Shown: in pieces, positions 1 to 64,000 of the stretch | Numbering within the stretch: position 1 is the stretch's first letter | Layout: each line of letters starts with the position of its first letter | Assembly (NCBI GenBank): GCA_009777735.1 | Contig: WRLF01000001.1 | Span: 62,001 to 126,000, forward strand | Source: Treponema sp. | GTDB taxonomy: Bacteria; Spirochaetota; Spirochaetia; Treponematales; Breznakiellaceae | Reading direction: 5' to 3' | DNA length: 64,000 nt | The notes under the pieces: generated by a model | Databases searched by the model: none | What the model saw: the letters and a program-made list of their open reading frames with translations, nothing else | What the model was told of the DNA's origin: nothing | Program-made: the position numbers and the translations under genes

Positions 1-802
1 CGAGATTGTTTACCGTCCGCATTTTTTCCTGTAATTCCCGCGATGCGCGTGCAAGCTCTTCCTGCTCCGCCCTGCGCCTTGCTTCTGCTGCTTCACGCTG
101 CATCTGAGCTTCTGCTGCCATAGCTTCACGCTGCATCTGAGCTGCTGCCGCAGCCTCGCCGTTAACTGAAGCTGTTGCCTGGGTTGAAGCTGCTGCCTGG
201 GTAAGGCCCTGTTCCCGCAATATCCTGTCCTTTAATGCAAGCAATTCCGGATTGTCGGGATCATTGGCAAGAAGCCTGTTTACAAAATCCAATGCCTGAT
301 CATGATCCCCGGAAGCAAGAATCTGTTCTCCGAGTATTCTGTTCCGCAGGGCAATCAGTTCCGGGTTGTCGGGATCTGCGGCAAGCAGGCTGTCAATAAA
401 TTCCAGCGCACGGGTATAATCTCCCGAGGCAAGCAGTTGTTCTCCCAGAATTCTGTCTCTCAGGGCAAGCAATTCCGGGTTGTCAGGGTCTGCGGCAATG
501 AGGCGGTTAATAATTTCCAGTGCTTGCAGGAATTCCCCCGATGCCAAAAGCTCCCGTGCCAGTGCTAGTTCTCTCTGCAATATCTGTTCTTCCGGCGATA
601 AAACAGTTTCATTCCGGTGATCATTTCTGTCAAACACGCCAAACCGGTCCAGCAAGAGGAAACCCACCCCGCAGGTAAGCAAGATAATAAAGACAAGCCC
701 TGTTATACCTATGGCCAGCAACCGTTTATCATGTTTTTTTGTTTCGTCTGCGGCTTTAAGCAGCCCTTTGTTTGAGTTATTCAAGTTCGAATTCTCCATC
801 AT
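1..802 (-). CDS. Membrane-anchored TPR-like repeat protein (3' part outside window)
   Basis: An open frame runs from ATGATG (802/799) off the left edge; there is no stop to position 2. The N-terminus is short and polar, then one hydrophobic segment (about residues 28-51) predicts a single-span protein with its bulk on the outer face. Residues from about 83 form three tandem 38-residue TPR-like helical repeats (core LLAADPDNPEL), followed by an Ala/Glu/Gln/Arg-rich coiled coil with repeated AAxAQMQREA. The start overlaps the end of the upstream TPR gene by 26 nt. TTG at 784 is an alternative start with GGAG nine bases before it. Translational coupling with the upstream TPR gene suggests one envelope complex; the function is unknown. 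Confidence 0.75.
   Translation of the reverse strand, partial: MMENSNLNNSNKGLLKAADETKKHDKRLLAIGITGLVFIILLTCGVGFLLLDRFGVFDRNDHRNETVLSPEEQILQRELALARELLASGEFLQALEIINRLIAADPDNPELLALRDRILGEQLLASGDYTRALEFIDSLLAADPDNPELIALRNRILGEQILASGDHDQALDFVNRLLANDPDNPELLALKDRILREQGLTQAAASTQATASVNGEAAAAAQMQREAMAAEAQMQREAAEARRRAEQEELARASRELQEKMRTVNNL
215..556 (-). repeat. Three tandem 114-bp coding repeats
   Basis: The units at 215-328, 329-442 and 443-556 are strongly similar at DNA level and each encodes 38 residues ending RILG/RILR. The period is a multiple of three, so copy-number change would keep the frame. They lie inside the TPR-like gene at the left edge. Confidence 0.8.
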
Positions 803-1559
803 ATCCTTCAACATCTTCGGCTCCTGTAGATAAACTCTGACTCGCTCCGGCAGCGGACTGGAGCGATGCGGCAACATCTTCCAACAGACGCTGCCGCCGT
901 TCAGCTTCGACACGCTGTCTTTCTGCCTCCATACGGGCAGCTTCTTCCGCAGCAAGCCGTAGTCTTTCAGCTTCGGCACGCGCCCGTTCTGCATCAAGAC
1001 GGGCCATTTCTTCCGCAACCAGTCTTCGTCTTTCAGCTTCCGCTTGCTCCGCTCTTATGAAGGCAGTCATCCGCTCAATTGACTGGCGCTGAGGGGCGCG
1101 CGGCTCAAGCAGGAGGTACTGCTCGTAGTCGGCAATTGCTTCCTGAAGCGTGCCTTTTCGTATGCGGGCATTTGCCCTGCCCAGCCAGGCTGAAGAATAC
1201 ATGCGATCAGCACTTATCGCCCGGGTAAACATTGCTTCGGCTTCTGCAGCAAAACCGCTTCTGAAATACGCATTACCAAGGTTGCTTGCGACTGTTGCGG
1301 TGAGATGCCCTGCCCTGTCCAGGACTTGCCGGTACACGACAATGGCCTCATCGACCCGGCCCAATTGTTCGTATGAGATTCCAAGGTACAGATAAGCCGT
1401 TACATTGGATGGATTCTGTGCTATGGAGCTTTCCAGGAAGATCACCGCTTCCTGCGGATTGTTTTGCATGAACAGTTCTTCGCCTCTGGCAAAGCTGTCC
1501 TGCCCAAAGCTCCAGGCAGAACCCAGTAGAATCAACACAATCCAACAGATTATTTTCAT
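777..1559 (-). CDS. Secreted TPR protein with C-terminal coiled coil
   Basis: 260 residues. Residues 1-19 are a signal peptide (hydrophobic stretch ending SAWSFGQ). About residues 22-155 hold TPR units with the usual spacing (AYLYLGISYEQLGRVDEA, then VASNLGNAYFRSGFAAEA, then AWLGRANARIRKGTLQEA), a protein-protein interaction scaffold. Residues 165-230 are a highly charged Ala/Glu/Arg coiled coil. GGAGGGGG lies directly before ATG 1559. It is first in a two-gene unit with the repeat protein at the window edge. A periplasmic scaffold is likely; the partner is unknown. Confidence 0.8.
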   Translation of the reverse strand: MKIICWIVLILLGSAWSFGQDSFARGEELFMQNNPQEAVIFLESSIAQNPSNVTAYLYLGISYEQLGRVDEAIVVYRQVLDRAGHLTATVASNLGNAYFRSGFAAEAEAMFTRAISADRMYSSAWLGRANARIRKGTLQEAIADYEQYLLLEPRAPQRQSIERMTAFIRAEQAEAERRRLVAEEMARLDAERARAEAERLRLAAEEAARMEAERQRVEAERRQRLLEDVAASLQSAAGASQSLSTGAEDVEGYDGEFELE

Positions 1560-1704
1560 ACCCCCTCCTTCAGGAAAACTATTTCATATTCCCGGCCAAT
1601 ATAATAGAATGTAAGTAAGGAATAGTTATGCTATTTTCGGCTGCACAATACCAACTTATTGTCATTATCGGAATATTTTCTCGTATTCCAAAGCATGGCT
1701 ATAT

Positions 1705-2322
1705 ATGAAAATACTCTGCATTTCGGATCATATTGACCCTTTGGTCTATTCAAATTCGATTAAGGCACGATATGCAGACATTGATTATATCCTGAGCGCC
1801 GGTGATCTTCCCCTTGATTACCTTGATTTCATTGTCTCAAACCTGAACAAGCCTCTGTTTTTTGTTTTTGGGAACCATCATGTCCAGAAACTGACAGAAA
1901 ACAACTATCAGGACTGCGGCTGTATCCACGTTGGATCAAAAGTACAAAGAGAAGAAGGCCTTATTGTCGCCGGGCTGGGCGGATCAATGCGTTATAATAC
2001 CGGAGTAAACCAGTTCACCGAGTTTCAAATGTTCCTTGAAGCGTTCAAACTTATCCCCAGCCTGCTGTTTAACCGTCTGTTTCACCGGCGTTTTCTCGAT
2101 GTCCTCCTCACCCATGCGCCTCCCAAAGGCATTCACGATAAACCGGACAGATGCCATTGGGGTTTCAAGGCCTTCCTCTGGTTCATGAAAACATTTAAAC
2201 CCAAATACCTGGTTCACGGTCATATCCACCTGTATGATTTGGCCGATACACGCCGCACGAAATGGATGGAAACCGAAGTGATCAACGCTTACAGCCACTA
2301 TGTTATTGATACGAAGGAGTGA
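1705..2322 (+). CDS. Calcineurin-like metallophosphoesterase
   Basis: 205 residues. The family's metal-binding motifs are in order: the first block is SDHIDP rather than the usual DxH, then GDLP, GNHH, THAPP and the closing HGHIH. It is a small soluble phosphoesterase that needs two metal ions; its substrate cannot be told from sequence. No clear Shine-Dalgarno precedes ATG 1705. It is a single gene, divergent from the TPR pair across 145 bp in which no other gene is seen. Confidence 0.8.
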   Translation: MKILCISDHIDPLVYSNSIKARYADIDYILSAGDLPLDYLDFIVSNLNKPLFFVFGNHHVQKLTENNYQDCGCIHVGSKVQREEGLIVAGLGGSMRYNTGVNQFTEFQMFLEAFKLIPSLLFNRLFHRRFLDVLLTHAPPKGIHDKPDRCHWGFKAFLWFMKTFKPKYLVHGHIHLYDLADTRRTKWMETEVINAYSHYVIDTKE

Positions 2323-2380
2323 GGAGTGTTTCAGCTGTAGGGGCATACAGAAAAGTTAGTAATAGGGAATGGTAGCTATG

Positions 2381-2409
2381 TTGACATTGTACACAAATAT
2401 GTATACAAT
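2381..2409 (+). promoter_or_regulatory. Promoter with internal operator for the toxin-antitoxin operon
   Basis: TTGACA (2381-2386), 17-bp spacer, TACAAT (2404-2409). The spacer and -10 are covered by an imperfect dyad, TTGTACAC (2387-2394) with GTATACAA (2401-2408), 7 of 8 bases matching around a 6-bp centre. A dyad between -35 and -10 fits autorepression by the antitoxin, the usual arrangement for RelB-type operons. Confidence 0.65.
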
Positions 2410-2427
2410 ATGTGCAAGAGGTATTAT

Positions 2428-2763
2428 ATGGCTCAGACAAGTATAAATATTAGGATTGATGAAGACCTTAAAAATAATTTTGAGGCTGTTTGCAGCGAAA
2501 TCGGATTTACTATGACGGCAGCATTCAATGTATTTGCCAAAGCGGTAACAGCAAGAAAAGAAATCCCGTTTAAGCTTACTGCCAGACACGTTATTCCCCA
2601 AAATGAAGAATGGGGGTATTTGTTTGACGGGAATTTATTAAGCGCATCTGAAGCTGCCGGAATTGCCGGAAAATGGAACAATGACCTGCATGTTTCATCT
2701 AAAAGCAAATCTGCATGGGCAGAATCCGCTGTTAAAAAGGAAATACGTAAAAAAGGAACGTGA
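2428..2763 (+). CDS. RelB/DinJ-family antitoxin
   Basis: 111 residues from ATG 2428, chosen over an upstream ATG at 2410 because AAGAGG lies 6 nt before it and the 2410 start sits in the -10 region. The N-terminus (TSINIRIDEDLKNNFEAVCS) is a ribbon-helix-helix of the RelB/DinJ type, with the family's Gly-Phe/Thr-Met-Thr-Ala stretch following. The C-terminus is charged and probably wraps the toxin. It overlaps or abuts the downstream PIN gene. It should bind the dyad in its own promoter and repress the pair. Confidence 0.8.
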   Translation: MAQTSINIRIDEDLKNNFEAVCSEIGFTMTAAFNVFAKAVTARKEIPFKLTARHVIPQNEEWGYLFDGNLLSASEAAGIAGKWNNDLHVSSKSKSAWAESAVKKEIRKKGT

Positions 2764-2768
2764 GAAAC

Positions 2769-3155
2769 ATGGTATTGCTGGACACTAATGCTGTATTACG
2801 TTTTATCTTAAAAGATGTGTCCAAACAGCATAAAGAGATAGTGCAATTTATTTCTTCCAATCCATCTGCAATCAGGCTGGAAGTGCTTATAGAAATGATT
2901 TTTGTTCTTGAGAAATACTATAAAAAGAACCGTCAGGAAATAGCGCATATAGTTTCTGTCTTGGGAAAGACTGAAAATCTGTTTATTCAATATCCCCGTG
3001 TCGTAGCAAAGGCTTTGACACTTTTCATAGAAAATGAACTTGACATAGTTGACTGTATTCTATGCGCTTTTAATGATGTTATGGGTTATGATGTTTTTAC
3101 TTTTGATACAGAAATGAAAAATATACTTCAACGTAACAAAAAGGTAACAAAGTAA
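2769..3155 (+). CDS. PIN-domain ribonuclease toxin
   Basis: 128 residues from ATG 2769; GTG 2760 is an alternative but lies too close to the AAGGA. PIN-domain acidic residues are visible: LLDTNAVLRF (first Asp and Asn), Glu in RLEVLIE, Asp in ELDIVDCIL and Asp in FTFDTEM, consistent with a VapC-like Mg-dependent RNase. It follows a RelB/DinJ-type antitoxin, whose usual partner is a RelE/YafQ-type toxin, so the pairing is mixed. Its RNA target is unknown. Confidence 0.75.
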   Translation: MVLLDTNAVLRFILKDVSKQHKEIVQFISSNPSAIRLEVLIEMIFVLEKYYKKNRQEIAHIVSVLGKTENLFIQYPRVVAKALTLFIENELDIVDCILCAFNDVMGYDVFTFDTEMKNILQRNKKVTK

Positions 3156-3241
3156 AAATTAAAATAACAGTTGGGGCATGCGAAAAAATGTTGAACGGCT
3201 TGCCGCTTTTACAGGATCCGTTGACTGGAGATGAAATAAGT

Positions 3242-5353
3242 TCACTCCACCTTGAACCGGGACACTTCCTTAATTAAGACATCAATGGCATCACGGTTCT
3301 TGCGGCTTATATCATTTACATTGTTTACCGCCTGATTGACACGGTCAGCGCCATCGGACATCTCATTCATACCCAATGTGATTTCCTGGGTTGCCTTTTC
3401 CAAATTCTCGCTTTCCCGGATAACTTCTTTTGCCCCTTCAAGCATTTCATTGGAACCGCTCTTTACCTGGCGGGTTATATCGTTTACATTGCCGACGCCC
3501 TGAAGCAATTGTTTGCTCCCGATGCCCTGCTCTTCCATTGCGCTGCGGACATTATCTTCCTGTTCGGCGACAACCTTGATATTTGTGTCGATAGCTTCGA
3601 ACTTGTTGAGCACATTTCCCGTAGACTGTGTTATCTTGTCGATCGAGCTTTTTATCTTTTTGAGTACGGCGCCAATGGTTTTGGATTGATTACTTGAGCT
3701 TTCAGCCAGTTTACGGATCTCATCGGCAACAACGGCAAAACCCTTGCCCGCCTCGCCTGCGTGTGCGGCTTCAATTGCCGCGTTCATTGAGAGCAGGTTC
3801 GTCTGGCTGGCAATGTTTTCCATCACTGAATTTATCTCAAGGAGGCCTTCCGATTCGCGGGCAATTTCCTGTATGTCCGAAGCCACATCGGAAAGACCGG
3901 TTCGCCCCACCTCTGAAGCTTCTTTGAGTGAGGAAACATTACCGACATTGTTGACCAACGTGGCGGTAACGGACTGGATATTGGCCACCATCTGTTCAAT
4001 GGCGCTTGAAGCCTGGCTGATATTTTCGCTCTGGTTTTCTACATGATCATTGAGCTTGTTGATGTTTCCCACCACCTGTTCCATGGTTGCATGGGTCTCG
4101 CTTACGCCGGCACTCTGGTTCAAGACACGGTTTTTAATTCCTTGGACATTAGCGGTAATCTCGTTCATTGCTGCGGCGGTTTCATTCATTTCATTGGAAA
4201 GAGCCGTGCCTATTTCGGAAAGAGCCTGTGCCTCAATTTTGATGTTTATAACCATTGCCTTTATTTTCTCTATCGTTTTGTTGAAGTAACGGGCAAGAAG
4301 GCCGAGTTCGTCATTGGATTTGACAGTGACATTTCTGGTCAGATCCCCTTCGCCTTCGGAAATATCTTCCAATGTAAGGGTTACCCGGCGTATAGGATTG
4401 GCAATCGATCGTCCGACATACAACGCAGCGGCGATACTGATGATTAAGCAGATTGCCCCAATAAGCAGCACTAACCTCATGGTACTTCGAATATCACTTT
4501 CAAAATCATCTCTTTCAATCGAAACAATGAGCTTCCAGTTGTTATACCCTGGTATTTCCATAAAGGCGTTTATCCTGGAATCTCCCCTCTGAGTATATGA
4601 TGCAGTTCCCTCATTTTCGTTAATGATGTGCTCTATCATATCAGAGAGAGATCGTAAAGAAGGATCATTAGATGCTTCCTGAATCGGATTGAAGATGGAA
4701 TGTACCAGCGCTTGATCAGGATGGGCTATATAATCTCCCTCTTTGTTTATTAAAAAAGCGTACCCGCTTTGCCATGCGGGCTTTACCAGGGCTAATGCCT
4801 GATCAAGGACAGCCCGTGCATCCTTGCGGGCAATGACGAGGCCGATGACCGGAGCGCGCGGCTCACTGCTTTGGAAAACCGGGGCTGCCATCATAACTGC
4901 TACTGAGTTCGTCAGCCGGTTGAGAATGGTATCCGACATTACGCTTGTCCCGCCGAAAGCCGCCTGGATATAATCCCTGTCACTCAGGTTCCCGACATAA
5001 CTGTTCTCGGTAGTAAGGTGAAGTGTGGTGTAAGTGGAGCCGTCAGGAAACACGAGAGCCATATCAGCCACCCCTATGCGGGCAACTTCCGGGACGAGGC
5101 TTTCAAAGACGACGCCTTCCCAATCCATGGTCCGGGTTCTGGCGCGGTTGGCGATTTCTTCAAGCTGGATAAGCTCGGAATTAAGTACCGCAGCGATAAG
5201 TTCGGCGCTAATCCTGGCTTCTGTGGAAAGTTCGCTATAGGCGGCCGCTTCCATTTTATCCGTAACTAGAATTTGCAGGGCAATGGTAATACTGCCAATA
5301 CTTACCAGCAGGACTAACCCGATAAGCAATGGTATTTTTATACTTAACTTCAA
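3242..5353 (-). CDS. Methyl-accepting chemotaxis protein, double-Cache type
   Basis: 703 residues. A membrane segment at about 8-28, a long periplasmic sensor (about 35-285) of double-Cache type (features YVGNLSDRDYIQ and GYAFLINKEGDYIAHP), a second membrane segment (about 290-312), a HAMP domain (about 313-365) and a cytoplasmic methyl-accepting hairpin whose tip includes MNAAIEAAHAGEAGKGFAVV and ADEIRKLAE. It should sense a small ligand and signal through CheW/CheA to the flagellar motor. Its start overlaps the upstream receiver gene by 4 nt. No cheA, cheW or cheR is in the window. Confidence 0.95.
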   Translation of the reverse strand: MKLSIKIPLLIGLVLLVSIGSITIALQILVTDKMEAAAYSELSTEARISAELIAAVLNSELIQLEEIANRARTRTMDWEGVVFESLVPEVARIGVADMALVFPDGSTYTTLHLTTENSYVGNLSDRDYIQAAFGGTSVMSDTILNRLTNSVAVMMAAPVFQSSEPRAPVIGLVIARKDARAVLDQALALVKPAWQSGYAFLINKEGDYIAHPDQALVHSIFNPIQEASNDPSLRSLSDMIEHIINENEGTASYTQRGDSRINAFMEIPGYNNWKLIVSIERDDFESDIRSTMRLVLLIGAICLIISIAAALYVGRSIANPIRRVTLTLEDISEGEGDLTRNVTVKSNDELGLLARYFNKTIEKIKAMVINIKIEAQALSEIGTALSNEMNETAAAMNEITANVQGIKNRVLNQSAGVSETHATMEQVVGNINKLNDHVENQSENISQASSAIEQMVANIQSVTATLVNNVGNVSSLKEASEVGRTGLSDVASDIQEIARESEGLLEINSVMENIASQTNLLSMNAAIEAAHAGEAGKGFAVVADEIRKLAESSSNQSKTIGAVLKKIKSSIDKITQSTGNVLNKFEAIDTNIKVVAEQEDNVRSAMEEQGIGSKQLLQGVGNVNDITRQVKSGSNEMLEGAKEVIRESENLEKATQEITLGMNEMSDGADRVNQAVNNVNDISRKNRDAIDVLIKEVSRFKVE

Positions 5354-5757
5354 ACCAAAACTCCTTTTTTTTGTGATAAAAACCTCATTAAAGTAAATAA
5401 AAGTTTTTGGGGTTCAAATGGCTTTTCAAGATGAAAATCCATACCGGCATTGATTGCGGCATCAATATCTTCCTGGAAGGCAAGCGTTGTTACCGCAATA
5501 ATCGGTACTGTCCGTGCGTTAGGCAATCCGGATGTTCTGATTTCTTCAGTTGCTTTATATCCGTCCAAATTCGGCATCATGATGTCCATTAAAATTATAT
5601 CAATACTATCCGATTCTGCATAGAAAACATCAACTGCCTGTCTGCCGTCCTTCACCTCAATGATATCTGCACCCATGGGTAGTAAAATATTTTTTAATAC
5701 AGTCCGGTTGATTGGTATATCATCAACAACCAGAATCCGCTTTCCAGAGAAATCCAA
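5350..5757 (-). CDS. Single-domain response regulator (CheY-like receiver)
   Basis: About 135 residues from TTG 5757, preferred over GTG 5805 because GAGGAGG (5767-5773) lies nine bases upstream. Receiver features: RILVVDDIPINRTVL (acidic pair), phospho-acceptor Asp in IILMDIMMPNLDGY, Thr in IIAVTTLAFQ and Lys in HLEKPFEP. No output domain. The sequence is closer to receivers of hybrid kinases than to flagellar CheY. Coupled to the chemoreceptor by a 4-nt overlap, it may feed chemotaxis or adaptation. Confidence 0.85.
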   Translation of the reverse strand: MDFSGKRILVVDDIPINRTVLKNILLPMGADIIEVKDGRQAVDVFYAESDSIDIILMDIMMPNLDGYKATEEIRTSGLPNARTVPIIAVTTLAFQEDIDAAINAGMDFHLEKPFEPQKLLFTLMRFLSQKKGVLV

Positions 5758-5839
5758 AAATCTATGCCTCCTCTTATAACAACAATGCATTTCAAATGAA
5801 ATCACATGATTTTCATTAATAACTACTTATTAGATAGGT

Positions 5840-5868
5840 ATTTTATATAGAAATACATAGTTGGTCAA
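5840..5868 (-). promoter_or_regulatory. Promoter of the receiver-chemoreceptor operon
   Basis: On the minus strand: TTGACC (5868-5863), 17-bp spacer, TAAAAT (5845-5840). The predicted leader to the TTG start is about 75 nt. Confidence 0.6.
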
Positions 5869-5913
5869 TATACTGCAAGATATTTAAAGTAAATCATAGG
5901 CTTAAATGGGGTA

Positions 5914-6237
5914 ATGACTAATATTAGAGATGTTTTGGCAAAAAACATGAAGGCATACCGCAATGCTTTTGGTTTTTCACAGGCAAAATTAGCAGAAAAA
6001 GTTGATACCAGCACCCACTATATTGGGATGATAGAGACAAAAAAGAACTTCCCTTCGCCAGAAATGCTTGAGCGTATAGCCGCTGCCCTTGGAATAGACA
6101 CCATTGACTTGTTTTCCACAGAATCAAACCTGCCAAAAGCTATAAAAGCCAGCCGGAGGGCAGCTTTGAAAGACATTAAAAGCCTGATGGGGCGATTCAT
6201 TGATGAAAAATTAAAAGAGCTGGACAAAAATCCTTAA
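5914..6237 (+). CDS. XRE-family HTH transcriptional regulator
   Basis: 107 residues. Residues 5-65 form a Cro/CI-type helix-turn-helix (RNAFGFSQAKLAEKVDTSTH, then IGMIETKKNFPSPEMLERIA). The C-terminal 35 residues are a charged helix that may dimerise. A three-codon mini-ORF (ATG GGG TAA) overlaps the start as TAATG. It stands alone between the receiver gene (divergent) and the epimerase gene; the target is unknown. Confidence 0.85.
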   Translation: MTNIRDVLAKNMKAYRNAFGFSQAKLAEKVDTSTHYIGMIETKKNFPSPEMLERIAAALGIDTIDLFSTESNLPKAIKASRRAALKDIKSLMGRFIDEKLKELDKNP

Positions 6238-6271
6238 GCAGGATTCGAAGAGGACAAAAAAGCTGCATATA

Positions 6272-6300
6272 TTTACCTATCGGTTCATCCATGATATACT
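6272..6300 (+). promoter_or_regulatory. Promoter placing the start site at the epimerase ATG
   Basis: TTTACC (6272-6277), 17-bp spacer, TATACT (6295-6300), then 6 nt to ATG 6307. The predicted transcription start coincides with the A of ATG, and no Shine-Dalgarno is present. Confidence 0.55.
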
Positions 6301-6306
6301 ATCACC

Positions 6307-7341
6307 ATGAAGGTACTGTTTATCGGAGGAACCGGCATCATTAGCACGGCAATTTCAAAGCGGGTTTTGGAGCTTGGCTGGGAATTGTTTTTATTAAACC
6401 GGGGAAACCGAAACAAAGTGATTGACATACAAGGGAAACCCGGCAAGCTGGTTGAAATTTGCTGCGACATCAGGGAAGAAAGCGGGGAGACGATTCTCCA
6501 AAAAATCAAAGCGGCGGACGGGGATCGTTTTGATGTTGTTGCTGATTTTATCGCTTTTACCCAAGAGCATGTTGCAAAGGATTATACGCTTTTCAAAGAT
6601 ATTTGCAGACAATATATTTTTATCAGCTCGGCCTCAGCCTACCAAAAGCCCCTGTCATCATACCTGATCACCGAAAGCACCCCGCTGGCGAATCCTTATT
6701 GGGAATATTCGCGGAATAAAATTGCTTGTGAAGATTTTCTCATGGCAAAGTACCGGGAAAACGGTTTCCCCATTACCATTGTCCGGCCCAGCCATACATA
6801 TAGCGAGCGATCAGTACCGCTGGGGGTTCACGGTAATAAAGGAAGCTGGCAGGTAATTAAGCGGATGCTTGATGGCAAACAGGTGATCATCCACGGCGAC
6901 GGCACCAGTCTGTGGACCATGACGCACAACCGCGATTTTGCCCGCGCATTTACCGGCCTGATGGGAAACATCCGCGCTGTTGGCGAGGCTGTACACATTA
7001 CTTCCGACGAAAGCCTGACCTGGAACCAGATATACCAGGTTATAGCGGATACCCTGAACGTACCACTGCGGGCGGTTTATATTTCCAGCCGCTACCTTGC
7101 TCAAAACAGCCCGTACGATTTTACCGGCAGCCTTATCGGTGATAAGGCCAATTCTGTTGTGTTTGACAATACGAAACTAAAACGCCTGGTTCCCGGCTAT
7201 TATGCCGGTATCCGCTTTGATCAGGGAATAAGGGAAACCACCGCCTCTGTGCTTGCCAACAGTGAATATCAGGCTGCGGACCCCGAATTTGATACATGGT
7301 GCGATAAGGTTATTGCCGCTCAGGGGATTACAATACAGTAA
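6307..7341 (+). CDS. NAD-dependent epimerase/dehydratase family protein (extended SDR)
   Basis: 344 residues. The Rossmann dinucleotide motif is at the N-terminus (GGTGIIS, residues 7-13). The middle has FISSASAYQK followed by YSRNKIACEDFL (Tyr-x3-Lys catalytic pair) and then IVRPSHTYSE. This family includes sugar-nucleotide epimerases and CSP41-like RNA-binding SDRs; the substrate is not clear from sequence. Its promoter suggests a leaderless transcript. It is a single gene. Confidence 0.85.
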   Translation: MKVLFIGGTGIISTAISKRVLELGWELFLLNRGNRNKVIDIQGKPGKLVEICCDIREESGETILQKIKAADGDRFDVVADFIAFTQEHVAKDYTLFKDICRQYIFISSASAYQKPLSSYLITESTPLANPYWEYSRNKIACEDFLMAKYRENGFPITIVRPSHTYSERSVPLGVHGNKGSWQVIKRMLDGKQVIIHGDGTSLWTMTHNRDFARAFTGLMGNIRAVGEAVHITSDESLTWNQIYQVIADTLNVPLRAVYISSRYLAQNSPYDFTGSLIGDKANSVVFDNTKLKRLVPGYYAGIRFDQGIRETTASVLANSEYQAADPEFDTWCDKVIAAQGITIQ

Positions 7342-7350
7342 ACCGGTGAC

Positions 7351-7620
7351 TCAGAACCTCAGTTGGTATCCGGCAGTCAGGGCAATTCCCCGCCGCTTCG
7401 CAACATCCATGGTCTGACCGTAACTTTTTACCGTTACATCCGAAAAATCGAATATATAACGGGCATCTAAAATAAAAAGGCCTAAACGCCCTACCGGAAT
7501 ACTGCCAAACAGCCCTGCGGTAAACCCGAAGGTTACCCCGTCGATGTCCACATCCTCATTGATTCTTTCACTTGCCCAAAATGTCAAACGAATGTGATAG
7601 AGGAAACTCTGATTAAACTT
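7351..7620 (-). pseudogene. Remnant of an outer-membrane beta-barrel protein (C-terminal part)
   Basis: The frame encodes a barrel-like C-terminus: alternating hydrophobic/polar strands (VTFGFTAGLFGSIPVG, LFILDARYIFDF) and a final strand ending GYQLRF with the C-terminal Phe typical of outer-membrane barrels. Upstream the open frame continues but turns into unlike, Cys/Phe-rich residues near 7620, with no signal peptide or start. The 5' part therefore appears lost. A short zinc-ribbon gene on the other strand begins about 45 bp from the break. Confidence 0.6.
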
Positions 7621-7663
7621 AATGCACCTTGAATATTTAGCAAAAATATGCAAAAATTTAATC

Positions 7664-7969
7664 ATGAAAACAAAAAACAAAGAACGCCGGATTTTATACC
7701 TGGACAGGCAAAAACAGGGGTTATGCCCCCGTTGCGGCAAAAAGAAACGAAAAACGGAAAAACACTCGTATTGCAATGAGTGCCGGGAATTTTTTCGGGA
7801 TTACCACAATAAAAACTCGAAAGAAAACAGTAAAACCAGAAAGGCTGTTTATGCCGAAAGAAAGAAAAACCGTCAATGCCCACGGTGCGGAAAGAAGCAT
7901 AGAGCCGGATACAAAAAAATTATATGCCAAAAGTGTCTTGAAAAGAGTTATTCGTATATATCAAGCTGA
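7664..7969 (+). CDS. Small protein with two zinc ribbons
   Basis: 101 residues from ATG 7664. Two similar units: CPRCG (Cys21, Cys24) with CNEC (Cys37, Cys40), and CPRCG (Cys72, Cys75) with CQKC (Cys88, Cys91), a 51-residue period that points to internal duplication. The linkers are very Lys/Arg-rich, suggesting nucleic-acid binding. No ribosome site is obvious, and the region is AT-rich compared with neighbours. It sits at the broken end of a barrel gene, so it may be part of a transferred segment. Function unknown. Confidence 0.6.
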   Translation: MKTKNKERRILYLDRQKQGLCPRCGKKKRKTEKHSYCNECREFFRDYHNKNSKENSKTRKAVYAERKKNRQCPRCGKKHRAGYKKIICQKCLEKSYSYISS

Positions 7970-8007
7970 TTAAGCGAACGGAAACCTGTTTTATCACCGC
8001 AAGGTCA

Positions 8008-8358
8008 TTACCTCTCAATAACCCTCCATGAAACAGGTGTAACTGTTCTTCCCAATAAAAACATACTGTTATCCCCCTGCGGTTCATCCGGTAAAATAAC
8101 GGTAAACTCAATTACATAACCTTGAAGACTTCTGAGTTCATCTGCAACAGAGGGAGGGTATACCGCATACTCTGCGTTGTCTTCATCTATTATCCCAACA
8201 AAAGTAAACGGCTCGTTACCGTAAATTTGGACTCTGCCTGTTATCCTTACAGTGCTTTCTTCACCGGAAACATGGTCAGGCGAATCGTGTATACTTTCCC
8301 CGGCAGTTACACATGATAAAATACTCAAAGTTGCCACTGCAAGAAAATTAAATCGCAT
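8008..8358 (-). CDS. Small putative lipoprotein
   Basis: 116 residues. The signal peptide ends LSILSC (Cys16), an acceptable spirochaetal lipobox. The mature part (about 100 residues) has an OB-like alternating pattern (TVRITGRVQIYGNEPFTFVG), and no family is recognised. AGGAG precedes the ATG. It lies 10 nt downstream of the large metalloprotease gene on the same strand and is probably co-transcribed with it. Confidence 0.65.
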   Translation of the reverse strand: MRFNFLAVATLSILSCVTAGESIHDSPDHVSGEESTVRITGRVQIYGNEPFTFVGIIDEDNAEYAVYPPSVADELRSLQGYVIEFTVILPDEPQGDNSMFLLGRTVTPVSWRVIER

Positions 8359-8368
8359 GATTCAGCTC

Positions 8369-10564
8369 CTATTTGACCATCAGGTAGAATTCAACACTCT
8401 GTTCATTTGGCCGCTGTAAATTTATTTGAACATCTCCCGACCGGTTCGTCCAGCCTGTAGCAGGTTGATGTATCGTCAATGAATGCGGCCGTAAAACCAC
8501 TTGTTCGGTTAAACCGAAAATCCTGGGCCTTGCAGAACTGCCGAACCCAAGCCCGCTCCATACATTAAATCCGGCAGCAGTGTAAGTAAAAGTGTTTATA
8601 GTTTTTGTGTCGGTTTTATCAAAAGACAACACGCCGGCCGGCATGTTTACTCCGCTGTAAATCAGGGCTTCACCGAATCGCCGAAGGGCTTCTTCGAAAC
8701 TAAGCTCGTTGTCGCCTGAAACCGTTCTCAGTGCGGCTGTTACCGAGGCAATGTTAGCAGAATTGTTGGCAAGAATTTCTTTTAACAGGTTTGCCCCGCC
8801 GTAATTTCGCAAGAGAAAAGCGCCAAAAGCGTATGCAACTGCATATGAATCAATGGGGTTGTTGTCGGGCCCCCATTCAGTTATGCCGGATAAATGATAA
8901 CCGGTTAAAAAACCGGGGATTCTTGCCCGTACCGGATGGCCGGTATTTGTTACGGGAATTCCAATCAAGGGTGAAATAAGGTCTTCAGCAATCATGGAAA
9001 GCATCTCATTATACCAGGTTTGTGTATTATTCACACCATGCTTAATATTTTTCTGTGACCAATGTATCATATGCTGGAATTCATGAACGAGAGTAGAATA
9101 GAGCGTATTCATTCCGAAGTTTGTAATAACACTTTGATGGCCATTCATATAAAACATTTCTGCTTCATTAGACCTTTGGCCCGATCCGGTATCAAGCCTC
9201 ATGTCTTTCGCCCAAAAATATCCGAGCGTTGTTCCGGCTGGGTTATACCCGATGTCATAAACAAGGATTTGGATTCTGGGATCACTGTCCCAGCCGCCAT
9301 AATGCGGATCACCCGGCTGTAATCCGCCGCCATATTCAAAACCCAAAAGAGTTGTCGCCAGCGGGTATATTTCATCAAATTGAGAAGCCATTTCCTGAGC
9401 CTGGCTGCCGGTGAATGTAGTTAAATCATTCATTACCCAGATATTCCCGTATTCCCCCTGTGCCCTCAGTGTTGCCCATATTTGTGTAAATATACCGTTA
9501 TTAATAACCGTTTCTACCCAAAATCGCTTTGTTGTAACATTAACAGTGTTAGCGGAGGCAGCAGAAGATCTGAAAAGTCCATCGGGGTTTGCTGACAGCC
9601 TTTTCCTCTCAAATGGAGGAGGGTTTGCGTGGAAAACATCAGCGCCCGGATGGCCCATACGGGCAACAAATATTTCATCGGGAGTTGGTAATACATTACC
9701 GCTACCGAAACTTGGAGATGAACCCGAAGGGCCGCCGGTATTGCCGGCATTCACCATGTTGTTAGTTGTATTAACCTTGACTAAATAAATATCATTATTA
9801 ACTAAACCGGATAGGGTAACAGTCTGCGATGGCCCTGAGAATAATACCCTTGTTACAGAGTCGGCGGAAGATGATGAGGATGAGGATACGACAACCGCCG
9901 CCGGATTTGAGCGAACAGAAGCAGCACCCCCGGTTGCTCTGACCTCAACAAAGTAATAATATGTCCCTGACGTAAGGTTTGTGGGTATGGCAAAGCCGGC
10001 GCTTGTTGCGTTGAATATGAGGGTTCCGCCGGTGATGCTGTTGCTTGAATTGCTGTACCACTGGTAGCTGAGTATCGCATTCTGGGTAACGGTGGCTGCT
10101 ACAGAAAGGCTGCCGCTTATGCTTCCCGTCGTCACATTTGTGGTCAAAGCAGGCTGGACAGTGATGGTGATAACAGGAAAGGTAACAACATTGACCGTTG
10201 CCACATTTGAGCGGACAGAAGCCGCGCCTCCGGTTGCTCTGACCTCAACGAAGTAATAATATGTCCCTGCTGCCAGAGTTGTAGGGATAAAGAAGCTTGC
10301 GTTTGTTGCGTTGTTAATAATAGTTCCGTTTGTGTTGCTGTTGACGGAGTTGCTATACCACTGGTAGCTGAGTGCCGCACCCTGTGTTACATTAGCTGAT
10401 ACGGACAGACTGCCTGAAATGCTTCCAACCGTTACATTTGTCGGTGTAACGGGATTAACGGAAATGGTGATAACAGGCGAATCCTGCTCAAATGCACAAG
10501 CCGAAAACATGATTGCACACAAGAGGGAAATAAACACCCAGGCAATAAAATAATTTTTTTTCAT
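8369..10564 (-). CDS. Lipoprotein metalloprotease (M30-like) with Ig-like repeats
   Basis: 731 residues. Lipoprotein signal with lipobox MFSAC (Cys23). Residues 30-129 and 130-229 are two near-identical 100-residue Ig-like units (each with ALSYQWYSNS-type and GTYYYFVEVRATGGAASVRS). A Ser-rich linker follows. The catalytic region holds VHEFQHMIHW (about residue 493), an HExxH zinc site with a following His as in peptidase family M30. The C-terminus is a beta-rich domain. It is probably a surface-exposed protease acting on host or environmental polymers. GGAAG lies before the ATG. Confidence 0.75.
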   Translation of the reverse strand: MKKNYFIAWVFISLLCAIMFSACAFEQDSPVITISVNPVTPTNVTVGSISGSLSVSANVTQGAALSYQWYSNSVNSNTNGTIINNATNASFFIPTTLAAGTYYYFVEVRATGGAASVRSNVATVNVVTFPVITITVQPALTTNVTTGSISGSLSVAATVTQNAILSYQWYSNSSNSITGGTLIFNATSAGFAIPTNLTSGTYYYFVEVRATGGAASVRSNPAAVVVSSSSSSSADSVTRVLFSGPSQTVTLSGLVNNDIYLVKVNTTNNMVNAGNTGGPSGSSPSFGSGNVLPTPDEIFVARMGHPGADVFHANPPPFERKRLSANPDGLFRSSAASANTVNVTTKRFWVETVINNGIFTQIWATLRAQGEYGNIWVMNDLTTFTGSQAQEMASQFDEIYPLATTLLGFEYGGGLQPGDPHYGGWDSDPRIQILVYDIGYNPAGTTLGYFWAKDMRLDTGSGQRSNEAEMFYMNGHQSVITNFGMNTLYSTLVHEFQHMIHWSQKNIKHGVNNTQTWYNEMLSMIAEDLISPLIGIPVTNTGHPVRARIPGFLTGYHLSGITEWGPDNNPIDSYAVAYAFGAFLLRNYGGANLLKEILANNSANIASVTAALRTVSGDNELSFEEALRRFGEALIYSGVNMPAGVLSFDKTDTKTINTFTYTAAGFNVWSGLGFGSSARPRIFGLTEQVVLRPHSLTIHQPATGWTNRSGDVQINLQRPNEQSVEFYLMVK
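9878..10477 (-). repeat. Two tandem 300-bp repeats coding Ig-like units
   Basis: The units at 10178-10477 and 9878-10177 are highly similar at DNA level, including long identical stretches coding for the segment that ends GGAASVRSN. They form the stalk of the metalloprotease, and the identity suggests recent duplication or ongoing homogenisation. Confidence 0.75.
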
Positions 10565-10603
10565 GGATTTCTTCCTTTCCGGTGTCTCACTGTCCGTTCG
10601 GAG

Positions 10604-10729
10604 CTATTTTTCCTGTTTTACAGTATAGCAGACAAATGCACCTCCCGCAAGCGTAGTATTTGTTTCGTTACGGTCATTTATATCAACTTCGTCAAATAAT
10701 TCTTTCATCCGGTTATCAAATGCTGTCAT
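10604..10729 (-). CDS. Possible 41-residue peptide or gene remnant
   Basis: An open frame from ATG 10729 to TAG 10604 encodes a charged N-terminal half (FDNRMKELFDEVDINDR) and a tail GGAFVCYTVKQEK. The residue composition is protein-like, but there is no Shine-Dalgarno and no recognised family. It could be a small gene or the tail of a decayed one. It is all that was found in the 262-bp gap between the metalloprotease and the ParB-like gene, apart from the latter's promoter. Confidence 0.3.
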   Translation of the reverse strand: MTAFDNRMKELFDEVDINDRNETNTTLAGGAFVCYTVKQEK

Positions 10730-10808
10730 TTTCGGGTGCCACATATAGAAAATATAGCAGATTATTCGGAAAAAGTATATTTTCTCCCTGTGATTTCAGG
10801 CGTCCATG

Positions 10809-10817
10809 TGATATATT
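10809..10817 (+). promoter_or_regulatory. Extended -10 promoter of the ParB-like/PdxY/M28 operon
   Basis: TGATATATT is an extended -10 (TGn-TATATT, 10809-10817) with nine bases to ATG 10827. There is no good -35 and no Shine-Dalgarno, and the predicted leader is about 3 nt. Confidence 0.4.
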
Positions 10818-10826
10818 CAATGTGTA

Positions 10827-11774
10827 ATGGGAACTATTGGATATAAAAGTAAAGCTGAATCTGACTTTAACGTGGCAAGGGTCAAGGCGACATTTTCGGA
10901 AATTCAGCATTTGATGCATGCCGACAGGAACAGGCTGCTTTCTTTTCATGATGTGAATGATATACTCAAACCGCGCAACCAGGTATACATGGGCTGTCAG
11001 ACCGTGCCGATTAAACTCATTGTCGGCAGCGAAGGGCGTTATCGTGATTTTAACCGGTACTTCCTCCCTAAAAGCGATCATCTACGGAGCCGCTGGCAGC
11101 GGGTGGATGAGGCGCACTTGCAGGATATTATTCTCCCGTCGATCCAACTGTATGAAATTGGAGGGGTGTATTTTGTCCGCGACGGCAACCACCGTGTTTC
11201 AGTGGCAAAGGCGCAGCATGTTGAATTTATTGATGCCGAAGTGATCAGCCTTGCTTCGGAAATCATTATCAAGCCGGGCATGACCACTGATCAGCTGCGG
11301 GATGCCCTTATCGCTTATGAGAAAGGAATATTTTACGAAAAAACAAAATTCGGCGAACTTACCGGAGATATGTCTCTTGACTTTACCGCACCCGGTCGTT
11401 ATGATGTCATCTACAATCACATCCTGGTGCATAAATATTATATCAATGAATCTAACGAAGAAGAGATACCTTTCTCCGATGCATTAGTTTCATGGTACGG
11501 CAATGTGTACAGTCCGGCAATAGCGGTTATCAAAAAACGATGGCTGTTGGTTAATTTTCCCGGCAGGACCGAAAGCGATATGTATGTCTGGATTGTCAAG
11601 CACTGGGATTTTTTAAAAAAGAAATACGGCAGTTATTCTTTCGCCGATGCTGCGGGTGATTTCTCCCGAAAATACGGACAGGGCCAAAACAATAAAAAGT
11701 TTTTTCGGTTTATTGCCGTCTTGCTTGATAAAATGTTCGGCAAACGAAACAGGATTAACATAAGGAAAAATTGA
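10827..11774 (+). CDS. ParB/sulfiredoxin-fold domain protein
   Basis: 315 residues. The region around residues 75-150 carries a ParB N-terminal-like core: VPIKLIVGSEGRY, then YEIGGVYFVRDGNHRVSVAK, where the G-N-H-R signature corresponds to the nucleotide-binding motif of the ParB/Srx fold. No ParB-type HTH or partition context is seen. The C-terminal half is basic and unrecognised. It heads an operon with a pyridoxal kinase-like and an M28-like gene, to which it is joined by a TGATG overlap. It may be a regulatory or nucleotide-binding protein rather than a partition factor. Confidence 0.55.
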   Translation: MGTIGYKSKAESDFNVARVKATFSEIQHLMHADRNRLLSFHDVNDILKPRNQVYMGCQTVPIKLIVGSEGRYRDFNRYFLPKSDHLRSRWQRVDEAHLQDIILPSIQLYEIGGVYFVRDGNHRVSVAKAQHVEFIDAEVISLASEIIIKPGMTTDQLRDALIAYEKGIFYEKTKFGELTGDMSLDFTAPGRYDVIYNHILVHKYYINESNEEEIPFSDALVSWYGNVYSPAIAVIKKRWLLVNFPGRTESDMYVWIVKHWDFLKKKYGSYSFADAAGDFSRKYGQGQNNKKFFRFIAVLLDKMFGKRNRINIRKN

Positions 11775-12658
11775 TGGCTATTTTATCAATACAATCTCAT
11801 GTCGTGTACGGCTATGCGGGAAATACAGCGGCAGTATTTCCCATGCAGCGGCTTGGACGGGAGGTGTGGGCCATTAATACGGTTGAATTTTCAAACCACA
11901 CCGGCTACGGCACCTGGAGCGGAAAAGTCCTGGGCGGAGGACTTGCCGAAGATCTGGTAAACGGCCTTGATAAACGGGGCGTGCTTTCCGGCTGTGAGGC
12001 AGTGCTTTCCGGCTACCTGGGTGATGCCGATGTTGCCCGCGCCGTTACCAATGCCGTGCAAAAGGTTCGTTCTGCCGCGCCCGCAGCCCTGTACTGCTGC
12101 GATCCGGTCATGGGCGATGTCGGCAGGGGTTTTTATGTCAAGCCCGATATCCCCGATATGTTCAGAAACGAGCTTATTCCGCTTGCGGATATCATTACGC
12201 CTAACCAGTTTGAACTTGAAGCACTGACCGGTATTGATACATATGATATTGATAACGCCCGCCGCGCCATTGATATGATCCACGGGAAAGGGCCGGGTGT
12301 TGTACTGGTTACCAGTTACCGTTCCGGTCACAACAGAGGGCAAATCGGGATGCTTGCCTCAGACAAGACCGGAGTTTATTTAATTAATACACCGGAGTTG
12401 CCCATAACCGAAATAGCGGGATCCGGCGATCTTACTGCGGCAGTGTTTCTGTCGCACTACCTCAATACAAACGGCGATTTAAAAAAATCACTTGAACTTT
12501 GTACCGCTTCGGTATTCGGCATTTTGGAATTAAGCCGGCAGGCGCAAGACAATGACAACAAGCCGGAGCAAATGACTGAACTGCGGTTAATTCAGGCGCA
12601 AGGGGAACTTGATTCCCCGTCGCATTCTTTTGAAGCGTATAAACTGCAGGTAACATGA
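11774..12658 (+). CDS. pdxY: Pyridoxal/pyridoxamine kinase (PdxY/PdxK family)
   Basis: 294 residues from ATG 11774, which overlaps the upstream stop as TGATG; AAGGA lies just before. PfkB-like vitamin kinase fold: N-terminal ILSIQSHVVYGYAGNTAAVF (substrate site; family SQVVxGxVGN), the CDPVMGD block (CCDPVMGDVGRGFYV), TPNQFELEALTG, and the C-terminal GSGDLTAAVFL with the catalytic Asp. It phosphorylates B6 vitamers to make pyridoxal phosphate, probably for salvage. PdxY and PdxK are hard to separate by eye. Confidence 0.85.
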   Translation: MAILSIQSHVVYGYAGNTAAVFPMQRLGREVWAINTVEFSNHTGYGTWSGKVLGGGLAEDLVNGLDKRGVLSGCEAVLSGYLGDADVARAVTNAVQKVRSAAPAALYCCDPVMGDVGRGFYVKPDIPDMFRNELIPLADIITPNQFELEALTGIDTYDIDNARRAIDMIHGKGPGVVLVTSYRSGHNRGQIGMLASDKTGVYLINTPELPITEIAGSGDLTAAVFLSHYLNTNGDLKKSLELCTASVFGILELSRQAQDNDNKPEQMTELRLIQAQGELDSPSHSFEAYKLQVT

Positions 12659-13584
12659 TGTCAAAAGAAACCCACAGCTGGGCTGATCAAAGCCCTTATG
12701 AATGTTTTTATGATTTTATCGATCCTGAAGCTGACCGCTTTGGCATTCTTCTTGATAAAATAAATAACCTTCGTCTTAACTCTATAGTCATTACCGTTGA
12801 AAACAACCGTCATTTTTTTATTTTTCCGCGGGCAATGGATATTAAGCATTTTTCCGGCGGTGCATTTCCGTTTCGTGAACAAAATCCGGTTGTTCTGACC
12901 GCCCATTATGATCGTGTTGCAGGCAGCCCCGGAGCAAACGACAACAGCGCTGCAGTTTTTCTGCTGCTAAAAGCTGCCATTGTATTGAACAGGCGGAATA
13001 TAGGCCACTGGATAATTATTTTTACCGATAAAGAAGAGCTTATAACCGGAGAAGGCATCCGGAAGCAAGGTTCGTTCAGCCTTGCGCTAAAACTGCGGCA
13101 ATGGGGGCTTTCCAGAGCGCAGATTTTTAATTTTGATGCCTGCGGAACCGGCGATGCTTTTGTATTTTCCAGCACCACCGATTACCTGTTAAACAAAAAT
13201 CCCACGCCGGGCCTTCAACGCGCAAATCATTCAATTACGTTTTTACGGGATAAAGCATATAAAACAGCCGGCCGTTTAAACCTGAAAAAAGCGCTGTCAG
13301 TTCCCGTTCCGTTTTCAGATGATGCCGGTTTTTTGAAAGGCGGCATTCCTTCACAAACCATTACCATGCTCCCTGCCGATGAAGCTGATTCGTATGCAGC
13401 ACTGCTTCACGACCATCCCGAATTTATTGATATGATTATAGCCGGATCAAATAAAATTTCCGCTATTCATCAGCTTGTTCCCGAAACCTGGCGCTGCATA
13501 AACGGCCCATTGGACTGCCATGAGCGCCTAACACCTGAACATTATGATGACATTGTCCGCTTTGCGGCTGAACTGTGCAGGTGA
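12655..13584 (+). CDS. M28-like zinc aminopeptidase
   Basis: 309 residues. Metal-ligand blocks of the M28 family are visible: TAHYDRVAGSPGANDNSAAV (His and Asp ligands), FTDKEEL (catalytic Glu pair), NFDACGTGD (Asp) and LLHDHPEFID (final His). No signal peptide, so it is probably cytoplasmic or peripheral. It starts within the stop of the pdxY-like gene (ATGA overlap) and ends the operon. The substrate is unknown; the family includes aminopeptidases and glutaminyl cyclases. Confidence 0.75.
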   Translation: MMSKETHSWADQSPYECFYDFIDPEADRFGILLDKINNLRLNSIVITVENNRHFFIFPRAMDIKHFSGGAFPFREQNPVVLTAHYDRVAGSPGANDNSAAVFLLLKAAIVLNRRNIGHWIIIFTDKEELITGEGIRKQGSFSLALKLRQWGLSRAQIFNFDACGTGDAFVFSSTTDYLLNKNPTPGLQRANHSITFLRDKAYKTAGRLNLKKALSVPVPFSDDAGFLKGGIPSQTITMLPADEADSYAALLHDHPEFIDMIIAGSNKISAIHQLVPETWRCINGPLDCHERLTPEHYDDIVRFAAELCR

Positions 13585-13595
13585 TTTTTTAATTG

Positions 13596-15008
13596 TTACT
13601 CCAGCCTAATCATTGCCGCTGTGTCAAGAACAATTACGCCTAATGTGTTTACTGCCGTTCCGGTGATGTAATAATCATTGTAGCCGTCTGTTACAATGAA
13701 CCATAACGAAGCAGGTGATGTATTGGCAATCATCATGGACCATCGTTCTCCCTCTGTACTGGTAGTTGCAATCATTTTTGTAAAAATCGAATCGTCATCC
13801 AGTGAAGAAATCGAACTGCTCAGTGCGTAAACCAGAGCAGGAAAAATTGTTGCCGTTCCCGATATTTCCCTGACAGCGGCACCCATAGTTGTTTGCGGTA
13901 TGTTTTGAGGTACATTACTGCCCGCTGAAGCCGGGGTCTGAGAAATCACGTTTGCTCTGTTTTCCCTGTATTCTCCCAGAATCATCAATCCATTAACAAT
14001 TTCTACCATCTTTCGTATTTCCTTTGCAAGGAATGAGGGAATTCTCCTGTCCATTTCCCGTGATCTGTTATGTAAATTCTCCAGTAATGCAAGAGCGTCA
14101 GCAAACCGATTGTCTGCAGCAAGCAGCATACTAACATTGTATCCGGCAAAAATACTGCCGTCCTGTTCGTATATTGTTTTGTATATATCAAGAGCTTCAT
14201 GATATCGCCCCTGCCTGACAAGCTGCCTGGCATTATCTGCCTGAGAATTTCTGCCTTTGCTTTTTCTGATGGTTCTTTTTTCTTCTGTTGTCCAGGGACC
14301 TAGTTCGTTCGTCATGGTATGGGTAAATTTTGAAATGGCAGTTTCGGCAATGGGCAGCAGCCATGGGATTCTTTGCAAAGTAGTCTGCCAGGGAAGACGT
14401 CCCAGACCTGGGCGCCGTTCGGTACTCCGGTTTTGATTCCGATGCGGATTATTGCCCCGGCCAGGCGGTCCTGGCGGTTGATTCCAGTGTATGTCCTGAT
14501 GAATATTTTCTATACGATAAAAGTAATCACTGTGTTCTTCACGCTTTCTGAATGTTCCCAGAACCCTGTTATCAGCTGTTCGGATATACCGGTATTCAAT
14601 TTCAATACTTACAAATCCTGAATAAGTAGTTCTTCTTCTTATGATGGCTCCGTGCTGCTCATCACTTATGCTGGTATTACCGGATAATCTGACATCGGTA
14701 ATTCTTCCACTGATGTATACGTCAACAAATCTCCAATAATTCAAAGTAGAGACATTATCCAGCACAGAAGGATCAACGGTATTGACAATACCCATCCTGA
14801 GTCCATTCATCAGTGAGTTTGTTACAAGTGCCGCAAGGCGCTCATCTTCTCTGGAACTGCTCCATTCAAAAGGAATAACAGTAATGCTGGTAACATTACG
14901 TAAATCAACCAGAGGGGGATGCTCTGCAATGAATGTCACCGCAGTTGCGCATGAGGCAAATGTCAACAGGATTAATACAACCGGGATTGACCGTACCATC
15001 ATTCCCAT
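13596..15008 (-). CDS. Putative lipoprotein with TPR-like segment
   Basis: 470 residues. Signal with lipobox LTFASC (Cys20). The N-terminal half (VTSITVIPFEWSSSREDERL, then VDVYISGRITDVRL) resembles GNA1162/LpoB-type lipoproteins that have a surface-exposed alpha/beta fold. Pro/Arg-rich linker near residues 185-215, then a TPR-like stretch (RQGRYHEALDIYKTIYEQDG, then ADNRFADALALLENLHNR). The start overlaps the upstream GMP synthetase-like gene by 10 nt. Function unknown. Confidence 0.7.
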   Translation of the reverse strand: MGMMVRSIPVVLILLTFASCATAVTFIAEHPPLVDLRNVTSITVIPFEWSSSREDERLAALVTNSLMNGLRMGIVNTVDPSVLDNVSTLNYWRFVDVYISGRITDVRLSGNTSISDEQHGAIIRRRTTYSGFVSIEIEYRYIRTADNRVLGTFRKREEHSDYFYRIENIHQDIHWNQPPGPPGRGNNPHRNQNRSTERRPGLGRLPWQTTLQRIPWLLPIAETAISKFTHTMTNELGPWTTEEKRTIRKSKGRNSQADNARQLVRQGRYHEALDIYKTIYEQDGSIFAGYNVSMLLAADNRFADALALLENLHNRSREMDRRIPSFLAKEIRKMVEIVNGLMILGEYRENRANVISQTPASAGSNVPQNIPQTTMGAAVREISGTATIFPALVYALSSSISSLDDDSIFTKMIATTSTEGERWSMMIANTSPASLWFIVTDGYNDYYITGTAVNTLGVIVLDTAAMIRLE

Positions 15009-16009
15009 TCAATTGTTGCGGGAGGTTTGCCGGATATATCATACACAACCCGGCCTATTTCCGGCACTGCATCGGTTATGCGGGCTGAGATTTCCAGAAG
15101 ATCACGGGTTTCAAACGGGTACACGCTTGCGGTCATGCCGTCCGTGCTGTTTATGGCGCGTAACGCAAGTACCTGGCCATATCTGCGGGTACCGCCGGAT
15201 ACTCCTACCGAGCGGATTGGCAGCAGCACAGCAAATGCCTGCCAGATTGCATCATAGAGACTGCATCCGTCGGAGTTTTTCCGCCGTTTAAGTTCTTCGA
15301 TATAAACGGCATCCGCTTCTCGTAAAATATCGCATTTTTCTTTCGTTACCTCGCCTAAAATCCGCACGGCAAGGCCAGGACCGGGAAAGGGATGCCGACG
15401 GATGACTTCTTCATCAACGCCGATAAATAAACCCAGTTCGCGGACTTGATCTTTGTACAGTTTTTCCAGAGGCTCAATAACCCTGCCGGATTTGCGCTTG
15501 GCATCAACGAGAGGGCTGCCCACATTATGGTGACTCTTAATCACGTTAATTTTCATTCCATCCGCGCCACCTTCGGGCGGTGAGCCGCTTTCGATCACAT
15601 CAGGATAAATGGTGCCTTGCGCCAGAAAATAATCCTCCGGTAATCCCAGCCGCGCAACTTCCCTCTCTTGAATAGTAATAAACAGATCACCAATCGCCTT
15701 GCGTTTCGCCTCAGGTTCAGTCAAACCATTAAGTGCCGCCAAGAACTCATCCTCGCAGCGAACAATGTGCAGATGTTGCGCTCCCAGTTTTTCCAGCATG
15801 GTTTTGACGGTTTTTGTTTCGTCTTTTCGCATGAGGCCGGTGTCCATGTACATGAGGTGCACTTGATCGCTGTCCAGGATCTGTAACAACAACGCTCCGA
15901 CAACTGTGGAATCAACGCCGCCGGAGATCAGCAGGAGTACCGGGCTTTTGCCGACACGTTCATTCAGGGATGACCTTAATTCATCGATATGTAATTGTAT
16001 GTTATACAT
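14999..16009 (-). CDS. guaA: GMP synthetase, stand-alone ATP-pyrophosphatase subunit
   Basis: 336 residues with no glutamine amidotransferase domain. PP-loop SGGVDST (residues 29-35), HPFPGPGLAVRILGE and a complete C-terminal dimerisation domain ending GKPPATIEWE identify the GuaA synthetase part, which adenylates XMP and aminates it to GMP. Most bacterial GuaA proteins are about 510-525 residues with a fused amidotransferase. Here the gene starts 9 nt after NifU, leaving no room for one. It either needs a separate glutaminase subunit (as in archaea) or uses ammonia. The gene sits in a NifS-NifU operon. Confidence 0.88.
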   Translation of the reverse strand: MYNIQLHIDELRSSLNERVGKSPVLLLISGGVDSTVVGALLLQILDSDQVHLMYMDTGLMRKDETKTVKTMLEKLGAQHLHIVRCEDEFLAALNGLTEPEAKRKAIGDLFITIQEREVARLGLPEDYFLAQGTIYPDVIESGSPPEGGADGMKINVIKSHHNVGSPLVDAKRKSGRVIEPLEKLYKDQVRELGLFIGVDEEVIRRHPFPGPGLAVRILGEVTKEKCDILREADAVYIEELKRRKNSDGCSLYDAIWQAFAVLLPIRSVGVSGGTRRYGQVLALRAINSTDGMTASVYPFETRDLLEISARITDAVPEIGRVVYDISGKPPATIEWE

Positions 16010-16018
16010 TAAAACCCT

Positions 16019-16609
16019 TTATCCGTAAATATGCTCAAGCCCGTGCAGCAGTTCCATTGCTGTGTCCTTGCAGCCGCCGCAAGCGGTGCCAATCTTCGTG
16101 GCTTTTTGCAGAGATTCCCAGTCCCGCGCTCCGTTTTGAAAAGCGTCTTCAATGTCTTTGTCGGTGATGCCCATGCAATGGCAGATCTCGACAACCGCTT
16201 CTTTCAGCATCCCGTTCCTGCCCGTTTGGGCAAGGTAGTCGTCGATGGCGGCGCGGAGCGCTTTGTCGCCCAGCACGGAACAATGAATCTTGAATGCCGG
16301 CAGCCCGCCAAGTTGCGCAACGAGATCTTCCGGCCTGATTTTGTAAGCATCTTCTATTTTCATGCCCTTGATCATTTCGGAGAGCATGCTGGTTGAAGCA
16401 ATGGCACTGGCACAGCCGTAGGTTTTCCAGCGTACATCGGTGATAACATCGTTGTCAATTTTAAGGAGCATCAGCATTTGATCTCCGCACTTGATATTTC
16501 CTGTTTGCCCTCTGGCATTCGCGGCAAAAGTTGATTCGTCATCCAAAAGAACATTTTTGGGATTGGTAAAATGTTCCTTAACGGTATCCGAATATAACCA
16601 ATCAGACAT
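16019..16609 (-). CDS. nifU: NifU-like Fe-S scaffold protein (IscU domain plus BFD-type domain)
   Basis: 196 residues. The IscU-like domain has the three cluster cysteines (Cys41 in KCGDQ, Cys66 in YGCASA, Cys110 in IHCSVLGD). The C-terminal part is a BFD-like [2Fe-2S] domain with ICHCMGITD (Cys143, Cys145) and GTACGGCKD (Cys177, Cys180). The third NifU domain is absent, a known shorter form. It assembles Fe-S clusters from sulfur supplied by the adjacent NifS, whose end overlaps its start by 8 nt. Confidence 0.9.
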   Translation of the reverse strand: MSDWLYSDTVKEHFTNPKNVLLDDESTFAANARGQTGNIKCGDQMLMLLKIDNDVITDVRWKTYGCASAIASTSMLSEMIKGMKIEDAYKIRPEDLVAQLGGLPAFKIHCSVLGDKALRAAIDDYLAQTGRNGMLKEAVVEICHCMGITDKDIEDAFQNGARDWESLQKATKIGTACGGCKDTAMELLHGLEHIYG

Positions 16610-17828
16610 GATTGCCTCCTGTAACTGTAGACATTGATCTAAGCCGCGCGATTATCGGCGGCAGGGTTTGTGCGATATAGTCGATGTCATCTGCGTTATT
16701 TTCCCAGCCCAGGCTGAAACGGATTGAGCCGTGGGCAAGTTCCGGCTCCGCCCCAATTGCCATGAGCACATGGGACGGCTCAAGGCTGCCTGACGCACAC
16801 GCCGATCCGGTCGATGCCTCTATTCCCATGATGTCCATGGAAAGCAGTATCGCCTCTCCCTCCGCGCCCGGGAATGAAACATTCAGGGTATTGGGCAGCA
16901 CATCTTCCGGATGGCCGTTAATTTTTATATTGGGAATCGCCGAGATAAAACTGTCTCGCAAGCGGTTGCGGAGCAGAGCGATTTCCCTGCCGTATGTTTC
17001 CAGCTCTTTTGCGGCGATTGCCGCCGCCCTGCCAAAACCGATTATACCGAGGTTGTTGTACGTTCCGGCACGCAGGCCTTCTTCCTGATGCCCGCCGTGG
17101 ATCAACGGAAACACCGGTGCGCCTTTGCGGACATACAGGGCGCCTATCCCCTTGGGGCCGTAGATTTTGTGCGCCGATACGGCGAGATAATCAACTCCCA
17201 GATCGTCAACATTGACCGGTATCTTGCCGACTGCCTGCACTGCGTCGGTGTGTACCAATGCTCCGGCAGCTTTTGCCAGTGACGTTATTGTTTTTATATC
17301 CTGAATGGTGCCGATTTCATTGTTGGCCGTCATAACCGAAACGAGCAACGTTTTTTCGCTGAGCACCTTTTTCAAAGCATCAATTGATACTCTGCCGTAT
17401 TCGTCAACCGGCAGAAATGTTACCTTTATACCAAAACTTTGCAGGTATTTTGCCGCATTGTACACACTGGGATGTTCAATAGATGTAGTGATTATTTCGC
17501 TGCGACTATTCGTTCCACCGTTTGGCGATACAATCAGCCGCCGCATGGTTTGCAAAACCATATTGTTTGCTTCCGATCCGCCTGATGTAAAAAAAACCGT
17601 CCTGTGCTCTGCCCCCAGAAGCTGCTCTATCAGACGGCGGGCTTCTTCCACCCGTGCAAGCGCCTGCCTCCCTGATGCATGCATGCTGGAGGCATTGCCA
17701 AAAACATCCAAATCTTCCGGCATTGCCGCCTTTACTTCCGGCCTTAGCGGGGTTGTGGCATTGTAATCAATATAGACCCTCCGTTCAGCGGCGGTCCGGC
17801 GGGTTCGCTCTTGTATCTGTTCAGTCAT
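16602..17828 (-). CDS. nifS: Cysteine desulfurase (NifS/IscS family)
   Basis: 408 residues. PLP aminotransferase fold: N-terminal VYIDYNATTPLRPEV, PLP-binding HTDAVQAVGKIPV, Schiff-base lysine in AVSAHKIYGPKGIG, and the active-site Cys in STGSACASGSLEPSH. It takes sulfur from cysteine and passes it to the NifU scaffold. First gene of nifS-nifU-guaA-lipoprotein. No Shine-Dalgarno is clear upstream of ATG 17828. Confidence 0.93.
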   Translation of the reverse strand: MTEQIQERTRRTAAERRVYIDYNATTPLRPEVKAAMPEDLDVFGNASSMHASGRQALARVEEARRLIEQLLGAEHRTVFFTSGGSEANNMVLQTMRRLIVSPNGGTNSRSEIITTSIEHPSVYNAAKYLQSFGIKVTFLPVDEYGRVSIDALKKVLSEKTLLVSVMTANNEIGTIQDIKTITSLAKAAGALVHTDAVQAVGKIPVNVDDLGVDYLAVSAHKIYGPKGIGALYVRKGAPVFPLIHGGHQEEGLRAGTYNNLGIIGFGRAAAIAAKELETYGREIALLRNRLRDSFISAIPNIKINGHPEDVLPNTLNVSFPGAEGEAILLSMDIMGIEASTGSACASGSLEPSHVLMAIGAEPELAHGSIRFSLGWENNADDIDYIAQTLPPIIARLRSMSTVTGGNHV

Positions 17829-17872
17829 TGTGTTTTCTGTCTGTCAGGTTACAATATTTTGAAAGTTTCGGC

Positions 17873-17898
17873 TATCGGGGAAATCCAAAAACCCGATA
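17873..17898. promoter_or_regulatory. Inverted repeat upstream of nifS
   Basis: Perfect 7-bp arms TATCGGG (17873-17879) and CCCGATA (17892-17898) around a 12-nt loop, 45 bp before the nifS ATG, in the 132-bp gap between nifS and a divergent membrane-protein gene. It could be an operator for the Fe-S operon; no regulator is identified. Confidence 0.3.
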
Positions 17899-17960
17899 CG
17901 GCGGATAAGGCTTGAAATTAATTGAATTATTTGTTCTGATTATAAAAAGGCAGAGAAAAT

Positions 17961-18416
17961 ATGATAAAGAAAATGATTACCTATATTTTATTATTTGGAT
18001 ATATATTAACAGGATTTTTTGATGGTTTATTACACGGTAAAACATCTTATTCATCAATAATGGGAATGGATGTAAACAGGGTTTATTTTTATACTTTCTT
18101 TTTATTGATAATAGGCTGTTGGCTTCTTTATAATAAATGGTTTGTGGGGATTGGATTTATAACCCTGGCTACATTCAGCTCTTATTTTTTTGAATATTTA
18201 TTATTGCATAATTATTTTGCATCCATAATGATATATATCGGAATAATAATAGATATAATTATTATGAAAAAATTGAAACTGCTGATACCCTTTGCCATAA
18301 TAGGAATAATACAAGGCGTTGCATTTCAAACTCCCTGGTTAAACCATTATATGGTTGGGATAATGGAATTCCTGGCTTTATGCATAGGATCCGTTATCGT
18401 TGTAAATAATATATGA
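17961..18416 (+). CDS. AT-rich multi-spanning membrane protein
   Basis: 151 residues, mostly hydrophobic, with about five predicted membrane segments (for example YILLFGYILTGFFDG, FLLIIGCWLLYN, IMIYIGIIIDIIIM). AGGCAGAGA lies before the ATG. No family was recognised. Base composition is much richer in AT than in both flanks, and the codons favour ATA and TTA, which suggests transfer. It is a lone plus-strand gene between two minus-strand operons. Confidence 0.6.
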   Translation: MIKKMITYILLFGYILTGFFDGLLHGKTSYSSIMGMDVNRVYFYTFFLLIIGCWLLYNKWFVGIGFITLATFSSYFFEYLLLHNYFASIMIYIGIIIDIIIMKKLKLLIPFAIIGIIQGVAFQTPWLNHYMVGIMEFLALCIGSVIVVNNI

Positions 18417-18441
18417 TGACGTTTCTCACTGATCCCGATAA

Positions 18442-19665
18442 TCATAATGAAGGCGTATCTACATCCCTCTGCGACCATTCAGCCATTACCTTGTCAATGT
18501 CCTTGACAATTTTCGGATCAATCTTGCCGTTATCCGCCATTTCGTTGAGGATAGCCATGGTCTCATCATGAGTACGCTGGGTATGATAAGGGCGTTTTTC
18601 ACTGACTGCCTGGTAAATATCGATGCAGGCCATAAGCCGGGAGTTGAAATCCAGATCTGCGGCATTTTTTCTAAGCGGGTAACCTGAACCGTCCAGTTTT
18701 TCGTGATGGTTCGATGCCCATTCGGTAATCGGGCCTAATCCTTCCATTTCGCTTAACAACGATCTTGTTTGAACAATGTGTCCCTGAATAATTTTATATT
18801 CTTCATCGTTGAGTTTTCCCGGTTTGTCCAAAACTTCTGTTGGAATAGCCAGCTTGCCTATATCATGCAGGGCGGCTGCCAGATACATCTGAATTTTTTC
18901 CGTCAGGTCGTAGCTGTAATATTCTGACATTAACCATGAGCGGTTTGCGATTTGCTGTGTATGGATTCCGGTTGATTTTGACTTATAGTCAATGATACGG
19001 GAGACAAGAGCGGCAAAAGGAATAAGCGCCGGATCATGTATATCAATGTTCCACACGGGAAGGCTGCGGCAGACAGTTTCTGTAACATTTTCATTTTTCA
19101 GAGATACAAGCATATCTGTATCCAATATTTCAAGCATGGCGTTTCCGGCGCGTTTTGAAAAACAGCGGTGAATTTGCGATTTAATTTTATTCCTTAAATC
19201 CGGAAGCCCTTCTATAGAAGTGCGTTCTACTTGCCATTCCGCATCTACCATATCCGCTGCTGCAATGATCTCTGCTCCCAACGGGTACTGTCCCTCTGAT
19301 AACTTAAATGGCCCCCTGCCGTCAGCCTGTTCATGGTGATACAGAATGTATCCGTCAATATTTCCGTTAAACGGCAGAATTTCCGCATTGTTCTGACCGA
19401 TTATACAATGTTCGCTGATGTCGGGATCGTCTTCTTCACGCCCCTCTTTCAGCAGAATGTATTCTGTCAAAGCATTGTCATGCAGTAAGGCGCAGGAAAC
19501 CAGATCAGAAACCTCCGGATCGGACATACCCAGATACCGCCCCATTGCCGCACATAAAACCGCAATCCGCTTACCGTGATTCGTTGTTACTCCCAGAAAG
19601 GTTATTTCAACCATATCCAGAGCCCGGGCAATTACTTGAATAAGCGAGTCCATACGTAAAATCAT
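18442..19665 (-). CDS. HD-GYP phosphodiesterase with a degenerate second copy
   Basis: 407 residues in two halves. The C-terminal half is an HD-GYP domain: LHDIGKLAIPTEVLDKPGKL, NHHEKLDGSGYP and a metal-site stretch CIDIYQAV. The N-terminal half repeats the layout with changed residues (LLHDNALTEYIL, YHHEQADGRGPF, AAADMVDAEW), so it looks like a decayed copy. It probably hydrolyses c-di-GMP in the cytoplasm. The ATG overlaps the end of ddl by 4 nt. Confidence 0.85.
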   Translation of the reverse strand: MILRMDSLIQVIARALDMVEITFLGVTTNHGKRIAVLCAAMGRYLGMSDPEVSDLVSCALLHDNALTEYILLKEGREEDDPDISEHCIIGQNNAEILPFNGNIDGYILYHHEQADGRGPFKLSEGQYPLGAEIIAAADMVDAEWQVERTSIEGLPDLRNKIKSQIHRCFSKRAGNAMLEILDTDMLVSLKNENVTETVCRSLPVWNIDIHDPALIPFAALVSRIIDYKSKSTGIHTQQIANRSWLMSEYYSYDLTEKIQMYLAAALHDIGKLAIPTEVLDKPGKLNDEEYKIIQGHIVQTRSLLSEMEGLGPITEWASNHHEKLDGSGYPLRKNAADLDFNSRLMACIDIYQAVSEKRPYHTQRTHDETMAILNEMADNGKIDPKIVKDIDKVMAEWSQRDVDTPSL

Positions 19666-20735
19666 GTGTTCCTTTCCATTGCCAGTTCTATCAGGCGGCT
19701 AATGAGTTCGGTATATCCAATACCACTTGCTTCCCAGAGTTTTGGGTACATACTGATTTTTGTGAAACCCGGCATGGTGTTTATTTCGTTGACAAGCAGT
19801 TCGCCGTTTTCTTTAAGAAAAAAATCAACCCGTGCAAGCCCTTCACAACACAGGGTTTGAAATACTTTTACGGTAAGTTCCTGTACACGCTTTTGACAGG
19901 CACTGTCCAACTGTGCGGGAATTTCCAGCCTGGCACCGTCTTTGTCAAGGTACTTGGCATCATACGAATAAAAATCATGGGTAGGGATGATTTCGCCGGG
20001 AACAGAGGCGGCGGGGTTTTCATTGCCCAGTACGGCACATTCAATCTCTCGTCCCCGAATGCATTCTTCGATAAGAATCTTGGTATCATACTGAAATGCT
20101 TCCTGCATTGCAGCGGAAAATTCCGCTTCACTGTATGCTTTACTTATCCCCACCGAAGATCCCATGTTTGCCGGTTTGACAAAAATCGGGCTGCCAAGCA
20201 TGGCTATAATTTCTGCATAAGACGGGATCGGTTCGTGCGATTGTACGGTACAGAATTTGCCGACAGGAATGCCCGCTTCTCGAAGGAGCCGCTTCATCAC
20301 ATTCTTGTCCATACCGACAGCAGATCCCAAAACACCTGCGCCAACAAAGGGAATGCCTGCAAGCTTCAACAGGCCCTGCACCGTGCCGTCCTCACCAAAA
20401 GGGCCATGGAGTATGGGGAAGACAACATCGACATTTGTACCGGCTGATGACAACACGGGCGTGCAGAGTACACCACGGCTTTCGGGAATAAGGGCAATAG
20501 CTTCTCCGGCATTGTTCAGGCTGATACGGCGCGGGTCATCGGTGTTCAGCAGTGAGGAGAAATCACCTGTTGAGCGCCATGTCCCGTCCTTGCCTATACC
20601 GATAAGCAGCGGTTCAAACCTGCGTCGGTCAATGGCTTCGTACACATTTTTTGCCGACTGCAATGAAACTTCATGCTCCGCCGATTTGCCGCCAAAGAGA
20701 ATGCCCACCGTAATTTTTGCATCACCGAAATTCAT
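19662..20735 (-). CDS. ddl: D-alanine--D-alanine ligase
   Basis: 357 residues. ATP-grasp ligase: N-terminal VGILFGGKSAEHEVSLQSA, PILHGPFGEDGTVQGLLKL, VKPANMGSSVGISKA, the metal-binding NEINTMPGFT and a normal C-terminus. It joins two D-alanines for the peptidoglycan stem peptide. The arrangement of -10 and ATG suggests a leaderless transcript. It leads a two-gene unit with the HD-GYP gene. Confidence 0.95.
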   Translation of the reverse strand: MNFGDAKITVGILFGGKSAEHEVSLQSAKNVYEAIDRRRFEPLLIGIGKDGTWRSTGDFSSLLNTDDPRRISLNNAGEAIALIPESRGVLCTPVLSSAGTNVDVVFPILHGPFGEDGTVQGLLKLAGIPFVGAGVLGSAVGMDKNVMKRLLREAGIPVGKFCTVQSHEPIPSYAEIIAMLGSPIFVKPANMGSSVGISKAYSEAEFSAAMQEAFQYDTKILIEECIRGREIECAVLGNENPAASVPGEIIPTHDFYSYDAKYLDKDGARLEIPAQLDSACQKRVQELTVKVFQTLCCEGLARVDFFLKENGELLVNEINTMPGFTKISMYPKLWEASGIGYTELISRLIELAMERNT

Positions 20736-20742
20736 ATCTGAC

Positions 20743-20748
20743 AGTATA
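20743..20748 (-). promoter_or_regulatory. -10 box adjacent to the ddl start
   Basis: Minus-strand TATACT (20748-20743), 7 nt before ATG 20735, with no Shine-Dalgarno. The -35 is weak (TACCTA at 17-bp spacing). Confidence 0.4.
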
Positions 20749-20793
20749 CACCATTAACGAAAGAGTAGGTAGAAGGCAAACAGCAATTCGACA

Positions 20794-20822
20794 TTGACAT
20801 TTGCTGATTTAATGTGTATCAT
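20794..20822 (+). promoter_or_regulatory. Promoter of the ABC ATPase gene
   Basis: TTGACA (20794-20799), 17-bp spacer, TATCAT (20817-20822). The leader is about 30 nt and contains GGGAGG before ATG 20859, so this transcript is conventional. Confidence 0.65.
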
Positions 20823-20858
20823 GATAAGTATAAAATAACCCTATAGGGAGGCCAGCGT

Positions 20859-21965
20859 ATGGCAAAAGTTGAATTGAAAGGAATTGGAAAGGTGTATGAC
20901 GGCGGTGTTCGGGCTGCGGAAGATGTCAACATCACTATCGAGGACAAGGAATTTGTCGTTCTTGTCGGACCCTCGGGCTGCGGGAAGTCCACCACTCTCC
21001 GCATGGTTGCCGGACTTGAGGACATTACGGAAGGCGAACTGTACATCGACGGTGAGTTGATGAACGATGTTCCCCCAAAAGACCGGAATATCGCCATGGT
21101 ATTCCAAAACTACGCCCTGTATCCCCACATGAGCGTCTATGAAAATATGGCATTCGGCCTGCGGATAAAAAAAGTGCCCAAAGATGAAATTGACCGGCGG
21201 GTCAAAGACGCGGCAAAAATCCTTGATATCGAGAAGTTCCTTGATCGCAAGCCAAAAGCCCTTTCCGGCGGCCAGAGACAGCGTGTCGCGGTCGGGCGGG
21301 CAATTGTCCGCAATCCCAAGGTTTTCCTTTTTGACGAGCCTCTTTCAAACCTTGACGCAAAGCTCCGCGTTCAGATGCGGGCAGAACTTTCCGGTCTGCA
21401 CCTGCGCCTCAATGCCACCATGATCTACGTTACCCATGACCAGGTAGAAGCCATGACCATGGCAAACAAAATTGTTGTTATGAAAGACGGTTTTGTGCAG
21501 CAGATAGGTTCTCCCCTGTACCTGTACAATAACCCGATAAACAAATTTGTCGCAGGATTTATCGGTTCCCCGCCCATGAACTTCCTTACCGTTAAGGTAC
21601 TTGAAGAAGGCAGTTCAATTGTATTGGACGAAGGCTCTTTCAAAGTTAAACCGGACGCTTCTCATGTCTCTTACCTCAAGGAATTTGTCGGCAAGGAAAT
21701 TTTCTTCGGCATACGCCCGGAGGATATGACATATACCGAGGCCAGCGGAAACAACAGTTTTGCCACAAAAGTAACCGTGGTTGAGCCGTTGGGCGCGGAT
21801 ATACACCTCTGGCTTACCACCGGCACTCAACCCCTGGTAGCACGCACCGAGCCGAACCATGATTTCAAAGTTGGCGAGACTGCAAAATTCATCCCCAGGA
21901 TGGAGAAAGCCCGGTATTTCAACCGGGAAACAGAACTGGCAATCCTGCCCGGACCGCCTCAGTGA
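20859..21965 (+). CDS. Sugar ABC transporter ATP-binding protein (MalK/UgpC/MsmX family)
   Basis: 368 residues. Walker A GPSGCGKST, Q-loop MVFQNYALYPHMSVYENMAF, signature LSGGQRQRVAVGRAI, Walker B VFLFDEPLSNLDAKLR, switch His in YVTHDQVEAMT. The C-terminal 130 residues are the regulatory OB-like domain of the MalK group. No permease or binding-protein gene lies nearby, consistent with a shared ATPase (MsmX-like) that serves several sugar importers. GGGAGG lies before the ATG. Confidence 0.93.
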   Translation: MAKVELKGIGKVYDGGVRAAEDVNITIEDKEFVVLVGPSGCGKSTTLRMVAGLEDITEGELYIDGELMNDVPPKDRNIAMVFQNYALYPHMSVYENMAFGLRIKKVPKDEIDRRVKDAAKILDIEKFLDRKPKALSGGQRQRVAVGRAIVRNPKVFLFDEPLSNLDAKLRVQMRAELSGLHLRLNATMIYVTHDQVEAMTMANKIVVMKDGFVQQIGSPLYLYNNPINKFVAGFIGSPPMNFLTVKVLEEGSSIVLDEGSFKVKPDASHVSYLKEFVGKEIFFGIRPEDMTYTEASGNNSFATKVTVVEPLGADIHLWLTTGTQPLVARTEPNHDFKVGETAKFIPRMEKARYFNRETELAILPGPPQ

Positions 21966-21972
21966 TAAGATA

Positions 21973-23856
21973 GTGGACGAAAACCATCCTTTTTCCTCAT
22001 TTGGGCTGTCAGACACCATGCTGGCAGCCATTAACCGCAAGGGATGGACTGTTCCAAGCTCAATACAAAGCATTGCCCTGCCCCGGCTGCTTGCCGATGA
22101 AGGACACTGTATCGTCAAAGCGCGAACGGGAACGGGAAAAACCGCCGCTTTTGGCATCCCCCTTATCGAAAGGCTTAATCAGGCAGGACATGCTCCGCGT
22201 GCGTTAATTCTTGCCCCAACACGTGAACTTGCCCTCCAGGTATCAAGGGAGATTGCCTCGCTGGTAACGGGCAACTATCCCCGGGTAATCGCCGTTTACG
22301 GGGGTGCATCCATCAGGAATCAGATACTCGACCTGCGGCGGGGTACTGAAATTGTGGTGGGAACACCGGGCCGCGTTATGGACCTTATGGAACGGAAAGC
22401 TCTCGATCTGGCGGCGGTGGACTGGTTCATTCTTGACGAAGCCGATGAAATGCTGGACATGGGCTTTTTTGAAGATGTTGAAAAAATCCTTGCCTCTGTC
22501 AAAACAGACGAACGGGACCGCCTTCAGGCAGAAGGAAAAGTGCGCCACCTCCACATAGCTTTATTTTCCGCCACAATGCCCGAGCCAATTTTAAAGGTGG
22601 TGCGAAAACACATCGGCGATGCCGAGATAATCGTGGATTCCGCACCGGAAGACGAGAAACCCCTGGTGGATCAGTTTTGCCTCATTGTTAAACGAGAAGA
22701 TAAACTTGAGGCCCTCAGGCGGATAATAGACAGCGCCGCCGAATTTTACGGACTTATTTTTTGCGCGACAAAGGTAGAAACCGATGAGCTTGCCCGGCGG
22801 CTTGTTGAAGCAGGGTATCCTGCTGAGGCTATCCACGGCGACCTTTCACAGGAAATTCGCGAACGTACCTTGCGGCGGTTCCGCCTGCGCCAACGGCACC
22901 GCAGCGCCGCCAATGCTGCTGCATCGATCAGTGAACCGGCAATTCTCGCTGCCACTGATGTCGCGGCACGGGGGTTAGATATCGAAAACCTCAGCCATGT
23001 TATCAACTGGGACCTTCCCGGTGACCGTGAGACCTATCTGCACCGTATTGGCAGAACAGCCCGTGCGGGGAGGCGCGGCATAGCGATCAGCTTTGCCACA
23101 CCCGGCGAGCGTTACCGGATACGCCAGTATTCAAAGATGATCGAAAAAAACCTGGGCAGCGGCATTCAATGGCTCAAGGTTCCGTCAGTTAAGGCAGTGA
23201 TGAAAGCCCTGCGCCGCCGGATTGCTTCAGCAGCCATTGCCGCATTACCCGAACAGCCGGAAATGTCCCCTGAGATTCTGCCGGAAGAAATGCCGAACGA
23301 AGCGTCTCCCTTCCTGGACAAGGTCTGCCGTAACCTCATTGAGCGGCTGGGAGCAGAAAAAGCAGTCGAAGCCCTTGTTTCGCTGAGTTACGGTAAACTC
23401 TTTGATCCGGCACGCTACAGCCCCATAACTGAATTTCCCGAAGAAGATTTTAACGACCATAGCATAAGCGCCAAAAGCGGCAGCAAAGGCGCAGGCAGAG
23501 GCCGTTCGTTCACAAGCGCCCGGGGAGATGATCGCCGGCACAGACAGCATGGCCATGGGGGAAAACGCGGACGTTTTGGCCGGTTTTCCGGCGGGGATTC
23601 CGGCGGCACAGAAGAATTTTCACGGGTGTATGTAGGCCAGGGACGGCAGCACGGGCTGGGAGCCAGGGAAATTGCGAACCTGTTGATGCGGGCCGGTGGC
23701 GTTCCGGGGCGGTTAGTTGATGAAATTGTAATGAAAGACTACTGTTCTTTTGCAACCCTGCCGGCCGATGCAGCCCGTAAAGCCTGCTCATTTTCCCGCA
23801 ATGACCAGCAAAATCCGGTCATACGCATGGCTCGGGCTGCAGAACAGGTAAAATAA
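21973..23856 (+). CDS. DEAD-box RNA helicase with DbpA-type C-terminal domain
   Basis: 627 residues from GTG 21973; the alternative ATG 22018 would cut the Q-motif (FSSFGLSD). Motif I ARTGTGKTAAF, Ia PTRELALQV, II ILDEADEMLDMGFF, III SATMP, then the helicase C-domain (FCATKVETDELARRL, ATDVAARGLDIE, HRIGRTARAGRRG). After a Gly/Arg/Ser-rich linker comes a DbpA-like RNA-binding domain (SRVYVGQGRQHGLGAREIAN). It acts in RNA or ribosome remodelling. The start is only 8 nt after the ABC gene. Confidence 0.88.
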   Translation: MDENHPFSSFGLSDTMLAAINRKGWTVPSSIQSIALPRLLADEGHCIVKARTGTGKTAAFGIPLIERLNQAGHAPRALILAPTRELALQVSREIASLVTGNYPRVIAVYGGASIRNQILDLRRGTEIVVGTPGRVMDLMERKALDLAAVDWFILDEADEMLDMGFFEDVEKILASVKTDERDRLQAEGKVRHLHIALFSATMPEPILKVVRKHIGDAEIIVDSAPEDEKPLVDQFCLIVKREDKLEALRRIIDSAAEFYGLIFCATKVETDELARRLVEAGYPAEAIHGDLSQEIRERTLRRFRLRQRHRSAANAAASISEPAILAATDVAARGLDIENLSHVINWDLPGDRETYLHRIGRTARAGRRGIAISFATPGERYRIRQYSKMIEKNLGSGIQWLKVPSVKAVMKALRRRIASAAIAALPEQPEMSPEILPEEMPNEASPFLDKVCRNLIERLGAEKAVEALVSLSYGKLFDPARYSPITEFPEEDFNDHSISAKSGSKGAGRGRSFTSARGDDRRHRQHGHGGKRGRFGRFSGGDSGGTEEFSRVYVGQGRQHGLGAREIANLLMRAGGVPGRLVDEIVMKDYCSFATLPADAARKACSFSRNDQQNPVIRMARAAEQVK

Positions 23857-23909
23857 TGCCTTTTTTTGCTAAAATTTTCATTTTTTTCATATATTTTCCA
23901 GATATTTTC

Positions 23910-23938
23910 TTGACATTTCGGAAAATTTAAACGATACT
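23910..23938 (+). promoter_or_regulatory. Promoter placing the start site at the M23 gene ATG
   Basis: TTGACA (23910-23915), 17-bp spacer, GATACT (23933-23938), then 6 nt to ATG 23945. The predicted start site falls on the A of ATG; no Shine-Dalgarno. Confidence 0.65.
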
Positions 23939-23944
23939 GTATAC

Positions 23945-24970
23945 ATGGCTCAGATTCACGAGTATAAAAGACTCGAGAATAGTATAGTAAACAGCATAAA
24001 AAAAGCCGTTATAACTGTTGGAAATGGAATTAAACAGGCACTGCAAACTGCGGGGCGTTTTCTTACCCATCGGTATACTGTGGTTTTTGTTCCTCACTCT
24101 GAAAAAAAGGTGTACAACCTTCATGTGACTGCCCTGTCACTAATCTGCTTTATTTTGATTGCAACAGGTGTTATTGGGGCTTTTTTCTGGTATGGTACTG
24201 CAAATAATGCAACTCAAACTATTATTACCGGTACGGATAGCCGTATAGAACAGCTGCAAGGGAACCTGGATCAGTTTCGATATGAGACAGAACAGCTTTT
24301 ACGGGTAATTCAGAGCTTTCAAAGCACCATGTCGGGCCCCCTCGGCGCCATCGGTTCGGATATTACCACCCAGCGTTCACTCAGCGGCGATTTGGGTTCT
24401 TTTACGAACATACGGGAAACCCCCGAAGGTGTACTACCGGAAATTGAAGAACTCAGGAAACTTACCGCTTATTTTTCTTCACTTGAAGAACCAATCCGGG
24501 ACATTGGCGGTATAATCCGCTCCCAAAGCACATTGCTGACCGACATCCCCAGTGCATGGCCGGTTCAGGGCGGAGCCGGGCGAATTTCTATGTATTTTGG
24601 CAATAATATTAACCCCTTTACCGGGCAATACTATCTCCACAGAGGGGTAGATATTTCAACGGGTCGACACGGCGATCCGCTCATTGCCACTGCCAACGGA
24701 ACGATTGCTACCATAGACTACGCGCCCGATTATGGTATTTACATTATTATCAGGCACAAGCATGGTTATTTCACCCGTTATGCACATATGCACCGTGTCA
24801 ATGTAAGGCTAGGGCAGCAAGTACAACAGGGTGATGTGATTGGCTATATTGGCAGTACCGGCCTGTCAACCGGACCGCATGTTCATTATGAAGTCCAGTT
24901 AGGATCGGATATTGTCGATCCATATACCTATCTTATTACCCGTTCCAGAACCGCAAGGCCGGGACGTTAG
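23945..24970 (+). CDS. M23 family murein endopeptidase, membrane-anchored
   Basis: 341 residues. A cytoplasmic tail (about 55 residues) and one membrane segment (about residues 63-82) precede a coiled-coil linker and the LytM/M23 domain at about 215-330. Zinc ligands: HRGVD, YAHMHRV, HVHYEV. It cleaves peptidoglycan cross-links. It heads a group with bactofilin 10 nt downstream, a pairing known to shape helical or curved cells in several bacteria. Confidence 0.9.
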   Translation: MAQIHEYKRLENSIVNSIKKAVITVGNGIKQALQTAGRFLTHRYTVVFVPHSEKKVYNLHVTALSLICFILIATGVIGAFFWYGTANNATQTIITGTDSRIEQLQGNLDQFRYETEQLLRVIQSFQSTMSGPLGAIGSDITTQRSLSGDLGSFTNIRETPEGVLPEIEELRKLTAYFSSLEEPIRDIGGIIRSQSTLLTDIPSAWPVQGGAGRISMYFGNNINPFTGQYYLHRGVDISTGRHGDPLIATANGTIATIDYAPDYGIYIIIRHKHGYFTRYAHMHRVNVRLGQQVQQGDVIGYIGSTGLSTGPHVHYEVQLGSDIVDPYTYLITRSRTARPGR

Positions 24971-24980
24971 CAGGGTGTCT

Positions 24981-25412
24981 ATGCCTGGCGGCAGATACGA
25001 CTTCTCCATCAACACCATTATCGGTCCCAATACCAGCCTGAAAGGGGATATTGAAACAGGGGGTTTTACCCGTATTGACGGCAGCATCATGGGAAATGTG
25101 CAAGCTGCCGGCAGGATTATAATCGGTGAGCGGGCACGGTTAAAAAGTGATGTCAACGGCACGGCAATTACCATTGGCGGAGTAGTTTTTGGCAATGTGA
25201 TTGCCAGCGAATCATTAACGATCCTGTCCACCGCGCTGGTAATGGGCGATATTATCACCCGTCGGATCAAAGCGGAAGACGGCTGCCTAATCCATGGCAG
25301 AGTGCTTGTATGTCCCGATAATGAAAGCTGGGAACAAACTGTCAGCGAACACCGTGACGCGCAAGGAGTCAAATTAGCGCTGCCTGTTTTTACCAAAAAC
25401 ACAAACTCCTAG
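24981..25412 (+). CDS. Bactofilin
   Basis: 143 residues from ATG 24981 (AGGG 5 nt upstream); a longer frame exists upstream but overlaps the M23 gene. The DUF583 beta-helix core has the usual repeats (GPNTSLKGDIETGGFTRIDG, then GSIMGNVQAAGRIIIGERAR). It polymerises without nucleotide and scaffolds cell-wall enzymes. Next to the M23 peptidase, it probably localises that enzyme. Confidence 0.88.
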   Translation: MPGGRYDFSINTIIGPNTSLKGDIETGGFTRIDGSIMGNVQAAGRIIIGERARLKSDVNGTAITIGGVVFGNVIASESLTILSTALVMGDIITRRIKAEDGCLIHGRVLVCPDNESWEQTVSEHRDAQGVKLALPVFTKNTNS

Positions 25413-25429
25413 CTTGGGGAAGGGCAACC

Positions 25430-25978
25430 ATGGCAAAAGTTGACACCGAAGTTCAATCTCTGTTAATGAACCCCTCCGCATTTACCCAGGTAAAAGATAA
25501 TAAAAAAACCAAGGGGACGATGCGCAGCGGCAAAACGGAATTTTCCCGAATTTTCGAGGAAATCCGGGGTAAAACCGCCGATGAACTTGGTCCGGTAAAA
25601 GATCTTCCGGTTTCAGAAGAAACCCTCAACAACCTGATGGACGATGTACGCAGCGCCGGGGATACCCTGCGAAAAAGACCGTTACAAGATGAGATTATCC
25701 GCTATAAACAGGCAGTACGCAATTTTATGCACTATGTAGTAAATAACTGCTACAGCCTGGATCATGAAACCGGAATCCCCAAGAAATTTAAATACGGTTA
25801 TAAAGGCCCGCGCAATACTTTAGAGGCAGACAGACAAATCACCTACACGAAGATTCAAGTTATTGATAAAAAACTGGAGGACCTGGCTGCCATGCTTCTT
25901 ACCAGTCAGATGCAGCAACTGGAAATAGCTTCACGCCTTGAGGAAATCAAGGGACTTCTGGTAGACTTAATGCAATAA
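25430..25978 (+). CDS. YaaR family protein (DUF327)
   Basis: 182 residues, helical. Features: FSRIFEEIRGKTADELGPVK, then QDEIIRYKQAVRNFMHYVVN and, near the end, MLLTSQMQQLEIASRLEEIK. YaaR proteins sit next to YaaT (RicT) in Firmicutes; their biochemical role is not defined. Here the same neighbour follows 9 nt downstream. GGGGAAGG precedes the ATG. Confidence 0.75.
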   Translation: MAKVDTEVQSLLMNPSAFTQVKDNKKTKGTMRSGKTEFSRIFEEIRGKTADELGPVKDLPVSEETLNNLMDDVRSAGDTLRKRPLQDEIIRYKQAVRNFMHYVVNNCYSLDHETGIPKKFKYGYKGPRNTLEADRQITYTKIQVIDKKLEDLAAMLLTSQMQQLEIASRLEEIKGLLVDLMQ

Positions 25979-25987
25979 GAGATAACC

Positions 25988-26905
25988 ATGAGTAATGATT
26001 TTGATGATGAGGACATTTCCCTTCTTGAAGACAAACCGGAAGAAAGGGAGACCAGTGTTATTGCCGTTAAAGGGCTTGAATCCATTGATCCCGGAACGCC
26101 CATTTACCGTCTGCGGCTTTCTTATTCCCATGAGACATTCCTGGCTATTTACCGGGATGATTCACTCGACCCCGATTCCATGGTGATAGTGCCAACCCGT
26201 TATGGAAAAGATCTTGCCCAGGTGATAGGGCCGGTACGGTGTAAACACAACATTTCGGACATAGTGTGGATTGAACGCTCAGCGACAAAGGAAGATCTGG
26301 ATAAAGCACAGCACAACCGTAACCTTGCAGACAATGCATTTAAAACATGCAGGGAAAAAATCAATAAACACCAGTTGGAGATGAAGCTCGTCCATGTTCA
26401 CTATGTACTGGAAGAACCAAAAATACTTTTTTTCTTCACAGCCGAAAACCGGGTAGATTTCCGGGAACTGGTAAAAGACCTGGTCAGTGTTTTCAAAACC
26501 CGCATAGAACTCCGCCAGATTGGAGTCCGTGACGAAGCACGGGTTGTCAGCGGACTGGGTATCTGCGGACGCGGCTATTGCTGCCATGCCGTTTCCGACA
26601 AACTTAAACCGGTATCGATTAAAATGGCAAAAGATCAAAATCTTTCGTTTAACTCAATGAAAATCTCCGGTCCGTGCGGAAGACTGCTGTGCTGCCTGTC
26701 CTACGAACATACATTCTACAGCGAACAAGTCCGAAAAGTTCCCCAGGAAGGAGTCAAGGTCAGCCACCGCAGCGAAACATGGACAGTTATCGAAGCAAAC
26801 ATGATCACCGGTCAAGTCAGGCTCAACCATAACGATGGCCGCACGATTACACTATCCGCAGACTGTTTTGAACGGGCAGATAACCACTGGCGCACAAAAC
26901 CATAA
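25988..26905 (+). CDS. PSP1-domain protein, RicT/YaaT-like
   Basis: 305 residues. The PSP1 domain has the conserved cysteines GLGICGRGYCCHA and ISGPCGRLLCCLSYEHTFYS. In Bacillus RicT joins RicA and RicF in an Fe-S complex controlling RNA processing by RNase Y. The N-terminal 30 residues are acidic and variable. No RicA or RicF homologue is seen in this window. It follows the yaaR gene by 9 nt. Confidence 0.85.
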   Translation: MSNDFDDEDISLLEDKPEERETSVIAVKGLESIDPGTPIYRLRLSYSHETFLAIYRDDSLDPDSMVIVPTRYGKDLAQVIGPVRCKHNISDIVWIERSATKEDLDKAQHNRNLADNAFKTCREKINKHQLEMKLVHVHYVLEEPKILFFFTAENRVDFRELVKDLVSVFKTRIELRQIGVRDEARVVSGLGICGRGYCCHAVSDKLKPVSIKMAKDQNLSFNSMKISGPCGRLLCCLSYEHTFYSEQVRKVPQEGVKVSHRSETWTVIEANMITGQVRLNHNDGRTITLSADCFERADNHWRTKP

Positions 26906-26926
26906 TGGCGCCAAAAAGGAACCACG

Positions 26927-27841
26927 ATGAAAAAGGTAGTATTATTACTTGCATTGGCATTGCTGGTCGGTTTAACAGCCTGCTCACAACAGTTTGATCC
27001 TGAAAGTGATTTTGAGGTTGAGCGAGTAGACGGCGGAACGGCTGTGGTAATTACCCGTTATGCCGGGACCAGGCGGATAGTTAATATCCCCCCGAAAATA
27101 CAGGAGCTGCCCGTAACCTCCATTGGAGAGAGGGCTTTTGTCGACAATATCAGCCTAACTGAAATAACCATCCCCGATAGCATTACCTCCATTGGTATTG
27201 GAGCTTTTCAAAACTGCTCGAGCCTTATCGGTATAACCATACCTGACAGTGTTACATCCATTGGAGCTGTAGCTTTTTACGGTTGCACGAACCTTACCGA
27301 TGTAACCATTGGAAACAATGTAACCTCCATTGGAGATAGGGCTTTTTTACAATGTACCGCCCTTACAGTCGTATCCATACCCAATAGTGTTACCTCAATT
27401 GGAGTCGGGGCTTTTCAAAATTGTACCAGCCTCACCGGTATTACCATACCTGAAAACGTTACGTCTGTTGATGCTGCGGTTTTTGCCGGGTGCACAGACC
27501 TTTCCGGTATTACCTTACCTGAAAGCATTACCTCCATTGGGGAATGGGCTTTTGGAGGCTCCGGCCTTACCGGTATAACCATACCCGGCAGTGTTGCCTC
27601 TATTGGGGAGTGGGCTTTCGGAGGCACCGGCCTTACCGATATAACCATACCCGGCAGTGTTGAAAACATTGGCTCTCTTGCTTTTAACAGCACTAACCTT
27701 ATCAGTATAACTTTTGGCGGGGATGATACCGCCATTACCTCTGCTGACGCATTCCCCGGTAACATAGCGGCAGTATATGCAAACGGCGGTGCAGGCACGT
27801 ATACCAGAGCAGCTGACGAAGAGGTATGGACAAAACAGTAA
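26927..27841 (+). CDS. BspA-like leucine-rich repeat lipoprotein
   Basis: 304 residues. Lipobox LTAC (Cys19). From residue 67 to the end come ten or so 23-residue LRR_5-type units of the pattern TSIGxxAFxxCxxLTxITIP. These are surface-exposed adhesins in oral and gut bacteria. AAGGA precedes the ATG. The final residues (about 280-304) do not fit the repeat, as is common at BspA C-termini. It follows ricT by 21 nt. Confidence 0.85.
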   Translation: MKKVVLLLALALLVGLTACSQQFDPESDFEVERVDGGTAVVITRYAGTRRIVNIPPKIQELPVTSIGERAFVDNISLTEITIPDSITSIGIGAFQNCSSLIGITIPDSVTSIGAVAFYGCTNLTDVTIGNNVTSIGDRAFLQCTALTVVSIPNSVTSIGVGAFQNCTSLTGITIPENVTSVDAAVFAGCTDLSGITLPESITSIGEWAFGGSGLTGITIPGSVASIGEWAFGGTGLTDITIPGSVENIGSLAFNSTNLISITFGGDDTAITSADAFPGNIAAVYANGGAGTYTRAADEEVWTKQ

Positions 27842-27874
27842 TTGACAGTAATTGATTGCCAAGTGATTACCATG

Positions 27875-27903
27875 TTGACATAAACTTTTTCATGTGCCAT
27901 TAT
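27875..27903 (+). promoter_or_regulatory. Promoter placing the start site at the guaB ATG
   Basis: TTGACA (27875-27880), 17-bp spacer, CATTAT (27898-27903), 5 nt to ATG 27909. Predicted start is within 1 nt of the ATG; no Shine-Dalgarno. Confidence 0.55.
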
Positions 27904-27908
27904 CGTAT

Positions 27909-29369
27909 ATGGAAAACAAAAATGATTTAACCGTTTTTACCGAAGGCCTGTCATACGATGATGTATTGTTATTGCCGGGTTTCTCAGACACTTTGCCGAA
28001 AAGCTGCGATGTAAAGACAACACTCTGTGAAGGCATACAGCTAAATATACCGGTAATTTCCGCGGCAATGGATACCGTTACAGAAGAAAAACTCGCCATT
28101 GCCATCGCATTGGAGGGAGGCGCCGGCGTAATACACCGGAACCTTAAACCTGAAGAACAGGAACGCCAGGTAGCGAATGTTAAGCGATACCTTAATTGGG
28201 TTATCGATTCACCGGTAAACATTTCGGAAAACGCCATTGTACAGGATGTTTATGAGATAGTTGATAAATACGGTGTATCCGGAATTCCGGTAGTGAATGA
28301 CAACGGCAAGCTTGTTGGGATAATTACTAACCGTGACCTGCGTTTTCCCCGTGACGGCCAGCTGCCCGTAACAGAAATCATGACAAGAGATCCGGTTTGC
28401 GTGCACGGCGAACCATCGGTTGCCGAAGTACTGGAAAAATTTTACAAACACCGTGTTGAAAAATTGCCGATAGTGGACAATATGGGACAGCTCACCGGGC
28501 TTGTCACGGCAAAGGATCTGGAAAAAAAGGAAAAATACCCAAGTGCGGCAATTGACAAATCGGGCAGGCTTATTGTAGGCGCTGCGGTTTCACCTCAGGA
28601 TTATACGGTCAGGATGCCATTGCTGCAAAAAGCAAGAGTAGATTTTGTGGTTTTGGACACGGCTCACGGCGATTCAAAAAATGTGATGGATGCGATTAAA
28701 GCTATCAAAAAAGAGTATACAATACCTGTTATCGGCGGAAATGTTGCCTCAAAAGGCGGAACCCGCCGTCTGATCGAAGCCGGCGCCGATGCGGTAAAAG
28801 TCGGGATTGGGCCGGGCTCAATTTGCACTACGCGAATCGTTGCAGGCATTGGGGTGCCGCAGTTTACTGCAGTGCTGGACTGCGCCGAGGAAGCGTCAAA
28901 GTCGGGGATTCCGGTAATAGCCGACGGGGGTATTAAATTTTCAGGGGATGTTACCAAGGCTATCGGCGCCGGAGCCAATGTTGTAATGATAGGTAACCTT
29001 TTTGCAGGACTCAAGGAAGCGCCGGGCCGGGAAATTATCTTTGACGGACGAATTTTCAAGGAATACCGCGGCATGGGCAGCATGGGAGCCATTGCCGACG
29101 GAGCAGGCGACCGCTACCAAATGGGGAAGGATGACGAACCGGTTCCCGAAGGCATTGAAGGCCGTGTTCCTTACAAGGGAGAATTAGGTTCTTTCATGAA
29201 CCAGCTTGTTTCGGGCCTTCGCAAGGGAATGGGCTACTGCGGCTGCCACACTATTGAAGAACTGAGAAAATATCGCAGGTTTGTGAAAATAACAGCGGCA
29301 GGCTTACGGGAAAGCCACGCCCATGATATTTTTATTACCCAGGAAGCCCCGAATTACTCGCGTTCCTGA
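27909..29369 (+). CDS. guaB: IMP dehydrogenase
   Basis: 486 residues from ATG 27909 (GTG 27894 is in frame but lies inside the promoter). TIM-barrel IMPDH with two inserted CBS domains (about 95-205): [15 protein letters not shown]-type N-terminus, GAGVIHRN, catalytic loop [11 protein letters not shown], and the flap MGSMGAI. It makes XMP from IMP, the substrate of the GMP synthetase encoded 12 kb upstream. A complete single gene. Confidence 0.95.
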
Positions 29370-29384
29370 TTGTTCTTTAATTCG

Positions 29385-29903
29385 TCACTCAGACAAGGTA
29401 AAAACCAAAATTACTTCTGTGCCGTCGTTTTTCTGTGAATACAATTCCAGTTTCTCATCGGCAAGATTCCACCGGGAAACATTCTGTAACACGGCCATAT
29501 ATTCATGTTCTTTCAGTTCATCCGGCTCGAAGAGGGATGCCATTAATGTTGACGCTATTAGACCAATGCTGAGGGTTTGATTGTCCGCCAGTGTGTAGGG
29601 GGCGCGATAACGGTTAGGTACGCCAACACCGCTGGCTAACTCCGCATCGAACCTGAGGGTGAATATTCCGCGAATTCCTTTTTCCGCAAGTTCCGTCCGG
29701 TCAATGATAATGGTTTCCAAACCGGTGCGCAGCTCTGTAAGGAACCAATCTCTGTCCCTGACATCATTAAATTGATATGTATTTTGTGATTGACTGACAT
29801 CATCGTAAATATCATATTCAGCGGACGGGGGGACGTTAGTGCAGGCAACCGGGATACACATTACAGCAAGCAGCACAATAAAATACCGATAATAATTTTT
29901 CAT
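29385..29903 (-). CDS. META/HslJ-like domain lipoprotein
   Basis: 172 residues. Lipobox VACT (Cys21). The mature part matches META domains: DRDWFLTELRTG near the start, IASTLMASLFEPDE and VLQNVSRWNLADEKLELYSQ toward the end, though the Gly-Cys-Asn centre of typical META domains is absent. AGGAG precedes the ATG. It is 14 nt downstream of gyrA and probably shares its transcript. Confidence 0.7.
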   Translation of the reverse strand: MKNYYRYFIVLLAVMCIPVACTNVPPSAEYDIYDDVSQSQNTYQFNDVRDRDWFLTELRTGLETIIIDRTELAEKGIRGIFTLRFDAELASGVGVPNRYRAPYTLADNQTLSIGLIASTLMASLFEPDELKEHEYMAVLQNVSRWNLADEKLELYSQKNDGTEVILVFTLSE

Positions 29904-29917
29904 AACTTTCTCCTTTA

Positions 29918-32389
29918 TTACTCTTTATCTATATCATCATCTTCTTTTACAATACGGTCAAGCCCGATAACAAAGTCGGGTTTTTCTATACTGAGAATCT
30001 TTACACCCTGGGCGGCGCGGCCCATTACGCGGATTTCCTTTACATTTAATTTGATTGATTTTCCCTGACTCGTGATGCACATAATTTCATCTTCTTCAAG
30101 CACATTGACGCAGCCGATAATTTCTCCGGTTTTTTCACTGATCGTGGAAATTTTCTGACCGCCTGTTCCCCGCCGGTGTGCTGAAAATTCATCGAAATCA
30201 ACCCGTTTGCCAATACCAAATTCGGAAAGGAGCAGCATTTTTTCTGTTTTGTTTACGCCCAGCATTCCTGCCAGTTCATCGTTGCCCGCAAGCTTCAGCC
30301 CGCTGACACCCCGTGTCGAGCGTCCCATTGCGCGGATTTGATCCTCGTGAGTGCGCAGCGCCCTGCCCCGCCGCGAAATGAGTACAACCTCATCGGTACC
30401 ATTCGTTAAAAGTGCGCTGACCAGTTTGTCGCCATCGTCAAGTTTTATCGCAATAACGCCCCTTGTTTTTGCGTTGACAAATTCGGATGTTTTTACTTTT
30501 TTAACAACGCCGCGAGCCGTTCCCATGAACAGAAATTCCCGGTCACTGAAATCCTTGAGGGAAACAATCGCTGTAATGTCTTCGTTAGGCGAAACTGTCA
30601 GCAAACTTTTTATGTGCGATCCCTTGCTGGTCCGGCTGCCTTCGGGCAGTTCGTGTACTTTTACCCAGTAAGCCTTTCCTGCGCTTGTGATGAACATGAT
30701 ATAGTCATGGGTGGATGCAACAAAAATTTGTTCGATAAAATCATCTTCTGCAAGTTTCGCGCTCTGCATTCCCTTGCCGCCGCGGCCCTGGCCTTTGTAT
30801 GCGGTAACGGGAACCCGTTTAACATAGCCCAGGTTGGAAATGAGGATCATCATCTCTTCTTTTTTTATCAGGTCTTCGATGTTGATGTTTTCCACTTCGC
30901 CGGCAATAATTTCCGTACGGCGTACATCGCCGTATTTTTCGGAAATTTCTCTTGTCTCGTCCTTTATTACCCCCCGCAATTTATTCCCGTCTGCAAGCAG
31001 GGATTTAAGGTAAGCTATCCGGACTTTAAGTTCTTCCAGCTCTTTTTCAATTTTTTCAACTTCCAGGTTCGTCAGACGGCCAAGGCGCATTTCAACAATG
31101 GCTTCAGACTGCGCCTCTGAAAGCAGAAAACGTTCCTGCAGATTAAGCCGTGCGGCTGCAACATCGCGGCTGGCCTTGATAACCGCCACCACTTCGTCAA
31201 TGTTTGCCAGAGCGATTAGCAGCCCTTCGAGAATATGGGCGCGTTCCTCGGCTTTTCGCAGTTCAAATTGTGTCCTGCGGGTAACAACATCAACGCGGTG
31301 TTCAATAAAATAATGGACAAGCTCTTTCAGGTTGAGGCACTGCGGACGGCCGCCAACCAGAGCCAGATTAATAACGCCAAATGTTATTTGCAACTGTGTG
31401 TTGGAAAAAAGCTGATTTAAAACGACCTTAACAATTGCGCCTTTTTTTAGTTCAATGACAATACGTATACCTTCACGATCTGATTCGTCGTTTGCGTTGG
31501 CAATGCCGTCTATTTTTTTGTCCCGCATCAACTGACCGATTCGTTCCAGCAGAAGGGCCTTGTTTACATTGTAGGGAATCTCGGTAAAGATGATTTTTTC
31601 TTTACCTGTCTTGGTGGTTTCAACATTAAATTTACCGCGTATCAGCAGTTTGCCGCGGCCGGTTCTGTACGCATCCTTTATGCCGCGTCTGCCGAAAATC
31701 ACTCCGCCGGTGGGAAAGTCAGGCCCCTGCACAAACCGCATTAGCTCGTCTACGGAAATTTCCGGATTGTCAATGTGGGCACAGACTGCATCGCAGATTT
31801 CCGTCAGGTTGTGCGGAGGCATATTCGTTGCCATACCAACGGCAATACCGCTGGAACCGTTGATCAGCAGGTTGGGGACTGCGGCAGGCAGTACAATCGG
31901 TTCATTATCCGATTCGTCAAAATTGGGAATAAAATCCACAGTCTCCTTGCGGAGGTCATGGAGCATCTCATCCCCGATTTTAGAAATCTTCGCCTCGGTA
32001 TAACGCATTGCCGCCGGGGGATCGTCATCAATGGAGCCAAAGTTCCCCTGACCGAAAACAAGCGGGTACCGGAGAGAAAAATCCTGCGCCATGCGGACCA
32101 TTGCATCATACAGGGAGCCGTCACCGTGGGGATGAAATTTACCCATTGCTTCACCGACAATGCGGGCGCTTTTTTTCGTAGCCGACCCGGGCCGCAGCCC
32201 CAGTTCGTCCATGGCGTAGAGCAGCCGCCGGTGTACCGGCTTAAGCCCGTCTCTCGCATCCGGCAATGCCCGCGATATGATTACCGACATGGCATAGTTG
32301 AGATATGATGTTTTTACTTCGTCTTCTATTGCTATCGGGATTACTTTGCCGACAGGGGGTGTAAAATGCATGTCACGGGTTTCTGCCAT
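29918..32389 (-). CDS. gyrA: DNA gyrase subunit A
   Basis: 823 residues. Breakage-rejoining domain with [10 protein letters not shown] (catalytic Tyr130) and the quinolone region [19 protein letters not shown]. The C-terminal beta-pinwheel has a GyrA box-like [10 protein letters not shown], which favours GyrA over ParC. Residue 91, matching Ser83 of Escherichia coli GyrA, is Gly. It supercoils DNA with GyrB. A -10 five bases before ATG suggests a leaderless transcript. It is 42 nt downstream of glnS. Confidence 0.93.
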
Positions 32390-32394
32390 TACTT

Positions 32395-32423
32395 AGTGTA
32401 GCTTTTTTTTTCTGTTGATTCAA
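32395..32423 (-). promoter_or_regulatory. Promoter placing the start site at the gyrA ATG
   Basis: Minus strand: TTGAAT (32423-32418), 17-bp spacer, TACACT (32400-32395), 5 nt to ATG 32389. No Shine-Dalgarno. Confidence 0.5.
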
Positions 32424-32431
32424 CACGCAGG

Positions 32432-34186
32432 TTACCCCTGCCTTGCTATTTTTGCCCAGGTATCGCGCAGGCCGACGGTCTTGTTGAACACTGGCCGCCC
32501 ATCGCGCCCGGAATCGGGGTCACGGGTAAAATACCCCAGCCGCTCAAACTGGTAGTGAATTCGTTCGCCAACTTGCCCCGATCCCCGGTCCCCGGTCCCT
32601 GATCCCTGCGCCCCTGCCAGGCATGGCTCACCCCAGGCATGGTGGATTATTTCCAGCGAATGGGGGTTAAGGTTATCGGTAAAGTCGCCGTCAGAGTCCA
32701 TGGGACGATCAACGCTGAACAGGTAATCGTACAGGCGAACTTCCAGAGGAATGGCATCGGAGGCGCTGACCCAATGGATCGTGCCTTTTACTTTTTTATT
32801 GTCGGGCGCGTTTCCCCCTTTCGTTGCCGGGTCATACGTGCAGCGTACTGCGGTGATGTTTCCGGCTGCGTCTTTATCAAAGCCGGTGCAGGTAACAATA
32901 TACGCATAACGCAGGCGGACCGAGTTGCCGGGGAACAGCCGGAAATACTTGGGCGGCGGGTTTTCCGCAAAATCGTCCTGCTCGATCCACAGTTCACGTG
33001 AAAATGTTATCGGGCGTGTTCCGGCGGACGGGTCTTCGGGGTTGTTGACCGCTTCAAGCGATTCGGTGCCGCTTTCATTCCAGTTTTCGATGATCAATTT
33101 GAGGGGTTTTAGCACCGCCATTACCCGCCGTGCATGTTTGTTTAAATCTTCACGCAGGCAGTATTCCAGAAAGGCGATGTCTACCATGCTGTCGGTTTTT
33201 GCAATGCCAATACGGGAAACAAAATTCCGTATGGCCTGCGGCGTATACCCCCGGCGGCGCAGGCCGGCAATGGTGGGCATGCGGGGGTCGTCCCAGCCGG
33301 AAACATGCTTGTCCAGCACGAGCTTGAGCAGCCAGCGTTTGCTCATTACGGTGCGGCTGAGGTTGAGCCGGGCAAACTCGATCTGCCGGCTGGGGAACAC
33401 TTCTGCCTCACGGATGAACCATTCATACAGGGGGCGATGGATTTCGTATTCCAGCGAGCACAGAGAATGGGTGATGCCTTCTTTTGCGTCCGACAACGGG
33501 TGCTGAAAATCGTACATGGGATAGATGCACCAGGTGTCGCCGGTGCGGTAATGGGTTTGGCGGCGTATACGGTACATTACCGGATCGCGCATGACGAGGT
33601 TTGGGTGGGCCATGTCGATTTTTGCCCGCAGGGTTTTTGCGCCATCGGGGAATTCGCCAGCCCGCATACGGGCAAAAAGGTCCAGGTTTTCTTCGACAGG
33701 CCGATCGCGCCAGGGGCTGTTCCTGCCCGGCGGCGTTTCGGTGATATTGTTCTTGTCAGCAACAGCCGTGCCCCGGTATTCGCTCATCTGTGCATCGGTC
33801 AGATCGTCAATGTATGCTTTCCCTTTTTTTATTATCTTTACAGCAAGTTCATATAAATACTCGTAATAATCAGACGCATAATACTCACGATCATCCCAGT
33901 CGTAGCCCATCCAGGCAATATCACGTTTGATAGCTTCGACGTAGGAGATGTCTTCTTTTTCGGGATTTGTGTCATCAAAACGCAGGTTGCACTTACCGCC
34001 AAAACGCTCCGCCATGGTAAAGTCTATGTAAAACGCCTTGCAATGACCAATGTGCAGCCAGCCGTTAGGTTCTGGCGGGAAACGGGTGTGCACATTACTG
34101 AACCTGCCGGAAGCAAGATCTTCCTTAATATATTCACTGATAAAGTCTGAGCCGATTGCACCGGGGCTGTTTAATTCAGTGACCAT
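32432..34186 (-). CDS. glnS: Glutaminyl-tRNA synthetase
   Basis: 584 residues. Class I signatures: [20 protein letters not shown] (HIGH) and TVMSKRWL (KMSKS-like), with the GlnRS-type catalytic core ([11 protein letters not shown]) and two C-terminal beta-barrels. It charges tRNA-Gln directly. Near the C-terminus a low-complexity insert ([14 protein letters not shown]) interrupts the anticodon-binding part. GAGGAG lies before the ATG. Confidence 0.93.
32579..32615. repeat. 7-bp tandem repeat inside glnS
   Basis: Repeated CGGTCCC/TGATCCC units (ATCCCCGGTCCCCGGTCCC and on) encode the Gly/Ser/Thr-rich insert of GlnRS. The period is 7 bp, so three units (21 bp) keep the frame and other changes do not. 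Confidence 0.65.
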
Positions 34187-34210
34187 GGATACTCCTCAAT
34201 ATGCTGCCTG

Positions 34211-34807
34211 TCAGAAATTTGTAAGGTAACAGATGCCAATAAGCAGCACCGCCCACAGATACTCGTCATTATAAACAGCGGCTTTGTCTTTTTTATACAG
34301 TCTGCCAAGCTGGGTTCCGTACCACCAGAACAGTCCCATCTGCATATCAATACGGAGAGCATACTCGGTAAAATCATCTTTAGCGCTTTGCACACCGAAA
34401 AAAAGGTAAGCAAGCTCTTCCAGAATTGCGCCAAAGGCTTCAATTGCCTGGGGGTATTGTTCCTCTATTATCATGGTCATGAAGGGTGAAACTTCGTCCT
34501 GCAGTTTATCTCTGCGGGATTCATCCGCTTTTTCGACCCATGTTTTTTGAATTAAAAGATCAAGGTTATTTTGAAAATGAACCAGGAACTCCTTCATCTC
34601 CGCTGTATTTTTATTGACTTTCAGGAGTCTCCGGTATTCCGTATCTATTCCCAACGCTTGAGCAAAACCGGCCGCAGCCGCAAGATCCGGCTTTTGTTTT
34701 GACGGAATGATGCCGGATGGCTTACTACCCTGGGGGAACAGGGATTCGGCAATTTTACGGAATTCGCCAAGAATGGCAAGATTTTTACTTGAAGCGTTAC
34801 GGTACAT
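34211..34807 (-). CDS. Conserved hypothetical helical protein
   Basis: 198 residues, mostly helical and soluble-looking, with a hydrophobic C-terminus (LWAVLLIGICYLTNF) that may be a tail anchor. Features such as KTWVEKADESRRDKLQDEVS and MGLFWWYGTQLGRLYKKDK do not place it in a family I know. Its promoter (TTGACT, 17 bp, CATTTT) puts the transcript start on the ATG. It precedes glnS by 24 nt on the same strand. Confidence 0.7.
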   Translation of the reverse strand: MYRNASSKNLAILGEFRKIAESLFPQGSKPSGIIPSKQKPDLAAAAGFAQALGIDTEYRRLLKVNKNTAEMKEFLVHFQNNLDLLIQKTWVEKADESRRDKLQDEVSPFMTMIIEEQYPQAIEAFGAILEELAYLFFGVQSAKDDFTEYALRIDMQMGLFWWYGTQLGRLYKKDKAAVYNDEYLWAVLLIGICYLTNF

Positions 34808-34813
34808 ATTGAT

Positions 34814-34842
34814 AAAATGATAAGAAATCTGAAAATAGTCAA
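34814..34842 (-). promoter_or_regulatory. Promoter placing the start site at the 34807 ATG
   Basis: Minus strand: TTGACT (34842-34837), 17-bp spacer, CATTTT (34819-34814), 6 nt to ATG 34807. No Shine-Dalgarno. A TATCAT with a 15-bp spacer is an alternative -10. Confidence 0.45.
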
Positions 34843-34880
34843 GTCATACATAGCTGTATGTCAACATTCATGCTTTATTC

Positions 34881-34909
34881 TGGACAATGCCATTAAGTCT
34901 CTGTATACT
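34881..34909 (+). promoter_or_regulatory. Promoter with a near-zero leader for the lipid kinase operon
   Basis: TGGACA (34881-34886), 17-bp spacer, TATACT (34904-34909), 9 nt to ATG 34919; predicted leader about 3 nt. No Shine-Dalgarno. Confidence 0.6.
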
Positions 34910-34918
34910 GGATACTAC

Positions 34919-35905
34919 ATGGAAAAGAAGCACCTGTTTATAATAAATCCAAAATCATTCTGGAACAAATGGAAACAGGAGGAAGTACTTGCCAAAATCC
35001 ACCAGTTTTTTTTATCAGTAAATCACACCGATTATACCATACATGTTTCACGTTTCCCCAGGGATGCAACCGGCTTTATTCCATTATTTGCCAAAGGTCT
35101 TCCCGATAATACCGTACTCAGGGTGTATGCTGTTGGAGGAGACGGCATTTTGTTTGATTGTCTGAACGGGATAATGGGGATAAAGAATGCCGAACTTGCC
35201 GCAATACCTTACGGGCATACCAATAGTTTTACCCGCGGTTTTGGAAAAAATTATAAGGCTGCATTTAGAAATATTCAACTGCAATATAATGCTCCGGCAA
35301 TTCCCATAGATGTTATGCGCTGCGGTAACAACCATGCCTTAAGCTATTGTGTTGTCGGCATTGAAGCCGAGGTAGTCCGCCTTGCCGAAAACAAACGGGA
35401 AATGATGTACAGCAAAAACACATTTAGTCAATGGCTGTGCAGGCGGCTGTATAAGTTGTTTTATTATACCAGCGCTTTTATCGTCTGTATGAGAAAAAAC
35501 ATAATAGAACAGCGATACGAGATTACTATAGACGGAAAAAGTGTAAGTGATGTTTATCTGGGGCTTGCCGTTTTTAACACTCCGTACTACGGCGAAAACT
35601 TACACCCGGTAAGTAATGCTAAACCCAATGACGGCGTTCTTGATATGCTTAACATTCGGGGCCTGGGATTTTTAAGGACTTACTGTTTGCTTCCTTTTTA
35701 TATTTCGGGCCGCTACAAATTATTCCCCAGAAATTTCCAACTAAACAAGGGACAGAAGATCAGTATTCGCAGCATTAATCCCCTGCGTATAAGCATGGAT
35801 GATGTGTTTTTTTTTGAACCGCATCTTGACATAGAAATACTGCCTGCAGCAGTGCGGTTTGTCGATGCAGGCATGCTTGGATATATAGGGATACAAAATG
35901 GATAG
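34919..35905 (+). CDS. Diacylglycerol kinase-like lipid kinase
   Basis: 328 residues from ATG 34919; an upstream in-frame extension covers the promoter and is not likely coding. DAGK catalytic domain: LFIINPKSFWNKWKQ (glycine-poor loop), VYAVGGDGILFDCLNGIM (GGDG nucleotide motif), IPYGHTNSFTRGFG, and the second domain VYLGLAVFNTPYYG and NPLRISMDD. It phosphorylates a lipid alcohol (diacylglycerol or a sphingosine-like base). Overlaps the next histidine kinase gene by 8 nt. Confidence 0.85.
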   Translation: MEKKHLFIINPKSFWNKWKQEEVLAKIHQFFLSVNHTDYTIHVSRFPRDATGFIPLFAKGLPDNTVLRVYAVGGDGILFDCLNGIMGIKNAELAAIPYGHTNSFTRGFGKNYKAAFRNIQLQYNAPAIPIDVMRCGNNHALSYCVVGIEAEVVRLAENKREMMYSKNTFSQWLCRRLYKLFYYTSAFIVCMRKNIIEQRYEITIDGKSVSDVYLGLAVFNTPYYGENLHPVSNAKPNDGVLDMLNIRGLGFLRTYCLLPFYISGRYKLFPRNFQLNKGQKISIRSINPLRISMDDVFFFEPHLDIEILPAAVRFVDAGMLGYIGIQNG

Positions 35906-38681
35906 TTCCGGCAATACCATATCACTGCGCGCTTTTTATATTACATTAACCGCCCAAGCTGTTATTTCTTTTTTCATGCTCCTGAATTTTATTATTCATG
36001 GAATGGATTACCAGCTTTTAACCGTGAGTATATCCGTCGGTTGTTTTGTTATAATTCTCCTTCTGCACCGTATAAACAGAATACCATGGAAATCTTTTTT
36101 TATCCCCCTGACCCTTTATCTGCAGTACATCACCTTGTCTCGCATTACCGGTGATTATTCGGAATTTTTTGTTATCTGCCTGGCGATAAGCTGCCTTGGA
36201 GCATTGTTTTTTAACAGCGGCTCTTTACTCTGGTTCATTGTGGTTACCAATATAATTACCGCAGTAAAAATTCTATTCGGAAAACCAATGACCGTTTTTA
36301 ATAATGGCAGCATTATTGAAATGACCGCATCCCATATGCTGCTGCACCAGGTTTTTGCCCTGGTTGGATCCTTGTTTGTTTATTTTGTAACGGTTTATGC
36401 CGAAGGCAAAAAAAACGAAGCCAAAAAAGCGCAGGATTCTTTTGTCAGTCTGCTCACATCAACGCCGGACCCCATTGTCCTTTTGGATTCACTGCACAGG
36501 GTAACGTATATAAGTAATTCCTTCATGAAAATGACACAATTCGATCAGGCGTTCTTTGTCAAAGGCAGACCGGTATTTGATTTATTCAAGGATCGGAAAA
36601 CCTGGAATTTATTCTACGATATATTGACACAGGGAGACTCACTGCACAGTACCCGCGAGGTTATTCTGGACGGGCAGCAGCGCTTTTTTGAGATAGAAGT
36701 TTTTGAACTTGCAAACAAGGTCAAAGGACATTTGATTCATCTTTTTGACATAACCCCAATAATGATTGCAAAGTCCGAAGCAGAAGCAGCCTCCCGTTCT
36801 AAAAGTACATTTCTGGCTACCATGAGCCATGAAATTCGCACCCCTTTAAACGCAATCATCGGCCTTTCGGAAATTGAGCTTCAGAAAAAACTGCCAATGG
36901 ACACTCACACAGGTTTGGAAAAAATACTCAATGCCGGTGCAAATTTATTGGGTATCATTAATGATATTCTTGATATTTCAAAAATAGAAACCGGAAACTT
37001 TGAACTGATCCTTGAGGATATTGATGTACCAAGTCAGATAAATGATACCATTCAGCTTAATGCTGTACGGATAGGAACAAAAAATATTGTTTTCAAGGTA
37101 CAGATAGATGAAAATATTCCAACAAAAATACATGGTGATGAATTGAGGATTAAGCAGATTCTCAGCAATCTGCTCTCAAACGCCTTTAAGTATACCGATG
37201 AGGGAACCGTATTTTTTTCTGTTCGTTATGAAAAACGGGAAAATGACGGCTTGATGATTTATATAATACGGGACACCGGGCACGGAATAAAAAAAGATGA
37301 CATTCCCAGGCTGTTTTCGGAATACAATCAGCTTAACATCAGGGCAAACCGTTCCATTGAAGGAACAGGGCTGGGACTTGCCATTACCAAAAATCTGGTG
37401 AATTTGATGAATGGAACTATTGATGTAGAAAGCGAATACGGTAACGGTTCCGCCTTTACCGTCCGGGTTCCCCTATGTATTGTTGATGAAACTCCCATCG
37501 GAGAAAAAACCGCACGTAATTTGGAATTATTCCGTTTTAAGGAAATCAAACGCAGCCATGTGCAGCGTCTTGCCCGGAGCTATATGCCCTATGGAAAAGT
37601 ATTGATAGTAGACGATATAGATACGAACCTTGATGTGACAAGAGGATTGATGATACCTTATGGCCTTTTCATTGATACGGCATCGAGCGGTCAGGAAGCT
37701 ATAGAAAAAATTTGTGCAGCCGGAACAAGCAGTGATTCTCCGCATTATGATATGATTCTCATGGATCATATGATGCCGGGAATGGATGGAATGGAAGCAG
37801 TACGTATAATCCGCAGCGGGGTGGCCGGTGACTATGGCCGAACTGTACCCATTATTGCGCTCACTGCCAATGCTCTGGTAGGAAACGAAGATATGTTTCT
37901 TGCCAATGGTTTTAACGCATTCATTTCCAAGCCAATTGATGTTATACAGCTTGATGCTGCTTTAAATACATGGATCCGAAACAGGCAAAGCCCCGAAACC
38001 CTAAAGCTGGCGGAAATTGAATTGAGTAAAACCGGAGATGACAGTAATGACAAAGCCATATTGCCGTTCGATATAGTGGTAACCGGCCTTGATCTTGTTC
38101 AGGGAAAAAAACAATACCATAATGAAGCCGCTTATTTGGATGTGCTTCATTCCTGGCATCGGCACACTCCGGCACTCCTGAAAAAACTGAAAGTTCCTTC
38201 CATGGAAAACCTGCAGGAATACGCCATTGTGGTACATGGACTTAAAGGTTCCAGTTATGGTATCAGCGCCAATGATATTGGCAATAAAGCCCAGGAGCTG
38301 GAAAATTTGGCCAAAGAAGGAGATTTTTCCGCCGTACAGGAACAGAATCCGGTCTTAATTGAAATGGTGCAGACGCTTCTTCTGGATATTGGAAAATTAC
38401 TGGAAGAAATCACTGCCAGGCAGGATAAAAAACAAACTGTTCCGGCACCGGATCCGGCACAGCTTGAAAACCTGCTGGAAGCGGCAAAACGATTTAAAAC
38501 AACTTTAATGGAAGAAATAATTATTAATCTTGAATCTTATGAGTATGAAACCGGCGCCGAGCTTGTTACATGGCTGCGCGAACAATTGGATAATTTGGAA
38601 TATGATGCAATATGCGCGCGGCTCGAATCACCCGGCGGCACATGGTTTGAAACATCTAACCCTGCCGGAGGTGAACATTGA
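35898..38681 (+). CDS. Hybrid sensor histidine kinase with receiver and Hpt domains
   Basis: 927 residues. About six membrane segments (1-170), PAS-like domain (180-290), HisKA (MSHEIRTPLNAIIGLSEIE, His at 311), HATPase (LSNLLSNAFKYTDEG, DTGHGI, GTGLGLAI), a receiver (KVLIVDDIDTN, phospho-Asp at 623 in ILMDHMMPGMDG) and a C-terminal Hpt domain (His780 in VHGLKGSS). It can run a full internal phosphorelay. The extreme C-terminus (TWLREQLDNLEYDAI) is also found in the Hpt gene downstream. It is followed at once by two receiver-HD-GYP genes, the likely outputs. Confidence 0.92.
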   Translation: MDSSGNTISLRAFYITLTAQAVISFFMLLNFIIHGMDYQLLTVSISVGCFVIILLLHRINRIPWKSFFIPLTLYLQYITLSRITGDYSEFFVICLAISCLGALFFNSGSLLWFIVVTNIITAVKILFGKPMTVFNNGSIIEMTASHMLLHQVFALVGSLFVYFVTVYAEGKKNEAKKAQDSFVSLLTSTPDPIVLLDSLHRVTYISNSFMKMTQFDQAFFVKGRPVFDLFKDRKTWNLFYDILTQGDSLHSTREVILDGQQRFFEIEVFELANKVKGHLIHLFDITPIMIAKSEAEAASRSKSTFLATMSHEIRTPLNAIIGLSEIELQKKLPMDTHTGLEKILNAGANLLGIINDILDISKIETGNFELILEDIDVPSQINDTIQLNAVRIGTKNIVFKVQIDENIPTKIHGDELRIKQILSNLLSNAFKYTDEGTVFFSVRYEKRENDGLMIYIIRDTGHGIKKDDIPRLFSEYNQLNIRANRSIEGTGLGLAITKNLVNLMNGTIDVESEYGNGSAFTVRVPLCIVDETPIGEKTARNLELFRFKEIKRSHVQRLARSYMPYGKVLIVDDIDTNLDVTRGLMIPYGLFIDTASSGQEAIEKICAAGTSSDSPHYDMILMDHMMPGMDGMEAVRIIRSGVAGDYGRTVPIIALTANALVGNEDMFLANGFNAFISKPIDVIQLDAALNTWIRNRQSPETLKLAEIELSKTGDDSNDKAILPFDIVVTGLDLVQGKKQYHNEAAYLDVLHSWHRHTPALLKKLKVPSMENLQEYAIVVHGLKGSSYGISANDIGNKAQELENLAKEGDFSAVQEQNPVLIEMVQTLLLDIGKLLEEITARQDKKQTVPAPDPAQLENLLEAAKRFKTTLMEEIIINLESYEYETGAELVTWLREQLDNLEYDAICARLESPGGTWFETSNPAGGEH

Positions 38682-39736
38682 AATCGATCTTAATCGTGGA
38701 TGATAACCTGGCAAGCCTGAAACAAATAAGCGCCCAGCTTTCACAGGATTACGAAATATCATTGGCAAAATCGGGAGAACTGGCGCTGCAGATTTGCGCT
38801 CGGGAACAGCCTGATTTAATACTTCTTGATGTTGAAATGCCCGGTATGGACGGTTTTGCAACCATTGCTCAAATAAAAAAAGATCCCAGGCTGATGCATA
38901 TCCCGGTAATTTTCCTGACCGGTAACCATGATTCCGCAACTGAAATAAAAGGCCTGGAATCGGGGGCTATGGACTTTATTACCAAACCTGCCAACATAGA
39001 CATTCTGCGCCACAGAATAAAAATACACCTTGACTTTACCGCCTACCAGCTCAACCTGGAACACATGACAAAAGAGCTGGAAGATAATATTGGAATTTCT
39101 TTTGCAGAACTGCTGGATTGCAAAGATCACAATGCAGCCGGCCATGTGTTGAGTACCGGAGAATATGCGGTATTAATCGCAAAAGAACTCCAGGAGACGG
39201 GAATTTTTAAGGATGAAATAACAGATGAATTTATTAGCATGATTAAAAGAGCCGCTCCTTTCCATGACATCGGGAAAATAGGCGTAAGCGATATTATTCT
39301 GCTGCGGCGAACTGTTTTAACAGAAGAAGAATATCTTGAGGTACAAAAGCATACCCTTATCGGCAGCCAGGTTATGAAGGTTATTTATAACCGTACTCCC
39401 AGCCAGAAATATCTTGAGATGGCAGCAATAATTGCCGAAGGCCACCATGAACACTATAACGGCAAAGGATATCCCCATGGAATCAAAGGAGACGATATCC
39501 CCTTGTGCAGCCGGATAGTAGCAGTTGCCAATATATATGATTCCTGTATTACCGATCGCGTTTATCGCAAAGCCCTTTCTCATCAAGAAGCCTGTGAAAT
39601 AATCAGCCGGGGCCGTGGTACGGAATTTGATCCGAGAATAGTGGATGTTTTTGAAAAGATAAGCGATACATTTATCAATTATAAAACATCGTCCGGTTTG
39701 GCATTGTTTCTGCCGGATGTGGAGTATTTCCAATGA
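38678..39736 (+). CDS. Receiver-HD-GYP response regulator, first copy
   Basis: 352 residues from TTG 38678 (GGAGG upstream; overlaps the kinase stop). Receiver with Asp51 (LILLDVEMPG) and an HD-GYP domain: APFHDIGKIGVSDIILL, EGHHEHYNGKGYP, VANIYDSC. The upstream block that normally reads like D-x2-T-G-x2-H-x2-R is DHNAAGHVLS, lacking the Thr and Arg, so activity may be changed. Predicted to degrade c-di-GMP when phosphorylated. Confidence 0.85.
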   Translation: MKSILIVDDNLASLKQISAQLSQDYEISLAKSGELALQICAREQPDLILLDVEMPGMDGFATIAQIKKDPRLMHIPVIFLTGNHDSATEIKGLESGAMDFITKPANIDILRHRIKIHLDFTAYQLNLEHMTKELEDNIGISFAELLDCKDHNAAGHVLSTGEYAVLIAKELQETGIFKDEITDEFISMIKRAAPFHDIGKIGVSDIILLRRTVLTEEEYLEVQKHTLIGSQVMKVIYNRTPSQKYLEMAAIIAEGHHEHYNGKGYPHGIKGDDIPLCSRIVAVANIYDSCITDRVYRKALSHQEACEIISRGRGTEFDPRIVDVFEKISDTFINYKTSSGLALFLPDVEYFQ

Positions 39737-40776
39737 AAAAAATACTGGTGGTCGATGATAATCTTTCAACTCTTAAACAGGTATCAGTCCATCTTGCCGG
39801 TAATTATGATGTATTACTTGCAAAGTCAAGTCCGCTGGCATTGCAAATTTGCGCGAAGGAAAAACCGGACATTATCCTCCTTGACATTGAAATGCCGGAT
39901 ATGGACGGCTTTGAAACCATTACCCGTATTAAGCAAAACCCTTCTCTTGACCGGGTGCCTGTTATTTTTCTTACCGCCAACCATAGTGCAGAATTTGAAA
40001 TACAGGCCCTGGAATTGGGAGCAAAAGATTATATTATGAAACCCGTTGAAAAAAATATTCTGCTCCACAGAATTGAACTTCATTTACGTCTTGCCGATTA
40101 TCAGGCTCAAACCGAGTATAATGTAATAAGTTTATCTGACAGCATAGCCACCTCTTTTGCCGAATTGATAGAGCGCAGGGACGAGAATACCGGCGGTCAT
40201 GTAGTACGTACATCAAAATATGTTGAGATACTGGGTAAAGAACTGATAAATCAGGGGCTTTATCCCGATGAATTAAATCCCACTGAGTTGCAGCTAATGG
40301 TACGAGCGGCGCCTCTTCACGATATAGGGAAAGTCGCCATAGGAGACCGTATACTCCTTAAGATAGGGCGGCTGGATGATGTGGAATTCAGCAAAATGAA
40401 ACGCCATGCGGATATAGGCGCAACAATTCTGGACAGGATGTATCACCGTATGCCCACCCAGCATTACCTTCGTTACGCCTGTCTCATTGCCGGTTCTCAC
40501 CATGAACGTTATGACGGGAAAGGTTATCCTAAAGGGCTTTCAAAAGATGAAATACCGCTTTGCGGCCGCATTATGGCAGTAGCGGATGTGTACGACGCTC
40601 TTATAGAAAACCGGATTTACCGTAAAGGCATGAGTCATACACAGGCAAGCGGTCTTATCCATGAAAATAAATGGACGCAGTTCGATCCCGATGTTGTAGA
40701 TGCATTCATGAAACTCGAAGATCAGATAGTAGATATTTCCAGGATATTCAAAACAGGAATTTCCGGGGCAAATTAA
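39733..40776 (+). CDS. Receiver-HD-GYP response regulator, second copy
   Basis: 347 residues; ATG overlaps the previous stop (ATGA). Receiver Asp51 (IILLDIEMPD). HD-GYP with the canonical blocks: RDENTGGHVVRTSKYVE, APLHDIGKVAIGDRILLK, GSHHERYDGKGYP, VADVYDAL. This copy keeps the residues lost in the first copy, so it is the more secure phosphodiesterase. Paralogous to it over its full length. Confidence 0.9.
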   Translation: MKKILVVDDNLSTLKQVSVHLAGNYDVLLAKSSPLALQICAKEKPDIILLDIEMPDMDGFETITRIKQNPSLDRVPVIFLTANHSAEFEIQALELGAKDYIMKPVEKNILLHRIELHLRLADYQAQTEYNVISLSDSIATSFAELIERRDENTGGHVVRTSKYVEILGKELINQGLYPDELNPTELQLMVRAAPLHDIGKVAIGDRILLKIGRLDDVEFSKMKRHADIGATILDRMYHRMPTQHYLRYACLIAGSHHERYDGKGYPKGLSKDEIPLCGRIMAVADVYDALIENRIYRKGMSHTQASGLIHENKWTQFDPDVVDAFMKLEDQIVDISRIFKTGISGAN

Positions 40777-40792
40777 TACAAAGGAGTTATTT

Positions 40793-41368
40793 ATGATTGA
40801 GATGCCAGCCATAGAAGGTATTAATACTCAGGCCGGTAAGGCACGTTATCCTGAAGATACATACATTGATGTTCTTCGGGCATACAGGAAACACATTCCG
40901 GCTCTTCTGGACACATTACGCCGCAGGGAAACAATTGAAGAATATACAACGACTGTTCACGGTATTAAAGGCGCAAGTTTTGGTATCTGCGCAGATGATG
41001 CCGCAAAACAGGCGGCAGCTCTGGAAGCAGCAGCCCGATCAGGGGATATACTGTTCATTGATACAAACAACGGTCTCTTTATAGAAACTGTCAGTGCTAT
41101 ACTGCGGCAACTTGATGATTTTCTGGATGCGATTAAAAAACCCGAAATTGATAAACAAACCGTTTCAGAGCCCGATCCTGCCCTTTTAAAAGAACTCGCC
41201 GAAGCCTGCAAGCATTACAAAGTTGATGAAATGTGTGAAGTATTGGATAAACTGGAAGCTTATCTGTATGAATCAGGCGGTGAACTAGTTGAATGGCTGA
41301 GGGAGCAGACAGATAATCTGGAATATCAGGCTATTTTAGAACGACTGGAATCCATAGTTTCTCAATAA
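40793..41368 (+). CDS. Stand-alone Hpt phosphotransfer protein
   Basis: 191 residues. Hpt motif TTVHGIKGASFGICADDAAK (phospho-His in HGIKGAS). Its C-terminal part (ELVEWLREQTDNLEYQAIL) closely matches the C-terminus of the hybrid kinase upstream, so it is probably a duplicated Hpt tail. It may bridge the kinase and the two receiver-HD-GYP proteins. AAGGAG precedes the ATG. Confidence 0.8.
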   Translation: MIEMPAIEGINTQAGKARYPEDTYIDVLRAYRKHIPALLDTLRRRETIEEYTTTVHGIKGASFGICADDAAKQAAALEAAARSGDILFIDTNNGLFIETVSAILRQLDDFLDAIKKPEIDKQTVSEPDPALLKELAEACKHYKVDEMCEVLDKLEAYLYESGGELVEWLREQTDNLEYQAILERLESIVSQ

Positions 41369-41379
41369 CGGAGATTGCC

Positions 41380-42735
41380 GTGAAACAAACCGTTTTTTTT
41401 TATTTTTTTCTCTTTACTACATTATCATTTTTAGCCGCTCAGGAAGATATAACAGACACTATCATTAACGAAGTCCCCGATAATGAGATAATGCAAACAC
41501 TTCCGGAACCGGAAGGTGCGGAAGGATCGGTAGAAGAAGAAACCTCCGAACTGCCTGCCGTTCAGTCTGTTGAAGAACATCACCTGGTTTTGCCGCACCG
41601 AATTGGCATTGCAATAGCTATTATTATAATTCTGACTCTTTTGATCCGACTTGTCTGGTATAAGCTTTTCAGATGGCTGGAATTAAAAATAATAAAAACA
41701 CATACAGAAAAAATTAAGCACTTTACAATAAAAAAAGTCAGAATTCTCAGCTCAAAGCAAATTATTGCCATTATCCATGTATTATTAAAATTTCTAAAAT
41801 ACCTGTTAACGGCTTTTCTTCTGTTCATTACGGTTCCGGTAATCTTCAGCCTTTTTCCCGCTACGAGACACCTCACATTTACCATTTTTCGCTATGTGCT
41901 CAATCCCCTGCGGAATATTGCCGTTGGAATCATTAAATATATTCCCAATTTCATTACTATTGTTATCATTGTTACAATTACCCGTTATGTACTCAAGGCA
42001 TTGAAATTTTTCTCTGATAAAATTGCAAAAGGAAAACTCGTAATAAAAGGTTTTTATGCCGATTGGGCAGCATCAACATATAAAATTTTGCAGGTTTTAC
42101 TCTGGGCTTTTACCGTAGCAGTCATTTATCCCTATTTACCCGGATCTGAATCAAGAATATTCCAGGGAGTTTCTGTTTTCATTGGGATTATTTTTTCACT
42201 GGGGTCTTCCAGCGCCATAGGAAACCTTGTGGCAGGGCTGGTAATCACTTACATGAGACCCTTTACCATTGGCGATCGCGTTCAAATTAAAGATGTCACC
42301 GGCTTTGTGGTAGAAAAAAACATGATGGTGGTGCGTTTAAAAACCCATAAAAACGAATATGTCACCTTTCCCAATCTGATCATACTTAATTCCAATATCA
42401 CTAATTTTCATGCTTCATCTTACGAAGATACTGACGGCCTGATCCTATATGCGGAAATTACTTTTGGGTACGATACCCCCTGGCAAACGATTCATGATAT
42501 TCTGATTAACGCCGCCCTTGCAACCGAACATGTCCTGAAAAATCCAAAGCCTTATGTATTGCAGACCGGCCTTGATGATTTTTATGCCCGTTACCAGATT
42601 AACTGTTATACGAAAGAGATTGACCGGGTTCCCATGATTTACACCCGGTTACATGAAAACATCCAAAACGGTTTCCGCGACGCAGGCATTGACATGACTG
42701 TTTCACATTACAGGGTTTCCAGACAAGTCGTATGA
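41380..42735 (+). CDS. MscS-family mechanosensitive channel
   Basis: 451 residues from GTG 41380 (CGGAG upstream). Signal peptide, an acidic periplasmic stretch, several membrane segments (about 75-280) and the MscS pore/beta region (ITYMRPFTIGDRVQIKDVTG, then NEYVTFPNLIILNSNITNFH). Typical MscS of the longer type. It probably releases solutes under osmotic down-shock. Last gene of the signalling operon. Confidence 0.85.
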   Translation: MKQTVFFYFFLFTTLSFLAAQEDITDTIINEVPDNEIMQTLPEPEGAEGSVEEETSELPAVQSVEEHHLVLPHRIGIAIAIIIILTLLIRLVWYKLFRWLELKIIKTHTEKIKHFTIKKVRILSSKQIIAIIHVLLKFLKYLLTAFLLFITVPVIFSLFPATRHLTFTIFRYVLNPLRNIAVGIIKYIPNFITIVIIVTITRYVLKALKFFSDKIAKGKLVIKGFYADWAASTYKILQVLLWAFTVAVIYPYLPGSESRIFQGVSVFIGIIFSLGSSSAIGNLVAGLVITYMRPFTIGDRVQIKDVTGFVVEKNMMVVRLKTHKNEYVTFPNLIILNSNITNFHASSYEDTDGLILYAEITFGYDTPWQTIHDILINAALATEHVLKNPKPYVLQTGLDDFYARYQINCYTKEIDRVPMIYTRLHENIQNGFRDAGIDMTVSHYRVSRQVV

Positions 42736-42754
42736 TCCGCAAGAACGCCGCAGT

Positions 42755-45349
42755 TTATTCGCTGCGTGGTATTTTATTAACCTTTATAAACCTATTTAAC
42801 AATATAGTAATAAAAAATACGGCCAATGAAACAAGGCTTACAATAAAACCCGCTGCAAGGCTCTTGTTAAAATACCGAAACTCTACATGGTGGGTTCCCT
42901 CGTTTAAGCGAACGGCAGTCATGGCATTGTCAATCAATACTATTTCACTTTCAACACCATTCACATAGACGCTCCAGTTTTTATTGTATGGAATGGAAGT
43001 ATACAGCAAACCATCCTCAAGAGCAGTTACATGACCGGCAACCTCGGTATCGGTAAACTTTGTCAGGATTAAAGGCTGGCCGGCCAGCAGTTCATAACCT
43101 TGATCAAAAAGAGCCGAATCAAGATAACCAATGTATATTAAGTCGTCATTTTCTCTTGTTAACGAAATACGGTCACCCTGCAAAAAATGCCCAATCGGAA
43201 AAAAAATGGGAATTGTATTATTCATGTTTATATTGCTATTTAGTCTGCCGTTAACAAAAACAGACAGGGTATCCTCAATTTCTGATTTTCGGCAAGCATA
43301 CAACATTCCGTCAGACGGCATTTCAAAACGCCATGCTCTGTAACCTTGCCTGCTGCTTATTTCTGATATGGCAAACAGGTCTCCGTCAAGCCCGGTTGCC
43401 CGGCTGAATAAATTGTTCTGTGTAATAAAAGGATTGTCAACGGTATGACTAAAACCGGCTAAATCCTCTTTCACCATAAAACCTAATGGCAAATAACGCA
43501 GATTTTCCGAAAGCAGTAAATCACCTTCTCTTCCGATGATTTCCCAATAAATGCCATTATCCGCAGGATGACCTCCGTGGGTAATCAGATATCTCATATT
43601 AATAAACATGTTTGCCAGGGGTGTTATCTGAGTATAAACGATACCATTTACTTCTTTGCTAACGAGCATTCCAAGCCCTTCCAAAAACCTGAGAAGATCG
43701 GCATTTAGTACGGATGAAAATAAAGAAACTCCGTTGTAATTAAACAGGGACGGGTCGTTAAAAGTGAAACTTGGCATCATTTCTGTACGGGAAAAATAAA
43801 CACTTTCCTGCTGCCGAATATTCAATAATGATTGTATCTGATCATAGCTATCCGGATATTCGTATCTGTTGGTAACAGTATTGGTTTTAACACTAATCCA
43901 TGAGCTAATGAAAAGCTCTATTATTATCAGTAGGAGAAATGCTACTTTGAAAAATGGCTGCGCTCTGCTGTTTTTTATCCCAAAATAAATAATAAGTAAA
44001 TAAACAACACCTAAAACAGCGCTGCCAATAATGGCAGGTGTTTCCTGTGCACCTAAAACCGCAAACAACAGAAACAGTGTGCCGCTTATACCCATTGCTG
44101 CCAGACCCTGTTTCGTTATTCCCCCTGTCAGCAGTAAGGCCCGGCAGGCCATAACAATTAAAGTGAAGGATATCAGGAAGGTAAAGCGGAAAGGCAAATG
44201 GATTGGATTGCTGAATCCATGCATGATATAGTGCAGTATATTAACATGACAGCTTACAAGCAGAAAACCAAGGATTACCGCAAACACTGTCTTTTCCCGG
44301 CGGGAAACCCCCGGAGAATAAAAAAACAATCCCAAAAGCAAAATGCTAATCATGCCGCAATACAGGTTAGGAAGACCGCCGTATGTTGTCGGAGGTGTAA
44401 AAGAAATAAAATTTCCCAAAATATCGAAAAAGCTGCTGTAAAAAATTATTTCGGTTGGGAAAGTGCTTTCGGCACTGAATGTATTTTGCAAAACGAGCCG
44501 GGAAGGAAGCAATAATACCGCAGTCATTCCGATAGCCAACACGGAACAACCTGCGATTAAGCCAAGCTTGCGCAGGAAATCACTGCGGCCGAGCTTTTGA
44601 ATAATGCACAGGCTAAAGAAAGAAATTGCGGTAAAAACACAAATAAAAAAGCCGATGTAAAAGTTGATTAATACCGTCAGCGCAAGGGATATAACATACA
44701 GCCGCCATTTGTTTTCCCTCATTAACGCCAGAAGCCCCAGCATGACAAGAGGCAGCAACGCAAAACCGTCAAACCACTGGATAACCCAGTAGTAACCCAG
44801 AGTAAAAGCGCACAAAGCATAGAGGGCAGAAAATACCGGCAGTGTATAACCAGATAATATTGCCGGGGATCCGGACGCGCCGCTCTGCCTGAATACATAC
44901 CGTAAAAACATACAGGTAAACAACCCCGCAAAACCAATTTTAACAAGCAGGATAATTGTCAACATCTCGTTCAGCCAGGTATGCGGTGCCAGGACTGCCA
45001 GCAGGTTTAGCGGGCTTGCCAGATAATACGCAATTCCCGATAAATAATCATAGCCAAGAACCGCTGTCCATGACCATGGAGATATGGTACCTGCACTTAG
45101 TTTATGCAAAAAACCGCTTAAAAAAGGATAGCTCTGGTGAAATAAGTCTCTGACAAAGATAGAATTATCACCAAAAGGATACACCTTGTGAAGAGCAAAG
45201 GCTGTCCCCATAATGATAAACGGGAGAAAAAATGAAAGTGCAAGACATTTGATATCTGCCGAGTGTCCCGTTTTTTCGGAAACAGGGATGATTACTGCCG
45301 GTTGTTCAGCGTTTTGTAATTGTATTTTTTTTCTCTTCTTTTTCGCCAT
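42755..45349 (-). CDS. YfhO family membrane protein
   Basis: 864 residues. Many membrane segments (about 13) in the N-terminal two-thirds, with the luminal/periplasmic C-terminal domain of the YfhO family (FFPIGHFLQGDRISLTREND, then TSIPYNKNWSVYVNGVESEI) and a final membrane helix. YfhO is a GT-C-like protein implicated in glycosylation of lipids or teichoic acids in Firmicutes; the substrate here is unknown. It is 6 nt after dnaJ, so it lies in the chaperone transcription unit. Confidence 0.85.
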   Translation of the reverse strand: MAKKKRKKIQLQNAEQPAVIIPVSEKTGHSADIKCLALSFFLPFIIMGTAFALHKVYPFGDNSIFVRDLFHQSYPFLSGFLHKLSAGTISPWSWTAVLGYDYLSGIAYYLASPLNLLAVLAPHTWLNEMLTIILLVKIGFAGLFTCMFLRYVFRQSGASGSPAILSGYTLPVFSALYALCAFTLGYYWVIQWFDGFALLPLVMLGLLALMRENKWRLYVISLALTVLINFYIGFFICVFTAISFFSLCIIQKLGRSDFLRKLGLIAGCSVLAIGMTAVLLLPSRLVLQNTFSAESTFPTEIIFYSSFFDILGNFISFTPPTTYGGLPNLYCGMISILLLGLFFYSPGVSRREKTVFAVILGFLLVSCHVNILHYIMHGFSNPIHLPFRFTFLISFTLIVMACRALLLTGGITKQGLAAMGISGTLFLLFAVLGAQETPAIIGSAVLGVVYLLIIYFGIKNSRAQPFFKVAFLLLIIIELFISSWISVKTNTVTNRYEYPDSYDQIQSLLNIRQQESVYFSRTEMMPSFTFNDPSLFNYNGVSLFSSVLNADLLRFLEGLGMLVSKEVNGIVYTQITPLANMFINMRYLITHGGHPADNGIYWEIIGREGDLLLSENLRYLPLGFMVKEDLAGFSHTVDNPFITQNNLFSRATGLDGDLFAISEISSRQGYRAWRFEMPSDGMLYACRKSEIEDTLSVFVNGRLNSNINMNNTIPIFFPIGHFLQGDRISLTRENDDLIYIGYLDSALFDQGYELLAGQPLILTKFTDTEVAGHVTALEDGLLYTSIPYNKNWSVYVNGVESEIVLIDNAMTAVRLNEGTHHVEFRYFNKSLAAGFIVSLVSLAVFFITILLNRFIKVNKIPRSE

Positions 45350-45355
45350 TGAAAA

Positions 45356-46489
45356 TTACTTTTCGCCAAGCTGTGAAAGGGGGATGGGGCCGGGACTGTC
45401 GTTTTGGCCCTCGGCACGGGCAAGTTCTTCCAGCAGTTCCCTGCCCCGCCGTGAAAGTTTCTCCGGTATTCGGACAATAAATTTAACGTAAAGATTTCCC
45501 CTGCGGTTCCCGACCGGGACACCTTCATCGCGGATGCGGAGCATTTTACCGTTTTGGGTTCCTGGCGGAACCTTTATTTTAATTATCTTGTTGTCCAGCG
45601 TACTGACATGGATATCTGCACCAAGACTTGCCTGAGAAACAGAGATTGGCACTGCACAATACAGGTCAAAGTCCTGCCTTTCAAAATATTCGTGGGGTTT
45701 TATTCGAATCACAACATACAAATCACCCGGAGGACCTCCGTTGGGACCGGCATCACCCTGCTTGGGGATGATCAGGCGTTTGCCGTTTTCAACACCGGCA
45801 GGAATGGTAACCATGATCTTCTGTCGTTTTTTCTGAATACCCGATCCGCCGCACTCCATACACGGCTTTTCAATAATAAAACCCTGACCGCCACAGGTTG
45901 GGCAGGTAGTCGCCAACGAGAAAAATCCCTGGCTGTGCCGTACCTGACCGGCCCCCTGGCAGCCGGGACAGGTTTTTCTGCCGGCACCGTTTGCGGCCCC
46001 TGAACCTTTGCAGCCGGGGCATGTTTCGTTATGCGAAAACTGGATCTCAATCTTTGTGCCAAACACCGCATCTTTGAAAGGCACTTCAATATCATAACGA
46101 AGGTTTGCTCCCTGACGCACCCCGCCCTGACCGCTCCTGCGGAATCCCCCGCCTCCGAAACCGCCAAAAATGCTCTCAAAAATGCTGCCAAAATCGCTGC
46201 CGCCAAAAATATCCTCAAAGCCCCGGAAATTGCTCCAGTCATGCGTCTGTCCGCTGCCCATGCCATCAACACCGGCAAAACCAAATTGATCATACGCGGC
46301 TTTTTTCTTGTCATCAGCTAACACTTCATAAGCTTCAGTCGCTTCCTTGAACCGCTCTTCGGATTCTTTGTTACCCGGATTTTTATCGGGGTGGTACTGA
46401 ATGGCAAGTTTGCGATAAGCTTTTTTTATATCGTCTTTTGAGGCATTTTTATCTACACCGAGAACCTCATAATAATCGCGTTTAGCCAT
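45356..46489 (-). CDS. dnaJ: Chaperone DnaJ
   Basis: 377 residues. J domain with HPD ([11 protein letters not shown]), Gly/Phe region, four zinc-finger repeats ([32 protein letters not shown]) and C-terminal substrate-binding domains. Stimulates DnaK. Its ATG overlaps the dnaK stop (TAATG). Confidence 0.97.
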
Positions 46490-48447
46490 TATTTATCATC
46501 CACAACCTCGTAGTCGGCGTCTTCGGCGGTTTTAGTGTCGGCTCCCATGGAGCCGCTGTTACCGGCATCAGTACCGGGACCGCTTGCATTGGGGTCGAAG
46601 CCGGGGCCGCTTGCGCCGGGGCCACCGGGCTGCTGCCCTGCCGCACCTTGCTGCTTGTAAATCTCCTCGGCAATTTTGTATGACACCTGCTTGAGGGCTT
46701 CTGTTTTGTCTTTGATTATCTGGGTATCACCGCTTTCAAGAGCTTTGCGAAGCTCTGCAATAGCTTCATCGGCTTTGGATTTGTCTTCCGCATTGACCTT
46801 TTCACCCAGGTCAGTGATGTTTTTCTCGGTACTGTAAATCATGCTGTCCGCTTCATTGCGTACCTCGGCTTTTTCGCGCTCTTTTTTGTCTTCTTCGGCG
46901 TGCAGTTCCGCTTCTTTTACCATGCGGTCGATGTCTGAATCATTCAAACCGCTGGAACTTTCGATGCGGATTTTCTGCTCTTTGCCTGTCCCCAGATCTT
47001 TTGCGCTGACATGGACAATGCCGTTTGCATCAATGTCAAAGGCAACCTCAATCTGGGGAACGCCCCGGGGAGCGGGAGGAATGCCCACTAAATCGAAACG
47101 TCCCAGCAGACGGTTCTGGCTTGCCATTTCGCGTTCACCCTGCAACACCTGGATAGAAACTGCGGTTTGCCCGTCGGCTGCGGTAGAGAACACCTGGCTC
47201 TTCTTGGTCGGGATGGTGGTATTACGGGTAATCAACCTTGTCATCACGCCGCCCAGGGTTTCAATGCCCAGCGAGAGGGGGGTTACATCTAGCAGCAGTA
47301 CGTCTTTCACATCGCCGCCGAGTATGCCGCCCTGAATCGCCGCGCCCATGGCAACCGCTTCATCGGGATTTACGCCCTTGTTGGGTTCTTTTTTGAACAG
47401 ATCTTTGACTATCTGCTGAACTGCCGGAATGCGGGTCGAGCCGCCGACAAGGATAACCTCGTCAATCTGGTCTGCGCTCAAGCCTGCGTCTTTTAATGCT
47501 TTAATGCAGGGTTCTCTTGATCGGGTCAGAAGATCGGCAACCATCTGCTCAAATTTTGCCCTGCTGAGGGTTTTTTGGAGATGCTTTGGCCCGGTTTGAT
47601 CGGCAGTGACAAATGGCACATTAATTTCCGTACTCTGCATATTGGAAAGCTCGATTTTCGCTTTCTCTGCGGCCTCCCGCAAACGCTGCAGGGCCATTCT
47701 GTCCTGCCCCAGATCAATGCCCGTATCGGTTTTAAATTCGCCGATAAGCCAATCAATAATTTTTTGATCAAAATCATCGCCACCCAGGTGGGTATCACCG
47801 TTCGTGGCTTTTACTTCAAACACGCCGTCACCCAGTTCCAGAATGGAAATGTCGAATGTACCCCCTCCCAGGTCGTACACAGCGATGGTTTTTTCTTTTT
47901 TCTGGTCTTTATTAAAGCCGAATGCCAAAGAAGCAGCGGTCGGCTCGTTGATGATCCGTTCCACTTCCAGGCCGGCTATTTTCCCCGCATCCTTCGTAGC
48001 CTGACGCTGTGCATCGTTGAAGTATGCCGGCACGGTGATTACCGCCTTCGTTACCGGTTCGCCCAGGTAGTCCTCGGCTGTTTGCTTCATTTTCTGCAGG
48101 ATAAAAGCCGATATTTCCTGCGGCGAGTATTTTTTCCCGCTGATGTCAACGCGCAAATCATCGCTCTGATCAACAAGATGATAGGAGACTCGCTTCATTT
48201 CGCTGGTAATTTCCGAATATCGCCTGCCCATAAAACGCTTTATCGAGTACACCGTATTTTCCGGATTGGTAACCATTTGATTTTTCGCAGTCTGCCCGGT
48301 TATACGATCGCCTTTACCGGTAAAACCGACAATAGAAGGCGTGGTCCTCCACCCCTCGGAGTTTTGAATGACCACAGGCTCACCGCCCTCAAGAACGGCC
48401 ACGCATGAATTGGTGGTTCCCAAGTCAATACCAATAATTTTTCCCAT
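46489..48447 (-). CDS. dnaK: Chaperone DnaK (Hsp70)
   Basis: 652 residues. N-terminal [20 protein letters not shown], then [19 protein letters not shown] and [14 protein letters not shown] of the ATPase domain, the linker [19 protein letters not shown], and a C-terminal lid ending in a Gly/Pro/Ser tail with an acidic DYEVVDDK end. AAGGAG precedes ATG 48447. Central gene of grpE-dnaK-dnaJ. Confidence 0.98.
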
Positions 48448-48513
48448 AGTATGCTCCTTCTAAAATTATAACAATTTAAGGAAGAAGGGAGAAGTGATAT
48501 TCCCTCTTACCTT

Positions 48514-49191
48514 TTAACTATCTTCCGGCATCAGCACTTTCACCTTTGCCGCTCTGATTACCCTGTCTTTCAGAGTATATCCTTTGATAAAATCCTCCAT
48601 GATAACCGGTTCCTCAATATCGGGGGATTTTTCCACAAACATCGCTTCATGAATAGTAGGATCAAACGGTTCTCCGGCTGAATTGAATCGTTTAAGGCCC
48701 CATTTACTTTCAAGCTGGCCGGTCAGCCGTTTTTCTATCATCATGATACCCTCAAGCATGGCCTTTCCCGCAGGCAGTTCAGCCAGTTCTTCCGAAGCTT
48801 CCGCTGATTGAATCGCCCGTTCAAAGTCGTCGATTATCGGAATTATATCCAACAATAAGCTTTGATTTGCAAATTCAATGGCGCTTTGCTTTTCCTGGTT
48901 CATCCTTTTGCGAAAATTCTCAAATTCAGCAGCTTTCCGCAGCAATTGGTCGCGGGCTTCGGCAAGCTGCGCGGGTAGATCTTCCGTTTCAATGTCTAAT
49001 TCGGCGGATTCCGCCTCCGGTTCGGTGTTTACTTCTTCCAAGTCATTGTTTTCAGCGGCATTTTGCTCATCATCAGCAGAAGCATCTGCCGGTATTCCGC
49101 CGGAATCATCACACCCGGCAAGGTCTTCCGCTGTTGACTCCTCGTTCATCATCGTTTCATCAAAGTTTTCTTCATTGCTATGAGTGGACAT
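48514..49191 (-). CDS. grpE: Nucleotide exchange factor GrpE
   Basis: 225 residues. Acidic, low-complexity N-terminus (about 75 residues), a long coiled coil (KAAEFENFRKRMNQEKQSAI) and a C-terminal beta-wing ending RVIRAAKVKVLMPEDS. It promotes ADP release from DnaK. First gene of the chaperone operon. No CIRCE palindrome is seen upstream and no hrcA is in the window. Confidence 0.93.
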   Translation of the reverse strand: MSTHSNEENFDETMMNEESTAEDLAGCDDSGGIPADASADDEQNAAENNDLEEVNTEPEAESAELDIETEDLPAQLAEARDQLLRKAAEFENFRKRMNQEKQSAIEFANQSLLLDIIPIIDDFERAIQSAEASEELAELPAGKAMLEGIMMIEKRLTGQLESKWGLKRFNSAGEPFDPTIHEAMFVEKSPDIEEPVIMEDFIKGYTLKDRVIRAAKVKVLMPEDS

Positions 49192-49242
49192 TTTTCTTCC
49201 TATGTGTATTTATTGTATATAACGCAGGGATCTCTCGTCCTT

Positions 49243-49271
49243 ACATTATCCGAATTATCCTAAATGGTCAA
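49243..49271 (-). promoter_or_regulatory. Promoter of the grpE-dnaK-dnaJ operon
   Basis: Minus strand: TTGACC (49271-49266), 17-bp spacer, TAATGT (49248-49243); leader about 45 nt. The -35 overlaps the Shine-Dalgarno of the divergent lipoprotein gene at 49283. Confidence 0.6.
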
Positions 49272-49282
49272 GGAGAAACCAC

Positions 49283-50200
49283 ATGAAATTAATGCTCGTC
49301 ATTATTACGATGCTTTTTCTCATGGGTAACTCATGTGAAGAGGCACATAATAACAGCGTTACCATCTACACCGGTACCGGTGATTTTCACACCGGACACA
49401 TGCAGTTGCTGCTTGAGGAACAGTTCCCCGATTATGACATTACTGTGTCAGAACTCGACACAGACAGCCAGGCGGCAAAGCTCCGGACAGAAGGAATAAA
49501 GACAGAAGCGGATATAATACTCTGCCTGGAAACCAGTTACCTAGAAAGTTTACATAATATTCTTGCCGATCTTTCCTCCTTTGATGTATCAGAATTCTTT
49601 CCCGAACCTGTTCCTGCATCCAGGAGATTTCTTCCCTGGGGTATATCGGCCGGAACAATTGCCATTAACCGTTCCCTGCTGGAAAGCGCCGGGCTTCCCA
49701 CTCCCTATACATACCAGGATCTGCTGAACCCCATTTTTAATAATTTTATCTCCATGCCAAATCCCCAAACATCCGCTGCGGGCTATATGTTCCTTATAAG
49801 CTTGATCAACGCATGGGGCGAAGACGAAGCCTTTGCCTATTTTGATAGACTCGCCGGAAACAATGTACAATTTACCGGCTCCGATTCCGATACGGTAAAT
49901 GCGCTCATTAAAGGCGAAGCCGGCATTGGTTTATGTATGACCCTGACTGCTGTCAATGCGATCAACAACCATGAAATTCCCCTCGAACTGATGTTTTACA
50001 GTGAGGGTGCGCCCTTCATTACTACCGGCATCGGGATTATCAGGGGGAAGGAAAACAGGCCTGTTGTACGGGAAGTGTTTACATTTATCCTGCGCAATCG
50101 TGACACAATACGCGAGGTGAATACTATTCCCTTTGCTGACATGGACGGCATCTACGATGCCGTCCTCAAGGAACAGGTTCTTGCCAGATGGACCCACTAG
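49283..50200 (+). CDS. ABC transporter substrate-binding lipoprotein (AfuA/FbpA or thiamine type)
   Basis: 305 residues. Lipobox NSC (Cys18). Type II periplasmic binding fold of the family that includes iron and thiamine binding proteins: VTIYTGTGDFHTGHMQLLLE, ADIILCLETSY, LPWGISAGTIAINR and IGLCMTLTAVNA. The ligand is not clear. No permease or ATPase gene adjoins it. AAGGAG precedes the ATG. Confidence 0.8.
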   Translation: MKLMLVIITMLFLMGNSCEEAHNNSVTIYTGTGDFHTGHMQLLLEEQFPDYDITVSELDTDSQAAKLRTEGIKTEADIILCLETSYLESLHNILADLSSFDVSEFFPEPVPASRRFLPWGISAGTIAINRSLLESAGLPTPYTYQDLLNPIFNNFISMPNPQTSAAGYMFLISLINAWGEDEAFAYFDRLAGNNVQFTGSDSDTVNALIKGEAGIGLCMTLTAVNAINNHEIPLELMFYSEGAPFITTGIGIIRGKENRPVVREVFTFILRNRDTIREVNTIPFADMDGIYDAVLKEQVLARWTH

Positions 50201-50212
50201 TGTACTGTCGTT

Positions 50213-50668
50213 TTATTTCACTCCTATCTTGATAGCCCTTTTTTGAGCTTCGGCGCGCTTTTTTATTTCCATTGAAAGAATGCCGTTTTTAAATTCGGCG
50301 CTTATCTCTTCAGGGTTGGAATTTTCCGGAAGCTTGAACGAACGGGCAAAAGAACTAACCCGCCGTTCACGGAGTACCCAGGTTCCTTGATCCGGTTCTT
50401 TGACATTCTGCATTTCATCCTGCTTTGAGGAAACGGAAAGGCTTGAACCGTCGACATGAATCTCAATGTCTTTTTCATCATAACCGGGCAGTTCCATGTC
50501 AAGCACGTAGGATTTTTCAGTTTCCCGAATGTCCACTGATGGCAGATGGGTAAATGTCCTTGTCGCGGGGTTAAAAACAGAATCCCCGAAAAAAGACTCG
50601 AAGTACCGATCAAAATCGCTCAGCGCGTTTTGAATCCTGTTGGGCCGATACACAGCTAATGTTTTCAT
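50213..50668 (-). CDS. Small heat-shock protein (Hsp20)
   Basis: 151 residues from ATG 50668 (AAGGAG upstream); an in-frame extension farther upstream covers the sigma-54 promoter and is not coding. Alpha-crystallin domain: DIRETEKSYVLDMELPGYDE, then LPENSNPEEISAEFKNGILS and a C-terminal IxV-like tail (RAIKIGVK). A holdase chaperone for unfolded proteins, next to the DnaK operon. Confidence 0.92.
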   Translation of the reverse strand: MKTLAVYRPNRIQNALSDFDRYFESFFGDSVFNPATRTFTHLPSVDIRETEKSYVLDMELPGYDEKDIEIHVDGSSLSVSSKQDEMQNVKEPDQGTWVLRERRVSSFARSFKLPENSNPEEISAEFKNGILSMEIKKRAEAQKRAIKIGVK

Positions 50669-50704
50669 GACATTTCTCCTTACTATTTGTGATACATATA
50701 TGTA

Positions 50705-50721
50705 AGCAAAAACCATGCCAA
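50705..50721 (-). promoter_or_regulatory. Sigma-54-type (-24/-12) promoter of hsp20
   Basis: Minus strand TTGGCATGGTTTTTGCT. It matches the -24/-12 pattern (GG, ten bases, GC) at all but one consensus position. The predicted start is about 26 nt before ATG 50668. Sigma-54 is known in treponemes and controls ibpB in Escherichia coli. Confidence 0.7.
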
Positions 50722-50755
50722 GTGGGGAAATATCTGGCAATTTTTTCACACGAAG

Positions 50756-50855
50756 GACACAGAGATCACTGAGAACACAGAGAATACGGAGGTATTGGGA
50801 TGTTTGATACATGCGTAGTATGATAAAACCAACTTTTCCTCTGTGTCTCTGTGTC
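50756..50855. repeat. Spaced inverted repeat upstream of hsp20
   Basis: GACACAGAGA (50756-50765) and TCTCTGTGTC (50846-50855) are a perfect 10-bp inverted repeat 80 bp apart, each embedded in further CACAGAG/CTCTGTG repeats. It lies in the 247-bp gap between hsp20 and the mannosidase; no gene is seen in the gap. It resembles repeat elements dispersed in some bacterial genomes. Confidence 0.5.
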
Positions 50856-50915
50856 AAAAAGGGAACAGGTGCCTTTTAGCGGGATAAAAGTGGGTCAAAA
50901 TGATGCAGTTTGGAG

Positions 50916-53234
50916 CTATTTAATGTCCCAGACGCTTCTGAGACGGAGATTTTCTTCTTCTCCGCTAACAATCCTGACTGTTTTTTCTCCGCCATTCATG
51001 TCAAAGTAATTGTCAGAAAGCACGAGGTCCTGGCTGCTGTTTTGAATCTCGACGTTTTTGGCATACGAAGCGGCCTTGACTGTAATTGCATAGCCGTCGA
51101 TGGTATAACTAAGTTTTGGGTCTTCCCAATGAAAATACTTGGGTTGGGTAAATAGTGCCGTTCCTTCGGAAATAACGGTATTCCCGTCACGTAAAAAATA
51201 ACTTAAATAGTGTTCGTTAACATTAATTTCGGGAACCTCTACTGTATCCAGCCAAAGGGAGGAGAGGGCGGGTACTTTAACAGAAACGGATTTTCCTTTT
51301 TTTACCTTTGCATTTTTATCCCGAATCTCCCATCTGACTGTGAGTTTTTTTTCATTAAAAGTTTCGTTGGCAACACAGAGTGAAAAGCTTTTCCCTTCTT
51401 CGCGGCAGGAGATCATCAGCGGCTGGAAGAACCGTTTGGCAAAGTAGTATAGAGCTTTCCGCCTGGAACAATAGTCAATAGACGAGCATGAAGCAGCAGG
51501 CCGGCAATCGTTAAACTGCCGGTAGATGGCACCCATGCAGCGGCCCCGGTTACGGCGGAGGTGTTCTGCTCCGAATTTGACAGCCTCGGCCTGAAAAAGC
51601 TGAGATGCGTAGAGGAGAGTATCAAAATCGTTGGGGTAGAGAAACATCTGATGAATACAACTCATTATTTTACCGCTGTCTGCATTATTCCTTTGTTGCC
51701 GTTCCATTACATATGAAAAAATATTCCGGTCTTCGGGGAGGGTAAAGCTTTCAATGGTTTTCAGGGCCGGGAAGGATTGAAAGCCAAACTCCGAAAGGTA
51801 ACGGAAGAAGTATTTACGGGTTTCTGCAAATGGTTTGTTATCGGGCAAAACATCCCAAAAATGGGAATCCCCTCTGTCCGGATCATTGGGTGTATGAAAG
51901 CTGCCTCCCGAAGACGGGCTGGAAGGCCAGTAACATGTTTGCGGATCCAGTTCCTTGAGTATCTGGGGTAAAATGTATTCAAACATTTTTATGTAATCGG
52001 CTCTTTGTCTGAAGGCAGAAGACTCAAGTTCCTCCGGCAAGCGTTCGGCGGTTAATTCCAGTTCATTGTTGCCGCACCACATTCCCAGACAGGCATGGTG
52101 GCGTATCCGTTTGATATTATCTGCCAGTTCAGCTCTGATGTTGTGCTCAAAAGCATCGGTAAGCTCATGCAATGTACCGCAAAACATGAAGTCCTGCCAA
52201 ACAATAAGGCCCAGCTCATCGCATGTATCGTAAAAACAATCATCCGGATAATAACCGCCGCCCCACACTCTGACGGTGTTAAAATTGGCCTCTACACATT
52301 GTTCCAAAAGGCTTCTGGTACGTTTGGGAGTTATCCGTCCAAGGATAGCATCTTCCGGGATATAGTTTGCCCCCATGCCAAAAATGGCAACGCCATTGAC
52401 TACTGTTTCAAAACATTCACCCCATTCGTCCTTATTCCGTCTGAAAGTAATGGTTTTTAAACCTATGCGGCGTTCCCACCGGTCAAGCTCTGTTCCATCG
52501 GGGCAATAGAGGATCAGGCTAACGATGTATAGCGGCTGGGCACCATAACCGTTAGGCCACCAGAGTTCGGCATTTTCTATGCATATCTGTTTTGATGATT
52601 CGTCAAACTCAATGATTTTACCCTGAGGATCGGTGATGGTAAGCTTCCAGGGATATTCGGTGTTCTGCGAATTTACGGTGCTTTCAATTTCTACGGAGAT
52701 ATCGAGATTAACCGTGTTTTTCTCATGTTTCTGGGTAATATAAACACTGTCAATCCGTGCCATGCGAAAACCCAAAAGGCTGACATCACGCCAGATTCCC
52801 GCATCAGGCAGCCTGGAACCCATGTCCCGTCCTGACATACAGCAGGTTTTTTGATGAAACATGACGGTAAGGGAATTTTTGTCTTTTTTCAGAATGTCGG
52901 AAACCTCAAATTCCCATGTCCGGTGCATATTATCGGTTCTGGCTATGGAATTATTGTTCAGGGTGATCTCCGCTATTGTATCAAGCCCGTCAAAACGAAG
53001 CAGCACTTGATCCATACTGAGGAGGTTTTCAGAAACAACGAATTCTGTTGTATACTCGAAATTGTTTTCCATGAGGAGAAAGGCCTTGTCCTCGTTATCC
53101 CGCCAGAAAGGGTCTTCCATGCGTTTGCTTAACAATAAGTCATGGTATACCGATCCGGGAACTTTGGCAGGCAGGAAAGCGCCGCCGGGACACTTTCTCA
53201 TTTTCCAGTTATCATGGAGCTTTTGGATCACCAT
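50916..53234 (-). CDS. Beta-mannosidase (glycoside hydrolase family 2)
   Basis: 772 residues. GH2 layout: galactose-binding-like N-terminal domain, Ig-like domain, TIM barrel with acid/base Glu in WCGNNELELT (about residue 391) and nucleophile Glu in YLSEFGFQS (about residue 480), then a beta C-terminal domain. No signal peptide, so it acts on imported oligosaccharides. It hydrolyses beta-mannosyl ends of mannans or N-glycans. A single gene. Confidence 0.88.
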   Translation of the reverse strand: MVIQKLHDNWKMRKCPGGAFLPAKVPGSVYHDLLLSKRMEDPFWRDNEDKAFLLMENNFEYTTEFVVSENLLSMDQVLLRFDGLDTIAEITLNNNSIARTDNMHRTWEFEVSDILKKDKNSLTVMFHQKTCCMSGRDMGSRLPDAGIWRDVSLLGFRMARIDSVYITQKHEKNTVNLDISVEIESTVNSQNTEYPWKLTITDPQGKIIEFDESSKQICIENAELWWPNGYGAQPLYIVSLILYCPDGTELDRWERRIGLKTITFRRNKDEWGECFETVVNGVAIFGMGANYIPEDAILGRITPKRTRSLLEQCVEANFNTVRVWGGGYYPDDCFYDTCDELGLIVWQDFMFCGTLHELTDAFEHNIRAELADNIKRIRHHACLGMWCGNNELELTAERLPEELESSAFRQRADYIKMFEYILPQILKELDPQTCYWPSSPSSGGSFHTPNDPDRGDSHFWDVLPDNKPFAETRKYFFRYLSEFGFQSFPALKTIESFTLPEDRNIFSYVMERQQRNNADSGKIMSCIHQMFLYPNDFDTLLYASQLFQAEAVKFGAEHLRRNRGRCMGAIYRQFNDCRPAASCSSIDYCSRRKALYYFAKRFFQPLMISCREEGKSFSLCVANETFNEKKLTVRWEIRDKNAKVKKGKSVSVKVPALSSLWLDTVEVPEINVNEHYLSYFLRDGNTVISEGTALFTQPKYFHWEDPKLSYTIDGYAITVKAASYAKNVEIQNSSQDLVLSDNYFDMNGGEKTVRIVSGEEENLRLRSVWDIK

Positions 53235-53264
53235 ATATTTTAGTAGCGGTGTTTATTTAGAATA

Positions 53265-53296
53265 AAAAATAGCCAGCTGCCATTGACGGCAGCTGG
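53265..53296 (-). terminator. Intrinsic terminator after the lipoprotein gene
   Basis: On the minus strand, CCAGCTGCC and GGCAGCTGG (9-bp perfect stem, 53296-53273, 6-nt loop) are followed by CTATTTTTTATT. It ends the gene at 53325. Confidence 0.8.
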
Positions 53297-53324
53297 TACA
53301 GAGAAATTTTCAGGGTTTCCATTT

Positions 53325-53906
53325 TTATTGTAATGTTAAACCTGGTACTCTCCTGGTTCTTGCACTATCAGAAGCGGATTCATCCAACTTAATGAGCAGG
53401 TGCGGCAGAACCCGTGAATCTTCGTCATATTCCACAACATAAGAAACGCCGCCGTAATTTACGATCCGTCTTTCCGGATCATCATATCTGATCGTATATA
53501 ATTCACTGCCCCTCAAACCAAGGTTCCAAAAATTCAGAACAGAAGTCTCCCCCCGATCTTCGAAAGCTACACTTACTTCATAAACCTGTAAACCAGGTAA
53601 AATAACCCCATAATCCTGTGCCACGCCTGGTGTGATAGCATCAACTATTATAGCATCCCTGGTTACTGCGCTTCTTCTTACTAAATTACCATCTTCAACA
53701 TGGGAATCCTGGTCTCCCCCAATCCTTCTTAAAGTAATGGTTTGAGAAAGGTAGTATTGAAACAGCGGTATGTTATCTAAGCCCCCAACTTCATCAACTA
53801 TACTGTCTGTAAATGGGATAGTTGATAATGAACCTGTAGATACGCAACCTATGAGAGAAACGGAGAGCAATATTACACCCATTAACATTAGAATTTTACT
53901 TTTCAT
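53325..53906 (-). CDS. Lipoprotein of unknown function
   Basis: 193 residues from ATG 53906, chosen because GGAGG lies just upstream; a longer frame would add 20 residues. Lipobox LIGC (Cys21). The mature part is beta-rich (QTITLRRIGGDQDSHVEDGN, then QVYEVSVAFEDRGETSVLNF). No family recognised. It ends at an intrinsic terminator. The 205 bp upstream hold only the promoter region of the macroglobulin gene. Confidence 0.75.
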   Translation of the reverse strand: MKSKILMLMGVILLSVSLIGCVSTGSLSTIPFTDSIVDEVGGLDNIPLFQYYLSQTITLRRIGGDQDSHVEDGNLVRRSAVTRDAIIVDAITPGVAQDYGVILPGLQVYEVSVAFEDRGETSVLNFWNLGLRGSELYTIRYDDPERRIVNYGGVSYVVEYDEDSRVLPHLLIKLDESASDSARTRRVPGLTLQ

Positions 53907-54099
53907 CTTTATCCTCCTGGCTGATAAAAATCCGTTGCGTATAATGCCCGCCGGCAATTTAGCCACCCATACAGGCAGCTTGCTGAATCTATTACACCAT
54001 ATATTTTATTTAATTGCAAGTAGGAAAAGCAAATTTTAACCGATTTTTTTTGGTATAAACCCCCTGCTTATTGCTGTAGCAAATGTTCGCTTATTCGTT

Positions 54100-54105
54100 T
54101 ATAGT
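54100..54105 (+). promoter_or_regulatory. -10 box placing the start site at the macroglobulin ATG
   Basis: TATAGT (54100-54105), 6 nt before ATG 54112; predicted start on the A of ATG. No Shine-Dalgarno; the -35 is weak (TAGCAA). Confidence 0.45.
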
Positions 54106-54111
54106 AAGAAA

Positions 54112-57100
54112 ATGAGAAAGATTTACCAGTGTTTAGTTATATTCGGATTTTTGGTCATTTTGTTCGGTTTTACCACCTGTCTGACAGGATCAGACAAAAG
54201 CGGTTCGATTACCTCTTTTTCGGGCTCTTTCGTGGAAAGAGGGCAGCCTATCGCTGAACTTTCCGGTTACCGTATCGCCTACTATGAACCGGTGCCAGCT
54301 GCCGCCGCCGGAACTTCCTCTGAAACCGATGCTGTTTCCCGAGGAATTCAAGAAACAGACGCCCCGTTTATCATGGCAGACTGGGGGCCGCGTGACGAAC
54401 TACCCCAGGAAATAAAAAAACCGTCAATTTATGTGGTTTTTTCCCAGCCTGTAGTTCCTCTGGCACGGCTGGGCGACCCAATTCGGGAGAGTTCCGGTCT
54501 TTTTACCATTGACCCGCCTCTTGCCGGTACCTATCGCTGGTATGGCTCAAGGCTGCTTTCTTTTGAGCCTGATGCTGAAATCATCCCCCAACACCGGTAT
54601 ACCGTCACCGTTTCCGATAGAATCAGGTCGCTGGGCGGGAAAAGCCTGCAAGGCACGCTTGCCTTCAGCTTTGAAACTGAGCGGTTGTCTGTCCTGGACT
54701 GGCAGTTGGGCGATGGCGATAGCTGGGTATGGGATCGCAATGTGCATCCCGAAGATGCACGGCAAATCAGGATGATTTTTTCCTACCCTGTAAATTTGGC
54801 AGAAATTGCCCAATGGATTGAGGTACGCGCCGGCGGAAGAACCTGGCCGTTTACCCTTGCACGGCTTCCCAATGTTGACGAGCGCAGCCACCGGCCGGAA
54901 CAAGGCGTACTGCTTACCGTAAACGATCAGCTCCCCTTAAACACCAGCGTTACGATGGTATTGAAAGAGGGCGCCCGTTCCGAGCCGGGCTGGCTTGGAG
55001 CAAAAGAGGAGAAATCCTGGAATTACCACACATTGCTGCCGTTTAGTTTCGAGAGCATCTCGGTTCAGAGCCACTCGCGGCCCCGTTCCGATTCAAGCGA
55101 TTCTATTCCCATCTACCTTAGTTTCAACCAGAACGTGGAACCTCAAAATATTGAACGGTTCATTTCGATTGAAGGGCTTCCTGCGCTTCAGCAAGACAAC
55201 GTCTCTGTCTATGGATCCAGGGTTACTATTAACAACCTGCCGCTGGAATACGAACGTAATTATATTGTCCGCATTTCGGCGAATGTCAGAGACCTGTACG
55301 GTCGTACTCTTGGCAGAGAAGAAAGAGTTGAGGCGAGAGTTGGCGCGGCAAGCAGTTATATGTATGTTCACAACACAGGGTCGCGGATGCTGGAAGCGGG
55401 GTACCCTCCGGTGATTGTTTGGGAAACGCAAAATCCTGTATCGCTGAGTACCGGTATCATGACGGCACAAAATCCCTACGAAAGGCTTCCGGTCTCAGGT
55501 CTTGTACCTGTGAACATTGGGGAATTTCCGCAAAACTCCAAACGGTACTTTTTTGAAAACCTTTCTCCATTCCTCAATACGGCAGGAAAAGGAAGTGTCA
55601 TGCTGCGCTGGCAGTACGAGGCCAGATCCCAATGGGAGGCTAACAGAACATTTTCCGGCAGTGAATGGCTGACAGTACAGGTTACCGATATAGGCATAAC
55701 GACCCGTTATGCCTATAACACCGTGCTGGTATGGGCCACCCGTCTTTCAGACGGAACAGCAATTACTAATGCCGATGTTGAACTGCTGGAAAGCGGCGAG
55801 GTTGTCATCAACGGCAGAACAAATGCGCAGGGGCTGGCGGTTTTTAATTTTTCAAATGAATATCTTGGCTCGCGTTTTACCGATTCGCAGAATAATCTCT
55901 GGAGCGATACCAATTACGGCAGAGGTTTTCGTATCCGGGTCAGTACCGGCGCGGGGCAAACATTAGACAGAGCGGAATTTATCCCCAACAACAGCCATAA
56001 CATCTGGCGTTTCGGCGTCGAAGAAACGGCAAGCCCTTTTCTCGTGAGGGATGAACGCCAACTGCTTTTCCTGTTCACCGACCGGGGCTTGTACCGTCCC
56101 GGCGAAACCGTTACATTCCGGGGCGTTGACCGGAACATCAGCCGGGGGCAATTCTCAACATATCAGGGGCAGTACCGGATTGAGGTGAGCAGCGGAGCGT
56201 ATCAGGCGCCGGTAATAGCCAGGCTGAATGGAAATACTACGGCAAACGGCGGTTCTTTTGGAACATTCGAATTGCCCGCTAATATTGACCCGGGTGAATA
56301 CCAGATAATATATACCCGCGGAACGGGTGGCGGCGGGCGAGAGACAGAAAGGTCTGTTCAGTTTACCGTTGCCAACTTTGAGCGGCTCCGTTTTGAATCT
56401 TCGCTGCGCTTTCCCGATCTGCCGGTGTTTCAGGGAGACAGAATCACCGCCTCGCTTTCCGCCTCGTACCTTGCGGGAGGCGGGCTTTCCGGTGCGCCAT
56501 TCGACTGGCATTTGACGCGGGAGCCGACCGGCTTCCTCCCCGGCGGAACTGCCGGAGCGTGGGGAAACTGGTATTTTGGGCCGGAAAACACTGACGGGAG
56601 ATCTTTTCTGGGACAGGGCAGCGGAACACTTAGCCATGACGGAACGGCGGAAATCACCAATGTGACCCGCAGTGACGGCATTGAAGGCGCGGTGTACCGT
56701 TACCGGCTTGAGGCCTCGGTGCAGGATGCGGCACGGCAGGAAATAGCGAGCAGCGGCTCTGTCCTGGTACACCCCGCTTCGTTTTACATTGCGGCGCGGA
56801 TTGATTCGGGAACATTAAGAAACGCTGCCCAAAATTCTTCGGCAAGCGGTGCTGCGGCTTTTACCACCTCAGATCCTTCGGCGTATTTTCTCAGCGCGGG
56901 GAGGCCCGCGACATTGCGCTGGGCGCTGGTAGCGCCTGACGGCGAAGCACCCAACTCCGGGACGCCGGAAAATGTGACAATACAGCTTGTCCGCCACGAA
57001 TGGAAACAGGCCAGTCAACAGGGCGTTGGCGGTAGGATCAACCTGGTGTGGGAACGGGTTGAAGAAATTGTAGAAGAAAGAATCGTAAGAAACATATCAC

Positions 57101-60100
57101 CGGCGGCAAACGGGTTTATTTCCGGTGTGTTTCATTTTTCTCCGAATACGAGCGGCTTGTGGGAAGTGCGGCTTCAAAGTAATGACCACCTGCAGCGCAT
57201 TGCCGCAACCCGTTTCCGTTTTTATGTGAGCGGAGCGGGATGGGTACGCTGGGGCTCTGATGACGTGGACACGATCAGCCTTACCGCCGACCGCCGGAGC
57301 TACACACCGGGTGAAACTGCAAGGATACTGGTGCGATCGCCGCTGGAAAAAGGTATGTATCTTTTGACCCTGGAACGCGAAGGGATCATTTCTCAGCAGA
57401 TCATCGAACTTGACGGTTCTGCCCTGACCATAGACATCCCTGTCCAGGAATCCTATATACCGGTTGTGTACGCCGCATTGTCTTCATACACGGTGCGTTC
57501 AGGCTCTCCGCAAAACACATACTACGAGCCGGATCTGGACAAGCCCAAGGGGATTTTTGGCGTTACGCCGATTTATGTTGATCATACAAGCCGCCATTAC
57601 CAGGTAGAGATTGAAAATTCCAAAGCGGTGTTCCGTCCCGGTGAAGATGCTGAAATAACGATAAAAGTATCACTGAACGGCCGGCCCGCTGCAAATACCG
57701 AAGTGAGTTTCATGGCAGTTGACAGGGGGGTGCTTGATCTCATTAACTACCGAGTACCCGATCCCAATGCATTTTTTTACAGTTCCTGGAATTTCCCGTT
57801 GGGGGTGCGCGGCGCAGACAGCCGTTCGCTTTTGATCGATCCGGTCACTTACACCATTTCCGATCTTCAGGGCGGCGACAGCGAGCTCGCCAGGGGCGCT
57901 GATTCCAAGCTGGACGAGCGCAGCGATTTCCGTCCGACTGCGGTATTCGAACCGTACCTGGTAACGGGCCCCGACGGAACGGTGAAAGTAACATTCCGCC
58001 TGCCCGATTCGCTTACCACTTACCGGTGTACGGCAGTTGCAGTCGGCACACAAAATTTTGGCATCAGGGAGCAGGATTTACGGGTAAGCGCACCGCTTAC
58101 TGCCATTGCCGCATTGCCCCGTAAGCTCCGCTGGCGGGATACCGGCACAGTTTCGCTGATCCTTACGAATCTTGAAAACACCGCTGTAGAAGCACTCGTC
58201 TCCCTTGAAATTGAGGAGACGCTTTCCCTTGAAACAGGGACAGACACCGAAACGGAAAACCAGGACACAGTTCTTGAAGTTGACGGAAATGATTCTCAAA
58301 CTGTCAGGATACTTCCGGGTACATCGGCGGAAGTCCAATTCAAAGTCGCCGCCCTGGGCGTTGGCGAAGCAAGGCTTGTTTTCACCCTCCGTTCGCCCCA
58401 GGTAAATGAGCGTATCGTTAGGACAATTCTTGTCGACAGGCCAATCCTGACCGAAACGGTAACTTCCATTGGCAACCTTGGCGCCGAGGACAGCTTTTTT
58501 GAAGAAGGGATGGTATTACCATCGCTGGTTCCCGAAGGAACAGGCAATGTAACGGTAAGTCTTTCTGCTTCACGGCTTGCCGCACTCAAAGAAGCTGTCC
58601 GTTATCTGCTGGATTATCCCTTCAACTGCATTGAGCAGCGTGTTGCGCGCCTCCTGCCGCTGGCTGCCTTTGGAGAACACATGGACGCGTTCGATATTGC
58701 AAGCCCGTTACGGGGCAGCGGCCCATGGAACCCCCAAAAAATCGTTGAGGATGAACTTGTAGAACTGGCAAGGTTACAGTTGAGCAACGGTTCATTCCCC
58801 TTCTGGCCGGGAGGCTTACGCGGCGATCTGTTTGCCAGCCTGCGGATGGCGCACATTGTCGTATTGGCACGATCCAAAGGCATGGCAATTCCTGCATCGC
58901 TGAATACCAGACAGTTGCTTTCCTGGATTACCGCCGCCGAAAACGACAGGACTTACCAGCATATAATGCAGGACCCATTCATCAAGGGCTATTCATTGTG
59001 GATCAGAGCGATGCACGGTGAGCGGATAGGCTCGGAAATTACCGCTTTTCTCAGACGGGGTGACGAATTGGGCATTTCCGGCTGGGCTTTTGCAGGGCTT
59101 GCCGCGCTGGAATTGGGGCAGAGGGATACGGCAGTATCAGCTGCGGATCGTGTCCGCCGGTTTATCCGGCCGGGAACCCGAAGCCTTGATTTAACCGACA
59201 CATACGAGCGCGGAAACAATTATTGGGGTTATGACTCTGACCGTTACGCCCTTGCATTAATGCTCTTCCATACACTATCTCCGGCAGACGACATGACAAC
59301 ACGCCTTGCAACATCCCTCATCGAACGGCAGCGCCGGGGAGGGAACGCCTCCGGTATATGGAACAATACCGCATCTACATTCTGGGCAGTGCTTGCCTTT
59401 GGCATGGTCGGCGATGCGGAATCAGCCGAATGGAGATCATCCGGTTCCGTCCTTCGCAGTACTGTCAGTCTGGGAGGAGCATCTCTGCTCAATGCCGAAT
59501 TCAGATCCTACGGCGGTGTTCCTGTGTCGTATAACGGCCGTTTTACCGATGCCCCTGTCAGCGAGCTGCCCAGAGATGTCCTGCTGCCCCTGCGGATTGA
59601 ACGTCACGGGCCGGGCAGGCTGTTTTATACGGCAAGCCTCCGGTATGGAATTCCGGTTGAGCTAGCCAGCGCACGGGATGAAGGGCTGGGGGTTTTTGTT
59701 GAGACCTTTGATTCCGAAGGCCGTCCGGTGACGAACGGCAGGCTTCGGCCGGGCAGCACCTACACCCGCCGGATAACTGTTTCCAGTTCCCGCGACCGCA
59801 CTTTTGTTGCGCTTCGTTCGCCTGTTCCATCCGGTGCAGAAATTGTGGATTCCGTTTTTATTACCAGCGCCACTGTACCCCCTGCCGGTGATGAAACAAG
59901 GGAAAGGCAGGACTATTGGGATTATTATGATCCACCGCCCATGCGGTATATTATGGATGACGAAGCCCGTTACCACTGGGACTTTTTCCGTGCCGGCAGG
60001 CAACAAGTTGAATACCGTTTCAGGGCGGTAATGCCCGGTATTTATCCCACGCCGCCCGCTTCCGCAGAGTGCATGTATGAAGAAGAAATTTTTGGAAGAT

Positions 60101-60129
60101 CGGCGGGTGAATTGATCAGGATCGAATAA
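54112..60129 (+). CDS. Bacterial alpha-2-macroglobulin (YfhM-like), thioester-containing lipoprotein
   Basis: 2005 residues. Signal with a lipobox-like GFTTC (Cys23). A string of macroglobulin (MG) beta-sandwich domains (about 100-1450), including the region around VFSQPVVPLARLG, YRPGETVTFRG and VEPYLVTGPDGTVKVTFRLP-like segments, then the alpha/alpha TED domain with the thioester motif YPFNCIEQR (Cys1506, Gln1509) and a C-terminal receptor-like domain. It traps proteases at the cell surface and in other bacteria protects the envelope with PBP1C; no pbpC gene is in the window. Leaderless-type promoter. Confidence 0.9.
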   Translation: MRKIYQCLVIFGFLVILFGFTTCLTGSDKSGSITSFSGSFVERGQPIAELSGYRIAYYEPVPAAAAGTSSETDAVSRGIQETDAPFIMADWGPRDELPQEIKKPSIYVVFSQPVVPLARLGDPIRESSGLFTIDPPLAGTYRWYGSRLLSFEPDAEIIPQHRYTVTVSDRIRSLGGKSLQGTLAFSFETERLSVLDWQLGDGDSWVWDRNVHPEDARQIRMIFSYPVNLAEIAQWIEVRAGGRTWPFTLARLPNVDERSHRPEQGVLLTVNDQLPLNTSVTMVLKEGARSEPGWLGAKEEKSWNYHTLLPFSFESISVQSHSRPRSDSSDSIPIYLSFNQNVEPQNIERFISIEGLPALQQDNVSVYGSRVTINNLPLEYERNYIVRISANVRDLYGRTLGREERVEARVGAASSYMYVHNTGSRMLEAGYPPVIVWETQNPVSLSTGIMTAQNPYERLPVSGLVPVNIGEFPQNSKRYFFENLSPFLNTAGKGSVMLRWQYEARSQWEANRTFSGSEWLTVQVTDIGITTRYAYNTVLVWATRLSDGTAITNADVELLESGEVVINGRTNAQGLAVFNFSNEYLGSRFTDSQNNLWSDTNYGRGFRIRVSTGAGQTLDRAEFIPNNSHNIWRFGVEETASPFLVRDERQLLFLFTDRGLYRPGETVTFRGVDRNISRGQFSTYQGQYRIEVSSGAYQAPVIARLNGNTTANGGSFGTFELPANIDPGEYQIIYTRGTGGGGRETERSVQFTVANFERLRFESSLRFPDLPVFQGDRITASLSASYLAGGGLSGAPFDWHLTREPTGFLPGGTAGAWGNWYFGPENTDGRSFLGQGSGTLSHDGTAEITNVTRSDGIEGAVYRYRLEASVQDAARQEIASSGSVLVHPASFYIAARIDSGTLRNAAQNSSASGAAAFTTSDPSAYFLSAGRPATLRWALVAPDGEAPNSGTPENVTIQLVRHEWKQASQQGVGGRINLVWERVEEIVEERIVRNISPAANGFISGVFHFSPNTSGLWEVRLQSNDHLQRIAATRFRFYVSGAGWVRWGSDDVDTISLTADRRSYTPGETARILVRSPLEKGMYLLTLEREGIISQQIIELDGSALTIDIPVQESYIPVVYAALSSYTVRSGSPQNTYYEPDLDKPKGIFGVTPIYVDHTSRHYQVEIENSKAVFRPGEDAEITIKVSLNGRPAANTEVSFMAVDRGVLDLINYRVPDPNAFFYSSWNFPLGVRGADSRSLLIDPVTYTISDLQGGDSELARGADSKLDERSDFRPTAVFEPYLVTGPDGTVKVTFRLPDSLTTYRCTAVAVGTQNFGIREQDLRVSAPLTAIAALPRKLRWRDTGTVSLILTNLENTAVEALVSLEIEETLSLETGTDTETENQDTVLEVDGNDSQTVRILPGTSAEVQFKVAALGVGEARLVFTLRSPQVNERIVRTILVDRPILTETVTSIGNLGAEDSFFEEGMVLPSLVPEGTGNVTVSLSASRLAALKEAVRYLLDYPFNCIEQRVARLLPLAAFGEHMDAFDIASPLRGSGPWNPQKIVEDELVELARLQLSNGSFPFWPGGLRGDLFASLRMAHIVVLARSKGMAIPASLNTRQLLSWITAAENDRTYQHIMQDPFIKGYSLWIRAMHGERIGSEITAFLRRGDELGISGWAFAGLAALELGQRDTAVSAADRVRRFIRPGTRSLDLTDTYERGNNYWGYDSDRYALALMLFHTLSPADDMTTRLATSLIERQRRGGNASGIWNNTASTFWAVLAFGMVGDAESAEWRSSGSVLRSTVSLGGASLLNAEFRSYGGVPVSYNGRFTDAPVSELPRDVLLPLRIERHGPGRLFYTASLRYGIPVELASARDEGLGVFVETFDSEGRPVTNGRLRPGSTYTRRITVSSSRDRTFVALRSPVPSGAEIVDSVFITSATVPPAGDETRERQDYWDYYDPPPMRYIMDDEARYHWDFFRAGRQQVEYRFRAVMPGIYPTPPASAECMYEEEIFGRSAGELIRIE

Positions 60130-60140
60130 AACCTGGTTTA

Positions 60141-60767
60141 TCACACCCTATGCACACAAGCCAGGACCCGCCCGGCAATTCTGATGTCCTCTATCTCGAG
60201 CCCGGAAAAGCGGCGGGGTTCATAGGCTTTGTTGGCGCTAATGAGGATAATGGTCTGATTTTTAATATTAAAATCTACCCTTTTGACCATAAGGTTATTG
60301 CCTACGGAAATTACATAAATCCCGTTCCCTTCTTTTAGGTTGGGGTGGAAAATGGCTATATCGCCATCATTAATGTGTTCGTCAATCATGCTGTCCCCTG
60401 CCACATAAACGGCTTGTAACCTATCCGATCTATAGGGAGCAATGAGGGAGCGGGGAACCTGAAATGTGCGTTTTTCGATGTAGCTATCCACTTCTTTACC
60501 CTGTCCTGCGGCAGCTTCCTGATCCAGTAATTCAATCAATACCGTGTCGGGGTCATAGCCGGAACTGCCTATGCCTGTTAAAAACCAGTGTAAATTGACA
60601 TTGTATGTTTGCCGCAGGGCTTCCATGACTTCACGAGAGGGCTTTAACATTCCGGTTGATATTTGGTAGCCCATTGCTTTAGAAAGCCCCAAGCTTTCGG
60701 CAAAATCCTTTTTGGACAGGCCGCTTCCTTGCTGGATAATATTATAGCGATCTGCTTCACTTGCCAT
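60141..60767 (-). CDS. LexA/CI-like repressor with S24 autoprotease domain
   Basis: 208 residues. N-terminal XRE-type helix-turn-helix (about 5-65; KDFAESLGLSKAMGYQISTG and the LHWFLTGIG of phage repressors), then peptidase S24 with Ser126 in VAGDSMID and Lys162 in NLMVKRVDF. A probable cleavage site is Ala87-Gly88 in EAAAGQG. RecA-stimulated self-cleavage would derepress the divergent operon. It is phage-repressor-like, not the canonical winged-helix LexA. GGAGG precedes ATG 60767. No phage genes are nearby. Confidence 0.88.
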   Translation of the reverse strand: MASEADRYNIIQQGSGLSKKDFAESLGLSKAMGYQISTGMLKPSREVMEALRQTYNVNLHWFLTGIGSSGYDPDTVLIELLDQEAAAGQGKEVDSYIEKRTFQVPRSLIAPYRSDRLQAVYVAGDSMIDEHINDGDIAIFHPNLKEGNGIYVISVGNNLMVKRVDFNIKNQTIILISANKAYEPRRFSGLEIEDIRIAGRVLACVHRV

Positions 60768-60786
60768 TGACAGCCTCCGATAATTG

Positions 60787-60843
60787 GTATAGAATAACTA
60801 CACTGCATAGATTATATGCTATACTGAATAATTTGTAAAGAGG
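60787..60843. promoter_or_regulatory. Divergent promoters and overlapping inverted repeats
   Basis: Minus strand: TTTACA (60840-60835), 17-bp spacer, TATAAT (60817-60812) drives the repressor. Plus strand: ACTACA (60797-60802), 17-bp spacer, TATACT (60820-60825) drives DUF72-imuB-dnaE. GCATA (60805-60809) and TATGC (60815-60819) form a perfect dyad covering the repressor -10; GTATAG (60787-60792) and CTATAC (60819-60824) form an outer dyad. Both fit repressor operators. Confidence 0.55.
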
Positions 60844-60847
60844 CTTT

Positions 60848-61636
60848 ATGGCAGATATTCAAATCGGTACAAGCGGGTATTCCTACCATGAATGGGTGGG
60901 GATTGTGTACCCGGAAGGGACTAAATCTAAAGATTATTTAACCTGTTATGCGGGGCTTTTCCCTACCGTTGAGCTTAATTTTTCCTATTATTCCATGCCT
61001 AAAGCCGAAAATTTGGCTAAAATGTTGGTTGATGGCGGAGAAAACCTTACTTTTGCCATAAAAGCCCATAAAACCCTGACCCATGAAATTAACCCTTCTC
61101 TTTGGGAAAGCGAGGCAAAAACCTATTTGACGGCTATTGAACCTATGCTAAATGCAGGGCGGCTGGAGGCGGTTTTATTCCAGTATCCTTATTCTTTCCG
61201 GTATACAGATGATAACAGACGGTACCTGGATAAGTTATTGAAGTTTTTCAACGGGGTTCCGGTGGCTGTGGAATTCAGAAAATCCGACTGGTACAGCGGA
61301 AAGGTTATTGACGGCATGAAAAGCCGAAATGTACCGCTGGTTTCTTTGGATATGCCGGAACTGCCGAAACTGCCCCCTTTGATGGAATTGGTTACGGCTT
61401 CGGTCGCGTATGTCCGTTTACATGGTCGGAATAAAGAAGCATGGTGGGGTAACGATGACCATGCCCGGTATGACTATTTATATACTGACAGTGAAGTTGA
61501 GGCGTGGGCTGACAGAATTAAGCGAATTGCAGAACAGGCAAAAAGAGTTTTGGTGTATTTTAACAATCACCCTTTTGGGAAAGCGGTAAGAAATGCACAG
61601 ACACTGGAAAAACTATTAAAGAAAATGGGCTTATGA
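60848..61636 (+). CDS. DUF72 (YecE-like) TIM-barrel protein
   Basis: 262 residues, near the family's usual length. DUF72 motifs: N-terminal IQIGTSGYSYHEWVGIVYPE, then YAGLFPTVELNFSYYSMP, FAIKAHKTLTHEI and the C-terminal VYFNNHPFGKAVRNAQTLEK. The family has known structures but no established reaction. It starts a repressor-controlled operon with an ImuB-like and a DnaE protein, overlapping the next gene by 4 nt, so a DNA-damage role is inferred. AAAGAGG lies before the ATG. Confidence 0.9.
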   Translation: MADIQIGTSGYSYHEWVGIVYPEGTKSKDYLTCYAGLFPTVELNFSYYSMPKAENLAKMLVDGGENLTFAIKAHKTLTHEINPSLWESEAKTYLTAIEPMLNAGRLEAVLFQYPYSFRYTDDNRRYLDKLLKFFNGVPVAVEFRKSDWYSGKVIDGMKSRNVPLVSLDMPELPKLPPLMELVTASVAYVRLHGRNKEAWWGNDDHARYDYLYTDSEVEAWADRIKRIAEQAKRVLVYFNNHPFGKAVRNAQTLEKLLKKMGL

Positions 61637-62850
61637 GGGACAGGGCGGTATGCCATCTTAACATTATTGGATTCAAGGCGGCGGTGGCGGCGGCTAAAGA
61701 CAAGAGCCTGCGAGGGCAGCCTTATGTCATTGCAGGAGCAATCGGGGGGCGAAGTCTCGCTCTGGACTGTTCACCGGAAGCAATAAGACAGGGGATTACT
61801 CCGGGCATGGCTTTAGCGGCTGCGGAACGGCGGGTAAAGGATTTGACGGTACTCCCCCCTGACATTCCGGCTTATGGAATGATAAACCGCGAAATTGAAC
61901 GAGTAGCGGCTCGGTATGCTCCGGTTTGGGAAAATGACCATACAGGAAATCTGTATCTTGATATTACCGGGACTACAACAATATTCGGTACTCCTGCCGA
62001 CTGTTCAAGCCGGATTTTAAGAGATATCAGGGAACAAACAGAAATATTTCCGGCGGTTGCGGTTGCGACTAACAAATTGGTGTCCAAGGTTGCTACACGG
62101 ACTATACGCCCTGCAGGTTTAATACAAGTTCAGGCCGGAACGGAAGCAGAATTTTTAAGCCATCAGGATATTCGATTATTACCGGGTATGGGTGCGAAAC
62201 TGCTGAAAACAGCGGCGATTGTTGGGATTCGGGAAATTGGGGAAGTTGCCCGGCTTACAGATAGTGAAGCCATAGCATTATTCGGTAAAAAAGGGTCAAT
62301 GATTAAGAGCATGGCTTTAGGGATTGACGGCTCTATTGTTGAAGATATTAGCGGGAATAGGCGTATTTGCCAACAGGCAGACTTCGGGGAAAATACAATA
62401 GAAAAAACGGCAATAATGGGAGCAATAGAAGCCCTTGCAGAGCATGGGGGCTTTTTAATGCGGCGTGACAAACTGGGAGCGGCAATTATTAAACTACTGG
62501 TTGTATATGCTGACGGAATGAAAGTTGAAGGGCAGGATAAACCCCGGCGATCTTGTATCCTTGACCGGGAAATATCGGCGGCGGCAGAGAAAATTTACCG
62601 TAAAATAGCTGTGCGAAGAATACAGATACGGAGTATTGGATTATCCCTTGAAGGGCTAATGCGTCTTGGTTTTGAACCGGATTTATTTGAACCGGAAACG
62701 GAAATCGCAAACCGGAAATTGCAGGAAGCAATAGATAAAATACAAAATCGTTACGGTGCAGGCAAGATAACAAGAGGGCCGGTATTGGCAGCAAAAAAAA
62801 TGAGGAATGATGGGGGCGTACTGATTACGGGGGCTTCTTTTGTACATTAG
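61633..62850 (+). CDS. ImuB-like, catalytically degenerate Y-family polymerase
   Basis: 405 residues; ATG overlaps the DUF72 stop. Y-family layout: palm/fingers (VCHLNIIGFKAAVAA), LYLDITGTTTIFGT, HhH thumb region (IRLLPGMGAKLLK) and a little-finger domain. The usual first catalytic Asp is Asn10, and the DE pair aligns with Gly105-Asn106, so nucleotidyl transfer is unlikely. This is the ImuB condition: a scaffold that links DnaE2 to the clamp. It lacks the longer C-terminus of many ImuB proteins (about 500 residues). The dnaE gene follows. Confidence 0.8.
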   Translation: MRDRAVCHLNIIGFKAAVAAAKDKSLRGQPYVIAGAIGGRSLALDCSPEAIRQGITPGMALAAAERRVKDLTVLPPDIPAYGMINREIERVAARYAPVWENDHTGNLYLDITGTTTIFGTPADCSSRILRDIREQTEIFPAVAVATNKLVSKVATRTIRPAGLIQVQAGTEAEFLSHQDIRLLPGMGAKLLKTAAIVGIREIGEVARLTDSEAIALFGKKGSMIKSMALGIDGSIVEDISGNRRICQQADFGENTIEKTAIMGAIEALAEHGGFLMRRDKLGAAIIKLLVVYADGMKVEGQDKPRRSCILDREISAAAEKIYRKIAVRRIQIRSIGLSLEGLMRLGFEPDLFEPETEIANRKLQEAIDKIQNRYGAGKITRGPVLAAKKMRNDGGVLITGASFVH

Positions 62851-64000
62851 GCTTGGTCTTGTATCGGGGTACTCATTTCTATATGGGGTGCATAAGCCGG
62901 GGGAAATACTAAACCGTGCTGCTTCTCTTGGGATTAAGGTAGTTTCCTTCTGTGATTTGAACAGCCTGTATGGTGTGCATACGGTTCTTGAAGAAGCGAA
63001 AGAAAGGGATATAAGACCGATTATTGGTGCGGCTTTAACTATAGGTAAAAATACCAATCCGGCGGTTTATTGTTTCGTGGAAAACCGGGCGGGGTTTAGA
63101 CGGCTTTGCGAACTGCTGACTTTAAGGAACAAGGATAAAGAAAATTTTAATCCGATTTTGCCGTTATGCGAGCAATCAGCGGGACTTGTTTTAGCTTCTA
63201 CCGACGATAAAGTTTTGGAAAATCTTAAAGGGCGGGTAAAGCGGCTTTTTGCGGCGATAACTCCTTCTGATATTAGAGCCGCACCTTCCGGCCGCAGGCT
63301 GAATATTCCGCTTGCTTTTCTGGATGATTCCTTATTTTTGGAAGCCGGGGATTTTGCCGTTCATCGGGTGTTACGTGCAATAAGCCTTTTGAAAACAGTT
63401 GGCAATTTAAGTGAAGGCGATACTGCCGATAAAGAAAGATATTTACGTTCATCGGGTGATTTACACCGCCGTCTTGTATCATGGCCGGAAGCGGTCAGGG
63501 GGACAGAAGAAATTGCCGCTATTTGCACTTTTAATGAAATTTTTAATAAATGGATATTCCCGGCTTATGCGACCGGGGGGCTGCCGGTCATTGATGAATT
63601 GCGGCATAGGGTGTATGAGGGGAATGCTGTTCGTTACGGCGAACTGGCAGACAGGGAAATCGGACGGATTGAATATGAACTTGGTGTGATAGAGGAAAAA
63701 GGATTTGCAGAGTATTTTCTGTTAATTGACGATATTGTCAAAATGTCTAAGGCTTCCAAAGGAAGCACTACCTGCGGGCGGGGTTCCGGCGCGGCTTCTA
63801 TTGTTTCGTATGGTTTGGGTATTACCAATGTTGATCCCTTGCGGCATGAATTGTATTTTGAACGGTTTCTTAATCCTTCACGCTCTGATCCGCCTGATAT
63901 TGATATAGATTTTGCATGGGACGAAAGAGACGATTTAATCCAGGCGGTTATTGATAAGTTTGGAGCTGAATATTGCGGCAGGGTGGCTAATCACAATATG
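62840..64000 (+). CDS. DNA polymerase III alpha-type protein, DnaE2/ImuC-like (3' end outside window)
   Basis: 387 codons from TTG 62840 (GGGGG 6 nt upstream; overlaps the imuB-like gene by 11 nt) to the window edge. N-terminal PHP domain: residues 4-16 have LGLVSGYSFLYG where active PHP domains have LHxHSxYSxLxG, and FCDLNSLYG replaces the TDHxxLxG block, so metal ligands are lost. The polymerase core is intact: GRGSGAASIVSYGLGIT and PPDIDIDF (Asp353, Asp355). It is probably an error-prone translesion polymerase paired with the ImuB-like protein. Confidence 0.88.
   Translation, partial: MYIRLGLVSGYSFLYGVHKPGEILNRAASLGIKVVSFCDLNSLYGVHTVLEEAKERDIRPIIGAALTIGKNTNPAVYCFVENRAGFRRLCELLTLRNKDKENFNPILPLCEQSAGLVLASTDDKVLENLKGRVKRLFAAITPSDIRAAPSGRRLNIPLAFLDDSLFLEAGDFAVHRVLRAISLLKTVGNLSEGDTADKERYLRSSGDLHRRLVSWPEAVRGTEEIAAICTFNEIFNKWIFPAYATGGLPVIDELRHRVYEGNAVRYGELADREIGRIEYELGVIEEKGFAEYFLLIDDIVKMSKASKGSTTCGRGSGAASIVSYGLGITNVDPLRHELYFERFLNPSRSDPPDIDIDFAWDERDDLIQAVIDKFGAEYCGRVANHNM

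Follow-up and report, generated by a model that had tools for sequence, protein, structure and literature searches.

What does an operon encode in which a DUF72 gene stands ahead of a Y-family polymerase homolog and a second DnaE, and which part would DUF72 play in it? The question is raised by the right-hand end of a 64,000-nucleotide stretch of a Treponema sp. genome (contig WRLF01000001.1; hereafter the window), which an initial annotation had described as a compact SOS-type mutasome with DUF72 in place of ImuA. The analysis supports a compact, mutasome-like operon, probably a translesion (damage-tolerance) mutasome of the DnaE2B-iPolY-RecA type in which DUF72 is an extra, operon-encoded partner.

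Organization of the operon

Gene and profile checks recovered all the genes of that description. An S24/HTH CI-like repressor (60141..60767, minus strand), identified by Pfam, PHROG, and residue alignment, is divergent from three plus-strand genes: DUF72, a YecE-like TIM barrel (60848..61636); an inactive Y-family homolog, here called iPolY (61633..62850); and a second copy of DnaE with a TTG start (62840..64000). The coordinates confirm the overlaps of 4 nt (DUF72/iPolY) and 11 nt (iPolY/DnaE) reported earlier. The sequence to the right of the window was obtained; the contig goes on, and DnaE is complete at 1008 residues, ending at window-equivalent position 65866. In the operon promoter, TTGACA-17-TAGAAT (60767..60795, plus strand), one base of the −35 element is shared with the start codon of the S24 gene. 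A candidate S24 operator picked out by eye, GGTATAG-N5-CTACAC (60786..60803, assigned to neither strand), would lie over the −10 element.

Recurrence of the DUF72-iPolY-DnaE triplet

Searches of 117 genomes, the window's own included, yielded 35 loci of the iPolY clade at 32% identity or above, with short fragments excluded. All 35 were read. In 34 of them the gene immediately before iPolY, in the same orientation, is DUF72 (two of these, L062 and L065, are weak partial matches at 24%); the exception is L047. DnaE follows immediately in 31. Of the four loci without it, three end with the contig, and in the fourth (L045 in genome G020) the gene is truly missing next to the operon. Ordinary DinB-like loci fetched as controls have neither gene adjacent (0/6). 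A sample of 296 Spirochaetota genomes, in which flanks of up to 1.5 kb were read, repeats the pattern: strong-match loci carry DUF72 in 14/14 cases and DnaE in 12/14 (four of the 14 are already among the 35), and neither gene accompanies any of 16 lower-scoring loci. Among GTDB species genomes, where the best 80 of 203 loci were kept and flank length limits each count, DUF72 adjoins iPolY in 62 of the 74 cassettes with enough upstream DNA and is missing beside it in 12, and DnaE adjoins iPolY in 70 of the 71 loci with enough flank. The cassette spans five named phyla in this set, Spirochaetota and four others, often behind a LexA-like gene. The arrangement of the triplet is not due to chance, and the recurrence on which the initial annotation had staked its proposal is found both in relatives and well outside the spirochaetes.

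Some copies of the cassette lie on viral or plasmid DNA. Three IMG/VR contigs bear it, one of them between portal and major head genes (the IMG/VR-related record L153 contains the G066 locus), and a Desulfosarcina ovata plasmid with a MOBQ relaxase has the annotated order lexA-DUF72-hypothetical-DnaE. Matches of iPolY in a phage collection comprise 40 records, with at most 26% identity among the 15 matches listed. Such carriers, together with the matches of the S24 protein to phage repressors, would suit a cassette that is chiefly mobile or phage-borne and an S24 repressor irrelevant to DNA damage. We nevertheless consider this very unlikely: among seven genes downstream of the operon in the window's genome, four match RtcB and restriction-modification families and three have no Pfam match, the S24 protein retains its self-cleavage residues, and the same operon bears an SOS-like box in relatives (see below).

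iPolY and the second DnaE

Alignment to DinB structures shows that the window iPolY lacks the catalytic residues, DinB Asp8, Asp103, and Glu104 being replaced by Asn10, Gly105, and Asn106. The Y-family carboxylates are lost in all 57 clade proteins, with Asp8 to Asn and Asp103 to Gly in 57/57 each and Glu104 replaced by His (42) or Asn (15), which supports a catalytically dead protein. A C-terminal DLFEP motif, whose Leu351 and Phe352 are invariant in 33 aligned rows, is likely to be a clamp-binding motif. Profile comparison with hhalign aligns the RecA N-terminus to iPolY residues 356–381 (E 0.014). The best RecA-like window falls at the C-terminal end in 37 of the 57 proteins (p ≤ 0.05 in 26 of 57; p 0.025 for the window's own), which suggests that in some members of the clade the end of iPolY is similar to the start of RecA.

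The description of this protein as ImuB-like was not supported by phylogenetic analysis. In an unrooted tree, which is compatible with a common origin or a sister relation, 16 of the 57 clade proteins form a clade (99/98) separate from seven reference ImuBs (100/98); support for the iPolY clade was 91/94 in a first Y-family tree with three reference ImuBs. iPolY is also 82–107 residues shorter than six of the seven reference ImuBs, the seventh having 416 residues.

The operon DnaE lacks the C-terminal domain, with 12 residues past the equivalent of E. coli DnaE residue 1080 as against 81 in E. coli. The catalytic aspartates (equivalents of D401, D403, and D555) are kept in 49/49 clade DnaEs, consistent with a protein that would be an active polymerase in vivo, and the window DnaE carries a clamp-like motif, QQDLF. 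A separate, full DnaE1 is encoded elsewhere in the genome (G000:C17). The operon DnaE lies outside the canonical DnaE2 clade, the two forming separate clades (SH-aLRT 100 and 99) in a tree of seven references and 14 of the 49 clade DnaEs; this second DnaE tree excludes row L218, which was in the wrong reading frame. Against the NCBIfam error-prone polymerase model it scores 536 bits, below the cut-off of 939.

Repressor and promoter

The repressor matches Pfam Peptidase_S24 (3e-20), with HTH_19 under its own cut-off, and the PHROG families "transcriptional repressor" (1.1e-32) and "CI-like repressor" (1.9e-13). An N-terminal HTH is followed by a C-terminal peptidase with EAAAGQG, a Ser in VAGDSM, and a Lys in VKRV. 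EAAAG, GDSM, and the Lys are kept in 6/6 aligned divergent S24 proteins, two of which are near-identical. The step from EAAA to GQG is the likely cleavage site, and the site, Ser, and Lys presumably act as in the LexA/CI/UmuD family. The HTH (sub-threshold HTH_19) and an S24 domain with Ala-Gly site, Ser, and Lys mark the protein as CI-like, with cleavage predicted from these residues. It is not LexA (TIGR00498), scoring 41.6 bits against 110.95 with the match limited to the S24 half; a canonical LexA is present in the genome (G000:C11). The CI-like repressor of the initial annotation stands for this locus but is not general: five of the 35 loci have it divergent from the operon, and other loci show an SOS-type palindrome or a LexA-like gene. 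The five S24-divergent loci share the same −35 place, with 17–18 spacing. Palindromes at −10 are significant in L034 (p 0.03) and L035 (p 0.02), and none is in the window (p 0.87).

Eighteen relatives that lack a divergent S24 were examined, and in 17 the operon promoter carries the palindrome CTATAC-N4-GTATAG. Counted over the 23 operon promoters examined, this SOS-like box occurs on 17, the same promoters having built the matrix and those of L055–L066 being left out of the count. As an independent test, recA was inspected in 14 genomes: in 10 the box precedes it (p ≤ 0.02), in eight of these 92–94 bp before the start codon. Pattern inspection was confined to 16 places in eight genomes, nine of which precede recA (4), the DUF72 operon (2), uvrA (1), TIGR03916, and TIGR03915; in the window's genome, where two of the four places with two mismatches were viewed, they lie 4 and 6 bp from the repair-associated genes TIGR03916 and TIGR03915. 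A degenerate SOS pattern of 20 letters, allowing three mismatches at most, showed no enrichment over a reversed control. Inspection of lexA promoters by eye revealed no box in 20 stretches (one without a start), the preceding sequence resembling the end of another gene.

The window's operon promoter lacks the box common to recA (best score −2.3, p 0.38), and two other S24 loci retain weak matches. Operon control has likely been rewired locally in the window's lineage, from general SOS to a private phage-type repressor. With one promoter architecture placed under either of two self-cleavable repressor types among close relatives, the operon offers a handle on how mutagenesis cassettes shift between cell-wide and private damage control.

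A mechanism can be proposed on this basis. In undamaged cells a self-cleavable repressor would hold the operon off, through an SOS/LexA-type box in most examined spirochaete relatives and through the divergent CI-like S24 in the window's lineage. Upon damage, RecA filaments would promote repressor self-cleavage, and the three genes would then be translated as a coupled unit. iPolY would act as a scaffold and not as a polymerase, binding the sliding clamp through DLFEP and RecA through its C-terminal tail, and docking DnaE, which would carry out error-prone synthesis. DUF72 may bind or process the lesion or primer end at the stalled site.

The role of DUF72

The operon protein belongs to DUF72/YecE (PF01904) both by a profile score over the cut-off and by its fold, a TIM barrel in the same class as UVDE and endonuclease IV; fold comparison did not single out UV endonuclease. 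It is the only DUF72 match in the window's assembly, which is 83% complete. Across the 117 genomes, 54 of 87 DUF72 matches do not immediately precede any of the 35 iPolY loci (the other 33 of the 87 were assigned there by hand count, and one of the 54, in G058, adjoins an iPolY fragment), and 9 of 14 control genomes have a DUF72 over the cut-off. These copies, a cassette in which DUF72 is optional, and the fold class (as discussed for a family member in part of PMC3828134) would agree with a separate repair enzyme, a lesion nuclease or binder that is merely co-regulated and forms no physical complex with the other proteins. We regard this as rather unlikely given the coupling of DUF72 to iPolY over five phyla, with the 4-nt overlap here and matched regions 7–452 bases apart outside the window.

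No ImuA was found either: the operon genes are S24, DUF72, iPolY, and DnaE, and 0/117 genomes exceed the cut-off of NF033429, a narrow model that 0/14 control genomes (including Caulobacter) exceed. The 14 best NF033429 match places fetched are recA, and Caulobacter presumably has an ImuA that falls below this cut-off. A canonical ImuA-ImuB-DnaE2 mutasome in which DUF72 substitutes for ImuA as the ImuB-binding subunit would account for this absence and for the first position of DUF72, as the initial annotation had it. Many Thermodesulfobacteriota cassettes start with a LexA-like gene (N-termini judged by eye), and lexA2-imuA-imuB-dnaE2 cassettes also begin with a lexA gene. The position of DUF72 stands, but its functional replacement of ImuA is improbable: iPolY falls outside the reference ImuBs, is shorter than most of them, and seems to end in a RecA-like tail in part of the clade, DUF72 is missing beside iPolY in some cassettes, and published work describes DnaE2 mutasomes that lack ImuA and are predicted to rely on RecA (PMC6511836, 2019; PMC12926913, 2026). 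DUF72 is better viewed as an extra partner of the mutasome than as an obvious ImuA substitute.

More tentatively, and with less than even confidence, DUF72 might be a genuine component of another type of DnaE mutasome, in which a damage-recognizing or end-processing TIM barrel works with a dead Y-family scaffold (invariant Asn/Gly/(His or Asn)) while DnaE synthesizes, the operon of the window's lineage having moved from the cell-wide SOS regulon to its own CI-like damage switch. Were this so, the widespread DUF72 family would gain a defined role. The family is given no assigned function in the relevant passage of PMC11791011, and the tight link across several phyla with a scaffold for translesion polymerases, besides the reported PolB2 link, provides a testable one. 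A literature search brought up no account of DUF72 beside iPolY. In the DUF72 protein of Thermotoga maritima, Tm1631 (1vpq), Gln50, Trp53, and Arg54 belong to a proposed DNA site and are not conserved here, and the activity of Tm1631 is itself a prediction only in the part of PMC3828134 concerned.

Comparison with known mutasomes

The comparison with ImuA-containing cassettes called for by the initial annotation, made with seven reference loci from plasmids, gave a divided answer. The window shares with ImuA-ImuB-DnaE2 a dead Y-family protein and a second DnaE in a damage-type operon, but differs in the lack of a detected ImuA, in the separate ImuB and DnaE2 clades, and in the presence of DUF72.

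The likeness to the predicted DnaE2B-iPolY-RecA mutasome (with gbDinB2-type iPolY) is broader, comprising a dead Y-family protein with a non-DnaE1 DnaE that lacks the C-terminal domain, no ImuA detected with the narrow model, a possible RecA-like tail, and a wide phyletic spread, as far as the features set out in parts of PMC12926913 and PMC6511836 go. RecA would occupy the place of ImuA in that predicted mutasome (PMC12926913), and lexA is present in some ImuA-less operons according to portions of both papers. PMC12926913 does not speak of DUF72 (the string "duf" occurs 0 times), and the divergent CI-like repressor of the window and the Treponema SOS-like box are not among the features described in the portions of the two papers concerned. 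Compared by genes and features rather than against DnaE2B/gbDinB2 reference sequences, the window layout appears to fit this type.

The unrelated PolB2 mutasome, as presented in part of PMC11791011, resembles the window in that DUF72 is somewhat enriched beside a damage-inducible translesion polymerase operon; it differs in having a B-family polymerase, iRadA, and PPB2 where the window has DnaE and iPolY.

Composition of the operon and its DnaE

The S24 repressor (60141..60767, minus strand) and, divergent from it on the plus strand, DUF72 (60848..61636), an inactive Y-family polymerase homologue (iPolY, 61633..62850) and DnaE (from 62840) are all present as initially annotated, including overlaps of 4 nt (DUF72/iPolY) and 11 nt (iPolY/DnaE). 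The contig continues to the right of the window, and the sequence obtained there completes DnaE: 1008 residues, with a TTG start and an end at window-equivalent position 65866. The genome is 83% complete and contains one DUF72 match, the operon copy, as well as RecA, a separate DnaE1 (G000:C17) and a canonical LexA (G000:C11). Protein searches give MAGs titled Treponema sp. as the closest named relatives; many Treponema sp. MAGs related to this genome presumably originate from termite gut. A 2005-residue open frame (54112-60129), which we take by eye to resemble bacterial alpha-2-macroglobulins, ends 11 bp before the S24 gene end. Outside the window, some 4-11 kb beyond the operon, lies a restriction-modification-like locus (locus L002, 12531-19993; window-equivalent 69530-76992) that encodes, in order, RtcB, a ResIII-type protein, a PD-(D/E)XK protein and an N6/N4 DNA methylase.

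The DnaE catalytic aspartates are kept in 49/49 clade proteins. In the alignment, the window DnaE ends near the point at which E. coli DnaE enters its C-terminal domain, a domain absent from every DnaE2 according to PMC3919608. The window copy lacks the first PHP histidines, a loss it shares with both canonical DnaE2s shown alongside it. In the tree, the clade with the window DnaE (100) is separate from DnaE1 (100) and seven canonical DnaE2s (99). The best NCBIfam match is the DnaE1-type model (599 bits), ahead of the superfamily (540) and error-prone polymerase (536) models, with the protein under the cut-off of both named types.

Recurrence of the gene triplet

A Y-family search of 117 genomes, the window's own included, gave matches in 74 at 1e-8. 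The window's iPolY clade comprises 35 loci at no less than 32% identity; the remaining matches are 20-28% identical or short fragments. On reading all 35, DUF72 was found directly upstream in 34 and DnaE directly downstream in 31, versus 0/6 for either gene at DinB-like control loci. The triplet recurs in related genomes. Among 296 Spirochaetota genomes (flanks up to 1.5 kb), the strong matches given as loci have DUF72 in 14/14 and DnaE in 12/14; neither gene occurs at the 16 weaker loci.

A scan of GTDB species for iPolY relatives, of which the best 80 of 203 were kept, found DUF72 at 62 of 74 loci with at least 1 kb of upstream DNA and DnaE at 70 of the 71 whose downstream flank measures 700 bases or more. 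Split by phylum, these 74 loci from the best 80 have DUF72 in Spirochaetota (25/26, some of these loci being already among the 35), Thermodesulfobacteriota (28/37), Myxococcota (3/5), Planctomycetota (1/1), Fibrobacterota (1/1) and loci with no phylum assignment (4/4). The reverse link is weaker: by manual comparison with the iPolY loci, 33 of 87 DUF72 matches in the 117 genomes lie directly upstream of a clade iPolY locus, and one further match (genome G058) adjoins an iPolY fragment.

Some copies are incomplete. Genome G020 (L045/L251) has DUF72-iPolY and an SOS-like box with no adjoining DnaE. Loci L049 and L051 are broken: in L049 DnaE is split over two reading frames, and the iPolY of G107 has an in-frame stop. 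On an IMG/VR contig (L155, 168-12260), the cassette stands between phage portal (PHROG 1.7e-113) and major head (2.6e-60) genes, close to a NACHT-domain protein; by gene content, this is a putative mutasome-carrying phage or prophage.

Promoters and regulation

Twenty-three operon promoters were examined: five S24-divergent, L037 (neither S24 nor box) and 17 with a 16-bp palindrome, consensus CTATAC-N4-GTATAG, near or over the -10 element and, in 14/17, 9-12 bp before the start codon. When the regions upstream of recA were scored with a matrix derived from these 17 (300 shuffles each), 10 of the 14 genomes had a match at p<=0.02, which in eight lies 92-94 bp ahead of the start codon; the recA regions of G066, G065, G059 and the window's genome gave none. 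Sixteen places with the box pattern, drawn from eight genomes, were inspected. Directly behind nine of them lie recA (4), the DUF72 operon (2), uvrA (1, G019) and the TIGR03916 and TIGR03915 genes; the other seven precede no recognised repair gene. TIGR03916 (a radical SAM repair protein) and TIGR03915 are repair-associated families linked by name. Their genes lie on separate contigs of the window's genome (L233, 1501-2799; L241, 1501-2387), with boxes 4 and 6 bp upstream, respectively. Across whole genomes the pattern itself shows no enrichment, so its binding by LexA is inferred.

The S24 gene is divergent from the operon in 5/35 clade loci. All five promoters are of the form TTGACA-(17 or 18)-TA, with the -35 element overlapping the S24 start codon. 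The matrix gives no significant match in those of the window, L035 and L038; weak matches remain in L033 (p 0.007) and L034 (p 0.01). EAAAG, Ser and Lys are kept in 6/6 aligned S24 proteins, the window's included, and because of this the window's repressor may well still answer to RecA. Genome G066 carries two cassettes (L038 and L039), one with a divergent S24 gene, the other with an SOS-like box and a small HTH gene upstream; G310 (L252) likewise has two.

Of the 74 GTDB loci with enough upstream DNA (from the best 80 of 203), 32 have an S24-type gene upstream in the same orientation as the operon; this arrangement belongs to Thermodesulfobacteriota and neighbours, and the N-termini look LexA-like by eye. 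A Desulfosarcina ovata plasmid (L201, NZ_AP021877.1), typed mobilizable and with a TraA relaxase gene, carries lexA-DUF72-iPolY-DnaE; there, iPolY is annotated 'hypothetical protein' and DnaE DNA polymerase III alpha. The simplest account is that the operon belongs to a general damage regulon and that, in the window's lineage, a CI-like repressor of its own took over, a handover that was not clean in all relatives.

Comparison with known mutasomes

The proposal that DUF72 stands in place of ImuA holds for position but not beyond it, as RecA-type mutasomes lacking ImuA are already predicted: the relevant passages of PMC12926913 (2026) predict DnaE2B-iPolY-RecA mutasomes that lack both ImuA and ImuB and are phyletically widespread in one group, and those of PMC6511836 (2019) describe ImuA-less variants, often with lexA. 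The window's operon fits this mould as these passages present it. DUF72 does not appear in PMC12926913 ('duf', 0 occurrences), and the sole DUF in the PMC6511836 passages is DUF3553 of DinX. A passage of PMC11791011 reports some enrichment of DUF72 near polB2. No link of DUF72 to DnaE or iPolY was found in the literature searched, which excluded most subscription papers and all bioRxiv preprints. The operon is real and widely conserved; it is best read as a variant of this predicted mutasome type in which DUF72 is a new regular partner, and in the window it has a lineage-specific repressor.
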